Source of the DNA: Hyphomicrobiales bacterium
GTDB taxonomy: Bacteria > Pseudomonadota > Alphaproteobacteria > Rhizobiales > JACESI01
DNA length: 64,000 nucleotides
NCBI GenBank assembly: GCA_013911885.1
Contig: JACESI010000007.1
Coordinates: 99,592 to 163,591 of the forward strand
Reading direction: 5' to 3'
Part shown: piece by piece, positions 1-64,000 of the stretch
Position numbering within the stretch: position 1 is the first letter of the stretch
Layout: every line of letters starts with the position of its first letter
Position numbers and translations under genes: made by a program
The notes under the pieces: model-generated
Databases searched by the model: none
What the model was told of the DNA's origin: nothing
Seen by the model: only the letters and a program-made list of their open reading frames with translations

Positions 1-695
1 GCTTTGATCTGAGCGAGGGATTTCCCATGCTCACAACCAAAAAACTGCATCTGAAATCCATCGTCCACGAGCTGCTCTGGTTTCTCGCGGGTGACACCAA
101 TATCGCCTATCTGAAGCAGAACGGTGTTTCGATCTGGGACGCCTGGGCGGATGCAAACGGCGATCTCGGGCCGGTCTATGGCTATCAGTGGCGTTCCTGG
201 CCGACGGTCGGTGGCAATGGATCGATTGACCAGATCAGCGCTGTTGTCGAGCAGATCAGGAGCAATCCAGACAGCCGACGCCTCATCGTTTCCGCCTGGA
301 ACCCGGCGCAGGTGGACGCCATGGCCCTGCCGCCCTGCCACGCGCTCTTTCAATTCTACGTCGCGGATGGAAGGCTTTCCTGCCAGCTCTATCAGCGTTC
401 GGCCGATATTTTTCTCGGCGTGCCGTTCAATATCGCGTCCTATGCGCTTCTGACGATGATGATGGCAAGAGTCACCGGGCTCGAAGCTGGCGAATTCATT
501 CATACATTCGGCGATGCGCATCTTTATTCCAATCACGAGGATCAGGCGCGCGAACAGTTGAGCCGCAGGCCGGGTTCGCTTCCCAGAATGCTGATCAGGG
601 ATCGCGGGCAGGGAATATTCGATTTCACCGAGGAAGACTTTACGCTGGTTGATTATGTCGCGGCGCCACATATCAAGGCAGCGGTCGCGGTATGA
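1..695 (+). CDS. thyA: Thymidylate synthase (5' end lies outside the window)
   Basis: Reading frame is open from base 3 ([37 protein letters not shown]...); contains [11 protein letters not shown] and [24 protein letters not shown], typical of ThyA. Confidence 0.97.
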
Positions 696-1216
696 GCGAC
701 GCGAAGGTGACCCTTTCAATGATCGCGGCTGTCGCGGAAAACGGGATTATCGGCGCCGATAATGACATGCCGTGGCGTCTGTCGACCGATCTCAGGCGCT
801 TCAAGGCGCTGACCATGGGCAAGCCCATCATCATGGGGCGACGGACCTTTCAAAGTGTTGGAAAAGCCTTGCCCGGCCGGCTGAATATCGTGGTCAGCCG
901 TGATCAGTCGCTGGCTTTGGAAGGTGCGGTGGTCGTGGCCTCACTCGAGGCTGCGTTCGACATTGCGCGCCATGATGCGCTGCAATCCGGTATGGGCGAA
1001 ATCATGGTGACCGGGGGCGGGCAGATCTATGCCGAGGCGATCGGTCGCAGCGACCGGCTTTATATCACCCATGTCAAGGCTGCACCGAAAGGCGATACGC
1101 GATTTCCCGATATCGACGAAAGCATCTGGAAAGTCGTTGCGGAAGAACGCTTCCCATCCTCAGAAAAAGATAGCGCCGAGACGGTCTACCGCCTTTATGA
1201 ACGGCGGTCTGCATAG
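692..1216 (+). CDS. folA: Dihydrofolate reductase
   Basis: [54 protein letters not shown]; 4-nt ATGA overlap with thyA. Confidence 0.96.
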
Positions 1217-1407
1217 TTATCCGGCTCTGCAAGTCTCATCTTACCTGCGTTTGTGCGTGACGATTTAACCATTCGTCTGGGCTTTCATAGCCAATACGGA
1301 TTTTGTTGAGGCATAAACATTGAAAGCTCGGGATGCGTAACCTATAACCCACAACAAGGAACGTGGTGGGATATCCAAATCATTCCCAAAGTTGAGGAAA
1401 TTCGAAT

Positions 1408-2538
1408 ATGCCATGGAGCAATAATACTGGCGGCGGTGGAAACAAGGGTCCTTGGGGCAATCCCGGCGGCGGCAACAATGGCGGCGGCGGACCGTGGGGC
1501 GGTGGCCCTGCGGGTGGTGGCCGTGGCGGCAATCAGCCACCAGACCTTGAAGAAATCCTTCGCCGCGGACAGGAGCGCATCCGGCAGGCCATTCCCGGTG
1601 GTACGCCAAACAGCCTCATGTTTGGGGCCGTCGGGCTCGTGCTTGTCGCCTTGTGGCTTTATCAATGCTTCTATACGATCCAGCCAAACCAGCTTGGTGT
1701 CGAGCTTCTGTTCGGCAAACCCAAGGCCGAGATTTCAAGCCAGGGTCTGCATTTCCACTACTGGCCCTTTGAGACCGTTGAAAAAGCGGCCGTGACCGAG
1801 AACCGTATCGAAATCGGCGGCACGGCGACGCGCGGCGGAGCGGGGCAGGGTCTTATGCTCTCGGGAGACCAGAATATCGTCGAGGTCGCCTTTGTGGTTC
1901 TGTGGCAGATGGTTGATCCGCGTGCTTACCTCTTCAATGTCGAATCGCCTGAAGACATGGTGACCAAGGTCTCCGAAAGCGCCATGCGCGAAGTCGTCGG
2001 GCGCGGTCTCGCGCAGGATATTTTCCGTGACAAGCGCGCCGCAATCTCCGAGGAAGTCCGTGCCATCACACAGGCGACCCTCGAGAGCTACAATGCCGGC
2101 ATTCAGATCAACCGGATTGCAATTGAGAATGTGGCACCGCCGCGCGAAGTGGCTGATGCGTTTGACGAAGTGCAGCGCGCCGAACAGGATGAAGATCGCT
2201 TCGTCGAGGAAGGCAACCGCTATTCGAACCAGAAACTCGGTGCCGCACGCGGAGACGCAGCCAGCATGCGCGAGGCCGCTGCTGCCTACAAGACTCGTGT
2301 CGTCGCTGAAGCTAATGGTGAAGCCCAGCGCTTCGTCTCGGTTTATGAAGAATATGCCAAAGCGCCGGTCGTGACCCGCAAGCGCCTTTTCCTTGAGACG
2401 ATGGAAAAGGTCCTCAAAGGCTCCGACAAGGTAATCCTGGGCAATGATGCCGGCGGACCGGGCGTTGTGCCCTACCTGCCTCTGCCGGAAATCAGAAATC
2501 GCACGTCGGCAACGGCACCAACGGTCAGAGGTCAATAA
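1408..2538 (+). CDS. hflK: FtsH protease modulator HflK (SPFH/band 7 family)
   Basis: Gly-rich N-terminus, one TM segment, SPFH domain; followed directly by hflC. Confidence 0.94.
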   Translation: MPWSNNTGGGGNKGPWGNPGGGNNGGGGPWGGGPAGGGRGGNQPPDLEEILRRGQERIRQAIPGGTPNSLMFGAVGLVLVALWLYQCFYTIQPNQLGVELLFGKPKAEISSQGLHFHYWPFETVEKAAVTENRIEIGGTATRGGAGQGLMLSGDQNIVEVAFVVLWQMVDPRAYLFNVESPEDMVTKVSESAMREVVGRGLAQDIFRDKRAAISEEVRAITQATLESYNAGIQINRIAIENVAPPREVADAFDEVQRAEQDEDRFVEEGNRYSNQKLGAARGDAASMREAAAAYKTRVVAEANGEAQRFVSVYEEYAKAPVVTRKRLFLETMEKVLKGSDKVILGNDAGGPGVVPYLPLPEIRNRTSATAPTVRGQ

Positions 2539-2540
2539 CC

Positions 2541-3509
2541 ATGAACAATCGTTTGCCGATCATTCTGGGCGCGCTTGCCCTTGTTGCCTTCATTGCCTAT
2601 TCCTCGGTATTCGTCGTCAACGAACGCCAGCAGGCGATCGTGCTGCGGTTTGGTGAAATCACCCGACTGATCAAGGACCCCGGCCTGTATTTCAAACTGC
2701 CGACCAACATCGTTGAGACCGTCCAGATCGTTGAGGACCGCCTTCTGCGCCTCGATCTTGAGGACATCACGGTTCAAGTCAGCGGCGGCAAGTTTTATAT
2801 CGTCGATGCCTTTGTGGTCTACCGAATCGAGGATCTCGGGCTGTTCAAGGAGCGGGCTTCGGGCAATATCGATCAGGCCGAACGGCTTCTGCGGACCCGC
2901 CTCAACGATGGCTTGCGTGACGTTTATGGTCGTCGCGGTTTTGAAGCAGCGCTCTCCGAGGAGCGCAATGAAATGATGCTTGAGATTCGCGAACTCCTGA
3001 TTCCGCAGGTTCGCGCTTTCGGCCTCAAGGTTGTCGATGTGCGCGTCCGCCGGACCGATCTCACCCCGGAAGTCTCACAGCAGACCTTCGACCGCATGTC
3101 GGCGGAGCGCCTTGCTGAGGCCGAGCGGCTTCGTGCCCGTGGCCGCGAGGCGGAACAGCGCATCAAGGCGATCGCCGACCGTCAGGTGGTCGAGATCGTT
3201 TCCGAGGCAAGACGCGACAGTGAAATCCTGCGCGGTGAGGGCGATGCCGAACGCAACCGCGTCTTTGCCAGCGCCTTTGGCCGCGATCCGGAATTCTTCG
3301 AGTTCTATCGCTCGATGAGCGCCTATGAAAGCGCGCTCGAGAATTCCGGGACCACGCTGGTTCTGTCACCGGATTCTGAATTCTTCCGCTATTTCGGTGC
3401 AGGCCCGACTGAGCGCAAGCTGCCGACGGCGGGTGAACTGGCGGCCCCAGCCGCCGCAGCCCCGGCAGCGTCGCCTGCCGTGACCCCGCCTGTCGCGCCA
3501 CAACAATAG
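2541..3509 (+). CDS. hflC: Protease modulator HflC
   Basis: SSVFVVNERQQAIVLRFGEI...DPGLYFKLP; SPFH family, paired with hflK. Confidence 0.94.
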   Translation: MNNRLPIILGALALVAFIAYSSVFVVNERQQAIVLRFGEITRLIKDPGLYFKLPTNIVETVQIVEDRLLRLDLEDITVQVSGGKFYIVDAFVVYRIEDLGLFKERASGNIDQAERLLRTRLNDGLRDVYGRRGFEAALSEERNEMMLEIRELLIPQVRAFGLKVVDVRVRRTDLTPEVSQQTFDRMSAERLAEAERLRARGREAEQRIKAIADRQVVEIVSEARRDSEILRGEGDAERNRVFASAFGRDPEFFEFYRSMSAYESALENSGTTLVLSPDSEFFRYFGAGPTERKLPTAGELAAPAAAAPAASPAVTPPVAPQQ

Positions 3510-3522
3510 GCATTCGGGACCG

Positions 3523-3708
3523 ATGAGAGACATCCTCACCGGTCTCGCGCTTGTTCTCGTGATCGAGGGGCTGGCTTATGCGGCCTTTCCCGATCAGGTA
3601 AAATCCATGCTGATCCGGATCAAGGAAACACCGTCCGCGACCTTGAGGATCATTGGGCTTGTGGCGGCTTTTGTTGGTGTTTTCTTGGTCTGGTTTGTGC
3701 GCCTGTGA
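3523..3708 (+). CDS. DUF2065 family small membrane protein
   Basis: 61 aa, two hydrophobic segments, located between hflC and degP as in other proteobacteria. Confidence 0.75.
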   Translation: MRDILTGLALVLVIEGLAYAAFPDQVKSMLIRIKETPSATLRIIGLVAAFVGVFLVWFVRL

Positions 3709-3897
3709 TCGTTGCGCCTTGCCTGAGGCGTTTGCCGCCCATGCGCTCGTCTCTGCTGGTGGCTAAAATCCTGCCGCAATGATCAAATACGCGTTATGCC
3801 AGCCTGATCTTGCTGATGATGATTGCACTTACGTTGATCTTGTCTGAGTTTCGCAACATGGTAAACCTGACTGACGGCACCTTTCGGAGGAAGAGAA

Positions 3898-5424
3898 TTG
3901 ATCCGCGAATCCCTGACTTTTCGCTCCCTGTTATCCCGGAAAAGAGCCGTTCGTGCGATCGCAGTGATCGTATTTCTTACCGTTAGCTCGCTGATTTCCT
4001 CCCTCCAGCCTGCGCGGGCGGAAAACGGGCCGGATTCGATTGCTGATCTGGCTGAAAAGCTGCTTGATGCGGTGGTGAATATTTCAACGGCAACCAATGT
4101 AGGCGGCAGCGCGATCACCCGCAATCGCGGCCCGGAACGACCGAAGGCACCGGACGGTTCGCCCTTTGAAGAGTTTTTTGAAGAGTTTTTCGATCGCCAG
4201 CAAAATGATTCTGCAAAACCACGGCGGGTGCAGTCGCTGGGCTCCGGCTTTGTCATCGACGGCAGCGGCATCATCGTGACCAACAATCACGTTATCGAAG
4301 GTGCGGACGAGATCACGATCAATTTTGCGAATGGCGATGCGCTGACGGCGGAACTCGTCGGCAAGGATGACAAGACCGATCTCGCCGTTTTGAAGGTTAT
4401 GCCAAAAAAGCCACTGACTTTCGTCAGTTTCGGATCATCAGAGGCCATGCGCGTTGGCGACTGGGTGATGGCAATCGGCAATCCTTTCGGACTGACGAGT
4501 TCGGTCACGGTCGGCATTGTCTCCGCGCGCAACCGCGACATCAATTCCGGGCCTTATGACAATTTCCTGCAAACCGATGCAGCGATCAACAAGGGCAATT
4601 CCGGCGGTCCGCTGTTCAATCGCAACGGCGAAGTGATCGGGATCAATACCGCGATCTTCTCGCCCTCCGGTGGCGGATCGGTTGGTGTCGGCTTCGCGGT
4701 GCCGAGTGATACGGCGCTTGCCGTGATTGAGCAATTGCGGGAATTTGGCGAGACGCGGCGCGGCTGGCTTGGCGTACGCATTCAGGAAGTGACCGAAGAT
4801 CTGGCCGAAGGTCTCGGCCTCGACAAGGCCCGTGGCGCGCTGGTTGCCGGCGTCACCGAAACGGGACCAGCCGAAGTCTCGGGCATCAAGGCGGGTGATG
4901 TCGTGACCAAATTCAACGGTCGCGCCATTGCCACAATGAAAGACCTGCCGCGCATGGTCGCTGATACGCCGGTCGGAAAGGCAGTCGATATTGAAGTCCT
5001 GCGTCAGGGCAAGCCGGTCACGCTTTCGGTCACTCTCGGACGTTTGGAAGAGGGCGAGAAAATTGCTGAGGCATCCGGTAACGCGAAGGACGAAGCCGAA
5101 AACGCGCCTGGCGCGGAGGATACCAGCGTCTTTCTTGGCATGACTCTCGAAGAGCTGAGCGATGGGCTGCGCGAGCAATACAAGCTCGACGGTTCGGTGA
5201 GAGGCCTTGTCATCACCGCCGTGGAGGAAGGGTCGAAGGCCGCGGAAAAAGGCATTTCGGAAGGCGAAGTCGTGGTCGAGGTCGGCCAGCAGCCGGTTGC
5301 AACGCGCAAGGACGTGGCAGAGCGCCTTGACGCGCTGAAGAGCCGGAACCGCAAATCAGCGCTTTTCCTGATCGCGAGCGCCGATGGTGAATTGCGGTTT
5401 GTTGCAATTAAGACCGACGAGTGA
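3898..5424 (+). CDS. degP: Do/DegP-like periplasmic serine protease with two PDZ domains
   Basis: Signal peptide; GSGFVIDGSGIIVTNNHVIEGADEI, DLAVLKV, GNSGGPLFN catalytic motif, C-terminal PDZ repeats. Confidence 0.93.
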   Translation: MIRESLTFRSLLSRKRAVRAIAVIVFLTVSSLISSLQPARAENGPDSIADLAEKLLDAVVNISTATNVGGSAITRNRGPERPKAPDGSPFEEFFEEFFDRQQNDSAKPRRVQSLGSGFVIDGSGIIVTNNHVIEGADEITINFANGDALTAELVGKDDKTDLAVLKVMPKKPLTFVSFGSSEAMRVGDWVMAIGNPFGLTSSVTVGIVSARNRDINSGPYDNFLQTDAAINKGNSGGPLFNRNGEVIGINTAIFSPSGGGSVGVGFAVPSDTALAVIEQLREFGETRRGWLGVRIQEVTEDLAEGLGLDKARGALVAGVTETGPAEVSGIKAGDVVTKFNGRAIATMKDLPRMVADTPVGKAVDIEVLRQGKPVTLSVTLGRLEEGEKIAEASGNAKDEAENAPGAEDTSVFLGMTLEELSDGLREQYKLDGSVRGLVITAVEEGSKAAEKGISEGEVVVEVGQQPVATRKDVAERLDALKSRNRKSALFLIASADGELRFVAIKTDE

Positions 5425-5450
5425 AGCCGCCGCGCCTGAATCGGTAATCG

Positions 5451-6335
5451 TCAGGCGACAAAGTCCTGACGGGTATAGCCCTGAAGGAAAAGAAGTGCGG
5501 TCAGATCGCCGTGGCTGATTGAAAAATCAGCCTCAGCGGCAACTTTCGGCTTGGCGTGGACGGCAACGCCGGATCCAGCGAGGCGGATCATGCCGAGATC
5601 GTTCGCGCCGTCTCCAATCGCCATTGCATCTTGTTCCGAAATACCGCGCATTTTGCAGATCTCCTGAAGCGCGATAATTTTCGCCTCCGATCCAAGGATC
5701 GGCTCTTCGACGAGGCCACTCAGAGCGTCGTTCTCCGTCAGAAGCGTGTTGGCGCGGTTTTCGTCAAACCCCAGCCTATGCGCGATCCGCGATGTGAAAA
5801 TCGTAAAGCCACCCGAGACAAGGGCCGTATAGCCGCCATGGGCGCGCATGGTTTGAACGAGTTCGCGCCCGCCGGAGCGAAGCGTGATACGGTCTGCCAC
5901 AACCGCGTCGATGACGGAAAGCGGCAGGCCCTTCAACAGCCCGACACGCTCGCGCAGGGCTGGTTCGAACGCGATTTCACCGCGCATGGCGCGCGCGGTG
6001 ATGGCTGCGACCCGGTCCTTGACGCCAATCATGTCGGCGAGTTCATCAATACATTCCTGCTCGATCATGGTTGAATCCATGTCGGCGATCAAAACCGACT
6101 TCCGGCGTTTGTCCTGATCCTGAAAGGCGAGATCAATTCCGCCTTCATGAAGGCGTGGCGCAACAGCCTCGAACGCGGTGCGTTCCGCCTCGTCAAGCGC
6201 GATATCGCAGGCAACCCCCGGCTGCAACCAGGTAACGGCCACCCTGCGGCCAAGGGCGGCTTCGACATGCGCTATGACCTGATCGGAGATTTGCGGCCTT
6301 GCCGGATGTGATATGAGGGTTGCAACAAGGTTCAT
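5451..6335 (-). CDS. serB: Phosphoserine phosphatase
   Basis: HAD motifs VLIADMDSTMIEQECIDELAD and GDGANDLGMIRLAG; start chosen at MNLVATLISHP rather than the longer ORF start at 6548. Confidence 0.94.
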   Translation of the reverse strand: MNLVATLISHPARPQISDQVIAHVEAALGRRVAVTWLQPGVACDIALDEAERTAFEAVAPRLHEGGIDLAFQDQDKRRKSVLIADMDSTMIEQECIDELADMIGVKDRVAAITARAMRGEIAFEPALRERVGLLKGLPLSVIDAVVADRITLRSGGRELVQTMRAHGGYTALVSGGFTIFTSRIAHRLGFDENRANTLLTENDALSGLVEEPILGSEAKIIALQEICKMRGISEQDAMAIGDGANDLGMIRLAGSGVAVHAKPKVAAEADFSISHGDLTALLFLQGYTRQDFVA

Positions 6336-6353
6336 GGGAACAGGTTTCAAACG

Positions 6354-7304
6354 ATGAAAGAAAGCGCGGTCTTGATAGCCGGACCGACGGCAAGCGGCAA
6401 GTCCTCGCGCGCACTTGCCGAAGCTGAGGCCGCGCGGGCGGCGGGGCGCGCGCCGATCATTGTCAACGCCGATTCCATGCAGGTCTACCGCGAGCTGCGC
6501 GTCATTTCGGCGCGACCCGGACCGGCGGAAGAGGCGCAAGTGCCGCATTGCCTTTATGGTTTTGTCAGCGCGTCAGAAGCCTTCAGCACCGGAGCCTGGC
6601 TTTCCGCAGTGGGCGATCTCATCACGCAATTACCCGCGCGGGCACTGCCGATTTTCGTCGGCGGTACCGGGCTTTACTTCAAGGCGCTGACAGAAGGCTT
6701 TGCCGAAATCCCGCCGATCCCGGCTTCCATAAGGGCAGCGTGGCGGGATGCCTTCGCGCGTGAAGGGGCGGCGGCAATGCATGAGGCTCTCGCGATCCGC
6801 GATCCGGCGGCGGCGGCGGTGATCCGACCATCGGACAGCCAGCGGATCCTGCGCGCGCTTGAGGTGTTCGACGCGTCCGGTCAATCGATTCTGCACTGGC
6901 AGGCGGCGCAGAAGATGGCGGCAATGACGCCGCTCCTCGATCCGGCGGATTGTCGCAAGATCGTGGTCCTGCCGGAGCGCAGCGTTCTCTACGCCGCTAT
7001 CGATGCGCGTTTTGAGGCAATGGTCGACAACGGCGCGCTTTCAGAGGTTGCTGATCTTGCGACCCTCGCGCTCGATCCGATGCTGCCTGCGATGAAGGCG
7101 ATCGGCGTGCCGCAATTGCTTGCTCATCTTGCCGGAGTGCTCTCGCTCGAAGAGGCGATTGACGATGCAAAACGCGAGAGCCGCCGCTATGCCAAGCGAC
7201 AGATGACCTGGCTTCGCAACCAGATGGGCGCGGACTGGTTGCGGCTCGGCCCGGATGATGGCCCGCGACAACAAACTCTTGACAGCAAACATCCATCGTC
7301 TTAA
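6354..7304 (+). CDS. miaA: tRNA dimethylallyltransferase
   Basis: AVLIAGPTASGKS P-loop, NADSMQVYREL, VGGTGLYFKAL. Confidence 0.95.
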   Translation: MKESAVLIAGPTASGKSSRALAEAEAARAAGRAPIIVNADSMQVYRELRVISARPGPAEEAQVPHCLYGFVSASEAFSTGAWLSAVGDLITQLPARALPIFVGGTGLYFKALTEGFAEIPPIPASIRAAWRDAFAREGAAAMHEALAIRDPAAAAVIRPSDSQRILRALEVFDASGQSILHWQAAQKMAAMTPLLDPADCRKIVVLPERSVLYAAIDARFEAMVDNGALSEVADLATLALDPMLPAMKAIGVPQLLAHLAGVLSLEEAIDDAKRESRRYAKRQMTWLRNQMGADWLRLGPDDGPRQQTLDSKHPSS

Positions 7305-7336
7305 CCATCGACGCACTTAAATTTCGAGTGGAAACG

Positions 7337-7390
7337 ATGACACGGTTCATTCTTGTGGTGACGGGGCACATTGCCGGAGAAGCGCACTAG
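7337..7390 (+). CDS. Putative ilv leader peptide MTRFILVVTGHIAGEAH (17 aa)
   Basis: Short ORF with consecutive Ile-Leu-Val-Val codons, directly upstream of an attenuator-type terminator and ilvI; not in the ORF track because of its size. Confidence 0.75.
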   Translation: MTRFILVVTGHIAGEAH

Positions 7391-7418
7391 CTTCTCGGAT
7401 CGGTGATGTGCGGCAACA

Positions 7419-7441
7419 GGCTCCTCAAAGGGGCCTTTTTT
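7419..7441 (+). terminator. Attenuator-like intrinsic terminator upstream of ilvI
   Basis: GGCTCC-tcaaa-GGGGCC followed by TTTTTT; preceded by hairpin GAGAAGC-gcacta-GCTTCTC at 7377-7396. Confidence 0.8.
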
Positions 7442-7529
7442 ATTGCCGCAGTTTGCCTCTCACGACACAATGACGGGGCCGCCCGAAAGCGACGGCAACA
7501 GGTGCAAGCAGCGCCGATGGAGGAAGACG

Positions 7530-9347
7530 ATGGATGCCAGTAACGCAGTGAAGGACGCGATCTTGACCGCCGCGTCCCGCTCTGGAGTTGAAATGACCGG
7601 GGCGCAGATGGTTCTTCAGGCGTTTCGCGACAATGGGGTCGAGCATATTTTCGGCTATCCGGGTGGCGCGGTTCTTCCGATCTATGACGAGATTTTTCAG
7701 CAGGAAGACGTGAAACACATTCTTGTGCGTCACGAGCAGGGCGCAGGCCATGCGGCGGAGGGTTATGCCCGCTCAACCGGCAGGCCGGGTGTCGTTCTCG
7801 TCACCTCCGGTCCCGGTGCGACCAATATGGTGACAGCGCTCACCGACGCGATGATGGATTCGATCCCGCTTGTCTGCATCACCGGTCAGGTGCCGACCCA
7901 TCTCATCGGCAATGATGCGTTTCAGGAATGTGACACGGTCGGCATCACCCGGCCCTGCACGAAGCACAACTGGCTCGTGAAGTCCGTTGATGATCTTCCA
8001 GGCATTCTGCATGAGGCATTTCATGTCGCGACCACCGGCAGGCCCGGTCCGGTCGTTGTCGATATTCCGAAGGATGTTCAGTTCGCAACCGGACTCTATA
8101 CGACCGGACAGCGTCGCTACCACAAGAGCTACAAGCCGCAATTGCAGGGCGATCCGCATGCGATCCGTGCCGCGGTTCACGCGCTTGCGGGCGCGAAACG
8201 CCCGGTGCTTTATACGGGCGGCGGGGTCATCAATTCCGGTGATGGCGCGACGGAGCGGTTGCGCGAACTCGCCGAGATTACCGGGTTTCCGGTGACATCA
8301 ACGCTGATGGGGCTTGGCGCCTATCCGGCATCCGGCAAGCAGTGGCTGGGCATGCTCGGTATGCACGGAACCTATGAAGCCAACATGGTCATGCATGATT
8401 GCGACGTCATGGTCTGTATCGGCGCACGCTTTGATGACCGCATCACCGGGCGCACGGATGCCTTTTCGCCAGGCTCTCTCAAGATCCATATCGACATTGA
8501 CGCATCCTCGATCAACAAGAATATCAAGGTCGATATTCCGATTGTCGGCGATTGCGAACATGTTCTGGCTGCGATGATCCATGTCTGGAAGGAAGAAAAG
8601 CGCAAGGTCGACCCGGTGGCGCACAAGGACTGGTGGAAACAGATCGACCTCTGGCGGGCGCGCAAAAGCCTCGGCTACCGGGCGAACAAGGATGTCATCA
8701 TGCCGCAATATGCCATTGAGCGGTTGTTCGCGCTGAGCAAGGACCATGACACCTACATCACAACCGAAGTCGGTCAGCACCAGATGTGGGCTGCACAATA
8801 TTTCGGCTTCGAAAAACCCAACCGCTGGATGACTTCGGGCGGTCTCGGCACGATGGGATATGGTTTTCCGGCGGCGGTGGGCGTCCAGATCGCTCATCCG
8901 GAAAGCCTCGTCATCGATATAGCGGGCGATGCGTCTATCCAGATGATGCTTCAGGAAATGTCGACCTGTGTTCAATATGAATTGCCGGTCAAGATTTTCA
9001 TTTTGAACAATCAATATATGGGTATGGTGCGGCAATGGCAGCAGCTTTTGCATGGCAATCGCCTGTCGCATTCCTACAGCGATGCGTTGCCGGATTTTGT
9101 GAAACTTGCCGAAGCCTATGGCGGTGTTGGCCTTTATTGCGACAAGCCGGATCAGCTTGACGACAAGATCCGCGAGATGTTCGAGGTCAGGCGTCCGGTG
9201 ATTTTCGATTGCCGCGTCGCGGCGCTCGCCAATTGTTTTCCGATGATCCCTTCCGGCAAGGCGCATAACGAGATGTTGCTCTCGGATGCGGTGAGCGATG
9301 CGGATATCGAAAGTGCGATTGATCGGGAAGGAGCGACCCTCGTCTGA
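7530..9347 (+). CDS. ilvI: Acetolactate synthase large subunit
   Basis: GAQMVLQAFRDNGVEHIFGYPGGAVLPIYDEI; ThDP-binding GDASIQMMLQEM...; start set at 7530 behind GGAGGA, since the 7443 ORF start abuts the terminator. Confidence 0.95.
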   Translation: MDASNAVKDAILTAASRSGVEMTGAQMVLQAFRDNGVEHIFGYPGGAVLPIYDEIFQQEDVKHILVRHEQGAGHAAEGYARSTGRPGVVLVTSGPGATNMVTALTDAMMDSIPLVCITGQVPTHLIGNDAFQECDTVGITRPCTKHNWLVKSVDDLPGILHEAFHVATTGRPGPVVVDIPKDVQFATGLYTTGQRRYHKSYKPQLQGDPHAIRAAVHALAGAKRPVLYTGGGVINSGDGATERLRELAEITGFPVTSTLMGLGAYPASGKQWLGMLGMHGTYEANMVMHDCDVMVCIGARFDDRITGRTDAFSPGSLKIHIDIDASSINKNIKVDIPIVGDCEHVLAAMIHVWKEEKRKVDPVAHKDWWKQIDLWRARKSLGYRANKDVIMPQYAIERLFALSKDHDTYITTEVGQHQMWAAQYFGFEKPNRWMTSGGLGTMGYGFPAAVGVQIAHPESLVIDIAGDASIQMMLQEMSTCVQYELPVKIFILNNQYMGMVRQWQQLLHGNRLSHSYSDALPDFVKLAEAYGGVGLYCDKPDQLDDKIREMFEVRRPVIFDCRVAALANCFPMIPSGKAHNEMLLSDAVSDADIESAIDREGATLV

Positions 9348-9371
9348 TTGTCAGGCGGTCGAAGCACGAGC

Positions 9372-9866
9372 ATGATCAGGATTTTCAGTGCGTTCCTCCT
9401 TATTTTGACGCTCGCAGGCTGCGATATTTTCAAGCCGTCGCGGGTCGACGTTCCGACGACGGATGTTACCATCGTGCCACCGAAGGGTTATGTCGTATCG
9501 AAGCGTTTTCCCGGGGTTGAAGATATTCAAAGCAGCGGGTCGATCACGGTGAATGTCTTCCCGGTGCAGTCGATCGGTTCGCTCGGCGCCCTGTTCGCCT
9601 CGGTCGAGCGGGCGACGCCGACACTCAACAATCGCGGCATCCATGTCGAGGGGACCGAGACCATCACCTGGAAAGGCAAGCCCGTACTGCTTTTTCGCGG
9701 CAACCAGAAGGACGCCAAAGGGGTGATCTACGAGAAGTGGATTGCGGTTTTTGTCGAAGAACGCCCGATCATGGTGGCGTTTCAGGAACCACGGCCCGGA
9801 AAACTGAACGCAGATGCGATCATCGCCGCTTTTGCATCGGTCGATGTCAAGGCCCACGCAGAATGA
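9372..9866 (+). CDS. Putative lipoprotein of unknown function
   Basis: MIRIFSAFLLILTLAGC lipobox; no family recognised. Confidence 0.7.
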   Translation: MIRIFSAFLLILTLAGCDIFKPSRVDVPTTDVTIVPPKGYVVSKRFPGVEDIQSSGSITVNVFPVQSIGSLGALFASVERATPTLNNRGIHVEGTETITWKGKPVLLFRGNQKDAKGVIYEKWIAVFVEERPIMVAFQEPRPGKLNADAIIAAFASVDVKAHAE

Positions 9867-9912
9867 CGCCTCGCGCTGCGCTTTTCTCAGGTGCCTCAGC
9901 GGACCTTCGGTT

Positions 9913-10815
9913 ATGACCGGCGCGCGAGCGGGGCTGGTTGATTATCTGGTTCTCTTCGCGCTCGGGGCGCTGTGGGGGTCTTCCTTCATTTTCACCAAGA
10001 TCGCGGTCGCGGACATTCCGCCTGCAACCCAGACAGCCTATCGCCTCATCGGGGGGATGGTCGTTATTTGGGCGCTGTTCTTCGTGATCGGCGGGTCGAT
10101 GCCGCGCCGGTTGAAGACCCATTTGTTGGTTGCGTTTTCCGGCATTCTCGGCACCGGGCTGCCGTTTTATCTCATCGCCTGGGGACAGATGGTGGTGCCG
10201 CCGGGGCTGACCGCGATCCTGCTTGCGGTGATGCCGCTTCTCACCCTGGTCTTTGCGCATTTCTTCACGACAGATGAGCGCTTCTCGTCGAAAAAGGCCG
10301 CCGGCGTTTCAATCGGCTTTATAGGTACGGTCATTCTGGTCGGACCGGTGCTTCTCGCCGGTCTCGGCAGCGACATCACCCGCCAGCTTGCCGTGCTTCT
10401 TGCCGCTTCATGCTATGCCGCGAACACGATTGTCACAAAGGCAATCCTGCATGTGCCGCCCATTCCGCTGGTCTGCCTCTCGATCACCTATGGCATGATC
10501 CCGGTTGTTGTCGGTGCCTTTATTTTCGATGGCCCGTTTCACTTGGCCTATTCTTTCGAGGCACTTTCGGCGGTCGCGATTCTTTCGGTTTTTCACACGG
10601 TGCTTGCGACCTTCATGCTGGTGTTTCTGATCAGCCGCCAGGGGGCCACATTTTTCAGCCAGATCAACTTGCTGGTACCGATTTTCGGCGTAGGATGGGC
10701 TTTCCTGATTTTTGGCGAACAGCCCGGTGCCAACGACGCACTCGCCCTTCTTCTCATTTTGACCGGCATCGCCGTTGCGCGCGGTGGCCTTCAACCTTCT
10801 CAAACGGGGACATGA
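9913..10815 (+). CDS. EamA/DMT family transporter
   Basis: About ten hydrophobic segments; FALGALWGSSFIFTKIAV and duplicated EamA pattern. Confidence 0.88.
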   Translation: MTGARAGLVDYLVLFALGALWGSSFIFTKIAVADIPPATQTAYRLIGGMVVIWALFFVIGGSMPRRLKTHLLVAFSGILGTGLPFYLIAWGQMVVPPGLTAILLAVMPLLTLVFAHFFTTDERFSSKKAAGVSIGFIGTVILVGPVLLAGLGSDITRQLAVLLAASCYAANTIVTKAILHVPPIPLVCLSITYGMIPVVVGAFIFDGPFHLAYSFEALSAVAILSVFHTVLATFMLVFLISRQGATFFSQINLLVPIFGVGWAFLIFGEQPGANDALALLLILTGIAVARGGLQPSQTGT

Positions 10816-10816
10816 C

Positions 10817-11392
10817 ATGCCGAAAACTGAACATCAATCCGCCTATTTTCTTGTCGACAATGGCGATGTCGAGGAAACCCACACCTTATCCGTTCTGGTT
10901 GATAACGAGCCGGGTGTGCTTGCCCGTGTGATCGGTCTCTTCTCCGGGCGCGGCTATAATATCGAGAGCCTGACCGTTTCAGAAACAGAGCACGACAGTC
11001 ACCTGTCGCGGATCACGATCGTGACCAAGGGCACGCCGGGCGTGCTTCAGCAGATCAAAAGCCAGTTGAGCCGGATCGTGCCGGTTCATGTGGTGAAGGA
11101 TCTCAGCCAGCTTGCCCGTGAGCGTGGGCAGGAAAAGCCGCTCGAGCGCGAGCTTGCGCTTGTCAAGGTCAAGGGCACGGGCGAAATGCGGCTCGAAGCG
11201 CTGCGGATTGCCGACGCGTTCAAGGCGGAAGTCGTGGATGCGACGACGGATCATTTCATTTTTCAAATGGTCGGCCGCTCGCCCCGGGTCGAGCAGTTCG
11301 TATCGATCATGCGGCCTCTCGGGCTTGTCGAAGTGTGCAAAACCGGCGTTGCGGCGGTGAGCCGCGGTGCTGGCGGGATCAATGATGCGTGA
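10817..11392 (+). CDS. ilvH: Acetolactate synthase small subunit
   Basis: ACT domain LSVLVDNEPGVLARVIGLFSGRGYNIESLTV. Confidence 0.95.
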   Translation: MPKTEHQSAYFLVDNGDVEETHTLSVLVDNEPGVLARVIGLFSGRGYNIESLTVSETEHDSHLSRITIVTKGTPGVLQQIKSQLSRIVPVHVVKDLSQLARERGQEKPLERELALVKVKGTGEMRLEALRIADAFKAEVVDATTDHFIFQMVGRSPRVEQFVSIMRPLGLVEVCKTGVAAVSRGAGGINDA

Positions 11393-11409
11393 GCAGGCGG
11401 GAGCGAACA

Positions 11410-12165
11410 ATGGCAACGGAACTTTCCGTCAATGTGAATGCGATTGCGCTTTTGAGAAACCGCCGCGACCTGCCATGGCCAAGCGTGGTGGATCTGAGCC
11501 GCATCGCGCTTGAAGCCGGCGCTTTCGGAATCACCGTCCATCCGCGCCCCGATGAGCGTCATATCCGCCGTCACGATGTTTTTGATCTGGCGGACCTTCT
11601 GGGCCAGCCCGCGTTTCAGGGCAGGGAATTCAACATCGAAGGATATCCGGACGAACGCTTTCTCGCGCTTTGCGAGGAAATCCGTCCGGCTCAGGTGACC
11701 TTCGTGCCGGATGATCCGGCACAGGCGACATCGGACCACGGTTGGGATATTCCGGCACATGAGGCGCTTCTGCGCTCAGCGATCCAGCGCCTTAAAGGGC
11801 AGGGGATGCGCCTTGCCCTCTTCATCGATCCGGATGAGCGTGTGCCCGCCTTTGCGCTTGATGTCGGCGCGGACAGGGTCGAGCTCTTCACCGGGCCCTA
11901 TGGCTCCCAGGCTGTCGGAAGTGCTGCTGCTGCAAAAACCGTCGCAGCGCTCGCGCGGACGGCTCTGGCCGCTGATGCAATCGGGCTCGGGGTCAATGCC
12001 GGTCATGACCTTACCGTCGACAATGTGCCGCCCCTTGTCACAGCAGCACCGATGATCGCGGAGCTTTCGATCGGCCACGGGCTCACGGCTGACGCACTGA
12101 CCTACGGAATGGCGGCGAGTGTGCGGCGCTTTCTCAAAGCGTGCGGCAAGGGCGTTCAGACATAA
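11410..12165 (+). CDS. pdxJ: Pyridoxine 5'-phosphate synthase
   Basis: LSVNVNAIALLRNRRDLPWPSVVDLSRIALEAGAFGITVHPRPDERHI. Confidence 0.93.
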   Translation: MATELSVNVNAIALLRNRRDLPWPSVVDLSRIALEAGAFGITVHPRPDERHIRRHDVFDLADLLGQPAFQGREFNIEGYPDERFLALCEEIRPAQVTFVPDDPAQATSDHGWDIPAHEALLRSAIQRLKGQGMRLALFIDPDERVPAFALDVGADRVELFTGPYGSQAVGSAAAAKTVAALARTALAADAIGLGVNAGHDLTVDNVPPLVTAAPMIAELSIGHGLTADALTYGMAASVRRFLKACGKGVQT

Positions 12166-12242
12166 ATCCGGCAGGCAAGCGCGACAGCGGTCTTTTCGTT
12201 GCGCATCTTGGGCCTTGCAATGTGGTTCCCAACCCGGTACAG

Positions 12243-12269
12243 AACTGTACCGTACGGTACGGTACAGTT
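12243..12269. promoter_or_regulatory. Candidate TetR-family operator (perfect 27-bp palindrome)
   Basis: AACTGTACCGTAC-G-GTACGGTACAGTT; overlaps a second palindrome GGTACAG-AA-CTGTACC at 12236-12251. Confidence 0.75.
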
Positions 12270-12311
12270 ATCTGGACGCGCTTTTTGGATCTTTTGGCCC
12301 TTGCAAAACCG

Positions 12312-12914
12312 GTGACGGAATTCTCCGTGCGTCAGCGCGAAGTGCTTGATGCTGCGCTTGCGCTGATGGTTGAGGCGGGTGAGGGCATTACCATGAATGC
12401 TGTGGCCGCGCGGGCCAATTGTTCCAAGGAAACGCTCTACAAATGGTTCGGCGACCGCGACGGACTTCTCACCGCGACCGTGCAGTGGCAGGCATCCAAA
12501 GTGCGCATCGAGGTGCCGAAGGGCGAGACGATTGGCGCTGCTGCCCTGCACTCGGCGCTCACCCGGTTCGCTGAAAACTGGCTCACAGTTCTGACCGGCG
12601 ACATTTCGATTGCGCTCAACCGGCTCGCGGCTTCTTCGAATTCTGATCTTGGCCGGATCGTCCTCAACAATGGGCCTTTTGCCATGGCTGCCCGCTTGAA
12701 GCCGCTGCTTGATCTCGGGCGGCGCTCCGGCGTGCTTGCCTTTGATGATCTCGATCAGGCCTTCCGCGTGTTTTTCGGCCTGGTGGTGCGCGATGTTCAG
12801 ATCCGCGCGCTGCTTGGCGATGCGATTTCCCCCGCCCTTGTGGATATAAAGAACGATGCAAGGCAGGCGACAGAGAGATTTTTCACGCTCTACGGCGTTG
12901 AAAATGAAGAATAA
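12312..12914 (+). CDS. TetR/AcrR family transcriptional regulator
   Basis: N-terminal HTH (REVLDAALALMVEAGEGITMNAVAARANCSKETLYKWFGDRDGLL); GTG start at 12312 proposed, the listed ORF extends to 12141. Confidence 0.85.
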   Translation: MTEFSVRQREVLDAALALMVEAGEGITMNAVAARANCSKETLYKWFGDRDGLLTATVQWQASKVRIEVPKGETIGAAALHSALTRFAENWLTVLTGDISIALNRLAASSNSDLGRIVLNNGPFAMAARLKPLLDLGRRSGVLAFDDLDQAFRVFFGLVVRDVQIRALLGDAISPALVDIKNDARQATERFFTLYGVENEE

Positions 12915-12924
12915 TCATAAATGA

Positions 12925-13965
<1,041 letters not shown>

Positions 13966-13985
13966 TATTTCCAACAGGTTATAGT

Positions 13986-14014
13986 AAAAAGGCCGGCGCA
14001 AGCCGGCCTTTTTT
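13986..14014 (+). terminator. Intrinsic terminator after ilvC
   Basis: AAAAAGGCCGGC-GCAA-GCCGGCCTTTTTT. Confidence 0.9.
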
Positions 14015-14121
14015 CGCCGTGTGCTCATCCGGATTAAGCTGGCCTTAAATTTTCCCTGTTAATGCTTTAGGCGACAAGACAGAAGTCGCGTTGGCAAGTC
14101 TGGCCGCGCAGGAGTTGGTCA

Positions 14122-14730
14122 ATGACGGAACATGCCGATAAACGGGCGAGCATTCGCTACCGCACCCTGAAAAAGGGCAAGATCATTTTCCGTGAACGCT
14201 ATTGCTCGGCCGATTGCACGGTGCGCAACGAATCTGAAACCGGTGCAATGCTTCTGGTCACGCAGAACCACATCATTCCGGCTGAGTTCGAGCTGAATAT
14301 ATATCCGGGAACCTCCTATCGCCCCGTCCAGATCGTCTGGCGCTCACCGGAAGCGCTTGGTGTACGCTTTCTGGATAAGATAGGCGCCGCCGCGCCGACC
14401 ATGCCGAAAGATGCAAAACTGGAACTGCATGGGCCTCAACCGGCTGATCCCAAAATGGAGGCTGGAGCCGCCACGGCAGCGCTGTCCGGTGTCCCTCCGG
14501 TTAAAGAAGTCGGCTCAGACCTGGCTGCAAACCCGTCGGGCGCGCAGGATCATGCATTCGTTCCGAAAGACGAGAGCCTGCATCGCGCGGAACCTCAGTC
14601 CGCGACGCTGCAGGCGGACATGGCTGACCCTTCAGGGGACGAAAATACCAGTGGTGGTCAGTGGCTGCCTGAATTTCTGGAAAAGCGTGTTGGTCGCGAT
14701 CGCCGGATCGAGGAACGTCGCCAGCGCTAA
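14122..14730 (+). CDS. PilZ-domain-like protein with disordered C-terminal region
   Basis: KRASIRYRTLKKGKIIF...CTVRNESETGAMLLV...VWRSPEALGVRFL. Confidence 0.65.
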   Translation: MTEHADKRASIRYRTLKKGKIIFRERYCSADCTVRNESETGAMLLVTQNHIIPAEFELNIYPGTSYRPVQIVWRSPEALGVRFLDKIGAAAPTMPKDAKLELHGPQPADPKMEAGAATAALSGVPPVKEVGSDLAANPSGAQDHAFVPKDESLHRAEPQSATLQADMADPSGDENTSGGQWLPEFLEKRVGRDRRIEERRQR

Positions 14731-14919
14731 ATGCAGGTGCTCCCGCGTCGGCTCCGTCCAATCAACGCGAGCATGCCCGATTGCGTGAGGTGCATCAATT
14801 TACTTCAACCCTGTCGCGCGGTCGGCTTTGCTGTTTTGGGGCTAGGCTAGGGTGGGAAATTCCATCATTGTGGATCGCCCGCAACGATTTTGTTGCGCGG
14901 GCAGTTTCAGGATGATGGA

Positions 14920-15847
14920 ATGATACACGAAGCCCGCCGCCGCCCCTATGTGATTGTGGATGTTTTCACCGAGACGCCATTTCAGGGCAACCCGCTTGCG
15001 GTTGTGTTCGAGGCAGAAGGCCTTTCCGATGCGGCGATGCAGACAATCGCGGCCGAGTTCAATCTTTCCGAGACAGTCTTTGTTTTCCCACCGAAAAAGC
15101 TAGAAAACAGCGCTGCACTGCGCATCTTCACGCCGGGCGCGGAGCTTCCATTTGCCGGGCATCCGACGGTCGGCACGGCCGTTCTTCTCGGGCGGCGCAA
15201 ACTGGGCGCTGTCGCCCATGCAAGCGATATCGCTATTGCGCTGGAAGAAAGGGTTGGGTTGGTGCGCGCGGGTGTCGTTGTCAAGCCGGGTCGGGTGGGG
15301 CATGCGACCTTCACGCTGCCGCAAAAACCGGTTCATGTTCAGCCTTCGGTATCCCGCATCCAGATTGCAAGTGCGCTCGGCCTTGATGAAGAGGATATCG
15401 GCTTCGACCGGCACCGGCCAGCCATCTATAGCGCCGGGGTGCCGTTCACGCTGGTGCCGCTTCGCAGCCTCGATGCGCTGCGCCGGGTGCGGCCTGATCT
15501 CAACGCCTGGTCCCGCGCTTTTGAGAATTCGGGCCGTGACAATGCATTCGTTTATGCGCGCGGTGGGGCTGCGCCGGAAGCGGCCTTTCAGGCGCGCATG
15601 TTCTGGCCAGGTGCTGGCATCAAAGAGGATCCGGCGACGGGTGGTGCAATTGCTGCGCTTGCCGGTGCAATCGTCCGATTATGAAAAGCTCAAGGATGAC
15701 ACCCATGTCTTTCTGATCGAGCAGGGGTATCAGATGGGTCGCCCGTCCGACATCATGCTCGAGATTGACATTGAGGGCGGTGCCTATTTTGCCGGCCGCA
15801 TCGGTGGTTCTGCGGTCATCGTTGCCGAAGGCGAAATCTACGCCTGA
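14920..15847 (+). pseudogene. PhzF family isomerase/epimerase interrupted by a frameshift near 15660-15685
   Basis: N-terminal part in the 14890..15684 frame (VDVFTETPFQGNPLAVVFEAEGL...DPATGGAIAALAGAI); C-terminal part SDYEKLKDDTHVFLIEQGYQMGRPSDIMLEIDIEGG...EGEIYA continues in the 15152..15847 frame. Confidence 0.75.
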
Positions 15848-16274
15848 GTGTTGGCGGAGTATCCTGGATACAGCCTGGCTGTTTGCTCTCCTATCATTGG
15901 AGCGGCAAACGCCAAGGATCTGTGCGTCCAGTGAACGAATGCGTTGCTTATTCGGCGTCAACTGGTATGATCTGACGGCAACTCTTTAATGGAAACGCGC
16001 CTTGGCCTTTTCATGTGCCACAAACGAACGGAATGAGCGGAGCGCGCGCCTGAGCGGCTTTGCAGCCGTCTTTGCATCTTGGCATAATGTTGCCCGTCTT
16101 CTTCTCCTTAGACGCCCCTGAGCGTCGTCAGCCGGATTTGATCAGGCGGGCACTCAGGGGATTTCGGTTTACCGGTGAGCCCGCGTGCGAGATGCCGCTT
16201 TTCACCGTCCGTCATAAACGTTAAACACTTCCGACGCTGCCCATGAGAGCGCGTCTGCATAGCAGGAAAGCCCG

Positions 16275-17837
16275 ATGACCCAGGTTCAAGCTCCGACAGA
16301 AGACAAGCAACATGTCCTGATTTTCGACACGACACTGCGTGACGGCGAACAATCGCCTGGCGCGACGATGACGCTCGAGGAAAAGCTTCAGGTCGCAGAA
16401 CTCCTCGATCATATGGGCGTCGATATTATCGAAGCCGGTTTCCCGATTGCCTCTGATGGTGATTTCGAAGCGGTATCGAAGATTGCCGAGCGCGCCGACA
16501 GGGCTGTGATCGCCGGTCTTGCGCGCGCGATACCCGGCGATATCAACCGCTGTGGCGATGCCGTGCGCAAGGCGCGGCGTGGACGCATTCACACCTTCGT
16601 CTCGACCTCGCCGATCCATCTCAAATATCAGATGGCGAAAAGCGAAGACGAGGTTCTGGAAATCATCCGGGAGACAGTGGCGCTTGCCCGCAATCTCTGT
16701 GGCGATGTCGAATGGTCGGCGATGGATGCAACACGCACGGGCATCGAGTATCTGTCGAAGGCGGTTGAGGCCGCTATCCGCGCCGGGGCGACCACGATCA
16801 ATCTTCCCGATACAGTCGGCTTCGCAACCCCCGGCGAGTATGAAGCGATGTTTCGCGCGGTGCGCGAGAGCGTGCCGGATTCCGACAAGGCTATATTCTC
16901 AACGCATTGCCACAACGACCTTGGACTCGCGGTCGCAAATTCACTTGCCGGCGTTGCCGGTGGCGCGCGCCAGATCGAGTGCACGATCAACGGGCTTGGC
17001 GAGCGCGCAGGCAATGCCGCTCTGGAAGAAGTCGTCATGGCAATCCGCACCCGCGGCGATGTGCTTGCCTATCAGACCGGCATCAATCCGGTTCACCTGA
17101 TGCGGGCCTCTAAACTCGTGTCTGCCGTGTCTGGTTTTCCGGTCCAGTACAACAAGGCGATTGTCGGCAAGAACGCCTTTGCCCATGAGAGCGGCATTCA
17201 TCAGGATGGCATGCTCAAGAATTCGGGCACGTTCGAAATCATGACCCCGGAATCGGTCGGCGTTAAGGCGACTTCGCTCGTCATGGGCAAGCATTCGGGC
17301 CGCCATGCCTTCAAGGAGAAGCTTGCCGAACTCGGCTATGAATTGGGTGATAATGCGTTTCTCGATGCGTTCAAGCGCTTCAAGGACCTCGCCGACCGTA
17401 AGAAGAATGTCTATGACGAGGACATCGAGGCACTTGTCGAAAACGAGGTCGCGACCCAGAGCGAGACCAACAAGGTGGTGGCGCTCACGGTGATTTGCGG
17501 CACCGGAGGCCCGCAGAAAGCGATCATCACCATCGATATGGACGGCAAGCATGTAACGATGGAATCAACCGGCGATGGTCCGGTGGATGCGACCTTCAAC
17601 GCAATCAAGTCGATCCTGCCGCACGAATCTACCCTCCAGCTTTATCAAGTCCACGCGGTGACCGCGGGGACCGATGCCCAGGCGGAAGTCTCGGTTCGTC
17701 TCGAAGAGGATGGCCACCAGGTAACCGGTCGCGCGGCTGATACCGATACGCTGGTTGCTTCGGCAAAGGCTTATCTGTCTGCGCTGAACCGGCTTCTTGT
17801 AAAGAAATCCCGCCCGCAGGCGCTGAAAGCGAGTTAA
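16275..17837 (+). CDS. leuA: 2-isopropylmalate synthase
   Basis: VLIFDTTLRDGEQSPGATMTLEEKLQVAELLDHMGVDIIEAGFP; HMGL-like plus C-terminal LeuA regulatory domain. Confidence 0.96.
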   Translation: MTQVQAPTEDKQHVLIFDTTLRDGEQSPGATMTLEEKLQVAELLDHMGVDIIEAGFPIASDGDFEAVSKIAERADRAVIAGLARAIPGDINRCGDAVRKARRGRIHTFVSTSPIHLKYQMAKSEDEVLEIIRETVALARNLCGDVEWSAMDATRTGIEYLSKAVEAAIRAGATTINLPDTVGFATPGEYEAMFRAVRESVPDSDKAIFSTHCHNDLGLAVANSLAGVAGGARQIECTINGLGERAGNAALEEVVMAIRTRGDVLAYQTGINPVHLMRASKLVSAVSGFPVQYNKAIVGKNAFAHESGIHQDGMLKNSGTFEIMTPESVGVKATSLVMGKHSGRHAFKEKLAELGYELGDNAFLDAFKRFKDLADRKKNVYDEDIEALVENEVATQSETNKVVALTVICGTGGPQKAIITIDMDGKHVTMESTGDGPVDATFNAIKSILPHESTLQLYQVHAVTAGTDAQAEVSVRLEEDGHQVTGRAADTDTLVASAKAYLSALNRLLVKKSRPQALKAS

Positions 17838-17847
17838 CAACAATCAG

Positions 17848-17881
17848 GCGTGAGATTTCGGCCGCTTCCGAAATTTCACGC
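17848..17881 (+). terminator. Stem-loop downstream of leuA, possible terminator (weak T-tract)
   Basis: GCGTGAGATTTCGG-ccgctt-CCGAAATTTCACGC, one GU pair. Confidence 0.5.
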
Positions 17882-17979
17882 ATTCTTAATAAGATTTGAT
17901 ATTGTTTTTACGTGCAAGACGCAAAGAAGAAGCGTATGGGAAGCCCTGCTTAATACGGCACTTTAGGTAACAGGTACTT

Positions 17980-19521
17980 TTGATGTTCTACCAGCAGGTC
18001 AATCAGCGTATACTTTCTACGGTTCTTACCATCTTGTTTTTGTTGGTTGCCCCATCGGGCGTGCACGCAACGGACTTTCAGGGCGCCCAGTTACCGGAAG
18101 GCAAGGCCACGATCGCAATCACCCCGAATAAACAGACAAGCGCACTCAATGATCAGCAGAAATTCGTCCGCCAGCAACTTGTTGATACGGTTCTGTTTTA
18201 TGACAGGCATTTGCGGGTTGATGCGACCGGGCAATATCTTGACCGGGTCGATCTTGACAATGTGCGGCAGGATTCCCTCGTCTCTTCGATTGCCTCCACG
18301 GCCATTGGCCTGATTTCGCTCACCATCGGTGATCAGCTCGGTGTTGTCGACGATGCCGCTGAAAAGGCACGGATCACGCTTGCCAATCTTCTCAACACGG
18401 ACGAAGACGCGCTGTTCAAGACGCCGCGCTCGAAAAGCGGCTGGTTCAAACATTTCATCAATCCCTATACCGGCGACAGCCAGGATGCGAGCGGCGAAAA
18501 ATTCTCGACCATCGACACAACGCTTCTCGGTATTGGCGCATCCATGACTGCGCGCTATTTCGGATCAAAGTCCGACGCCGATCCGCAGGCGCGCGCCGCC
18601 GCCCGTCTCGCCCAGAGTCTGGTCGACGGGGTTGACTGGGGTCAGGCCATGCGCTTCGGGGACCGTCCGGGCATGCATCAGGTTTTCTGGGGCGCGGAAG
18701 AGAAGATCGAAAACGGCTACTGGTCGCTGCCTTTCGATGAATATGTGGTGATCCCGTGTCTTGGCCGTTCGGTTGAATCGAGCCGCGGCGTTGCGGGCCC
18801 GGCCAGCGTGTTCTGGGATAAATATATCGCTGATACCACGAACCTGCCGCAGAAGGACTATGATGGCCACACGGTTCTTGCTGTTGACTCGCGCGAGTTC
18901 ACGTCGCACTTCAACCACCAGTTCGCTTTTTTCTTCTGCGGCGAACTTGCGAATGATCCGATCTACCGCGCGGAGCTTGCAGAACTCATGCGCGCGGATC
19001 AGAAATGGTTTGAGAACGTCGGTGCTGGCGCCCTTCCGAAGCGCTGGTGGGGCCTCGGGGCGGGTTCTGAACTCAAGTTCGATCCGAATTCCGGTGCGGT
19101 TCTTTACTCCGCCTATGGCGTGGCGCAGATAGACCGCAACCCGCATCTGACCTTCTCACCGGCGATCATGGCCGGTTTCCTGCCGGTTGAAAATAACGGC
19201 GCGGCGAGCGGGAATTCCGAAATCGTGAACGATCTCATGGCGCTTTACGCAAGTGACGAGTGCCGGTACCGTTTTGCTGGTCTCGATATTCTCTGGCGAT
19301 GCTCGGCGCGCGATCCGAAGCTTCGGGTGCGCGAAGTCGAGGGCGTCGATCTTTCGACCTATATGCTGGGACTTGCGTGGAGCGATCCTGCTGTCGGGCC
19401 GCAATTCTTTGCCGATTACGGCGTGAAATCGCGTCCTGCGGGCGAGCCGGTCATCGAGGATATCCGGGCCTCGCTTATGCCTTCGGCCCCGTCCGCCGCT
19501 GCGCCTTCTGGTAAAAAATGA
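17980..19521 (+). CDS. Secreted protein with glycoamylase-like (PF10091-type) features
   Basis: Signal peptide; SGWFKHFINPYTGDSQDASGEKFSTIDTTLLGIGASMTARYF...VDGVDWGQAM resembles glycoamylase-like domains; assignment from memory. Confidence 0.5.
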   Translation: MMFYQQVNQRILSTVLTILFLLVAPSGVHATDFQGAQLPEGKATIAITPNKQTSALNDQQKFVRQQLVDTVLFYDRHLRVDATGQYLDRVDLDNVRQDSLVSSIASTAIGLISLTIGDQLGVVDDAAEKARITLANLLNTDEDALFKTPRSKSGWFKHFINPYTGDSQDASGEKFSTIDTTLLGIGASMTARYFGSKSDADPQARAAARLAQSLVDGVDWGQAMRFGDRPGMHQVFWGAEEKIENGYWSLPFDEYVVIPCLGRSVESSRGVAGPASVFWDKYIADTTNLPQKDYDGHTVLAVDSREFTSHFNHQFAFFFCGELANDPIYRAELAELMRADQKWFENVGAGALPKRWWGLGAGSELKFDPNSGAVLYSAYGVAQIDRNPHLTFSPAIMAGFLPVENNGAASGNSEIVNDLMALYASDECRYRFAGLDILWRCSARDPKLRVREVEGVDLSTYMLGLAWSDPAVGPQFFADYGVKSRPAGEPVIEDIRASLMPSAPSAAAPSGKK

Positions 19522-20479
19522 ACCCGATGAAGTTCATCAGAAGCTGTGCTGCAAGAAAGCTGGTTGTGCCACTGCGGTCATAATCCGGTGCAACCTCGAC
19601 GAGATCGACCCCGATCACGCTTCCCCGTTTCGTCAGGCCTTGGAGAAGTTCAAGGATTTCATAATAGACAAACCCGCCATGGCTCGGTGTTCCGGTGCCT
19701 GGCGCGATGGAGGGATCGAAACCGTCAATGTCGATCGTGACATAATATCGGCTTGCCAATGGTATGCGCGCCAGCACCGCTTCAACGCCGAGTTTGCGAA
19801 ACTGGCGGACCGACAAAATATCTGAGCCGACCGCGCGCGCTGCGTCATAGCCTTCCTTCGCGGTCGAGGAGACGTTACGGATGCCGAACTGGCTGAGCCC
19901 GGTGACGTTCGCCTGTTCCGAGGCCCGGCGCATCGGGTTGCCGTGGCCATAGCGCACACCATGGCGCTCATCAACAAAATCAAGATGAGCATCGATCTGG
20001 ACAAGGTGGAAAGGTTCCTCACCGTCAAAGGCCCGGATGCAGGGAATATTGATCGAGTGGTCACCCCCCAGAACAACCGGCAGGGCGCCGCTCTCCAGAA
20101 TCTTGCGCACGGCCCATTCGATATTCGCATGGCTTTTCACGGTGTCTGTATGAACGATATCCGCATCGCCCATATCGATCAGCCGGACATCCTTTCGATC
20201 AAGATAGACAGCGTCGTCTTCGTGATCATAGGCGCCCGCATGGCCGAAGGAAAACAGCGTTGACGCCTCGCGGATGGCCCGCGGGCCAAAGCGGGCACCG
20301 GGACGGTACTGCGTGCCTGAATCGAATGGAGCGCCGAGAATGGCGCAGTCTGCATCGATATGATCGAAGTTCTGGCCGATTGGGGACTTTGCAAAGGTGC
20401 AGTGGCCAACAAAGGGAAGGTTCAGCCTGCCCGATGCATAGCCATGTTTTTCATCAGGTTTGGATGTATCATCGCCCAC
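19475..20479 (-). CDS. speB: Agmatinase / ureohydrolase family
   Basis: AILGAPFDSGTQYRPGARFGPRAIREAS, VVLGGDHSI, QIDAHLDFVDE, YVTIDIDGFDPSIAPGTGTPSHGGF. Confidence 0.9.
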   Translation of the reverse strand: MGDDTSKPDEKHGYASGRLNLPFVGHCTFAKSPIGQNFDHIDADCAILGAPFDSGTQYRPGARFGPRAIREASTLFSFGHAGAYDHEDDAVYLDRKDVRLIDMGDADIVHTDTVKSHANIEWAVRKILESGALPVVLGGDHSINIPCIRAFDGEEPFHLVQIDAHLDFVDERHGVRYGHGNPMRRASEQANVTGLSQFGIRNVSSTAKEGYDAARAVGSDILSVRQFRKLGVEAVLARIPLASRYYVTIDIDGFDPSIAPGTGTPSHGGFVYYEILELLQGLTKRGSVIGVDLVEVAPDYDRSGTTSFLAAQLLMNFIGFIFYQKAQRRTGPKA

Positions 20480-20669
20480 TTTTTATTCTTCCGCGGTCAA
20501 ATTGAACAAAATTTACGTATAGTACAAGAATGCATGAATTTACCCTTTACAACCAAACCTGCTTTGTTGAAACATGCTTTCGGGAGAGCGAGCGGGTGGT
20601 TTAACCGACCATATGCTGTAATTCGGGTGGAAAAGAGCAGGCGAAAGTCAGTTCTGGCGAGTTGAAAGA

Positions 20670-21764
20670 GTGAGTGTGGACAAAGATTATCATGTTCGTT
20701 TTGTGAACGTGCAAAAAAGTTACGACGGCGAGACACTCGTTGTAAAAAATCTCAATCTTGACATCAAGAAGGGCGAATTTGTCACCATGCTCGGGCCATC
20801 GGGTTCGGGCAAGACGACCTGCCTTATGATGCTCGCGGGCTTCGAGACGGCGACCAGCGGGGATATTCTTCTTGGTGGAAAACCGATCAATAACGTGCCG
20901 CCGCACAAGCGCGGCATTGGCATGGTGTTTCAAAACTATGCGTTGTTTCCGCATATGTCGGTGGCGGAAAATCTCGCCTTCCCACTTCAGATGCGCAAAA
21001 TTTCGAAATCTGAGCAGGAAATCCGTATCAAGCGTGCGCTTGACATGGTCGAGCTTGGCGCTTTCGGTTCGCGCCGCCCGGCGCAATTGTCCGGCGGCCA
21101 GCAACAGCGTGTGGCGGTTGCCCGCGCCCTCGTTTTCGACCCGGAACTCGTGTTGATGGACGAACCGCTCGGCGCGCTCGACAAGCAGCTGCGCGAGCAA
21201 ATGCAGTATGAAATCAAGCATATCCACGACAATCTTGGCGTTACCGTCGTCTATGTGACGCATGATCAGACCGAAGCGCTGACGATGTCGGACCGTGTTG
21301 CGGTTTTCAATGACGGCGTCATCCAGCAATTGTCGCCGCCGGCCGCGCTTTATGAAAGCCCGCAGAATTCGTTCGTCGCCCAGTTCATTGGCGAGAACAA
21401 CAAGCTGAATGGCCGGGTTGCCGAACTCAACGGGAAAAGCTGCTCGGTCGAGGTTGCCGGCGGTCTTCGGCTCAAGGTCGACCCGGTGAATGTCGGCGGC
21501 GTCGGCTCACCCACAACGCTGTCGCTGCGCCCGGAACGCGTGGAACTTGCGCCTGAAAGTCCGATGGACAACATGGTTGAGGGCAAAATCGAGGAACTGA
21601 TTTATCTCGGCGACCATATCCGCGTGCGGATGGATGTTGCCGGAAACAATGAGTTTATCGTCAAGGTGCGCAATCGTTCCGAACGCCGCCAGATCGCCTG
21701 CGGCGACATGGTGCAGGTGGGCTGGCAGTCTGTCGATTGCAAGGCGCTCGACGCGGTTGCTTAG
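20670..21764 (+). CDS. potA: Polyamine-type ABC transporter ATP-binding protein
   Basis: Walker A LGPSGSGKTT, LSGGQQQRVAVARAL, C-terminal TOBE domain; followed by SBP and two permeases. Confidence 0.88.
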   Translation: MSVDKDYHVRFVNVQKSYDGETLVVKNLNLDIKKGEFVTMLGPSGSGKTTCLMMLAGFETATSGDILLGGKPINNVPPHKRGIGMVFQNYALFPHMSVAENLAFPLQMRKISKSEQEIRIKRALDMVELGAFGSRRPAQLSGGQQQRVAVARALVFDPELVLMDEPLGALDKQLREQMQYEIKHIHDNLGVTVVYVTHDQTEALTMSDRVAVFNDGVIQQLSPPAALYESPQNSFVAQFIGENNKLNGRVAELNGKSCSVEVAGGLRLKVDPVNVGGVGSPTTLSLRPERVELAPESPMDNMVEGKIEELIYLGDHIRVRMDVAGNNEFIVKVRNRSERRQIACGDMVQVGWQSVDCKALDAVA

Positions 21765-21780
21765 GTTCCAAAACGAAATT

Positions 21781-21824
21781 GCCCCTTGTGCCCGCGCACA
21801 AGGGGCTAACGCGGTTCAAAACCG
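21781..21824 (+). other. Intercistronic double hairpin between potA-like and SBP genes
   Basis: GCCCCTTGTGC-CCGC-GCACAAGGGGC (21781-21806), then GCGGTT-CAA-AACCGC (about 21810-21824); no T-tract. Confidence 0.7.
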
Positions 21825-21864
21825 CAATAAGCGGCTTATCACCGCATAAAACAGGGAGAATGAT

Positions 21865-22995
21865 ATGAAATTCAATATGTTGTTTTTGGCAACGGCTGCG
21901 GCTGTTGCCTTCACGGCGCCGGTCATGGCCGAAGTCAAGCTTGAACCGTGCGAGGGCTGCGCCAAAGAAATGACCGTTGTGTCATGGGGCGGCGCTTACC
22001 AGAATTCACAGATCAAGGCCTATACCGATCCTTATGCGGCGGCGACGGGCGTGAAGGTTATTTTCGACGCATCGGCCAACGAAGGTGTGGCGAAACTGCG
22101 TGCTCAGGCTGAAGCCAAGAACATCACCTGGGACCTGCTCGACGCTGAAGGGCCTGATGCGGTTCGCCTCTGCGACGAAGGTCTGGTAAAACCAATCGAT
22201 GCCGACAAGGTTCTTGCGGCTGCGCCTGATGGCACACCGGCAAGCAAGGATTTCGGTTCTTCGCTGATTTCCGAGTGCTTTATCCCACAGATCGTTTTCT
22301 CGACCACTTTCGGCTTTCGCAACGACGTTGCGGCCTGGAACGGCGCGAAACCAAGCTCGGTCTGTGACATTTTCGACCTGAAAAAATTCCCTGGCAAACG
22401 CGCTCTGGAAAAACGCCCGAAGAAAAACGTCGAATGGGCACTGCTGTGTGACGGCGTTGCACAGGCCGATCTCTACAAAGTGCTCGAGACACCGGAAGGC
22501 GTCGAACGCGCATTGAAAAAACTCGACACCATCAAGAGTGAGGTTGTCTGGTGGTCCGCCGGTGCCGATACCCCACAACTTCTTGCCGATGGCGAAGTCG
22601 CGATGGGTTCGACCTATAATGGCCGTCTCTTCTCAGTGATCGTTGAGCAGAAACAGCCTGTCAGCATGCTGTGGGATTATCAGGTATTCGACTTTGACGG
22701 CTGGGTCGTTCCTGCCGGCCTGCCGAAAGACCGCGAAGATCGGGTTCTGCATTTCCTGAAATTTGCGACCGACACGCAGCGTCTTGCGGATCAGGCGAAA
22801 TACATCTCCTATGGTCCGGCACGCGCCTCGTCTGCCCCTCTCGTTGGCAAACACGCGGAACTCGGCATCGAGATGGCGCCTCACATGCCAACCGACCCGA
22901 AAAATGCGGGCAATGTTCTCGTGAACAATATCGAGTTCTGGTCAAACTTCGCCGATGACGTGGATGCAAAATTCCAGGCCTGGCTTGCAAAGTAA
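21865..22995 (+). CDS. Polyamine-type ABC transporter substrate-binding protein
   Basis: Signal peptide; MTVVSWGGAYQNSQIKAYTDPYAAATGVKVIFD, PotD-like. Confidence 0.85.
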   Translation: MKFNMLFLATAAAVAFTAPVMAEVKLEPCEGCAKEMTVVSWGGAYQNSQIKAYTDPYAAATGVKVIFDASANEGVAKLRAQAEAKNITWDLLDAEGPDAVRLCDEGLVKPIDADKVLAAAPDGTPASKDFGSSLISECFIPQIVFSTTFGFRNDVAAWNGAKPSSVCDIFDLKKFPGKRALEKRPKKNVEWALLCDGVAQADLYKVLETPEGVERALKKLDTIKSEVVWWSAGADTPQLLADGEVAMGSTYNGRLFSVIVEQKQPVSMLWDYQVFDFDGWVVPAGLPKDREDRVLHFLKFATDTQRLADQAKYISYGPARASSAPLVGKHAELGIEMAPHMPTDPKNAGNVLVNNIEFWSNFADDVDAKFQAWLAK

Positions 22996-23093
22996 GTGAT
23001 CGATGCGTTCGCGCGGCGCAGATCTGGTCTGCGCCGCGCAATGCCTGTTGATGCGATCTGTCAACGGGGAGGAAGCGGGAATTGGGGAGTTGC

Positions 23094-24389
23094 ATGAGTA
23101 CCACCGACATCATAGGCAACAATGAAGTGCCAACATCCGGGTCGGGTGGCGTCATGCGAACAGCCGATGGAACGCCGCTGAAAGTATCGCTCGCGCGGGC
23201 GCTTCGCCGACAGAAACTGCGCGCCTTCCTTTTGATCGCGCCGCTGCTTGGCTTCATTCTGTTTTCTTTTCTGTTTCCGATCGGTTCGATGCTTTTCCGA
23301 TCGGTTGAGAACAATATCGTAGGTGACACGCTGCCAAAAACAGTGGTCGCGCTGCGCGACTGGGATCCTGCCACGGGCTCGCTACCGGATGAAAAGGTGT
23401 TCGCTGCCTTTCATGCCGATATGGTTCAGGCCTTCGAGGACAAGACCCATACGAAAGTCGGCCTGAGACTCAACTATGATGAACCCGGTATGTCCGGCCT
23501 TTTTCGCAAGACCGGCTCCAAGGCAAAGCGCATGGAAGCGCCCTATGCCGAGGCATTCAAGGCCGTGGACGAAAGCTGGGCAAAGATCGATACTTGGAAA
23601 GTCATCAAGCGCCTATCACCGCGCGTCACGGATAGCTATTTCCTTGCGTCAGTCGATCTGAAACGCACAGCGCGCGGCGATATCGAGCGTGTGCCGGAAA
23701 ACGAACGGCTTTACATCTTTCTGTTTGAGCGAACCCTGTTTCTGTCTCTGGTCATTACCGGAACTTGCCTGATTCTCGGCTTTCCGATTGCCTATCTTCT
23801 CGCCCATCTGCCGATGCGCATTTCTAACATGCTGCTGATCCTGATCCTGCTGCCGTTCTGGACATCGCTTCTGGTGCGCACCTCGGCGTGGAAGGTACTG
23901 CTTCAGCAACAGGGAGTGGTGAACGATATTCTGGTCTGGATCGGTCTGGTCGCCGATGACAGCCGGTTGCAGATGATGAACAACCAGTTCGCGACCATCG
24001 TCGCCATGACCCATATTCTGATGCCTTTCATGATCCTGCCGCTCTATTCGGTGATGCAGACGATTTCGCCGACTTATGTGCGGGCGGCAAAAAGTCTTGG
24101 CGCTACCGACTGGACGGCGTTCTGGCGGGTCTATTTTCCGCAGACCATTCCCGGTATCGGAGCAGGTGCGATCCTCGTCTTCATTCTGGCGATCGGCTAT
24201 TACATCACGCCCGAACTTGTCGGCGGCACCAGCGGTGTGTTCATTTCGAACAGGATTGCCTATCATATTTCGGCTTCTCTCAACTGGGGCCTTGCAGCAG
24301 CCCTCGGATCGATCCTTCTCATCATGGTGGTGCTGCTCTTTTACGTTTACGACAAGCTCGTCGGCATCGATAATGTGAAACTGGGGTGA
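23094..24389 (+). CDS. ABC transporter permease (PotB-like) with a large loop after TM1
   Basis: Binding-protein-dependent permease motif TYVRAAKSLGATDWTAFWRVYFPQTIPGI. Confidence 0.86.
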   Translation: MSTTDIIGNNEVPTSGSGGVMRTADGTPLKVSLARALRRQKLRAFLLIAPLLGFILFSFLFPIGSMLFRSVENNIVGDTLPKTVVALRDWDPATGSLPDEKVFAAFHADMVQAFEDKTHTKVGLRLNYDEPGMSGLFRKTGSKAKRMEAPYAEAFKAVDESWAKIDTWKVIKRLSPRVTDSYFLASVDLKRTARGDIERVPENERLYIFLFERTLFLSLVITGTCLILGFPIAYLLAHLPMRISNMLLILILLPFWTSLLVRTSAWKVLLQQQGVVNDILVWIGLVADDSRLQMMNNQFATIVAMTHILMPFMILPLYSVMQTISPTYVRAAKSLGATDWTAFWRVYFPQTIPGIGAGAILVFILAIGYYITPELVGGTSGVFISNRIAYHISASLNWGLAAALGSILLIMVVLLFYVYDKLVGIDNVKLG

Positions 24390-24393
24390 TGTT

Positions 24394-25281
24394 ATGAGCG
24401 CGCTTCCTTCCTATGCAACTACCGGCGACAAGCTTTGGCATTACGGCTTTCGCGTTCTGTGCGGACTGATATTCTTCTTTCTGATCTTCCCGATCATCGT
24501 CATCATTCCGCTGTCCTTCAACGCAGAGAATTTCTTCACCTTCACGCCGAAGATGCTGAGCCTTGATCCGGAAGGCTATTCGCTGAAGCATTACAGAGAC
24601 TTCTTCACCAATCCGGATTGGCAGAGAGCGCTCAAGAACTCGTTCATCATCGCGCCGATCGCGACGGTGATCGCGGTAACCCTCGGCACGCTGGCGGCGA
24701 TCGGCCTCAGCCAGAGCCATGTTCCCTACAAGTCCGTGATCATGGCGATCCTGATTTCACCGATGATCGTGCCGCTGATCATCTCGGCAACAGGCATGTT
24801 CTTTTTCTATTCCTGGGTCGGTAATTACCTGACAAATGAAATTGGCCTTGGTCAGGATTTCGTCAATTATCTGAAGGTCATCCTTGCCCACGCGGCGCTG
24901 GGCACACCTTTTGTTATCATCACGGTGACGGCGACGCTTGTCGGCTTTGACCGCTCGCTCACCCGCGCTGCGGCCTCACTCGGCGCCAATTCGGTGACGA
25001 CCTTCTTCAAGGTCCAGATGCCGCTCATTCTGCCGGGTGTGATTTCAGGTGCGCTGTTTGCGTTCATCACCTCCTTTGATGAGGTGGTTGTCGTGCTTTT
25101 CGTCGGCACGGCGTCACAGCAGACATTGCCGTGGCAGATGTTCACCGGTCTTCGGGAACAGATCTCGCCGACGATTCTCGCGGTCGCGACGATCCTGGTC
25201 TTTTTGTCGGTCATCCTCTTGACGATGGTTGAGTTGTTGCGGCGGCGCTCGGAGCGGCTCAGGGGTCTGACACCACGTTAA
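24394..25281 (+). CDS. ABC transporter permease (PotC-like)
   Basis: EAA loop TRAAASLGANSVTTFFKVQMPLILPGV; ISPMIVPLIISATGMFFFYS. Confidence 0.87.
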   Translation: MSALPSYATTGDKLWHYGFRVLCGLIFFFLIFPIIVIIPLSFNAENFFTFTPKMLSLDPEGYSLKHYRDFFTNPDWQRALKNSFIIAPIATVIAVTLGTLAAIGLSQSHVPYKSVIMAILISPMIVPLIISATGMFFFYSWVGNYLTNEIGLGQDFVNYLKVILAHAALGTPFVIITVTATLVGFDRSLTRAAASLGANSVTTFFKVQMPLILPGVISGALFAFITSFDEVVVVLFVGTASQQTLPWQMFTGLREQISPTILAVATILVFLSVILLTMVELLRRRSERLRGLTPR

Positions 25282-25346
25282 TGGACCACGGGAAAGGGCC
25301 GGTTTGAGTAGCCGGTCCTCGCAAAGAACAGGACGAAAGGGCCGGG

Positions 25347-26081
25347 ATGAAAAGTCGAGCAATGTTTCCGACAGTTCTCCCGATCACCACTCTTTCCACC
25401 TTTCTTCTCGTAGGCCTTATCGTTTTCGGTGCCATACGTTACAGCCGATCACAAGTTCAGCAGACTGACCTTAATCTCGTCATCGCGATCGACTGCTCCT
25501 TCAGCGTCAATGCGCGCGAGTTCCAGTTGCAGGTCGAAGGGATCGCGACCGCGCTTCTGTCGCCGGAAGTGACCGCCGCTGTGGCCAGCGGTCAGCACGG
25601 CCGGATCGGGGTCACGATTTTCCAGTGGTCAGGGCCGGACATTCAGGCCGTCGTCGTGCCTTGGGTGGTGATTGCCTCTCCGGGTGATGCCACGCGCGTC
25701 GCAGAGGAGCTTCGCCGTCAGCCGCGCCATACTGCCGCCGGGGAGACGGCCATCGGCAGCGCGCTCGATTTTGCCACCGAATTGCTGGATAATGCACCGT
25801 TCTTTGCCGAGCGGCAGGTGATTGACATTCAGGGCGACGGCACCAGCACCTGGTCGCGCGGCATTCCGGTGAGCGAGGCACGCGACCGCGCCGTCGCACA
25901 AGGCATAACCATCAATGGCCTGCCGATCCTCAACGAGGTGCCCCATCTCAATCGATATTTCGAGAACCATGTGATCGGCGGGCCCGGCAGCTTCGTTGAG
26001 ATTGCCGACGATTATCGCGCCTTCGCGGAGGCGATGAAGCGCAAGCTCCTGCGCGAGATCCGACCGGTCAATCTGTCTTAG
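25347..26081 (+). CDS. DUF1194 family protein (VWA-like fold)
   Basis: DLNLVIAIDCSFSVNAREFQLQVEGIATALLSPEV...FQWSGPDIQ...IDIQGDGTST. Confidence 0.75.
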   Translation: MKSRAMFPTVLPITTLSTFLLVGLIVFGAIRYSRSQVQQTDLNLVIAIDCSFSVNAREFQLQVEGIATALLSPEVTAAVASGQHGRIGVTIFQWSGPDIQAVVVPWVVIASPGDATRVAEELRRQPRHTAAGETAIGSALDFATELLDNAPFFAERQVIDIQGDGTSTWSRGIPVSEARDRAVAQGITINGLPILNEVPHLNRYFENHVIGGPGSFVEIADDYRAFAEAMKRKLLREIRPVNLS

Positions 26082-26119
26082 AACACTGATCTCGCCGGGT
26101 GAGACTTGTTTCACGCCGG

Positions 26120-27394
26120 TCAGACTATACTCGGGGCCATAGAATTCTCGCGTCGGGCCGCGACCTCCTCGACACTCACGCGCTTTGCGAAGTTTTCGCG
26201 GTCAAGCCTTGTATAGGCGAGGGCGAAGAGACCTGCCTCCTCAAGATCGCGCGGATCATCGAGCACGGTGAGGGCAGGGCTGTCGCCATTCGTGGCGGCA
26301 TGGGCGAGGCCTTGCTTAAGGCCCTTTTCAAGCAGATCGAGATGCGCGGTACCGGGTCCGGCGAGAAGGATGCGCTGCGGGTTCAGGAGCATGACGAGAT
26401 TGCTCAGCCCGTCGCCAATCGCGGCGCCCGCCTGGCTGAAAGCAGCGAGGGCCTGTGGCTCGCCTGCCCGTGCCCGCGCGGCGAGGGCGTGCATCTCGGC
26501 CTTGGTCGGCGCGATGGCGGCAGGAGGAACACCTTCGAGCCCGCCTTCGGCTGAGCGGAAAATGCCAAAATCGGCGGCATAGGCCTCGATACAGCCGCGT
26601 CGGCCGCAGCGGCATATCGCACCATTGCGTGCCCAGACCATGTGGCCGAATTCCGACGCAGAGCCATCTGTTCCTTCAAGAAGCGCGTTGTTGACGATGA
26701 GGCCGAGGCCGATGCCGGATCCGAGATAGAGAACGGCAAAGGAGGTGCCGAGGCTGGCATCCTCGACATGGAGAAGATGGGCGATGGCATTGGTGTCATT
26801 TGCGACCAGACATTGCACGCCGAGGGCTTCTTCAAGCGGCGCCGCCACCGCAATCGGGCGGGCATTGAAGGCCGGACTCCAGATTATCTCGCCGCGTTTT
26901 GTATCGACCGAACCCTGACAAGTGACACTTGCAATCGCGATATGGCTGATCTCCACGGCGTTTTCAGAAAGAAAGCTTTTCGCGCAATCGGTGAGGAGGG
27001 CGGCGAATTCATCGGCGCTGAGCGTTGCGGTCTCAAGGTTTACCGCCTTGCGCGCCCGCACAGCGCCGCAGTAATCGGCAAGCATGAAACGGATGAGATT
27101 GTGGCTGATGCTGATGCCCAGAATCAAAGCCGCATTCGCATCGAGGGTGAGCTTGACCTTTGGCCTGCCGCGCTGAGGTCTGCGGGTTCTGGCGGTTTCC
27201 TCCTCGTCCATCCGGATCAGGCGTTCGCAGAGCATATCATTGGTAATGGCTGAGATCGTAGCCGGGCTGAGACCGGTCTTGCTGCCGAGTTCGATGCTCG
27301 CGAGCGGACCATGGCGGCGCAGTGCCTCAAGCACCAGCGAGCGGTTCTGTTGCCGGACGAGTTCGGTGTCTGCCTTGTTGCGTGTCGTTCTCAT
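26120..27394 (-). CDS. ROK family transcriptional regulator (NagC-like)
   Basis: HTH SIELGSKTGLSPATISAITNDML; ROK signature YLGSGIGLGLIVNNALLEGTDGSASEFGHM; CRCGRRGCIEAY. Confidence 0.9.
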   Translation of the reverse strand: MRTTRNKADTELVRQQNRSLVLEALRRHGPLASIELGSKTGLSPATISAITNDMLCERLIRMDEEETARTRRPQRGRPKVKLTLDANAALILGISISHNLIRFMLADYCGAVRARKAVNLETATLSADEFAALLTDCAKSFLSENAVEISHIAIASVTCQGSVDTKRGEIIWSPAFNARPIAVAAPLEEALGVQCLVANDTNAIAHLLHVEDASLGTSFAVLYLGSGIGLGLIVNNALLEGTDGSASEFGHMVWARNGAICRCGRRGCIEAYAADFGIFRSAEGGLEGVPPAAIAPTKAEMHALAARARAGEPQALAAFSQAGAAIGDGLSNLVMLLNPQRILLAGPGTAHLDLLEKGLKQGLAHAATNGDSPALTVLDDPRDLEEAGLFALAYTRLDRENFAKRVSVEEVAARRENSMAPSIV

Positions 27395-27539
27395 GGCGGC
27401 ATCTTCCCTGTTTCGTTCGAGGTAACAATTCTGGTCGAAGCGCGCAAGCAAGGCACGGTTCGCTGCTGACAGGTTCTTTCCTTTGCCGTGATTATCCGCT
27501 CTAAATCGAAAGCGCATTCTTTAAAGCGAGGTTTAGCCG

Positions 27540-29171
27540 GTGAAGCATCATCCATCGACGCGAATTCTAGAAGCCTTGTCCCGCACGGCCGGATCCGCCG
27601 CCATGCGCGATCTCTTCCAGCGCGAACCGGACCGCTTTCAGCGCTATTCGCTGCGCGCCGGGTCGATCCTTCTCGATTACTCAAAGAACCGTATCAACGA
27701 TGCTGTTTGCGCGGCGCTGATGGCGCTTGCGCGGGAGGCGGGGGTGGAGCGGATGCGGGCGCGAATGTTCGCCGGCGAAGCGATCAATCTGACCGAAGGC
27801 AGGGCGGTTCTGCACACCGCGCTTCGCGCCCCCCGCGAGGCGGATTTCCAGGTGGCGGGCGTATCCGTCATGGACGATATTCACGCGGTTCTGGATGCGG
27901 CTGAGGCATTTGCCGAGGCTGTGCGCAATGCCACGATCCGAGGCCGCAACGGTGATATGTTCCGCGATGTCGTCAATATCGGGATTGGGGGTTCGGACCT
28001 CGGCCCCGCCATGGCAACGCTCGCGCTCGCGCCTTATCATGACGGGCCGCGCGTTCATTTCGTGTCGAATGTGGATGGCGCCCATCTCGCCGACACGCTG
28101 AAGGGTCTCAATCCGGCGACAACGCTGTTTCTGGTCGCCTCGAAAACCTTCACGACGCAGGAAACCATGGCAAATGCGCTCTCCGCGCGGGCATGGCTGA
28201 CGGAGACGCTCGGCGAGGCGGCGGTAGCGGATCATTTCGCCGCGATTTCAACCAACCGCGACAAGGTCGCGGAATTCGGCATCAGCCCGACCCGCATGTT
28301 CGGTTTCTGGGACTGGGTCGGCGGGCGCTATTCAATCTGGTCGGCAATCGGGCTTTCGCTGATGCTCGCCATCGGGGCTCGCCGTTTTCGCGCTTTTCTG
28401 GCCGGCGCCCACGCCATGGACCGCCATTTCCTCGAGGCGCCGCTTGAACAGAACATGCCGGTCATTCTCGCGCTTCTCGGGGTCTGGTACCGGAATTTTC
28501 TTGATTTCCCGGCCCATGCGGTGCTGCCTTATGACCAGCGGTTGTCGCGTTTTCCAGCTTATCTCCAGCAACTCGATATGGAGAGCAATGGCAAGCAGGT
28601 AACGATTTCCGGCGTGAGCGTCGATTATGCGACCGGGCCGATCATCTGGGGCGAACCTGGAACCAACGGCCAGCACGCCTTCTACCAGCTGATCCATCAG
28701 GGAACGCAGGTCATCCCATGTGATTTCCTGCTTGCGGCCAATCCGCAGGAAAATATGGGCGAGCATCATGCGATCCTGAGCGCAAACTGCTTCGCCCAGG
28801 CGGAAGCCTTGATGCGCGGCAAAACCTATAGCGAAGTCTGCGATGAACTGGCAGAACAGGGAAAAACCATTGACGAAATGGACCTCCTCGCAGAGCACAA
28901 GGTCTTCCCGGGTAACCGCCCGTCAAACGTGCTGCTTTACAAGCGCCTCGATCCTGAAACGCTTGGCGCTCTCATTGCCCTTTATGAGCACAAGGTTTTC
29001 GTCCAGGGCGTGATCTGGGGAATCAATTCGTTTGATCAGTGGGGGGTCGAACTCGGCAAGGCGCTGGCGCAGGAGATCCTGCCGCTCCTGCGCGATCCGG
29101 CGCGCAGCGCGGAGGCGGGCGATGCCTCGACCCGCGGTCTTCTTGCGGCCTATCACCAGTTCCGTTTGTGA
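27540..29171 (+). CDS. pgi: Glucose-6-phosphate isomerase
   Basis: [57 protein letters not shown]. Confidence 0.97.
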
Positions 29172-29289
29172 AGGCGGGCTTGAAGGCTGGACAGAGGCCA
29201 GAAATCGGGCATTAATTTCCTCCATTACCGTTCGATGAAAAGGCGATAAAGTTCCCTCCGACTCCTCTTTTCTTAATCAGGATGACGCA

Positions 29290-29403
29290 ATGAATGTTCC
29301 GGTGCCGATCAGGTTCGGGCGAAAAGTCGGCCTTGGCGCGTCGGCTCTGCCGCAAAAACTCTGGGCGCCGCTCAATCGCAACGACAAGGATACAGCGGGA
29401 TGA
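29290..29403 (+). CDS. Putative 37-aa small ORF overlapping the thiD start
   Basis: MNVPVPIRFGRKVGLGASALPQKLWAPLNRNDKDTAG; AGGA upstream; stop TGA overlaps the thiD ATG (ATGA). Confidence 0.4.
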   Translation: MNVPVPIRFGRKVGLGASALPQKLWAPLNRNDKDTAG

Positions 29404-30218
29404 CGGCCACAGCTCCACCGATCGCGCTCACCATTGCCGGGTCGGATTCGAGCGGTGGGGCGGGTATTCAGGCCGATCTCAAGACATTTTCCGCGCTCGG
29501 GGTCTATGGCGCAAGCGTGATCACGGCGTTGACGGCCCAGAACACGCAAAGGGTCTCGGCGGTGCACATGGTCCCGCCGGACTTCGTGCGCGCCCAGATC
29601 GACGCGGTCGCGAGCGATCTTGACATTGCCGCGATCAAGATCGGAATGCTCGCCAGTGCCGCCATCATCGATGCGGTCGATGCGGGGCTTGCGGCATTTC
29701 CCGCCCGGCCGATTGTGCTCGATCCGGTTATGATTGCGACATCCGGCGATCGGCTCATTGATGAGAATGCCGTATCAAGCCTGCGTGAAAAATTGATGCC
29801 GCGTGCCGAACTGATTACGCCTAACCTGCCGGAGGCGGCCTATCTCACGGGCGAACCAATCGCGGAAGATGATCGTGCCGTGGAGCATCAGGCAGCCCTT
29901 CTCGTCGCGTTGGGCGCGCGGGCGGTGCTTCTCAAAGGCGGCCATGGCACGGGCGCGGAGGCGCGGGATTTTTATCAGGAAGGGGCGGTGCGACGCTGGC
30001 TTTCAGCCCCGCGAAGCCGGACCCGCAACACCCATGGTACAGGATGCAGCCTTTCGTCGGCGATTGCAGCCGGTCTTGCGCTGGGTTTGTCACTTTCCGA
30101 TGCCGTTGATGCCGCGAAACGCTATATCACAGCCGCCATCAATGCTGCGGATCGCCTCAAGGTCGGCAAGGGACACGGCCCGGTGCATCACTTCCATGCT
30201 GTCTGGCCGGAAGGATAA
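29400..30218 (+). CDS. thiD: Hydroxymethylpyrimidine/phosphomethylpyrimidine kinase
   Basis: ALTIAGSDSSGGAGIQADLKTFSALGVYGASVITALTAQNT. Confidence 0.94.
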   Translation: MTATAPPIALTIAGSDSSGGAGIQADLKTFSALGVYGASVITALTAQNTQRVSAVHMVPPDFVRAQIDAVASDLDIAAIKIGMLASAAIIDAVDAGLAAFPARPIVLDPVMIATSGDRLIDENAVSSLREKLMPRAELITPNLPEAAYLTGEPIAEDDRAVEHQAALLVALGARAVLLKGGHGTGAEARDFYQEGAVRRWLSAPRSRTRNTHGTGCSLSSAIAAGLALGLSLSDAVDAAKRYITAAINAADRLKVGKGHGPVHHFHAVWPEG

Positions 30219-30635
30219 ATGAAACCGAGGGCGACTTCAGAAAAGATTCGCCATATCTATGCTTCTGACAAAGGTTAGTGCACCGAAAAACCCTTTCGTT
30301 GCCTCTCGCGACTGTGACATTAGAGTGACATGCTTTTCAAAAATCGACTGTTGTTCTGTTGCTGGTGATGATGTTGCTTAGTGGGTAATTTCAAAAAATC
30401 GACATCTTGTGGATGGGTGACGTTTTTTAAGTGATTGATTCCATTGCGTATGCACAGTAACTCATCAAATTTTTGGAACTTCTAGATCGCTGGTCGCGAA
30501 GTTCTTCCCGGCGCAATGCGCTTAGTATTCCTGCTGTCAAGGGTTCTGACCTTAACGGAAAGCAGTTTGTGCTGATCCTTTAGTGTGGTTATTGTCACTT
30601 CATATAGTACGGGACGCCTCGGGAGGGCCTTACGA

Positions 30636-31976
30636 ATGAAATTCACTACACGTCGCAACACCTGGGCCATGCTGCTTGCTGGCGCCTCGTTGACCGCTCT
30701 CACGGTACAGTCCGCCAATGCGGCTTTCTTCGCGCTTCGCGAGCAGAGTGCCTATTCGCAGGGTGCATCCTTCGCGGGTGCCTCGGCGCAGGTTAACGCG
30801 CTCAGTTCCTCCTTCTTCAACCCGGCGATCATCACCGAATTTTCGGGCCTGACGCTTGAAGGAACGCTCTCCGGCATTCTGCCTTTCACGGATGCGGAAA
30901 CCTCTGTCGCGGGCGGCAATATCGGCAATCCGGTCGTTGACGGTACCCGCGCTGTCGCCATCGGTGCGCGCCAGACGACAGACAATGTCGGCAAGAAAGC
31001 CCTTGTTCCTGGCAGCTATGCTTCTTACCAGATCAACGAGAAATTCTGGGCCGGCTTCGCGGTCAATGCGCCATTCGGCCTTGGTACGCGCTCGGAACCG
31101 GGCAGTCTTGAGGCCCTGTCATCCCAGGAATTCAGTGCTCTTAGCTTCAACTTCCAGCCGACTGTTGCCTATAAGGTCAATGAGCGCTTCTCTCTCGCTG
31201 TCGGTCTTCAGGTGCAATATATTCAGGTCGAGCAGTCCGCAAATCAGCTTACCGGCGCCAATGTCGAACTCAACGCTGAAGATGTCAGCTTCGGCGCCCT
31301 CGCAGGCGTGACCATCAAGCCAACCGACAAAACGGTGATCGGCATTGGTTATCGTTCGCAGATGGATGTCGACCTTGATGGCACCACGACGCTGCGCAAC
31401 AATGGTGGCGTGCCTGGTTTTGATGTGGATCTCGGCCCTGCAAGCGCTGACCTCGCGTTGCCCGATATTGTGAATGTCGGGATTTCCCATCGCTTCACGG
31501 AACGGTTCACCGGCCTTGCCCAGTTCTCATGGGAAAACTGGAGCCGCCTGCAGTCTGTCAGCGTCATCAACGGCGCAGGCGCTACGGCAGCGGAATTCGA
31601 GTTCAACCTGTCGGATTCGTTCTTCTATGCGATCGGGGGTGAATTTGAGGCGACCGATCACCTGAAACTGCGTGCCGGTATTGCCTACGAGACTTCGCCA
31701 ACCAACGATCAAGACCGCAGCCTTGCTCTTGCAGATAACAATCGTCTCTGGTTTTCGGCTGGCGGAACCGTTAAACTGCTTAAGCATATCGAGAACGACT
31801 TCGCGTTTACATGGGTTCGCGTCGAAGGTGATACGGTTGTTGGCAACCGCTTCCAGTCTGGTACAACAGTTGCCGGTAGTGCCCTTCCGCTGCCGCTTCA
31901 GGGCGCCAATATTGCCAGCGGCACAGCTAATTCTAACGTCTTCATCATCTCTGCCGGCAGCCGCATCCGCTTCTGA
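30636..31976 (+). CDS. OmpP1/FadL family outer membrane protein
   Basis: Signal peptide; AAFFALREQSAYSQGASFAGASAQ...SSFFNPAIITEF, C-terminal Phe of an outer-membrane beta-barrel. Confidence 0.88.
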   Translation: MKFTTRRNTWAMLLAGASLTALTVQSANAAFFALREQSAYSQGASFAGASAQVNALSSSFFNPAIITEFSGLTLEGTLSGILPFTDAETSVAGGNIGNPVVDGTRAVAIGARQTTDNVGKKALVPGSYASYQINEKFWAGFAVNAPFGLGTRSEPGSLEALSSQEFSALSFNFQPTVAYKVNERFSLAVGLQVQYIQVEQSANQLTGANVELNAEDVSFGALAGVTIKPTDKTVIGIGYRSQMDVDLDGTTTLRNNGGVPGFDVDLGPASADLALPDIVNVGISHRFTERFTGLAQFSWENWSRLQSVSVINGAGATAAEFEFNLSDSFFYAIGGEFEATDHLKLRAGIAYETSPTNDQDRSLALADNNRLWFSAGGTVKLLKHIENDFAFTWVRVEGDTVVGNRFQSGTTVAGSALPLPLQGANIASGTANSNVFIISAGSRIRF

Positions 31977-32021
31977 TCTCGCTGATTTGTGGGCAGTGAT
32001 ACGCCACTCAGAAACCCAAAG

Positions 32022-32050
32022 AAAAACCGGCCAGTCTGGCCGGTTTTTTT
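32022..32050 (+). terminator. Intrinsic terminator after fadL-like gene
   Basis: AAAAACCGGCCAG-T-CTGGCCGGTTTTTTT. Confidence 0.88.
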
Positions 32051-32080
32051 ATGTCCGTCAGGTTTGGCTTGTCGTCTTTT

Positions 32081-32860
32081 CTAGAAGGCGCCGTTGAACA
32101 GCCCGCCATCGACCAGAATGTTCTGGCCGACCATATAGCCAGCATGCTCGGAACAAAGAAAGGCGCAGATCATTCCGAACTCCTCTGGTGTGCCGAAGCG
32201 CTTTGCCGGGATTTCGCTGCGCTGGCGCTCGGCCGCGGTCGCGAAATCGATACCCATGGCATTGGCTGAGCCCGCGATACCGCTGCGCAGGCGGTCGGTG
32301 TCCATTTTGCCCGGCAGGATGTTGTTCACAGTCACATTATGGGCGGCGAACGTACGGCATACCCCGGCCATGAAGGCCGTCAGTCCCGCTCGTGCACCGG
32401 AGGAAAGATCGAGGCCCTCGATCGGCATGCGCACCGACAGCGATGTGATATTGACGATGCGCCCGAATTTCCGCTCCATCATGCCGGGGGCGACCATTTG
32501 AATGAGTTCAACCGGCGTGATGAAGTTTTGGACCACGCCGTCAATCATTGCCTCGCGTGTGAGGTCACGGTAGTTCTTGCGCGGCGGGCCGCCATTGTTG
32601 TTGACCAGAATATCCGGCTCGGGACAGGCTTCCAGAAGCCGCTTCTGGCCCTCTTTCGTGCCGACATCGGTTGCAACGGTGATGATCCGGGCGCCGGTTG
32701 CTGCGCGAATCGCGTCCGCCGTCTCCTCGAGGACTTCGACGGAGCGGCCGTTCAGGACTACCTCGCAGCCTGCCGCCGCCAGCGCCTCGGCACAGCCGCG
32801 GCCCAGTCCTCTGCTTGATGCGCAGACAATTGCCTTGCGGCCTTTCAAACCCAAATCCAT
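32081..32860 (-). CDS. SDR family oxidoreductase
   Basis: GRKAIVCASSRGLGRGCAEALAAAG; NNNGGPP; start at MDLGLKGRKA. Confidence 0.88.
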   Translation of the reverse strand: MDLGLKGRKAIVCASSRGLGRGCAEALAAAGCEVVLNGRSVEVLEETADAIRAATGARIITVATDVGTKEGQKRLLEACPEPDILVNNNGGPPRKNYRDLTREAMIDGVVQNFITPVELIQMVAPGMMERKFGRIVNITSLSVRMPIEGLDLSSGARAGLTAFMAGVCRTFAAHNVTVNNILPGKMDTDRLRSGIAGSANAMGIDFATAAERQRSEIPAKRFGTPEEFGMICAFLCSEHAGYMVGQNILVDGGLFNGAF

Positions 32861-33012
32861 TATCCACACCTTCTTTTTGATCTTGGCCTCTGAAACTCCT
32901 ATACTATGTCTCGAAGAGAGATGCACTTTGGCATCGTCACAATTTTGAGATACGAGTCTGGCAAAGCACCTTTAGAAGTCCTACTTTGAAATATTTTTGA
33001 GGCGGTGACCGC

Positions 33013-33855
33013 ATGAAGGCAAAAGCAGAAGCCGACCAACCCGATATCACCCATTATCGCAGTCTGTTCATTTCAGATGTGCATCTTGGTTCCAAAGGCT
33101 GTCAGGCAGACCTTCTTCTCGACTTTCTGCGCTACCACAGTGCCGAGAAGGTCTTTCTCGTTGGCGATATCATCGATGGCTGGCGACTCAAGAAAAACTG
33201 GTACTGGCCACAGAAACACAATGACGTTGTGCAGAAGCTCCTGCGCCTCGCGCGCAAGGGGGCAGAGGTGACGTATCTGCCCGGAAACCATGACGAATTT
33301 CTGCGCGATTATCTGGGAACGCATTTCGGCGGGGTCACGGTCGTCGACCGGGTAATCCATGAGACGGCGGATGGACGGCGGATGCTGGTCATTCATGGTG
33401 ATCAGTTCGATATCGTGGTGCGCCATGCCAAATGGCTCGCGACGCTCGGTGATGGCGCCTATGTGCTCGCGATTAAAATCAACACCTATCTCAACCGCTT
33501 GCGTCGTGTTCTCGGTCTTTCCTATTGGTCACTGTCTGCCTGGGCCAAGATGAAAGTGAAGTCGGCGGTCAATTTCGTCGGCGAGTTCGAAAAGGCACTC
33601 TGCCACGAAGCGGAACGAAGCCGGGTGGATGGCGTGATCTGCGGTCATATCCACCATGCGGTCATCCACAGGGATTTCGGGATTGAATATGTGAACACCG
33701 GCGATTGGGTGGAGAGTTGCACGCTTGTCGCAGAGCACCATGACGGCAGGCTGGAAGTCATCCGCTGGACGGAGATCAAGGTTGTTCCGGAAATGACCGA
33801 GCCGAATACCGGCAGCAGTCCAGTACTGGTGAAGGGCAAGAAATTCGCCGCATAG
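33013..33855 (+). CDS. COG2908-type metallophosphoesterase; candidate PlcP phospholipase C or LpxH-like
   Basis: LFISDVHLGSKGCQADLLLDFLRYHSAEKVFLVGDIIDGWRL, GNHDEFLRDYLG, GHIHHAVIHRDFGIEYVNTGDWVES; followed by GT4 glycosyltransferase. Confidence 0.85.
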   Translation: MKAKAEADQPDITHYRSLFISDVHLGSKGCQADLLLDFLRYHSAEKVFLVGDIIDGWRLKKNWYWPQKHNDVVQKLLRLARKGAEVTYLPGNHDEFLRDYLGTHFGGVTVVDRVIHETADGRRMLVIHGDQFDIVVRHAKWLATLGDGAYVLAIKINTYLNRLRRVLGLSYWSLSAWAKMKVKSAVNFVGEFEKALCHEAERSRVDGVICGHIHHAVIHRDFGIEYVNTGDWVESCTLVAEHHDGRLEVIRWTEIKVVPEMTEPNTGSSPVLVKGKKFAA

Positions 33856-33904
33856 GTTTCAATACCGTTAAACTGGACCGTCAAACTGGATTTGGACCAT
33901 ACCG

Positions 33905-34933
33905 ATGAAGCTCGTTATCGTAACGGATGCATGGCATCCACAGGTTAATGGCGTGGTGCGCACCCTCGACCGGACGCGGCAGGAACTCATCGCAATGGGC
34001 CATGACGTGGCGATTGTCTCGCCGGAGCTTTTTTTCACTGTGCCATGTCCGACCTATCCGGAAATACGGTTGTCCCTTGCGAGCGGGTCGGCGATTGCAG
34101 CCGAGATCGAGAAACATGCGCCCGATCATATTCATATCGCCACGGAGGCAACCCTCGGCATGGCAGCGCGGCGCTATTGCCTCGCCAAACGCCGCTGCTT
34201 TACCACGAGCTACCACACGCGCTTTCCCGAATATGTGAGCGCCCGCTTTCCGATCCCCGCACGCTGGACTTATGCTTATCTGCGCTCGTTTCATAATTCC
34301 GGAAATGGCTGCATGGTTGCAACCGAATCGCTGCGTAACGAGCTAGCCGGGCACGGCTTCAACAATCTTCAGAACTGGACGCGCGGTGTCGACGCGGCGC
34401 ATTTCAGGCCGGACCGGCGCAAGGATCTCGGTTTCGAAGGCCCTGTCCAGCTTTATGTCGGGCGGGTTGCGATCGAAAAGAACATAGAGGCATTCCTGAA
34501 AACCGGTGTGCCGGGTACGAAAATCATTGTCGGCGACGGACCGGCGCTCTCCCAGCTTTCGCAGCGCTTCCCGGAGGCCAAATTCCTCGGCGCGAAATTT
34601 AGCGACGAACTGGCCGATATTTATGCCTCTTCAGATGTATTCGTCTTTCCAAGCCGAACCGATACATTCGGGATCGTTCTTCTCGAGGCCCTTGCATCCG
34701 GCGTGCCTGTTGCAGCCTATCCCGTCACCGGGCCGCTCGATATTGTCGGAGACAGAGAGGATGTCGGCATACTTTCCGATGACCTTGAAACGGCCATTCG
34801 CGGCGCCCTCCATGCGGATAGAGATGCTTGCCGTGCATTCGCCGAGGCGCGTTCATGGCGAAAGACGGCGGAGGTCTTTTTCGATAATATCACCTTGAGC
34901 CGCGAATCGGAAAGCACCCACGTTGCTGCCTAG
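33905..34933 (+). CDS. GT4 family glycosyltransferase; candidate Agt lipid glycosyltransferase
   Basis: MKLVIVTDAWHPQVNGVVRTLDRT...LYVGRVAIEKNIEAFL...FVFPSRTDTFGIVLLEALASGVPVAAYPVTGP. Confidence 0.87.
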   Translation: MKLVIVTDAWHPQVNGVVRTLDRTRQELIAMGHDVAIVSPELFFTVPCPTYPEIRLSLASGSAIAAEIEKHAPDHIHIATEATLGMAARRYCLAKRRCFTTSYHTRFPEYVSARFPIPARWTYAYLRSFHNSGNGCMVATESLRNELAGHGFNNLQNWTRGVDAAHFRPDRRKDLGFEGPVQLYVGRVAIEKNIEAFLKTGVPGTKIIVGDGPALSQLSQRFPEAKFLGAKFSDELADIYASSDVFVFPSRTDTFGIVLLEALASGVPVAAYPVTGPLDIVGDREDVGILSDDLETAIRGALHADRDACRAFAEARSWRKTAEVFFDNITLSRESESTHVAA

Positions 34934-34934
34934 T

Positions 34935-34996
34935 GGTTCGCCCGAAACAAAACAGTCCGACTTTAGTCGGGTTGTTTTGTTGAAGAAAAGCGAACC
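34935..34996. repeat. Two-tier palindromic element 1
   Basis: Outer GGTTCGC/GCGAACC; inner ACAAAACAGTCCGAC-ttta-GTCGGGTTGTTTTGT. Confidence 0.75.
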
Positions 34997-35015
34997 CTTT
35001 TAAAGAGTTGAGCTG

Positions 35016-35062
35016 GTGGATCGGCCCGACTTTTCGGGTTCGAAAAGTCGGAGTCAATCCAC
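35016..35062. repeat. Two-tier palindromic element 2
   Basis: Outer GTGGAT/ATCCAC; inner CCGACTTTTCG-ggtt-CGAAAAGTCGG (11 bp perfect). Confidence 0.75.
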
Positions 35063-35074
35063 TAGGAGCCGGTC

Positions 35075-36076
35075 GTGAAACAAGTCCCGACTTATGATGA
35101 TGTTGTTGCTGCAGCCGACCGCCTTCGGGGCCATGCTGTCAGAACACCGCTTCTGTCATGTGCTGAACTTGACCGGCGCACTGGCGGACGGATTTTTCTC
35201 AAGGCCGAAAACCTCCAGCGCACGGGCTCATTCAAGTTTCGCGGGGCGATGAATGCGATTTCTGCGCTGATGGCCAGCGGCGCTGATCCCGCACCTCCTG
35301 CACGGGGCGGCGTAATCGCCTTCTCCTCCGGCAATCATGCGCAGGGCGTGGCGGAAGCCGCGCGCCTTCACGGCATTCCGGCAACGATCATCATGCCGGA
35401 TGACGCGCCGCTTTCGAAGATCCGCCGAACCGAGCGGGCGGGTGCAACGGTCATTCTCTACGATCGCAACCGGGATAGTCGCGATGAGATCACGCGCATC
35501 CACACAGAGCGGCTCGCGGCTGAACTGATCCATCCCTTTGATAATCAGGATGTGATTGCCGGGCAGGGAACACTGGCGCTCGAAGCTGTCGATACGCTTG
35601 CCGAACTGGGTATAGCACCGGACTTGGTTCTTGCCTGTGCCGGTGGTGGCGGTTTGGCGGCGGGCGTTTCGCTTGTGATGGCGAAACGCTGTCCGCAGGC
35701 GCGTTTTCATACGGTGGAGCCGGAAGGCTTTGATGATTACCGACGCTCGCTTCTCGCGGGAGAGCGGCTTTCCAACCCGACCACCAGTGGCTCTGTCTGC
35801 GATGCCATTCTGACACCCATGCCCGGCGCACGGAGCTTTGAAATTCTGCATGGTTATGCTTCGGAAGGGCTCGCCGTCACCGATGCCGATGCGATGAGCG
35901 CGGTTGCCTTTGCTTATCATGAACTCAAGATTGTGCTGGAACCGGGCGGCGCGGTTGCTCTTGCGGCTGTTCTTTCCGGCAAGATTGATGTCCGCGATAA
36001 AACCGTGCTTCTGACCCTTTCCGGCGGGAATGTGGATCCGGCAATTTTTCAGCAGGCACTCGAAGGCAGCGCGTAG
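35075..36076 (+). CDS. Threonine/serine dehydratase-like PLP enzyme
   Basis: ENLQRTGSFKFRGAMNAI PLP-lysine motif; SSGNHAQGVAEAARLHGIPATIIMPDDAP. Confidence 0.9.
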   Translation: MKQVPTYDDVVAAADRLRGHAVRTPLLSCAELDRRTGGRIFLKAENLQRTGSFKFRGAMNAISALMASGADPAPPARGGVIAFSSGNHAQGVAEAARLHGIPATIIMPDDAPLSKIRRTERAGATVILYDRNRDSRDEITRIHTERLAAELIHPFDNQDVIAGQGTLALEAVDTLAELGIAPDLVLACAGGGGLAAGVSLVMAKRCPQARFHTVEPEGFDDYRRSLLAGERLSNPTTSGSVCDAILTPMPGARSFEILHGYASEGLAVTDADAMSAVAFAYHELKIVLEPGGAVALAAVLSGKIDVRDKTVLLTLSGGNVDPAIFQQALEGSA

Positions 36077-36085
36077 GCCCGTTCA

Positions 36086-36113
36086 CGTCCTCCCGTGCAC
36101 GGGAAAAGACGTC
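36086..36113. terminator. Hairpin between convergent genes, possible bidirectional terminator
   Basis: ACGTC-c-TCCCGTGCACGGGA-aaa-GACGT. Confidence 0.5.
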
Positions 36114-36125
36114 GGCAAGAGACGA

Positions 36126-37160
36126 TTAGTTAAAGATGGCGACGCGGTGTTCGAGCGGTGCGATATCACCGTCGCTCCAGCCGTTCAGCGCATGGCTGGC
36201 TGTCTCGGCGTTCTCCACTTCCGTTTCGGATGGAGTAGCCTGCGGGGTTTCCGCCTCGTCCTCAACCTCGAAATCGGCATCCGTCACGGCGGCCTTTGCA
36301 ATTTCTTCCACGGTATCCTGCGTGAAGGCGGCAACGTCCGAATCGCTGAACGCATCATCGATGATGAACGGATCAGGAGTCTCGAGCTTTTCGTCCTCCT
36401 CATCGCTCCATTGCAGATCGTCAATCTCGGTATCGTCAGGTGTTGTGCTCTTGGAGGATGCCATGACTTCATCGATCAGGTTTTGTCCCTGCGCCTCATC
36501 GGGCAGGCCAGGACCATTGATCAGGTGTTCGTCCTGGTCGGTACTCACCGGTTTGTCGCGGTAGCGCTCAATCTCTTCGTCGCCCCATAGGCTGACCATG
36601 GCATTGAGGCGCTCTTCGAGCATTTCGGTCAGTTGAACAACTTTGCGCAGGCGCTGCCCGGTCAGATCCTGAAACGAGCAGGCCATGTAGATTTCCGTCG
36701 CGAACTCATCAATCCGGTCGCACTCGGCATCAAGCCCGCCACGCTCGCGGATTTCCCAGGCAGTACCCTGTATCATTTCCGCTGATGTGAGAATTGTTGA
36801 TGTGGCTGCTTCGGTCTCGTCAACCACAACATTGAGTTCAATCGATGCATCGGCAAGATTGGGCGTTGAATTGCCGGAATTTGCAATTTCTTTTTTGATC
36901 TGTTCGATCTTTTGCGTCATGTCAACGATCTCGAGACGCATTTGTAACGCGTCAACCGGCTCATGCTCGCGGGTAATGAAGGATTTCAGGCCGTTGATGG
37001 CTTCGACAACGCGATTGGTGTCAGAGACGCGGTTGCGTTTTGCATATTCCTGAAGAAACCAGCGGCCGCGCGCGGTTTCCATCACGGCTTCCTCGATCGC
37101 CCGATAATCGTCTTCGGATATTTCGTTTGCGGGTACGAGTTCGCCCATAAATCCCATCAC
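36126..37160 (-). CDS. CheZ-like protein phosphatase family protein
   Basis: ACSFQDLTGQRLRKVVQLTEMLEERLNAMVSLWG resembles the CheZ active-site helix; acidic C-terminal tail. Confidence 0.6.
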   Translation of the reverse strand: MMGFMGELVPANEISEDDYRAIEEAVMETARGRWFLQEYAKRNRVSDTNRVVEAINGLKSFITREHEPVDALQMRLEIVDMTQKIEQIKKEIANSGNSTPNLADASIELNVVVDETEAATSTILTSAEMIQGTAWEIRERGGLDAECDRIDEFATEIYMACSFQDLTGQRLRKVVQLTEMLEERLNAMVSLWGDEEIERYRDKPVSTDQDEHLINGPGLPDEAQGQNLIDEVMASSKSTTPDDTEIDDLQWSDEEDEKLETPDPFIIDDAFSDSDVAAFTQDTVEEIAKAAVTDADFEVEDEAETPQATPSETEVENAETASHALNGWSDGDIAPLEHRVAIFN

Positions 37161-37275
37161 TTGGCCGATAGAGGGCCTACACTTGGCGGCCAGATGGCTA
37201 CCATGTCATCGCTTTTCTCTATAGTTAAACGCGAAAATCGTTACAGAAGTGTAGTGTTTAATAAGTTTCGCACAA

Positions 37276-38451
37276 ATGAGTACGGTCCTGATCGCATCTT
37301 CCGCAAAAATCTCCCTGTTTGTGGGCGCAATCTTTCTAAGTATCGGCGTCTATCTGCCGTTTTTCCCGCTTTGGCTTGAGAATCAAGCCTTCACAACGAA
37401 TCAGATTGCTATCCTCCTGACCGTGCCGCTTCTGGTTCGGGTTTCGGTGACGCCGTTTCTGATGACGCTTGCGGGCAGGCTGCCGCAGCGCCGTCAGGCA
37501 GCGCTTGCCTATACGGGTTTTGCTTTGCTCGCCTTTGCTTCGCTCAGCCTGTTTGACGGTTTCTGGCCAACGGTTTTGGTTCTCGGCCTGTTTGGCATGG
37601 TCTGGCATGCGCTTGTGCCACTTGGTGACAGTTTTGCCCTGTCTGAGGTGCGCCTTCATGGCGCAAATTATGGCACGATACGGTTGTGGGGCTCGATCAC
37701 CTTTGTCCTCGCCAATTTCGGGGCAGGCGCTTATCTCGGCGTGATCGGGCCAAACGGGGCCTATGGGCTGATCGTTGCGATGCTTGCGCTCGCTTTCCTG
37801 TCGGCCTGCCTTTTGCCGTCTTATGGTGTGCCTGTGGTGGAAAGACCGAGGCCGGGACTGACACTCTCCGCCGAGGTTCTGAGCACGCTCACCCACGGCA
37901 GGCTGATGGGCGTTGCGGTCAGTGCCGGTCTTATTCAGGCTTCTCATGCCATGGTTTACGGGTTTGGCACGATTAACTGGATCGCGCGCGGCTATTCCAC
38001 CACGGCAATCGGCATGTTCTGGGCGGTGGGCGTGATTGCGGAAATTCTCCTGTTCACGCAGGCGCGGCGTTTGTTCGGCAATGTTTCGTCGTCGCTTCTC
38101 GTTGCAATTGGCGGCTTGGCCGCAATCCTGCGATGGATTATTCATGGCCATGTCGACGGTGAGGTTGCGATCCTTGTTGTGCAATGCCTGCACGGTCTTT
38201 CCTTTGGGGCGACGCATCTTGGCATGCAGGGCTTCATCGCTCGAGAGTTCGGCGAACACGACACGCCAACAGCACAGGGCGGGGTTGTTCTTGTGAGTGG
38301 CGTCACCATGGCGGCTGCGACGCTCTTATGCGGTGGTCTCTATGATCGCTTCGGCATCCATGCCTTCTACGCGATGGCGGCGATGGCGGCGCTGGCGTTC
38401 GTGCCGCTTCTCCTGATCGCTCAGCCCCATAGGGCAGGTTCCGGCGGATAG
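37276..38451 (+). CDS. MFS transporter (phenylpropionate/HcaT-like group)
   Basis: Twelve hydrophobic segments; LSIGVYLPFFPLWLENQAFTTNQIAILLTVPLLVRV. Confidence 0.82.
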   Translation: MSTVLIASSAKISLFVGAIFLSIGVYLPFFPLWLENQAFTTNQIAILLTVPLLVRVSVTPFLMTLAGRLPQRRQAALAYTGFALLAFASLSLFDGFWPTVLVLGLFGMVWHALVPLGDSFALSEVRLHGANYGTIRLWGSITFVLANFGAGAYLGVIGPNGAYGLIVAMLALAFLSACLLPSYGVPVVERPRPGLTLSAEVLSTLTHGRLMGVAVSAGLIQASHAMVYGFGTINWIARGYSTTAIGMFWAVGVIAEILLFTQARRLFGNVSSSLLVAIGGLAAILRWIIHGHVDGEVAILVVQCLHGLSFGATHLGMQGFIAREFGEHDTPTAQGGVVLVSGVTMAAATLLCGGLYDRFGIHAFYAMAAMAALAFVPLLLIAQPHRAGSGG

Positions 38452-39407
38452 ACGCGACTTCCTACATAGCGCAGGCCGTCCGGGTGATCCTCGGCCAAAA
38501 GGAGCGGCCCGTCGAGATCGATCCAGCGGGCTTTCTCACCGAGCAGGAGCGCCGGCGCCATCGCCAGTGAAGAGGCGACCATGCAGCCGATCATGATGCC
38601 AAGGCCAAGACCCTCCGCCGCCTCCGCGACCGCGAATGCCTCGGTGAGACCGCCGCTCTTGTCGAGCTTGATGTTGATCGCCTGATAGCCGCGGGCGGCT
38701 ATTTCGCCCAGTTCATGGCGGGTGTGAAGGCTTTCATCGGCGCAGATCGGGATCGGTGAGCGGAGATGACGGAGCGCGTCATCCGCGTTGGCGGGCAGCG
38801 GCTGTTCGATAAGAGCAACGCGCGCGGCCAGACAGGCTTTCAGATGGAAATCGATATCGTCCGTGCGCCAGCCCTCGTTCGCATCGACAATGAGTGCCGC
38901 GCCTGGCGCTCCCTTGCGCACCGCCTCAAGCCGTTCATGGTCGCCATCGCCGCCGCCAAGCTTTATCTTGAGAAGCGGGCGCGCCTGTTCGGCACGTGCT
39001 GCTTCGAACATGCCCGCCGGCGTGTCGAGACTGAGGGTGAAAGCGGTGTCGCGTGGGTGCGGCGTGAGGCCGAAACGGCGTGCAACCGGAATGCCGCTTG
39101 CCTTTGCCTGCCAATCGAGCAAGGCGCAATCAACCGCATTGCGTGCGGCGCCGGGTGCCAGCGCAGCCACGGCATCAAGGGTGTTGAAGCGTTCGGGCTC
39201 ATGTGCAAGTCTTTCAAGACTTGCAATGACAGAGGCCACCGTTTCTCCATATCGGCCATAGGGCGTGCATTCCGCGCGGCCGGTGATCTGCCCGTCGCCG
39301 ATTTCGACAATCACCGTCTCTGCGCGCGTCTTCACGCCCCGCGAGATGCGAAACGGTTTTCGCAAGGGCCAGTTCTGGACCCGTGCCGTGAGATTCAAAG
39401 GGGGCAT
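38421..39407 (-). CDS. Enolase-superfamily dipeptide epimerase / N-acetyl-D-Glu racemase DgcA-like
   Basis: ALLDWQAKASGIPVARRFGL, LKIKLGGGDGDHERLEAVR, LIVDANEGW, ADESLHTRHEL. Confidence 0.85.
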   Translation of the reverse strand: MPPLNLTARVQNWPLRKPFRISRGVKTRAETVIVEIGDGQITGRAECTPYGRYGETVASVIASLERLAHEPERFNTLDAVAALAPGAARNAVDCALLDWQAKASGIPVARRFGLTPHPRDTAFTLSLDTPAGMFEAARAEQARPLLKIKLGGGDGDHERLEAVRKGAPGAALIVDANEGWRTDDIDFHLKACLAARVALIEQPLPANADDALRHLRSPIPICADESLHTRHELGEIAARGYQAINIKLDKSGGLTEAFAVAEAAEGLGLGIMIGCMVASSLAMAPALLLGEKARWIDLDGPLLLAEDHPDGLRYVGSRVYPPEPALWG

Positions 39408-39533
39408 TATGTGGCATCTCCAAGATATCAAAGCCCGCAGGCCACATCGGTTTTAGATTCCCGAATCACCGATGATTTTGTGAAAACAGCATAACGTGTC
39501 TGTCTAAATCAGCTTGATACGCTATATAGTTTT

Positions 39534-40721
39534 TTGATGGACATACTTGCCGATGAGAAACCGGGATTGCTTGAGGCGGCGGAAGGGCTCGCGCCTTCGG
39601 TGTCGGCTGCTGAAGCTATTTTTCGTTATAGCGCCACCGGCATGTGGACCATCACCCATGCCGATCATATTGAGAAGCATCTGCGCACGCTCATTCCATC
39701 AAACGACAAGTCTTTCGCGGGCAAGACAATCGAGATTTCGCTTAAGGAGCTCGAAAAGATAGATACATCGGGGGCGTGGCTCCTTCTCAGGTTTCGCGAT
39801 ACGGTTCTTCGCCTTGGCGGCAAATTCTCCTTTCGTGATGTAGAGCCGGAGCGCGAGAAGCTGATTGCTGCAATTTCCGATGCTGCCGAAGGGGTCCATG
39901 CCTATGAGCCGCCCCCAAGGCGCATTCTCGGCTATGTCGATTCATTTAGAAAATGGTTCGTGTCCGGTGTCGAGGATACACTGCGGATTGTCGCTCTTCT
40001 CGGCGCGCTGACGGCGGCTTTTGCCGCGCGGCTTCGCGATCCGCGCAATTTTCGTGTCGCCGCACTCGTCACCCACATGATGCGGACTGGCCTCACGGCG
40101 GTGCCGATCATCTCACTGATGTCCTTTGTTATCGGCGCGATCATCGCGCAGCAGGGGGCCTATCAGCTCAGTTTCTATGGTGCGGACCCGATGGCGGTGG
40201 ACATGGTTGCCGTCCTTGTGACCCGCGATATGGGTGTGCTTCTGACAGCAATCATGATTTCCGGTCGTTCCGGCTCGGCCTATACCGCCGAGATCGGATC
40301 CATGAAAATGCGCGAGGAAATAGACGCGCTCAAAGTGATTGGGCTTGATCCGGTCGATGTTCTTTTGTTTCCACGCATTCTCGCGCTCATCCTTGTCTTG
40401 CCGCTTCTCACCATCATCGCCGACTATGCCTCGCTTCTCGGTGCGCAGCTTGCGCTGTGGCTTTATATCGACATGTCGTATGAGGTTTTCCTGCAACGCA
40501 CGCGCGACGCGGTGCCCTTGACTTATTTTTTGATGGGCGTCGTCAAAGCGCCGTTCATGGCGCTGGTCATCGGTCTGATTGCCATGTCCGAGGGCTTGAA
40601 GGTCGCGGGCAGCTCGGAATCATTGTCGCGACACACCACGATTTCGGTGGTGAAATCGATTTTCATGGTGATTCTGATCGACGGTGTCTTTGCCGTGATC
40701 TCGGCGAGTCTGGGGTACTGA
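39534..40721 (+). CDS. MlaE-type ABC permease with N-terminal STAS-like domain
   Basis: N-terminal LKELEKIDTSGAWLLLRF; MlaE core GAIIAQQGAYQLSFYGADPMAVDMVAVLVTRDMGVLLTAIMISGRSGSAYTAEIGSMKMREEIDAL. Confidence 0.9.
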   Translation: MMDILADEKPGLLEAAEGLAPSVSAAEAIFRYSATGMWTITHADHIEKHLRTLIPSNDKSFAGKTIEISLKELEKIDTSGAWLLLRFRDTVLRLGGKFSFRDVEPEREKLIAAISDAAEGVHAYEPPPRRILGYVDSFRKWFVSGVEDTLRIVALLGALTAAFAARLRDPRNFRVAALVTHMMRTGLTAVPIISLMSFVIGAIIAQQGAYQLSFYGADPMAVDMVAVLVTRDMGVLLTAIMISGRSGSAYTAEIGSMKMREEIDALKVIGLDPVDVLLFPRILALILVLPLLTIIADYASLLGAQLALWLYIDMSYEVFLQRTRDAVPLTYFLMGVVKAPFMALVIGLIAMSEGLKVAGSSESLSRHTTISVVKSIFMVILIDGVFAVISASLGY

Positions 40722-40722
40722 G

Positions 40723-41547
40723 ATGGCGGCTTGCGAACAGGCGTTCCAAAAATTCCAGTCTGACCATTCTGGCTCAAATGGAAAAACCGATCGTAATGTG
40801 GTCATCATGGTCGAGAAGCTGGTTGTTGGCTTTGGCGAAACGCTGGTGCTCGATCAGCTCGATCTTGCGGTTTATGAGCGCGAAATCCTCGGTTTTGTCG
40901 GCGCTTCAGGCACTGGCAAATCGGTATTGATGCGCACTATTCTCGGTCTCACGCCGAAGCGGTCCGGCGCGGTCCATATTCTGGGCCTCGACTATGACAA
41001 GGCAACGCCCCATCAGTGTAAGTCGGCTGACCGCCTTCTCGGGGTGCTTTTCCAGCATGGCGCTCTGTTTTCCTCGTTGACCGTCAAGCAGAATATCCAG
41101 GTGCCCATGCGGGAATATTTCGATCTCAGCCCCGCTCTGATGGACGAGCTTGCCATGATGAAAATGGAGCTTGTGGGGCTCGCGCCTGATGCCGCCGACA
41201 AATTGCCGTCCGAGCTTTCGGGCGGCATGATCAAGCGCGCGGGTCTCGCCCGAGCCCTTGCGCTTGATCCGGCGGTGATCTTTCTCGATGAGCCGACATC
41301 GGGGCTGGATCCGATCGGCGCGCAGGAGTTCGACAAATTGATCTTGAACCTTCGCGACACTTTAGGCGTTACAGTCTTCATGGTGACGCACGACCTCGAC
41401 AGCCTTTTCGCCATTTGTGATAGAATTGCCGTGCTTGGCAATAAACGGGTACTGGTTGAGGGTAAGCCTGAGGAAATGCTTGAATTTGAAGACCCTTGGG
41501 TCAATGCATATTTCAACGGAGAGCGCGCCAGACGCGCCCACAAATAG
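40723..41547 (+). CDS. MlaF-type ABC ATP-binding protein
   Basis: Walker A GASGTGKSVLMRTILG; LSGGMIKRAGLARAL; DEPTSGLDPIGAQEFD. Confidence 0.91.
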   Translation: MAACEQAFQKFQSDHSGSNGKTDRNVVIMVEKLVVGFGETLVLDQLDLAVYEREILGFVGASGTGKSVLMRTILGLTPKRSGAVHILGLDYDKATPHQCKSADRLLGVLFQHGALFSSLTVKQNIQVPMREYFDLSPALMDELAMMKMELVGLAPDAADKLPSELSGGMIKRAGLARALALDPAVIFLDEPTSGLDPIGAQEFDKLILNLRDTLGVTVFMVTHDLDSLFAICDRIAVLGNKRVLVEGKPEEMLEFEDPWVNAYFNGERARRAHK

Positions 41548-41585
41548 GGTCCCGGCCTTCAAGAAGATGGCCTTCAGCAGACACG

Positions 41586-43055
41586 ATGGAAACACGCGCT
41601 AATTATCTTGCAATTGGGTTGTTTACGCTTCTGGTCTTTGCCATGGCGTTCGGGCTGATCTATTGGCTGGTGCGCTTTAACGAGACCGGCGCGGCACGCA
41701 TGGTCGATCTTGTCGTTCCCGGCAATGCGGGCGGGCTGCAAAAGGGCAACGGCGTCCTTTTCAATGGATTGCGGATCGGCAGTGTCGTTTCCGTCGAATG
41801 GCGCAAGGATGATCCGGCTCATGTTTATGCCAAACTCAAGATTGACGCCGATGCGCCGATCCGTGAAGACACGACAGTGACAATCGCAAGCCAGCCTCTG
41901 ACGGGCCTGTCGACGGTTTCGCTGGTCGGCGGCTCACCGGAAAAAGATCTCATCCTTGAGCGGGAAGCGGTGCCGGTGCTGGTCGCGCGTCCCTCTCAGC
42001 TCAATGAGACGCTGGAAGCGGCGGGCAAAACCGTTCAGATCGCGAATGCGACCCTGCTGCGGATCAATAAGTTAGTCGAGACCAATCTTCCCTCGATAAA
42101 CCGCACCATCGCCAATGCGGAAGCGTTCAGTTCATCCCTTGCGACAAACACAGACGATATTTCCGCGCTGATGGACAATATCGGCAAGGCCTCTTTATCC
42201 ATCGCCAAATTGGGCGATACGCTGGACAGCATTTCCGGCAATGTGACTGATATCGTGAAAGCGGTGGAGCCGGAAAAGGTTCGCAGTACGCTTGCGAATG
42301 TTGAGAAAATATCTGGAGATATTGCGCGCAATTCGGGTGAGATCGACGGCATTGTCGGTGATGCAAAGGCGGCAGTCCAGAATTTCTCCGGGTTGACGGC
42401 GGGTCTCAACACCACCGTTTCTGCAATCAATGGCGAACAGCTTGCCCGCATGCTCAGCAATGTTGAAACCTTTTCGGGCCAACTGACCGGCACCTTGACC
42501 AAGGTGGACGGCATATTGAACGCCGTCGATCAGGAACGTATCAACCGTGTGCTCACCAGCGTCGAAGGCTTTGCCTCGCGACTGGATAAATCCGGCAGTG
42601 AGATTGACGCGATCATCGCCAATGCCAAGTCTGCGACCGAGGATGTGACCGGCTTTACCAAGACCCTTTCGGAGAACAAGGAGAATTTCGACAAGATCAT
42701 CAAGGATGCGACCGTGATATCGGAGCGGCTGATCAAGACGAGCGAGGCGGTGACCCGTCTTGTCGGGCGCGTGGACGGTCTGGTGGAGGGCAACGGACGC
42801 GGCCTGGTGCAGGAGGCGACCGACGCCGCCAAATCCATTCGTCGTGTCGCGGAAAGTTTTGAAGCGCGCGCGGATTCGATTTCGAGCGGCCTTGATCGCT
42901 TCTCCAACCGGGGCCTCAAAGACATCGAGGCGCTGATTTCGCAAAGCCGCGATGCGGTTTCCAGACTCGAAAACATCATTGGCAATATTGATGAAAACCC
43001 GGCGCAGTTTCTGCTTGGCGGAAGCAAAGTACCAGAATATCGTCAGCGGCGCTGA
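41586..43055 (+). CDS. MlaD/MCE family protein
   Basis: METRANYLAIGLFTLLVFAMAFGLIYWL TM, MCE domain (NGLRIGSVVSVEWRKDDPAHVYAKLKID...SQPLTGLSTVSLVGG), long helical tail. Confidence 0.9.
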   Translation: METRANYLAIGLFTLLVFAMAFGLIYWLVRFNETGAARMVDLVVPGNAGGLQKGNGVLFNGLRIGSVVSVEWRKDDPAHVYAKLKIDADAPIREDTTVTIASQPLTGLSTVSLVGGSPEKDLILEREAVPVLVARPSQLNETLEAAGKTVQIANATLLRINKLVETNLPSINRTIANAEAFSSSLATNTDDISALMDNIGKASLSIAKLGDTLDSISGNVTDIVKAVEPEKVRSTLANVEKISGDIARNSGEIDGIVGDAKAAVQNFSGLTAGLNTTVSAINGEQLARMLSNVETFSGQLTGTLTKVDGILNAVDQERINRVLTSVEGFASRLDKSGSEIDAIIANAKSATEDVTGFTKTLSENKENFDKIIKDATVISERLIKTSEAVTRLVGRVDGLVEGNGRGLVQEATDAAKSIRRVAESFEARADSISSGLDRFSNRGLKDIEALISQSRDAVSRLENIIGNIDENPAQFLLGGSKVPEYRQRR

Positions 43056-43209
43056 GCACGCGCCGTGCTTGTTTTCCCGAGATTGATGGACTTGATAGAA
43101 GCGGGCCTGTTTGAACGGGTTTCCCTCTCTGATAGGGTTCGAAAATCAGTGCGATTCCCGACCGGAAAAATTTTCAACAATCCTGATACTCTGATGAATA
43201 GTGAGCGTT

Positions 43210-43815
43210 ATGGCCATGACTAGAACCTTCAGACGCAGCATCGGCTTTGCGCTCACCGTAATGCTTGTGTCCGGTTGTGCGCTGATTGTGCCGCCGGCAG
43301 CGCCCACGGTCTATGATCTGTTCGTGAGCGATCGGTTTGCAACAATTGCAGGCGACACGCCTAGCCAAATTCTGATTGCCAATCCGAAGGTTCTCAGTTC
43401 GCTCGACAATGACCGCATCCTGATTAAGCCATCTGTTGCTGAAATCAGCTATTTGGGCGATGTTCGCTGGAGCGATAAAACGCCGCGGCTGCTCCAGGCC
43501 TATATCAGCCGTGCCCTCGCCAAGAGTGGCGGCGCGCGGGCAGTTGGTCTTCCTGGGGACGGGCTTCTGATCGATCATCAGTTGCTGTTGGATATCCGCG
43601 CCTTCCAGATTGAGGTCGCTGAGAGCGGAACCAGAGCGCGTGTTGAATTTGGTGTGCGCATTCTCAACGACAAGAACGGGCTTGTTATTGCAAGCCAAAC
43701 CTTCGAGACCGCTGTTCCGGCGAGTGATGATGCCGTCGGAGCTGTCAAGGCGCTCAATGAGGCGCTCGACCGTGTGACGGCGGACCTGCTGACTTGGGTC
43801 TACGCGAAAATCTAA
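43210..43815 (+). CDS. ABC-type transport auxiliary lipoprotein (PqiC/LptE-like group)
   Basis: Lipobox VMLVSGC; ABC_trans_aux pattern YLGDVRWSDKTPRLLQAYISRAL; 3' end of mla operon. Confidence 0.8.
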   Translation: MAMTRTFRRSIGFALTVMLVSGCALIVPPAAPTVYDLFVSDRFATIAGDTPSQILIANPKVLSSLDNDRILIKPSVAEISYLGDVRWSDKTPRLLQAYISRALAKSGGARAVGLPGDGLLIDHQLLLDIRAFQIEVAESGTRARVEFGVRILNDKNGLVIASQTFETAVPASDDAVGAVKALNEALDRVTADLLTWVYAKI

Positions 43816-43856
43816 AGCTTACGGAAAGTCTAGAGCTTACGCGAAAATCTTCAAGC
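43801..43856 (+). repeat. Three tandem ~19-nt repeats spanning the stop codon
   Basis: TACGCGAAAATCTAAAGCT / TACGGAAAGTCTAGAGCT / TACGCGAAAATCTTCAAGC. Confidence 0.75.
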
Positions 43857-43889
43857 ACTCTCGCAAACCGACCGCAAACCTATCTTATG

Positions 43890-43917
43890 AAAACGGCGCC
43901 TTGCGGCGCCGTTTTTT
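43890..43917. terminator. Intrinsic terminator, possibly bidirectional, between convergent genes
   Basis: AAAACGGCGCC-TTGC-GGCGCCGTTTTTT. Confidence 0.9.
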
Positions 43918-43946
43918 GAGTTGTTCGCAATCGGTGCTGTTCAACC

Positions 43947-46900
43947 TCAGTCGAAGCGACCGGTTGCCTGCGCGAGGATCGTATAGAGCCTGCCAACATC
44001 GGAATTGAGATAAGCCTCGGACTGGCGGTCACCATCGGCGCCGCGGGAGACTTCGAGAATGAGACCTTCGAATTCGGCGATATAGCGCCCAACAGTTTCC
44101 GCGAAATCCGGGATGCTTGCAACATTGCGGCGGATTTCATCGCGCAGGCGCGGGCTTTCGAGGGTCCGCATCCGGCGTGTGAAGACATTGCGCTCGCCAC
44201 GCTGATAGCGTTCCCAAAGCTCGATTGTCGCATCGCGGTCGATCACGCGGGCGATATCCACTGAAAGTGAATAGAGCGATTCGACGATATGCTGCGGCGA
44301 GCGGCGGGAGCTGGCAGTCTGGCGGATGACAGGCTCTGCGGGCTGAGGTGCAGGGGAACGCGGGCGCGCGGGCTCCCCTTCTGTCGAGGCACGACGGAGA
44401 AGGTCTTTCACCCATCCGCCTTCAAGGGAGGAGGACGGCGCGGGCTCTGCCGGTGCTCTCGCGATCGGCGCCTGCGTCTGGATTGGAGACTGTGCTGGTG
44501 CCCTGAAAGGTGCCTGAATTGGAGCCGCTGTATAAGCCTCGCGTTCAGCCTGTGGCTCGGAGCGGCGCGTGAAAGCGGGCTGCTCGTCGTCATAGGAGCG
44601 GGCTGGAGATTGGGCTGGAGCGCCTGTTGGTGCGCGCGACGGCTGAAGCTGTGTATCACTCCGCGTCATATCGAAAAGTGCTTGAGAAAGCGGCGATGTC
44701 GCTTCCTGTTCACGGGTGACCGGGGAAGGCCGATAGGTGTCCTGTGCAACCGTTTCACTCATTGCAGACGGGCGCGCCGCTTCGGCAACAGCATAAGCAT
44801 GCTGCGGCTGAGCGCGTTTCGGCTGCTCGACCACATTGGTGGACCGTATGGAAACCGGGCCGCGCTGGTCGCGCTGGGCATTGACGATTTCACTGAGATC
44901 GTTGAGCGCGCGGACCTGCTCGCTCACGAGACGGCGCATCGCTGCGGTGCTTTCCCTGGTTTCTTCGGGCAGATCGAAGACGCCGCGTTTGATTTCGGCG
45001 CGGGTTGCCTGAAGATCGGCCTGAATCGTGTTCGCCACGCGGCGCATTTCCTCGGAAGCCGCGGTGAAGCGTTCGGTCGCCTCGGTGATCGCCGCATTCA
45101 TCTGGATATTCGCGCCATTGCGCAGTTTTTCCAGTTGGTTGGAAATTTCCTTTGCGGCCTGATCGGCGCTTGACGAAAGATTTGCCGATACAAGCCGGGC
45201 GCGTTCTTCTGACTGCTTGATCGTATCGTTCATGAGGCCCGCGAAGGAGCGCATCAGCGCCTCGATGTCCGAACTCTTCGAGACAAGGCCCTGAGACAGG
45301 ATTTCGATCACGCGCTGGCGATCTTCGATCGTGCCGTCAAGGTTGTTGCCGGCGGAGATCAGCATAGAGGCAGCATCCTCGAGGGCGCGGCTTTGTCCTT
45401 CGAAGCGCGAGGCAAGCGCGCCAGTATCGCGGATGGTGAGTTCCGAAATCTCGCGGAGCTTCCCAATTTCCTCGGCAAGCTGCCGGTTTGCTGCATCTGA
45501 TTGACCGGCGGCCTGCGCCACGGCATTGCGGATTTCGAGCGAGCGGTTGGTGAGGCCGGTCTCGATGGTTGCGAGATTCTTGTCGGCGTTTGCAAGGACA
45601 TTACGCAGCGTTTCGTTGCTGTCGCCAATGCGTGCGAGGACCTGATTGACATCGCCGATCTGGCTTTTGAGTTCGGCAATGACCCGTCCGCTTTCAGCCT
45701 GAAGGGCTTCGACAACATTTCCGCTCTGGGCCTGAAGCGCGTTCACCACGGCAGCGCTGGTGCGCGCCACGTTGGAAGCAATGGCAGCGCTTTTCTCATC
45801 GATGGCGGTGATGAAACTCGAACTGGTGCGCGTGATCACATCATTCAGAGCGGAGCCTTTCTCATCCATGGCGTTGATGAGGTTTGCCCCATCATTGTTG
45901 AGAAGTGCGCTCAGCGCCTGTGTCCGCTCACGCAGCATGTCCTCGACATCCGTCGCATGGCGGATCAGGGTCTGTTCGGACAAGCTCGTGCTTGATTTCA
46001 GGGTATCCTGAAGGCGTATGGCGGACTTTTCGATATCCGAGGCCGTGTCGTTCGCCTGTGCGCGAATACCGGTGGAGAGCGACGACAGAGCGCCGATGAG
46101 ACGCTGACCGGCCTCATAGGATTTCGACGCAAAGAGGCTCGCCGCTTCATCTGCTGCACGGGAGAAATTGTGGCTCGATTCTTCCGAAAGCGCCGCGATG
46201 CGCGTATGCGCCGATTCGGCATTTGCCACCAGATTGTTGCTCGCCCCGACGAGGCGGACTTCGACAAGTTCGTGGATGCGCGAGGCATTGGTCTCGAGTG
46301 TGCCGACAACCGCGTCGATATTGGTTGCAAGTTCGCCGATATTGCCCGCGAGAGAGATATTCACCGCCTCGACACGCTCACTTAAAGTATCGGTGACATG
46401 TTTCGCCTGACTTTCGAGGGTCCTGACCGCGTCGGCGAGGCTGCGATCGAGCGTGCCGGTGAGTTCGCGGGTCTGGGTTTCGAGGGTTTCGCCAACCGTT
46501 GAAACACGCTCGGAGAGGGCGGTCGTCAGCTCGTTCTGCCCTTCGGAGAATGTATTGGCGAGTTCGCGGGTCCGTTCGATCAGGGTGTCACTGATCTGGC
46601 GGCCGCGCTTGTCGAGGGCCTCGTCGATGGTCTTCACACGTTCGGAGATGTCGGTCGAGATTTCCTGAGACTTGATGCGGAAACTCTCGGATGCCTGATC
46701 GAGATGGCCCTGAAGCTCGTCGGAGAGGCTCGTGGCGCGGCTAGCAAATGTATCGGTGACGGCGCTGAGCCGGTTCGAGATCGAGCCCGATACTTCGTCA
46801 AGGCGGCTTTCCAGCGCCCCGTCGATTTCTGACAGGCGTTTGGTGAAGACATCGTCCATCTGGCCGACGCGTTCGCCGAGGGTTTTTGTCAGAACCTGAC

Positions 46901-48851
46901 CTTTTTCACCCACGATTGAATCGATCTGAATGAGGCGGCTGTCGATACCGGCCCTAAGGCTTGCCGATCTGTCCTCGATGTTCTGAATGAGTTCAAGGCC
47001 GGTCGCGGCGAGTTGCTGGTTCAGGTTTTCACCGCGCATGGAAAGCGCCTTGGCAACCTGTTCGCCGACATAGGCGATCTTTTCGCCCATCACATTCTGA
47101 TTGGCGGAGAACGTGTCGTTGACCCGAATTGTTGTTTCGGAAATGCTGTCGATGAGGCCGATGGTCCGATTTTCAATGAGTTTCGCGACATCATCGCCGG
47201 TCGCGCCGATCCGCTCGACCAGGGCGTTGCCGCTGTTCACGACGAGACCTTCGATCCGGCCTGTGACCTCAGTGAGATCAGCGGTGAGGGTGTCGCCGCG
47301 CTGTGAGATGAGATCGGCAAGGCGGGCGCCGATATCATCGAAACGGTCGGTAATGTCCGAGCTTCTGAGCGAGAAGTCGACCATCAGGGCGTTGGTCGAA
47401 GTGCGCATCTGCTCGGTGATTTCGCCGGACTGGCGTGCGATGGTCGCCGTGATGGAATTGCCGGTTGTCTGCATCTCCTCGGCGAAGGCGGCGGACTGGT
47501 TGCTGAGATTGCTGGTGATTTCCGAACCCGTATCGGCAAGCGTCGCCGTTATGGTCTGCGAGCGTTCGGTGAGCGCGTCGCGCACGGCATTGCCGACTTC
47601 GGCGAGCTTGCTTGCGACCTCGGTTCCGCGCGTTGAGAGGGACAGGGTGATGCTTTCCCCGATTGTCGCGAGATCACCGGTCACGGTGGTTCCGATCTGC
47701 GAAAGATTGGCGCTGATGTCGGCGCTCTTGGTCGTGAGATCGTCGGTCAGTTTCTGGCTGATGCCGGAGAGTTCGCTCGTCACCTTCTCGCCGACATCGG
47801 CAAGTTCATCAACGGTAGAGCGGCCGGTCGCCGTCAGTCGACCGATCAGGCTCTCGCCCTGTCCGGAAAGGGCGGAAACGAGGCTCTCGCCGGCTGAATC
47901 GATTTCCCTCGCAATCGACTCTGCTTGCTCGGAAATGGTGCTCGTGATGGAATCACCCATCGACTTGACGTTTTTGGACACGCCTTCAAGGTCCGAGGTG
48001 ACTCTGGAACCGATCGACAGGATTTCCTCGCTGAGATCGTTCTTTGCTGTCGAGAGCGATGTGCCGATGCGCTCGGCATTGTTGAGGATCGCTTCGCGCT
48101 GGCTCGACAATTCCTCGATCAGGCCGCGAATGCGCAGTTCGTTATCGGAATAGGATCGCTCAAGCGACATCATCTCATTGTGGACCAGGACTTCAAGCTC
48201 GCCGGCCCGGGCGAGAACGCGCTCGACGCCGTCGCCCATGGCGGCAACTTCGCGCCGCACGGCCTGACCGACCTTGACGATGGATTCGGTTGCAATGTCT
48301 TCCGGCTCCGCGAGGCGCAGGGCGACTTCGGACATGGAATTCGCGGCAAGCCGCATTTCCTGTGCGCGCCACATCAAAAACGCCATGACGAAGAAAAACA
48401 GGATCGGGACAATGCTCGCCACCAGAAAAGAAACCGCGGAGGGCTGGTTCAGAAGGGCGAGGAGCTGGGCGTTGGTCGTGATATCGGCTGCAAAGAACCG
48501 TGCGCCAAGCAGGCCCGCGCCGACAAGCCAGAGCGCAGAGACGATTGTCGCCCACCAGAAAGCTGCTGCCGAAGGTCGGCGGTTCATGCCATAGACAATG
48601 CTTCCGATGGCGCGGCGGTCGTCATTCGCAGGTGACCGTTTGGCCGCGTTCGCAAGGGTAGCGTTGTCTCGGGCCGATGTCCTCGACTTTGTTGCAGGCT
48701 GCAAGGTGGCGTCTGATTTCAGATCAGCGGATGCGGCGCCGGTGCCGGCTTCGAGGTCAAGATCAAGATCTCCGAAATCGAGTTTCAGAGCCTCTTCCAC
48801 TGCATCAATGGCCGCCTGGGCCGGATCAATCGCTTGCGGAGTTTTCGCCAT
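43947..48851 (-). CDS. Giant membrane-anchored helical repeat protein; candidate growth pole ring protein (GPR/RgsE-like)
   Basis: 1634 aa; two adjacent TM segments (about residues 97-120 and 138-161); 49 consecutive 11-residue repeats (residues 310-848); proline-rich region before a conserved C-terminus. Confidence 0.75.
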   Translation of the reverse strand: MAKTPQAIDPAQAAIDAVEEALKLDFGDLDLDLEAGTGAASADLKSDATLQPATKSRTSARDNATLANAAKRSPANDDRRAIGSIVYGMNRRPSAAAFWWATIVSALWLVGAGLLGARFFAADITTNAQLLALLNQPSAVSFLVASIVPILFFFVMAFLMWRAQEMRLAANSMSEVALRLAEPEDIATESIVKVGQAVRREVAAMGDGVERVLARAGELEVLVHNEMMSLERSYSDNELRIRGLIEELSSQREAILNNAERIGTSLSTAKNDLSEEILSIGSRVTSDLEGVSKNVKSMGDSITSTISEQAESIAREIDSAGESLVSALSGQGESLIGRLTATGRSTVDELADVGEKVTSELSGISQKLTDDLTTKSADISANLSQIGTTVTGDLATIGESITLSLSTRGTEVASKLAEVGNAVRDALTERSQTITATLADTGSEITSNLSNQSAAFAEEMQTTGNSITATIARQSGEITEQMRTSTNALMVDFSLRSSDITDRFDDIGARLADLISQRGDTLTADLTEVTGRIEGLVVNSGNALVERIGATGDDVAKLIENRTIGLIDSISETTIRVNDTFSANQNVMGEKIAYVGEQVAKALSMRGENLNQQLAATGLELIQNIEDRSASLRAGIDSRLIQIDSIVGEKGQVLTKTLGERVGQMDDVFTKRLSEIDGALESRLDEVSGSISNRLSAVTDTFASRATSLSDELQGHLDQASESFRIKSQEISTDISERVKTIDEALDKRGRQISDTLIERTRELANTFSEGQNELTTALSERVSTVGETLETQTRELTGTLDRSLADAVRTLESQAKHVTDTLSERVEAVNISLAGNIGELATNIDAVVGTLETNASRIHELVEVRLVGASNNLVANAESAHTRIAALSEESSHNFSRAADEAASLFASKSYEAGQRLIGALSSLSTGIRAQANDTASDIEKSAIRLQDTLKSSTSLSEQTLIRHATDVEDMLRERTQALSALLNNDGANLINAMDEKGSALNDVITRTSSSFITAIDEKSAAIASNVARTSAAVVNALQAQSGNVVEALQAESGRVIAELKSQIGDVNQVLARIGDSNETLRNVLANADKNLATIETGLTNRSLEIRNAVAQAAGQSDAANRQLAEEIGKLREISELTIRDTGALASRFEGQSRALEDAASMLISAGNNLDGTIEDRQRVIEILSQGLVSKSSDIEALMRSFAGLMNDTIKQSEERARLVSANLSSSADQAAKEISNQLEKLRNGANIQMNAAITEATERFTAASEEMRRVANTIQADLQATRAEIKRGVFDLPEETRESTAAMRRLVSEQVRALNDLSEIVNAQRDQRGPVSIRSTNVVEQPKRAQPQHAYAVAEAARPSAMSETVAQDTYRPSPVTREQEATSPLSQALFDMTRSDTQLQPSRAPTGAPAQSPARSYDDEQPAFTRRSEPQAEREAYTAAPIQAPFRAPAQSPIQTQAPIARAPAEPAPSSSLEGGWVKDLLRRASTEGEPARPRSPAPQPAEPVIRQTASSRRSPQHIVESLYSLSVDIARVIDRDATIELWERYQRGERNVFTRRMRTLESPRLRDEIRRNVASIPDFAETVGRYIAEFEGLILEVSRGADGDRQSEAYLNSDVGRLYTILAQATGRFD
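46308..47924 (-). repeat. Coding tandem repeat, 33-bp period, 49 units (11-residue hendecads)
   Basis: e.g. GESLVSALSGQ/GESLIGRLTAT/GRSTVDELADV/GEKVTSELSGI...; hydrophobic at positions 4 and 8, no indels. Confidence 0.85.
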
Positions 48852-49345
48852 GGTACAATGCCTTAAGCAACGTCAGGGTTTTTTGGAAATGCGCGAACGC
48901 CTCTCCGACAAATTGTCTTATCAACAGCGCCGACTGGAGTCATGGCGGTATGGGTATGTTGGTTAAAATCGAGCAACTGTAACCAAGACGAAAACCCGGC
49001 AGCTCATCTGCCTGAAAACCGTCTCAGTTCTTCGCCGTTTATAGATCTCACCATCCATGCCCGCATGCATGTCTTACCGAAACCGGGTAATGTCTTTAGC
49101 GTCACATTAACGATTTGTTAAGCAATTGAAAATGGTAGTTGGAAAAACCCACAGACTGATCGCTTTTATGGTTAATAAAACAAATCCGATGGATCAGACA
49201 AAGTTACTGGAATAGTTTCCGATTTGACCACAATTTGAACCAAATCACCCACGAAAAGCGCGCTCGCCATAAGTTGTGGCGGGGTGTTAATGCGCCGTTA
49301 GTGCCCCTCTGCGAAGATCATTCCAAGAAAAGTGAAGGTTCAAGG

Positions 49346-49732
49346 ATGGGACTGATGACTGCTCAAAAAGCAATGGGATATTTGCAACAAGGATCCGGTC
49401 GGCATGGCTCCGATCGCCCGATTGATCTGGTGCATCTTGCAAAGCAGACGCTGGGTGACCGTTCGCTCGAAAACGAAGTGCTCCAGCTTTTCATGACGCA
49501 ATCCGACATTTACATGAAGCGCCTTGAATCGGCGAATGATGATCGCCAGCGCTTTGAAGCGGCTCATACGATCAAAGGCTCGGCGCGCAATATCGGTGCC
49601 TGGGGTGTTGCGGATGCAGCAGCACATCTCGAACAGGCGCAAGAGGCTGAAATTCAGGCCGATGTCGCGACGCTGCGTCTTGCATTGATGGAAACCCGTT
49701 CGTTCATCCGATCCCTGCTCGACGAATCCTGA
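49346..49732 (+). CDS. Hpt-domain protein
   Basis: FEAAHTIKGSARNIGAWGVADAAAHLEQA phosphotransfer motif. Confidence 0.85.
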   Translation: MGLMTAQKAMGYLQQGSGRHGSDRPIDLVHLAKQTLGDRSLENEVLQLFMTQSDIYMKRLESANDDRQRFEAAHTIKGSARNIGAWGVADAAAHLEQAQEAEIQADVATLRLALMETRSFIRSLLDES

Positions 49733-49895
49733 TCGCGCCTTGCGCCGCGCGTCTCTCGGCGCGGTTTCGGCCCTGAAAATCGACAACGTCGGGCCCACAT
49801 TTTCCGCGCGGCATCTTTTCCTGAGCTTCGGTGCTTGACACGACCGACAGTATCCTTATCTCGGAGTGAACAACAAAACACCGGGCTGGAGCGAC

Positions 49896-51274
<1,379 letters not shown>

Positions 51275-51283
51275 ACGCGCTAC

Positions 51284-51883
51284 TCAAAGCGGTGCGGTGT
51301 CGGCATCGAACTTTCGCTGCTCGGCATCATGGCGCCTGTGCATTTCAACCACAATCGCGCCCGCCTTCCGGTTGATTTTCTCGCAAGTCGGCTCAGGCGT
51401 CAACTTGCTGATCTTGCTAGCGATTTCATGAGTGTAACGCTCCGCAATGGCGACATGGACGAGTTCATGCACGGTCACTCTCAGAACCAGATTATCCCAA
51501 ACCCGTCTTTCGGTTTCATCGGCCTTCCTGTAGTTCACCCATTGCGGCAGAAACACCTTGATATCGGTGCGCACGGAAACCCGCGCGATGGCACAGCTAT
51601 CGGCTGATTTGTGGTATTTCAATCTCGGCACGTAGAGCGCAGTCTGGGTGACGCCGAGTTTCGCGTCATAGGCGCCATCCGGCTTGATCGGCGATTTTTT
51701 CTGAAAATCCCTGAAGAGCGACAGCCTGTCGTGGCCGCGGACCTTGAAATATTTGAACTTCTTGCTGATATCGACTTTGACAGGAGCGGCTGCAACCTGC
51801 TTCTTGCGGGGGGTGTCGGCAGCGATGGCCAATCCTGGTGCGAGGATCAGAAAAGAAAGCAGAAGTAATCTGTACACGTTCAA
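51284..51883 (-). CDS. DUF922 family putative secreted Zn-dependent protease
   Basis: Signal peptide; HELVHVAIAERYTHE (HExxH) and HDAEQRKFDADT. Confidence 0.75.
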   Translation of the reverse strand: MNVYRLLLLSFLILAPGLAIAADTPRKKQVAAAPVKVDISKKFKYFKVRGHDRLSLFRDFQKKSPIKPDGAYDAKLGVTQTALYVPRLKYHKSADSCAIARVSVRTDIKVFLPQWVNYRKADETERRVWDNLVLRVTVHELVHVAIAERYTHEIASKISKLTPEPTCEKINRKAGAIVVEMHRRHDAEQRKFDADTAPL

Positions 51884-51981
51884 AAGGCCTCGATTTGGAT
51901 AGGGCGGGTGGCAGTGACATAAGGGAATGAACGGTCCGCCATCAAGACCTTATGCCGTCAAAAAAACTTGTCTGGTACGGA

Positions 51982-53244
51982 TCAGCCAACCGCAACGGGC
52001 CGTTCGCCCATCCCCATACTTGGGGTTTCGTTCGGGTGAAAAGGGTTTGCGACCTCGTTGCCTTCATGCGGATCGCGCGGGACGAGAAGCGCGAGGATGA
52101 GGCTGATAAAGGCCATGCCCGCGCCTGACAGAAACACAGCCGCCGGCGAATAGAGCCAAAGGGTTCCAAACATGATGGGCATACCGACTGCCGCGATATG
52201 ATTGATCGTGAAGGCAACGCCCGCCGTCGGCGCGATATCGCCTGGATCGGCAATCTTCTGAAAATAGGTCTTCATCGAGATCGCCATGGCGAAGAAGATA
52301 TTGTCGACGACATAGAGCGCGGCGGCAATATTTGCGTCCGTGACAAAAGCATAGGATACGAAGACACCGATAAGGCCGATATATTCAAGAACCAGCGTGT
52401 TGCGCTCGCCGATCCGGCTGATCAGTTTGCCGATCTGGGGCGCAAGCACCATGTTGACCGCGCCATTGATCAGGAAAAGGCTCGCGACCTCATGGACGTG
52501 ATAGTCGAATTTCTGAACCATCATCAAGGACGCGAAGACGATGAAAATCTGTCGCCTGGCACCGCCCATGAAGGTGAGGGCGTAATACAGCCAGTAGCGA
52601 CGCCGCAGGATCAACTGGCGGCGCTGCGGCACGCCGAGATTGTATTTTGGAAACCACAGAAAGGCGATGATGGCCACCAGCATGCTGATTGTGCCGGCAA
52701 TCAGGAAGACCGTGGTGAATGAAAGATCGAGCGATTGCCAGAACGCGAAGATGAGGCCGTAAGCGATGAGTTGCGCGAAGGCGCCGGCAGCGACGATGCG
52801 TCCCATCTGATAAGGCGCGCTCGCTTTCGGCAGCCATTGCAGAGACAGCGACTGGTTGCAGGTTTCATAATAGTGAAAGCCGACCGACATGATGAAGGTC
52901 GTCGCCAGAAGGCCGAACATTGAATCGAACATGCCGGTCACCGCAACCCCGGCACCCATGAGGAACAGCGAGGCGAGCGCGAGGACGCGCTCGGTCATGA
53001 ACAGCAGCAAATAGACCGCGAGAAACGACAGAAAGCCCGGAATTTCGCGGATGGTCTCCTGAATGCCGATTTCAAAACCGGTAAATCCGACCTCATCGAC
53101 GGCAAAGTTCTTGATCAGCACCCACCAGGCCGCAAAACAGAACTGCATGCCAGCCTGCATGATCATCAGCATCATAAGCGGGGATCGCCAGCCGGTCATT
53201 TCCCCGGCCGAATGGGCGGGCATCGGCGCCGTCTCGATGGTCAT
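51982..53244 (-). CDS. MFS transporter
   Basis: Multiple TM segments; 4-nt overlap with upstream gene. Confidence 0.8.
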   Translation of the reverse strand: MTIETAPMPAHSAGEMTGWRSPLMMLMIMQAGMQFCFAAWWVLIKNFAVDEVGFTGFEIGIQETIREIPGFLSFLAVYLLLFMTERVLALASLFLMGAGVAVTGMFDSMFGLLATTFIMSVGFHYYETCNQSLSLQWLPKASAPYQMGRIVAAGAFAQLIAYGLIFAFWQSLDLSFTTVFLIAGTISMLVAIIAFLWFPKYNLGVPQRRQLILRRRYWLYYALTFMGGARRQIFIVFASLMMVQKFDYHVHEVASLFLINGAVNMVLAPQIGKLISRIGERNTLVLEYIGLIGVFVSYAFVTDANIAAALYVVDNIFFAMAISMKTYFQKIADPGDIAPTAGVAFTINHIAAVGMPIMFGTLWLYSPAAVFLSGAGMAFISLILALLVPRDPHEGNEVANPFHPNETPSMGMGERPVAVG

Positions 53245-54305
53245 GCACTCTCCTTGCGTCCGGCCAATCCGGTGAGCGCGTTGAGATATATACTGATGCT
53301 TGGCCGTTTGGTAGCGAGAAACGGGATCGGGCGACAGACATCATGGGCGGCAAGGCCGATCCGCGCGGTCAGAAGCCCGTTGACGACACCTTCGCCGAAG
53401 CGCGCTGAAAGCCGCGCGGCGATGCCATGCCCGATCACCTGCTGTATCAGGCCATCGCCGATGGAGATTGCACCGGTGAGGGCCAGATGGCTGATCACCT
53501 TCCGCATCAGCCCGAGGAAGCCGATAAGGCCGGGCCTGCCGCCATAAAGCTCCGACATGGCACGGATCAGGCGGATGTTCTCGGCAAGAACGTAGACCAC
53601 ATCAATGAGGGCGCGCGGCGACACTGCGGTGACAACCGCCACCCGCTTTGCAGCGTTCATGACGAGGGCATTCGCCTGCTGATCAAGTGGCGCGAGGAGA
53701 AACCGTTCGGTGACGGTGATCCGGCCGCGCCCGTCAAGAAGATCGTCGCGGTGGGCTGCGAGCGCGGTGCGGGCGGCGGCCATATCGGCTCGGGCATCAT
53801 AAAGCGTTGCGATGTCGCGCTCGACCGTCTCGGCAAGCGCCTTTGCATTGTCAGAAAAAGCGGCCGCAGCGCGCGTGCGCAGATTGTCGATCCTGTGCAG
53901 CCGCCAAAGGCCGATGATTTCGCGCAAGATCAGCGCTGCCGCTGCCAACACCAGTGCTGCCGTGATCGCCGCACCGAGCCAGCCCAGCCATTCATTGCGG
54001 CTGAACAATTCCCGGATCAGCCGGTCGACCGCAAGGCCGAGCGAGAGGGAGACCAAAAGGCCGAGGGCTGTGAAAAAGAGGGAAAGCCATCTGATGCCGC
54101 GCTTTTTCGGTTTTTCGAGCGTGATTGTCTGATCCAGCGTGTCAACGATTTCTTCGGTGAGGGTGACGTCTTCAACGGCGAGCGCCCGTGGTCTCGGCTC
54201 CGGGCTTGCCCCCTGTTTCGCGTTTGTCTTTTCATCGGATGAACGGTTGGCGCCTGCATCCGGGAGGTCGAATGCACGCGGCTTTGAGGGCGGAGGATTG
54301 CTCAT
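53241..54305 (-). CDS. TIGR01620/DUF697 family membrane protein (YcjF-like)
   Basis: Two central TM segments, C-terminal DUF697-like region; adjacent to ycjX homologue. Confidence 0.8.
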   Translation of the reverse strand: MSNPPPSKPRAFDLPDAGANRSSDEKTNAKQGASPEPRPRALAVEDVTLTEEIVDTLDQTITLEKPKKRGIRWLSLFFTALGLLVSLSLGLAVDRLIRELFSRNEWLGWLGAAITAALVLAAAALILREIIGLWRLHRIDNLRTRAAAAFSDNAKALAETVERDIATLYDARADMAAARTALAAHRDDLLDGRGRITVTERFLLAPLDQQANALVMNAAKRVAVVTAVSPRALIDVVYVLAENIRLIRAMSELYGGRPGLIGFLGLMRKVISHLALTGAISIGDGLIQQVIGHGIAARLSARFGEGVVNGLLTARIGLAAHDVCRPIPFLATKRPSISIYLNALTGLAGRKESA

Positions 54306-55753
54306 GCGAGTTTGTCTCCGATCAGAAAATCAAGGGCGCGGTCAAGGCGGATATGCGGCAGCGAGAGTTTGATGCCGTCAGCGGTCCGCTCAAGTTTCGG
54401 CGGGCGGAAGCGGACGAATTGAAGATCGTTGGCGGGGGCGTTGTCGACCTTCATCATCGCCTTGAGATTGACGTTCAGGGTTCCGGGATAGATCGCTTTT
54501 TCGGTCAGGCCGTCAAAGCGCTCGCCGTCGATCATCTCGCCCGAAATCGGGGTGCCGACAATGCAGTTCAGGGTTTCACCGTTCTGCCGGAAAGTCGCTT
54601 CGCGGGTTGCGCGGATCGAGGACAGGGCGACCACGTCGATCGCGGCGCCGGCAAAGGTCGCGCGGTCGATCGCTTTCACGATCATCTGCTGCAGCAGCGC
54701 CTCGAGCTTGTCATGTTCGGTATGGTGCAGATGATCGGCCTTGGTTGCGGCAAACATGATGCGGTCAATCCGGCGCGACAGGATAGAGGAAAGCCAGGAC
54801 GCCTTGCCGGGACGGAAACAGGTGAGGATTTCCGAGATGGCACTTTCCAGATCACGCACCGCTGCCGGTCCGGCATTGAGTGCCTGGAGCGCATCGACGA
54901 GCACGATCTGCCGGTCGAGGCGGGCGAAATGATCGCGGAAAAAGGGTTTGACGACGATGTGCTTATAGGCCTCGAAGCGGCGTTCCATCAGTGACCAGAG
55001 TGCGTTGCGCGGGACCGTCTGGTCTGGCTTTGCAAGCGGAACAAAGGTGACCGCGGGGGAGCCCGCAAGATCGCCGGGCATCAGGAATCGTCCGGGCGGC
55101 AGCATCGAGAGTGCGTGTTCGTCCTTGCGGCAGGCTTTGAGATACAAGGTGAATATGGCGGCAAGGTCCTGTGCCTTTTTCTCGTCGGCGGGACCGAGCG
55201 GGTCAACCTTTGACTGTGCGTCCAGCCATTCAGCGGCGGAACCTTGCCGGTTCGGCAATCGCGCAAGGGCGAGGGATTCGGCCGACCATGTCTGATAGTC
55301 CTTGGTGAGCAGCGGCAGATCGAGCAGCCATTCACCGGGATAATCGACAATATCGACATGAAGCCTCCCTCCGCCAACAGCGCGGGAGAGAAAGCTTGCG
55401 GATTCGTAATCGACAGTCAGACGAAGCTGGCTGATCCGGCTTGTTGATTGCGGCCATTCGAGATCATCGACAAGGCGCGCGACATGATCTTCATAAGCAA
55501 AGCGCGGGATTCCGTCATCCGGCTGCGGCTGAAGATAGGCGCGCGCTATGCGCCCTTCCGCATGGGGTGCGAAAAGCGGCATCCGGCCCTTGTGCAACAT
55601 GTTGTGCACCAGGGCCGTGATGAACACGGTCTTGCCCGAACGCGACAGGCCGGTGACGCCGAGCCGGACATTCGGATTGACGAAGCCTGCCGCAAAGTCG
55701 CTGAAATTTTCAAGCGCGATCCGCGCATCGTCTCCGAGACTGGTCAGTTTCAC
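54302..55753 (-). CDS. YcjX family GTP-binding protein
   Basis: RLGVTGLSRSGKTVFITALVHNMLH; DIVDYPGEWLLDLPLL; ATKADHLHHTEHDKLEALL. Confidence 0.9.
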   Translation of the reverse strand: MKLTSLGDDARIALENFSDFAAGFVNPNVRLGVTGLSRSGKTVFITALVHNMLHKGRMPLFAPHAEGRIARAYLQPQPDDGIPRFAYEDHVARLVDDLEWPQSTSRISQLRLTVDYESASFLSRAVGGGRLHVDIVDYPGEWLLDLPLLTKDYQTWSAESLALARLPNRQGSAAEWLDAQSKVDPLGPADEKKAQDLAAIFTLYLKACRKDEHALSMLPPGRFLMPGDLAGSPAVTFVPLAKPDQTVPRNALWSLMERRFEAYKHIVVKPFFRDHFARLDRQIVLVDALQALNAGPAAVRDLESAISEILTCFRPGKASWLSSILSRRIDRIMFAATKADHLHHTEHDKLEALLQQMIVKAIDRATFAGAAIDVVALSSIRATREATFRQNGETLNCIVGTPISGEMIDGERFDGLTEKAIYPGTLNVNLKAMMKVDNAPANDLQFVRFRPPKLERTADGIKLSLPHIRLDRALDFLIGDKLA

Positions 55754-55774
55754 GAATTTCTGGTCCGGTGGCTA

Positions 55775-56326
55775 TCAGGGCTGCGTCGGGTCTTGGTGCG
55801 AGATCAAGTCGGCATTGTAAAGTGCCTTGGGCACCATATAGGAAGCGAGGCGTCCTATGTCCCATTTTAACTCGGTCCATGCCTCGATCGGCAGTGCGAG
55901 GATAGCGCAGGCCGCGGTTGGGAAGGCTGCGCGCAGGTCGCCCGATGCGTGCCGCTGATCGGGAGACAGAAATTGCAGCACCGCATCATGGATCCCCGGA
56001 TTGTGCCCGATCACGAGAACCGTTTCGCTCGCCCGCTCCCGCGCGATGCGTTTGCTGAGGGTTGCTGCGGACGCGAGATAAAAATCCTCCGGAAAACTCG
56101 CTACCGGCAGAGGACCGAGCACCGGCGTGATCAGTGCGAGGGTTTCGCGCGTGCGGGCCGACGGTGAGCAAAGGATCCGATCCGGCTTCATGCCCTGTCC
56201 AGACAGCCATCGCGCCATCAGCGGGGCATCGGCCCGTCCGCGATCATTCAGCGGGCGGTCGAAATCGTTCATACCGGGTGTTGCCCAGGATGATTTCGCG
56301 TGGCGGAGAAAAATGAGGGTGCGCAT
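55775..56326 (-). CDS. SixA-like histidine phosphatase
   Basis: MRTLIFLRHAKSSWATPGMNDFDRPLNDRGRADAPLMARWL; VIGHNPGIHD. Confidence 0.9.
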   Translation of the reverse strand: MRTLIFLRHAKSSWATPGMNDFDRPLNDRGRADAPLMARWLSGQGMKPDRILCSPSARTRETLALITPVLGPLPVASFPEDFYLASAATLSKRIARERASETVLVIGHNPGIHDAVLQFLSPDQRHASGDLRAAFPTAACAILALPIEAWTELKWDIGRLASYMVPKALYNADLISHQDPTQP

Positions 56327-56517
56327 CGCTGCATTTGGAGTGAGCGCTGCTTGCTTGTCAATATAGCGCAACAGACCAGAATCTGCCGCGCGGGCTCTGC
56401 CTTTCACGCGGCAAGATTTGCCGCATCATGGATGAAGTTGCCGGGTCGCATGGTTTCCCGGTGCGACCATAATAATATAACTATATGATTTATAATGTTA
56501 ATTCTTCTTTTTCTGAC

Positions 56518-56533
56518 TTGGCATGGCGCTTGC
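56518..56533 (+). promoter_or_regulatory. Candidate sigma-54 (-24/-12) promoter upstream of flgE
   Basis: TTGGCATGGCGCTTGC: TGGCA(t)-N5-TTGC pattern. Confidence 0.5.
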
Positions 56534-56611
56534 CAGTCTGCATCAACGAGCGCTCATGCGCAGTTGGTTTTGTTTAATTCGCTTTGCGCAGTCAGAAAAG
56601 GTAGGAAGTCA

Positions 56612-57997
56612 ATGGGTGTATTTGGTGCATTGAACACGGCGGTAAGTGGGCTGAGGTCTCAGGCTTTCGCGCTCGAGAACATCTCGGGCAACATCGCCAA
56701 CGCGCAGACAACTGGTTTCAAACGGCAGGATACGAGTTTTTTCGAGTTGATCTCGGATATCGGCGCGACCCAGGCGTCGCAGGCTTCCGGATCGGTCAAT
56801 TTCGCCTCCCGGGCCACCAATGAAATTCAGGGTAATATTCAGGCTGCCGATCAGGACACATTCATTGCAATCAACGGCGACGGCTATTTCGTCGTCGAAG
56901 AGGCAACGGGCGTGGTTGACGGCGAGACGATTTTCGGTGGCGGTGATCTCTATACCCGCGCCGGCGACTTCCAGCTTTCGCGGGAGGGCTTTTTCCAGAA
57001 CGGCTCCGGCTATTTCCTGAAAGGTTTCTCGCTCGATCCGATCACCGGCAACCGCACGGGCTCGGTTCCGGAACTTATTCAGGTCAATACCGATCTTCTG
57101 CCGGCCACTCCGACAACGCAGATTTCCTATCGCGCCAATTTGCCATCATTCCCGCGGACTACGAGCGCCGACGTCAATATCGCTAATTCGGAACTGCTCG
57201 CGCCGACGCTGCAGACTGCTGGGGTCGGCAATGCGACCATTTCGGCCACCGACGCGCAGCTCTTCATTGAGACGTCGATTTCCGGCGGCGCGATCACGGG
57301 CTTCGATTCCCTCGGCAATGCGGTCGATGTCCAGCTTCGGTTCGCAAAGACCGATTCGACATCAGCCGCTCCTGCGGTTACAGGCCTTGATACTTATAAC
57401 CTTTATTATCTCTCTGACTCGGGTGCGACCGGTGCGGCAACAGCCTTCACACGCGTCAATCAACAATATGTCTTCGATTCGACTGGGCAACTCAATCCGG
57501 CCATCACGGGGGTTTCAATCCCGAACCTTACAGTCGATGGCAACAATCTCGGCACCATTCAGCTCAACCACGGGTCGCAGGGCATCACCCAGTTTGCAAA
57601 TGCGAATGGTGTTGTCGATATTTCGGAGCTGAGCCAGAACGGTATTCCAGCCGGTGAGTTCCTTGACGTTGCGATCAACGATGGCGGGCGGCTGAGCGCG
57701 ACCTATTCGAATGGTCAGATCGTCGATATCGCCGAAATCGCGCTTGCCTCTTTCAATGCCGATTCGGGTCTTCGCCGCATCGACGGTGGTGGCGCTTTCG
57801 CGGCAACGGCTGCTTCAGGCATTCCAATCCTTGAAGCGAGCGGCTTCATTCTCGGTTCTGCCCTTGAAGCATCGAATACCGATATTGCTGACGAATTTAC
57901 CAAACTGATCGTCACCCAGCAAGCCTATACCGCCAACTCGCGGGTCATTACTGCCAGCGACGACCTTCTGACCGAGGTAATCAACATCATCCGATAG
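56612..57997 (+). CDS. flgE: Flagellar hook protein FlgE
   Basis: MGVFGALNTAVSGLRSQAFALENISGNIANAQTTGFKRQDTSFFELI; C-terminal EASNTDIADEFTKLIVTQQAYTANSRVITASDDLLTEVINIIR. Confidence 0.92.
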   Translation: MGVFGALNTAVSGLRSQAFALENISGNIANAQTTGFKRQDTSFFELISDIGATQASQASGSVNFASRATNEIQGNIQAADQDTFIAINGDGYFVVEEATGVVDGETIFGGGDLYTRAGDFQLSREGFFQNGSGYFLKGFSLDPITGNRTGSVPELIQVNTDLLPATPTTQISYRANLPSFPRTTSADVNIANSELLAPTLQTAGVGNATISATDAQLFIETSISGGAITGFDSLGNAVDVQLRFAKTDSTSAAPAVTGLDTYNLYYLSDSGATGAATAFTRVNQQYVFDSTGQLNPAITGVSIPNLTVDGNNLGTIQLNHGSQGITQFANANGVVDISELSQNGIPAGEFLDVAINDGGRLSATYSNGQIVDIAEIALASFNADSGLRRIDGGGAFAATAASGIPILEASGFILGSALEASNTDIADEFTKLIVTQQAYTANSRVITASDDLLTEVINIIR

Positions 57998-58015
57998 GGC
58001 CTTTAACAGCTCGAA

Positions 58016-58039
58016 CCGCGCGCTGATCACGGCGCGCGG
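58016..58039 (+). other. Intercistronic hairpin flgE-flgK
   Basis: CCGCGCGC-tgatcacg-GCGCGCGG, no T-tract. Confidence 0.6.
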
Positions 58040-58060
58040 CATTTTCCGGAGCCAGCCATT

Positions 58061-59908
58061 ATGAGCATCAACGCTGCCCTCAATACTGCCGTATCAGGTC
58101 TTCGCGTTACCCAGCGCGATCTCGATGTTGTCGCTGGTAACGTCGCCAATGCGGGCACGGATGGCTATACAAGAAAAGTTCTGGTTCAGAGCGATATCAC
58201 CGGAGACAACCGGACGATCGGCGTTCGTGCGCAGCAGGTCAGCCGGGTTCTGGATCAACAGGTACAGGCGCAGTTGCGCGATCTTGCTTCGGTCAATACC
58301 AGCAACCAGATCAGCTCGGATTTTCTCAGCCGTCTTGATGTCGCATTTGGTGAGCCCGGAAGCCCGACCGCCCTCGACACCGGCTTCAACCAGGCGCTTG
58401 CCTCGCTTGAAGCGCTTTCAACATCACCGGATGATTTCTCGGCGCAAATTCAGGCGGTGACCGATCTCAGGGTCTTTACCGGCCAGTTGAACAGTCTGTC
58501 TGAGACGATCCAGAACCTGCGGCGTGAAGCCGATATCGGTATCGCCGATACGGTGCGTCAGGCCAATCTCGCGCTTCAGGGCATTGCCGATGTCAACCAG
58601 CGGATCGTCTCCAGCACAACGTCGCAGTCCGATCCGGTGTTTCTTCTCGATGAGCGCGACCGCTTCATCGACGAGTTGTCGCAGATTGTCGATATCGAAG
58701 TTACCAATCTTGCCAACAATGGCGTCCAGATCCGCACCACGAGTGGGATCACGCTTTTCGAGTCCCAGGCCTTTCCGCTCGATTTTCAGCAGGCTGGAAC
58801 CGTGGGCGCCGAATCGACGCTTGCAAATGGAGCGCTGTCCACGGTGCGTGTCACTTCCGGCAGCAGCTCCTTCTCAGTCGATCTTCTGGCGAATAATGGC
58901 GCAAGGCAGGGCGCACTCGCAGCCTATAGCGAACTGCGCGATACCGTGCTTGTTCAGGCGCAGGCCCAGCTTGATGCCTTTGCCGCCCAGCTTTCGATCG
59001 CGATATCGAATGTCGAAGTTCCCTCGAGCGCGATCGCGGGGGGGCTCGCGGTTGACACGGCGGGCGCTCTCAATGGCAACACGCTTTCGCTCGGCTTTAC
59101 CGATAGTGCTGGCACGGCGCGTTCGGTGACATTTGTCCAGGTGAGCGATCCCGCATCGCTGCCGGTGGCCCAGACCTATACTGCCGATCCGAATGATGTC
59201 GTGATTGGCGTTGATTTCAACGCGGCGACAGCGGCAGCGGATGCGCAGGCAGCGCTTGATGCGCTTCTTCCGGGCAACGGGATTACCATTGCCAGTACCG
59301 GCACCAGTTTCGAATTCAGCGCGGCTGCGCCGCCTGCCGCCGTTACGACGCTTTCGGCAAGCATCACCAATCCGGCCTTTACCAATGGTCTTCCCTTCGC
59401 GCTTTTCGAAGACAGCGCGACGGGCGGCGCTTTCACCAATGCGCTGGGACCGGGGCCGGGGATCGAGGGCTTTGCGGGCCGGATTCAGGTCGCCGACGAG
59501 ATCATTACCGACCCGTCATTGCTGTCGCGCTTCACCGCCGGAAACTCCTCGGCGGGGGATTCGAGCCGCGTGAATTTCGTGCTGCAACAGATCCGCGGTG
59601 AGGTGAACACCTATTCACCGTCAACGGGTCTCGGCGCACCCTCCAACCCGATCCGCGCCACGGCGGCCGATTTTCTCCAGACCATCATATCCTCGCAGGG
59701 CCAACGAGCGGCGGCTGCGACCCGCGATGCGGATTCCTCGCAGGTTTCCTTCAACAATGTGCAGGAACGCATTCAGGAAGAGTCCGGTGTCAATATCGAT
59801 GTCGAGATTTCGCGCCTCGTGCAACTTGAACAGACCTATCAGGCCAATGCGCGGGTGTTGACCGCCGTACAGGACCTGATCGATGCGCTGTTCGCGGCAA
59901 TCAGGTAA
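58061..59908 (+). CDS. flgK: Flagellar hook-associated protein 1 FlgK
   Basis: MSINAALNTAVSGLRVTQRDLDVVAGNVANAGTDGYTRK; C-terminal EISRLVQLEQTYQANARVLTAVQDLIDALF. Confidence 0.92.
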   Translation: MSINAALNTAVSGLRVTQRDLDVVAGNVANAGTDGYTRKVLVQSDITGDNRTIGVRAQQVSRVLDQQVQAQLRDLASVNTSNQISSDFLSRLDVAFGEPGSPTALDTGFNQALASLEALSTSPDDFSAQIQAVTDLRVFTGQLNSLSETIQNLRREADIGIADTVRQANLALQGIADVNQRIVSSTTSQSDPVFLLDERDRFIDELSQIVDIEVTNLANNGVQIRTTSGITLFESQAFPLDFQQAGTVGAESTLANGALSTVRVTSGSSSFSVDLLANNGARQGALAAYSELRDTVLVQAQAQLDAFAAQLSIAISNVEVPSSAIAGGLAVDTAGALNGNTLSLGFTDSAGTARSVTFVQVSDPASLPVAQTYTADPNDVVIGVDFNAATAAADAQAALDALLPGNGITIASTGTSFEFSAAAPPAAVTTLSASITNPAFTNGLPFALFEDSATGGAFTNALGPGPGIEGFAGRIQVADEIITDPSLLSRFTAGNSSAGDSSRVNFVLQQIRGEVNTYSPSTGLGAPSNPIRATAADFLQTIISSQGQRAAAATRDADSSQVSFNNVQERIQEESGVNIDVEISRLVQLEQTYQANARVLTAVQDLIDALFAAIR

Positions 59909-59914
59909 CGGCTC

Positions 59915-61432
59915 ATGGCGATTGCTCCCTCCCTTCTCTCTGGTGCCGCCTTTATCCGCTCGGAAACGCTGATCCGCAACCAGTCGCAGCTTTCCGATCT
60001 CAACCGGCAATTGTCGACCGGCGAACGGGCCACGACCTATGGCGACCTCGGGTCGTCGCGGGTGCAATCGATCTCGCTACGCGAAGATATCAGCCGTCTC
60101 GAAGCCTATCAGAGCTCGATCACGCGCGTGGATATCCGTGTCGAGATCACGACGCTCTCCCTCGAACGGCTCGAGGCCCTCCGCATCGAGGCGCGCGATG
60201 CGATCGACCCGAACAATTTCATCGATCTTGGCAACGGCAACACGTTCACCCAGCAGTCCGCGCGGCTTCTTCTCACCGAAACCGTGGCGCTTCTGAATTC
60301 GCAGGCGGATGACCGCTATGTTTTTGGCGGTAACGATGTGACAACGCCGCCGGTTGAAAATCTTGATATTATTCTGAATGGCGATGGCGTGCGAGACGGG
60401 CTGCGGGCGGTGACCGACGAGCGCCTGCGCGCCGATATCGGCGCCAATGGCCTCGGTCGTCTTGATCTTTCGATCAACCCTGCAACGCCCGCGGTCGTCG
60501 ATCTTGCCGAACAGGCGGCAACGGTTTTCGGCTTCGATGTTGGCAGTGTCGCCAGTGGCCTTTCGAATGTGAACACCACGCTGACGCCGGGCGAACCGGC
60601 GAGCCTCGCGGTCGATTTCACCGCGCAGCCCAATCCGGGCGAGACCTTCAGCATTTTTCTCGATCTGCCTGATGGCACGAGCCGGACGGTGGAACTGACC
60701 GCACGGGCTGCCGGCAACAGTGCGGGCGCGTTCGCGATCGGCAATACACCGGAAGCAACGGCTGAAAATTTCCGGGCGGCACTTCAGGACCAGTTGAGCC
60801 TCGTCGCCCGCACGGATCTCAATGCCGCCTCGCGGATTACCTCAGCGCGCAATTTCTTCGATACCCAAGCCGGACGGTTGCCGCAGCGGGTGGATACGCC
60901 TGGCACACCGGAAACCGCGATCGGGCTGGTCGACGCCGATCCGGCAACGACAGTGCTTTATTATACCGGGCAGAATGACAGCGCAAACCCGCGCGAAGGT
61001 CTTTCGGCGCGGGTGGATGACACGATCACGGTGAACTATGGCCTGCGCGCGAATGAAGAGGCGCTGCGCGGTGGCATTACGGTTCTGGCGGCATTCGCGA
61101 TTGCCGATTTCACCAGCGGCACGGATCAGCAAAATCAGGAAGCGCATGCGGCTTTTGCAACCCGTGCCGGCAATGACCTTGCAGTTCAGGTCGATGCGCC
61201 GTCGGTACAATCGGTTATTCAGGAAATTGCGGGCATCCAGTCCATTACCGGCAATGCAGATCGTCGGCACACCATTGCTCTCAATGCGCTCAACGGTGTG
61301 CGTGAAAATGTCGAGCGGGCGGATCCGACCGAGGTTGCGGTTCAGCTCCTTCAGCTTCAGACCCGCATCGAAGCGAGTTTTCAGGCCTCCGCGCGAATCA
61401 GCCAGCTGAGCCTTCTGAACTTCCTCAACTAG
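59915..61432 (+). CDS. flgL: Flagellar hook-associated protein FlgL-like
   Basis: Flagellin-type N-terminus LIRNQSQLSDLNRQLSTGERATTYGDLGSSRVQSISLR; adjacent to flgK. Confidence 0.85.
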   Translation: MAIAPSLLSGAAFIRSETLIRNQSQLSDLNRQLSTGERATTYGDLGSSRVQSISLREDISRLEAYQSSITRVDIRVEITTLSLERLEALRIEARDAIDPNNFIDLGNGNTFTQQSARLLLTETVALLNSQADDRYVFGGNDVTTPPVENLDIILNGDGVRDGLRAVTDERLRADIGANGLGRLDLSINPATPAVVDLAEQAATVFGFDVGSVASGLSNVNTTLTPGEPASLAVDFTAQPNPGETFSIFLDLPDGTSRTVELTARAAGNSAGAFAIGNTPEATAENFRAALQDQLSLVARTDLNAASRITSARNFFDTQAGRLPQRVDTPGTPETAIGLVDADPATTVLYYTGQNDSANPREGLSARVDDTITVNYGLRANEEALRGGITVLAAFAIADFTSGTDQQNQEAHAAFATRAGNDLAVQVDAPSVQSVIQEIAGIQSITGNADRRHTIALNALNGVRENVERADPTEVAVQLLQLQTRIEASFQASARISQLSLLNFLN

Positions 61433-61492
61433 GTTTGTAGCCCTGGAATAAGGCCGTGATAGCCCTCCAGTTCGTCTCACGCCTTGCAACAC

Positions 61493-61520
61493 AAAAAGCC
61501 GGGGGAAAGCCCGGCTTTTT
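61493..61520. terminator. Bidirectional intrinsic terminator between flgL and flaF
   Basis: AAAAAGCCGGG-ggaaag-CCCGGCTTTTT. Confidence 0.88.
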
Positions 61521-61554
61521 GCTGTTCTCGATCAGGAAGTGGTGTGAAGGCGGA

Positions 61555-61935
61555 TCAGGTGCGCAGCCCCGCGGACAATTCCCTGTTGATGAAAATCAGG
61601 ATTTCGAGCTTCTTGCTCTCTGGCTTCGTCAACAGCTCATTCGTGCGCTTGAACACGAAGATACCGAGATTGGTGATGTTGTTGCGAAGCGGCAGGGGCA
61701 GGGTGCTGTCGGGGCTGGTCGCGTTCGCGACGAAAATGGTCCAGAGCTTCTGATTGTATTGCAGGGCTGTGCGGAGATTTTGCTTCTCTGCTTCCCAGTT
61801 GTTCAGGATCGCCTGAAACCGGGAGGCAGCTTTCGTGAGAATGAACGCTTCGAGTTCACGCGGCGTGTTGGCTGTTTTTTCAATCGCCTGATAGGCGTGC
61901 GCTGCTGTTTGACCGTACATGGTTGAGTAATTCAT
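61555..61935 (-). CDS. flaF: Flagellar biosynthesis regulator FlaF
   Basis: YGQTAAHAYQAIEKTANTPRELEAFILTKAASRF...NQKLWTIFVANATSPDSTLP. Confidence 0.9.
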   Translation of the reverse strand: MNYSTMYGQTAAHAYQAIEKTANTPRELEAFILTKAASRFQAILNNWEAEKQNLRTALQYNQKLWTIFVANATSPDSTLPLPLRNNITNLGIFVFKRTNELLTKPESKKLEILIFINRELSAGLRT

Positions 61936-62296
61936 CCTCTTTGTGAATCAAAGACTTAGCTTCCTTCAATCCTTTGTACAGGCTGCCTGTTAAAATTTGA
62001 TTATTAACGGCTGCGATTTGACCGGCGAGGCTCGGTGCTGCTTGTAAAATATCGGTCACAAGCTTGAAATAATTGGCGTGATGCTTTTCGATATCCTGAT
62101 TGAGATACATCAACTGAACGGCGAGATATACGAGTTTGGCGGGTGTATCGGCCATCTCGATTGTCATGATGTCTTTTTCGCGCAACAGCGGAACGTTGCC
62201 ATCCAGTGTCAGGCGGGTGCGGGTATCACCATTGGTAATGACCGCTTGACCCAGAATCATTTTCTCGCCGGGCTTCAGTTCAACCTTAAGGGGCAT
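61880..62296 (-). CDS. flbT: Flagellar biosynthesis repressor FlbT
   Basis: MPLKVELKPGEKMILGQAVITNGDTRTRLTLDGNVPLLREKDIMT. Confidence 0.92.
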   Translation of the reverse strand: MPLKVELKPGEKMILGQAVITNGDTRTRLTLDGNVPLLREKDIMTIEMADTPAKLVYLAVQLMYLNQDIEKHHANYFKLVTDILQAAPSLAGQIAAVNNQILTGSLYKGLKEAKSLIHKEDELLNHVRSNSSARLSGD

Positions 62297-62401
62297 AGGG
62301 GCTCTCCAGACGACTCACTTTATCGAAGTATAGTCTGTTTTTGCTTCGCCTCGCGATGTGGTTTCCCGCCTTTTCCCCACAACAAAACAAGTGAAGAAAG
62401 C

Positions 62402-62428
62402 AAAAACGGAAGCCGAAGCTCCCGTTTT
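62402..62428 (-). terminator. Intrinsic terminator downstream of flagellin
   Basis: Minus strand ACGGGAGC-TTCG-GCTTCCGT followed by TTTTG. Confidence 0.75.
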
Positions 62429-62448
62429 CTTGTATCTTTTTGCGAGGT

Positions 62449-64000
62449 TTAACCGAACAGCGAGAGCACCGCCTGATCGGCCTGTGTTGCGAAGGACAGG
62501 GAGGTTGATGCGAGCTGCTGACGGGTCTGGAGTGTCAGAAGGTTCGCGCCTTCCTCGTTCAGGTCTGCGAGGGTGAGGTTACCGGCACCGACTTCAAGCG
62601 TGTTGATGAGGTTTGCGGTAAAATCGGAACGGATCTGAATGGTCGACAGGTTCGTACCAAGGGTCGCTGCCGTGGTGCGGAGCGTGCCGAGTGCCGCGTC
62701 AATCGCTGCAAGGGTGTCGTTGATCGCTTCGTTGGTTGCTAAACCACCGGCCGGAACCGCAGGAATGGCGGCAGCGCCGGCGTTGAAGCCTGTACCGGTT
62801 GTTGTACCAGAAAGACCTGCACCGGAGACGGTGAAGTTGCCATCGGTTGACGAGAAGGCAATGTTGCCCGAACCGTCATTGGTTGCGGTAAGACCCGTGC
62901 CGGAAGCAGCAGCGTTAATCGCTGTGACGACCTGGTCAATGGTTGGTGGAACAGCGGCCGATCCAGCATTGAAGTTGGTGCTTGTACCGGATGCTGTTGC
63001 AGCCGTGCCGGCATTGTTGGCATCGTCGAAGGCGAAGGAGACGTTGCCAGCTGTCGAGCTGAGGCTGAGTTCGGTGCCTGTGCCGGCGCCGACGGTGACG
63101 ACGCCGCTTCCGAAGGCAGTATTGGCAAGGCCCTGAACGGCGGCGATGAGATCGCCCTCGTTCGTGAGCGTGGTTGCGTCAATCTCGTTCGCGCCGCCAC
63201 CTGTACCGAAGGTAATGGTGAGAGGCGAACCGCTGCCGCTATTGATGGTGATCGAATCGCCGTTGCTGACATTGGCGAAGTCAAAGCCGGTTGTTTCGGT
63301 CGAGCCGGGTGTTGCAGCAACCGCTGGTGTGCCCAGGGTCGACAGATTGACGCTGAAGCCAGCCGTTGTACCGGCGCCATCGCTGTCAATGGCAAGCGTG
63401 CCGGATGTCGTGAGGCCTGAGAAGGCGACGGAGCCTGTCGAGGCAACAGCAGGGACGGCCGGAACTGCTGGCGTGCCGGCAGTCGATACACGTTGCAGGT
63501 TCAGACCATTGACATCGGTCGTATCGGTGAAGTTGACACCGGCAACGGTCAGAGTTGACGAGCCGTCTTCGTTGAAGACGACCTGAAGGTCCTGCGAGTT
63601 GACCGAGTCGAGAAGGTTCGTTCCATTAAAGGATGCATCGGCTGCAAGGTCTTCGATCTGGCCGAGAATGGCATCATATTGGGCCGCAAGGGTCGCACGC
63701 TCGGTCAGACTGTCGGTCTGCAGCGCCTGGTTGGCAATGGCTCGGGCTGTTGAGACCAGATCCTGAATGGCGGAGATACCGTCATCGGCTGCCTGAATGA
63801 CCTGAATCGCCTGACCCTGCTCGTCGAGAAGGGTGGACAGGTCGGATGCGCGATCATTGAGGGCGGTGGCGGTGAAGAAAGCGGTCGGATCATCGAGCGC
63901 CGAGTTGACGCGGTTTCCGGTCGCAAGACGCTCCTGTGTGGTTGCAAGAAGATCAGCAGTATTTTGAAGTGACGTCAGGCTCGATCGAACGGCGGATGAG
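62449..64000 (-). CDS. fliC: Flagellin (N-terminus beyond the window edge); absent from the ORF track
   Basis: Continuous minus-strand frame SSAVRSSLTSLQNTADLLATTQERLATGNRVNSALDDPTAFFTATALNDRASDLSTLL...TLADLNEEGANLLTLQTRQQLASTSLSFATQADQAVLSLFG*. Confidence 0.93.
   Translation of the reverse strand, partial: SSAVRSSLTSLQNTADLLATTQERLATGNRVNSALDDPTAFFTATALNDRASDLSTLLDEQGQAIQVIQAADDGISAIQDLVSTARAIANQALQTDSLTERATLAAQYDAILGQIEDLAADASFNGTNLLDSVNSQDLQVVFNEDGSSTLTVAGVNFTDTTDVNGLNLQRVSTAGTPAVPAVPAVASTGSVAFSGLTTSGTLAIDSDGAGTTAGFSVNLSTLGTPAVAATPGSTETTGFDFANVSNGDSITINSGSGSPLTITFGTGGGANEIDATTLTNEGDLIAAVQGLANTAFGSGVVTVGAGTGTELSLSSTAGNVSFAFDDANNAGTAATASGTSTNFNAGSAAVPPTIDQVVTAINAAASGTGLTATNDGSGNIAFSSTDGNFTVSGAGLSGTTTGTGFNAGAAAIPAVPAGGLATNEAINDTLAAIDAALGTLRTTAATLGTNLSTIQIRSDFTANLINTLEVGAGNLTLADLNEEGANLLTLQTRQQLASTSLSFATQADQAVLSLFG

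Follow-up and report, generated by a model that had tools for sequence, protein, structure and literature searches.

A giant GPR/RgsE-type protein of a Hyphomicrobiales bacterium with a helical array that changes length almost only by whole 11-residue repeats

Introduction

In Agrobacterium tumefaciens, six foci of the growth pole ring protein GPR make up a 200-nm ring close to the growing tip. The protein has been assigned to the PF01442 family, and C-terminal deletions of GPR block complementation (PMC8262873). Interactions of its S. meliloti counterpart RgsE with RgsA, RgsS and TolQ have been reported (PMC7327166). The way in which GPR and RgsE organise polar growth has yet to be established (PMC8262873, PMC7822825). 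The GPR foci are 50 nm wide, and the authors argued that the chain must fold back (PMC8262873).

Here we describe a related locus of a Hyphomicrobiales bacterium (GenBank assembly GCA_013911885.1). The window that was analysed is a stretch of 64,000 nucleotides (contig JACESI010000007.1, positions 99,592 to 163,591 of the forward strand), and positions given below are those of the window.

Results

An ortholog of gpr/rgsE and its neighbours

The window contains a giant gene, the product of which had been likened to GPR and RgsE in a sequence-only reading that drew on architecture. The parts of this gene and its neighbours are as follows.

41496-43815, plus strand: MlaD-type and auxiliary-lipoprotein genes of a Mla-type lipid-transport operon, convergent with gpr
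43947..48851, minus strand: gpr/rgsE ortholog, as supported below, 1634 aa
43950..44303, minus strand: conserved C-terminal helical domain, residues 1517-1634 (sequence comparison and model)
44304..44861, minus strand: Pro-rich low-complexity linker, residues 1331-1516 (sequence)
44862..45617, minus strand: sequence of helical character in which the register is not strict, residues 1079-1330 (sequence)
45618..46313, minus strand: hendecad array, second register, residues 847-1078, 21 repeats (register model)
46314..48077, minus strand: hendecad array, first register, residues 259-846, 53.5 repeats (register model)
48078..48362, minus strand: conserved membrane-proximal helix, residues 164-258 (alignment of 26 orthologs)
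48363..48443, minus strand: transmembrane (TM) helix 2, residues about 137-163 (sequence and model)
48495..48566, minus strand: TM helix 1, residues about 96-119 (sequence and AlphaFold2 model)
49235..49732, plus strand: divergent Hpt (histidine phosphotransfer) gene (PF01627, E 6e-11)
49866..50216, plus strand: 2Fe-2S ferredoxin, syntenic (Pfam and synteny)
51284..51883, minus strand: DUF922 protease-like gene, syntenic with S. meliloti (Pfam and synteny)

The homology is now backed by sequence and synteny. The protein matched the Pfam family Apolipoprotein (PF01442) in nine stretches, with an E value of 3.5e-37 and a score of 128 bits against a cut-off of 90. When its C-terminal domain was used as a query, 39 of the 41 genomes taken from across the order gave one matching open reading frame each. 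In a plasmid collection, the same domain matched an S. meliloti open reading frame of 6270 bp, i.e. 2089 codons, and the published length of RgsE is 2,089 aa (PMC7327166). The Hpt, 2Fe-2S and DUF922 neighbours are common to the window and the S. meliloti locus. Finally, the hallmarks of GPR/RgsE are all present, from the pair of N-terminal TM helices and the long helix to the Pro-rich stretch and the conserved C-terminal domain. Taken together, the PF01442 match, the order-wide C-terminal domain, the S. meliloti ortholog with its synteny and the architecture support the view that the gene is an ortholog of A. tumefaciens GPR (Atu1348) and S. meliloti RgsE (SMc00190). The family is thus already known, and what is added here is the quantised rod length, an unnamed C-terminal domain and the linkage with the Hpt gene.

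Two further matches were rejected. The match to ZorA, of the anti-phage system Zorya (24.3 bits against a cut-off of 190), concerned the coiled-coil part only, and the one to SpiroCoCo was far under the cut-off and again reflected only coiled-coil similarity. We also noted that the S. meliloti RgsE gene (L057:6076-12345) is annotated as 'kinesin' in the public record, which is a misannotation. The record that carries it is labelled pSymB; this label is probably wrong, because the record is 3.7 Mb long and contains bc1 and fol genes.

The N-terminus was modelled with AlphaFold2 as a single chain (residues 85-330) from 26 aligned N-termini. The model (mean pLDDT 84.5) showed two TM helices and then a single unbroken helix up to residue 329, where the modelled stretch ends. 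In the 26-ortholog alignment, the membrane-proximal helix carried the motifs RAQEMR...LAEPE...VGQAVRREV...ERSY.DNE. Residues 166-1330 contain only two prolines, at 183 and 1295, and the net charge of the array is -49 across 820 residues.

The C-terminal domain (118 residues) is predicted to adopt a compact helical fold, the model comprising seven helices with a mean pLDDT of 93.8. No Pfam family matched it, a profile search gave no credible PDB sequence match, and a fold search with the model retrieved no PDB match (best E 0.6). The best identity in this domain among the named loci scanned was 58%. By profile search, 68 of 190 genomes from across the class, about a third, contained the domain.

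Of 74 named full-length loci, 73 had the Hpt gene upstream of gpr in divergent orientation, and it also lay beside gpr in most order-level loci and in some other Alphaproteobacteria. An HxxKG motif was present in 77 of 106 gpr-linked Hpt sequences. The true start of the gene in the window probably lies downstream of the first listed TTG. Its product is a possible phosphorelay partner; the papers found on RgsE or the growth pole ring showed no sign of a study of this linkage. For the hybrid kinase RdsA, no Hpt is known (PMC9022086). Genes of the Mla-type operon were near gpr in about half of the order-level loci.

The eleven-residue register

The sequence-only reading had divided residues 310-848 into 49 indel-free 11-mers with hydrophobic residues at positions 4 and 8 and frequent Gly or Ser at position 1. 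This division was found to be exact, with coordinates 47924 (start) to 46308 (end) on the minus strand. Position 8 was V, I, L, M or F in all 49 repeats, position 4 was a bulky hydrophobic residue in 46, and G or S occupied position 1 in 27; in addition, position 11 was R in 18 of the 49. The autocorrelation proposed as a check gave clear peaks against shuffled sequences, with z values at lags 11, 22 and 33 of 9.9, 11.7 and 9.5 for hydrophobicity and of 8.4, 9.5 and 9.4 for identity. Satellite hydrophobicity peaks at lags 7, 15, 26, 29 and 37 were as expected of a 3.67-residue helical stripe.

The repeated stretch is therefore real, but its extent had been under-counted. The register model placed a first register, without a break, at residues 259-846 and a second one at 847-1078, and residues 310-848 fall inside the first except for the last two. 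The break between the two registers is a shift of one inserted heptad, and the hydrophobic core switches from positions 4 and 8 in the first to positions 4 and 11 in the second. Tandem Repeats Finder found no 33-bp tandem array in the DNA of the gene, indicating that the periodicity is one of the protein. The hendecad periodicity is probably old.

Regular register shifts were observed in two other giant proteins, every 80 residues in that of locus L043 (residues about 740-979) and about every 36 residues in that of locus L041 (residues about 1398-1506). This spacing suggests duplicated units of 6x11+2x7 and 2x11+2x7 residues, respectively.

Length change in whole repeats

We counted alignment gaps of 3 residues or longer in 39 disjoint nearest ortholog pairs. 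Inside the array, 91 of 130 gaps were exact multiples of 11 residues, compared with only 7 of 120 outside it, and most of the remaining in-array gaps were of the form 11a+7b. In pairs that were at least 78% identical, 37 of 46 in-array gaps were multiples of 11, and 8 of the other 9 were 11a+7 or 11a+14. When indels of random length were simulated in the array and aligned identically, 9.2% were multiples of 11, indicating that the effect was not made by the aligner. The binomial P values for gap lengths treat gaps as independent and are not to be taken literally. Of 574 register shifts without a gap, 565 amounted to one, two or three heptads. This is weaker evidence than the gap lengths, because the register model had been trained on this family and has a stripe that favours certain shifts. 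Within the order, array size ranged from about 100 to over 1650 residues. The array thus grows and shrinks almost only by whole 11-residue repeats, sometimes together with heptads. Among the 30 best-ranked of 57 papers from a search of mostly open-access literature, none joined hendecad repeats with the growth pole ring, and as far as the literature searched shows, the quantised array length is new.

Distribution inside and outside the order

We examined 34 loci from outside the order, including Sphingomonas. Most of the proteins had one or two predicted TM segments and a mixed 7/11/18 periodicity. The register model, which was trained on Hyphomicrobiales and may be less sensitive outside the order, assigned 0-86 array residues to 32 of these loci and 326 and 376 to the other two, as compared with 943 and 779 for two Hyphomicrobiales loci in the same run. 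Since the sampled homologs from outside the order are almost all without the array, the long array looks derived within the order.

Most of the short arrays within the order belonged to one clade in a tree of the conserved domains. The proteins of MreB-positive genomes of the order were short (family medians 915-1391 aa; Mann-Whitney P 0.0017). We nonetheless dropped the idea that array length is tied to MreB loss, because five of the six MreB-positive rows fell in one well-supported clade. This clade of 10 short-array genomes comprised five MreB-positive and five MreB-negative ones; the correlation with length mostly reflects one clade and is not independent evidence.

MreB was not found in the genome from which the window comes (95% complete), the only two weak matches being DnaK and FtsA. 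This genome encodes a PodJ-like protein (L156:887-5818; 1644-aa frame) with a coiled coil, a TM helix, Sel1 repeats and PG_binding_1. The absence of MreB and the presence of a PodJ-like protein would be expected if the organism, like others of the order, grows at a pole, and it presumably grows in this way. The second PF01442 signal of the genome (C1:175099) was discarded as a GPR paralog, since Sel1 repeats, PG_binding_1 and a TM helix mark it as PodJ-like.

Discussion

A proposed register-locked rod

The interpretation that we favour, and hold to be fairly probable, is that the gpr product is a membrane-anchored coiled-coil rod that scaffolds polar growth and the length of which is set by whole repeats. 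It is also the simplest model that agrees both with the published findings on GPR and RgsE and with those presented here. Two N-terminal helices would anchor the protein in the inner membrane. An alpha-helix would then run without interruption from about residue 184 through the array, as a cytoplasmic rod. Its 11-residue register equals three turns, and the rod would most likely be a parallel multi-stranded coiled coil. The flexible Pro-rich linker that follows would carry the compact helical C-terminal domain. The membrane end may organise a zone at the growing pole. The C-terminal domain, with bound growth factors, would be kept at a set distance by the rod. As the helical seam must stay in register, the length of such a rod would change almost only by whole repeats. 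Family membership, synteny, the register and the quantised length change follow from the data presented here, and the polar ring, the scaffold role and the RgsE interactions come from published work on relatives. The oligomeric coiled coil, the orientation of the rod, its function as a spacer and the polar growth of this organism are what we infer.

The rise of an alpha-helix is 0.15 nm per residue, and the 820 residues of the array would thus make a rod of about 123 nm, to which the 588 residues of the first register would contribute about 88 nm. For GPR, 600 nm has been quoted for 1,700 helical residues (PMC8262873). This corresponds to about 0.35 nm per residue, whereas an alpha-helix would give about 255 nm. 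Even at about 255 nm, an alpha-helical GPR would still exceed one focus, which counts against the rod.

In a wider and more tentative proposal, which we consider possible but somewhat doubtful, GPR/RgsE proteins would be register-locked molecular rods, with a length set by repeat number. A short coiled-coil ancestor, common to Hyphomicrobiales and other Alphaproteobacteria, would have gained its expanded array within the order, and the array would evolve almost only by steps of 11a+7b residues. The distance at which the rod holds the unnamed C-terminal domain from the membrane would differ between lineages, and a phosphotransfer (Hpt) partner would be encoded next door.

Other interpretations

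Apolipoproteins, perilipin 4 and alpha-synuclein are examples of lipid-binding amphipathic helices. The array could likewise lie on the inner membrane or on lipid particles and shape or recruit polar membrane, as the PF01442 match and the adjoining Mla-type operon (MlaD domain and auxiliary lipoprotein) would suggest. The one solved structure that searches by sequence retrieved is that of apoA-IV. Its stripe, with two positions in every 11 residues, is similar, and for this reason stripe width failed to separate a coiled coil from a lipid helix, the two alternatives that the sequence-only reading had offered. Perilipin 4, with 29 indel-free 33-mers, also shows that indel-free 11-mers are able to coat lipid (PMC5889406). 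However, the array is devoid of proline, while there are 9 in the 248-residue apoA-IV segment, and its net negative charge would be unfavourable on an anionic membrane. Furthermore, a helix lying on a membrane needs no continuity of register over hundreds of residues. The unbroken register and the lack of proline favour the rod, and we regard lipid binding as unlikely, though worth keeping in mind.

Quantised length might also be purely mutational, due to slippage between repeats, and without structural constraint. Among the 481 gap instances of close pairs (overlapping, hence non-independent, pairs), 167 were at least 60% identical to the adjacent segment, and some of these events are recent tandem duplications; mutation and selection may therefore both contribute. 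Yet the repeats in the window are too diverged in DNA to show as a 33-bp array, and the register shifts, by being nearly all heptad multiples, preserve the helical seam. A purely mutational origin thus seems quite unlikely.

A folded-back array, with helical bundles like those of apolipoproteins, was proposed for GPR by its authors with the help of SWISS-MODEL, and the 50-nm foci and the apoA-IV-based models would suggest it (PMC8262873). In our opinion this is very improbable, given that the array lacks both proline and any recurrent loop, that the register continues for up to 1650 residues in relatives, and that the AlphaFold model, which covers residues 85-330 only, is one helix after TM2.

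Implications

The register-locked, quantised length leads to a specific hypothesis, that of a continuous rod rather than folded apolipoprotein bundles. If the rod is real, insertions of 11 residues should be tolerated and insertions of 5 residues should not, and rod length could be varied by whole repeats. Two concrete handles on the growth-pole machinery, both apparently unstudied, are the conserved C-terminal domain and the Hpt gene linked to gpr.

Comparison with known systems

S. meliloti RgsE (SMc00190) resembles the protein described here in its neighbours (Hpt, 2Fe-2S, DUF922), its domain order and its phase-locked hendecad array. Identity is 56% in the C-terminal domain, about 42% in the N-terminal region and 34% over the aligned full-length columns. 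RgsE is longer (2,089 versus 1,634 aa), and the difference lies mostly in the array. A. tumefaciens GPR (Atu1348; 2,115 aa) shares the two N-terminal TM helices, the PF01442 repeats, the Pro-rich region and the conserved C-terminus (PMC8262873). The comparison with GPR was made through Agrobacterium congeners (loci L107 and L153) rather than with the Atu1348 sequence itself, and these congeners have the same giant gene and Hpt neighbour.

Human apolipoprotein A-IV also has 11/22-residue amphipathic repeats, and the PDB match (E 1.4e-4) points to likeness. In contrast to the protein described here, it is secreted, punctuated by prolines, and has neither a TM segment nor a comparable C-terminal domain. 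Perilipin 4 is likewise a giant indel-free 11-mer array, but it is a lipid-droplet protein with a weakly hydrophobic face and net positive repeats that are conserved at the 33-mer level (PMC5889406).
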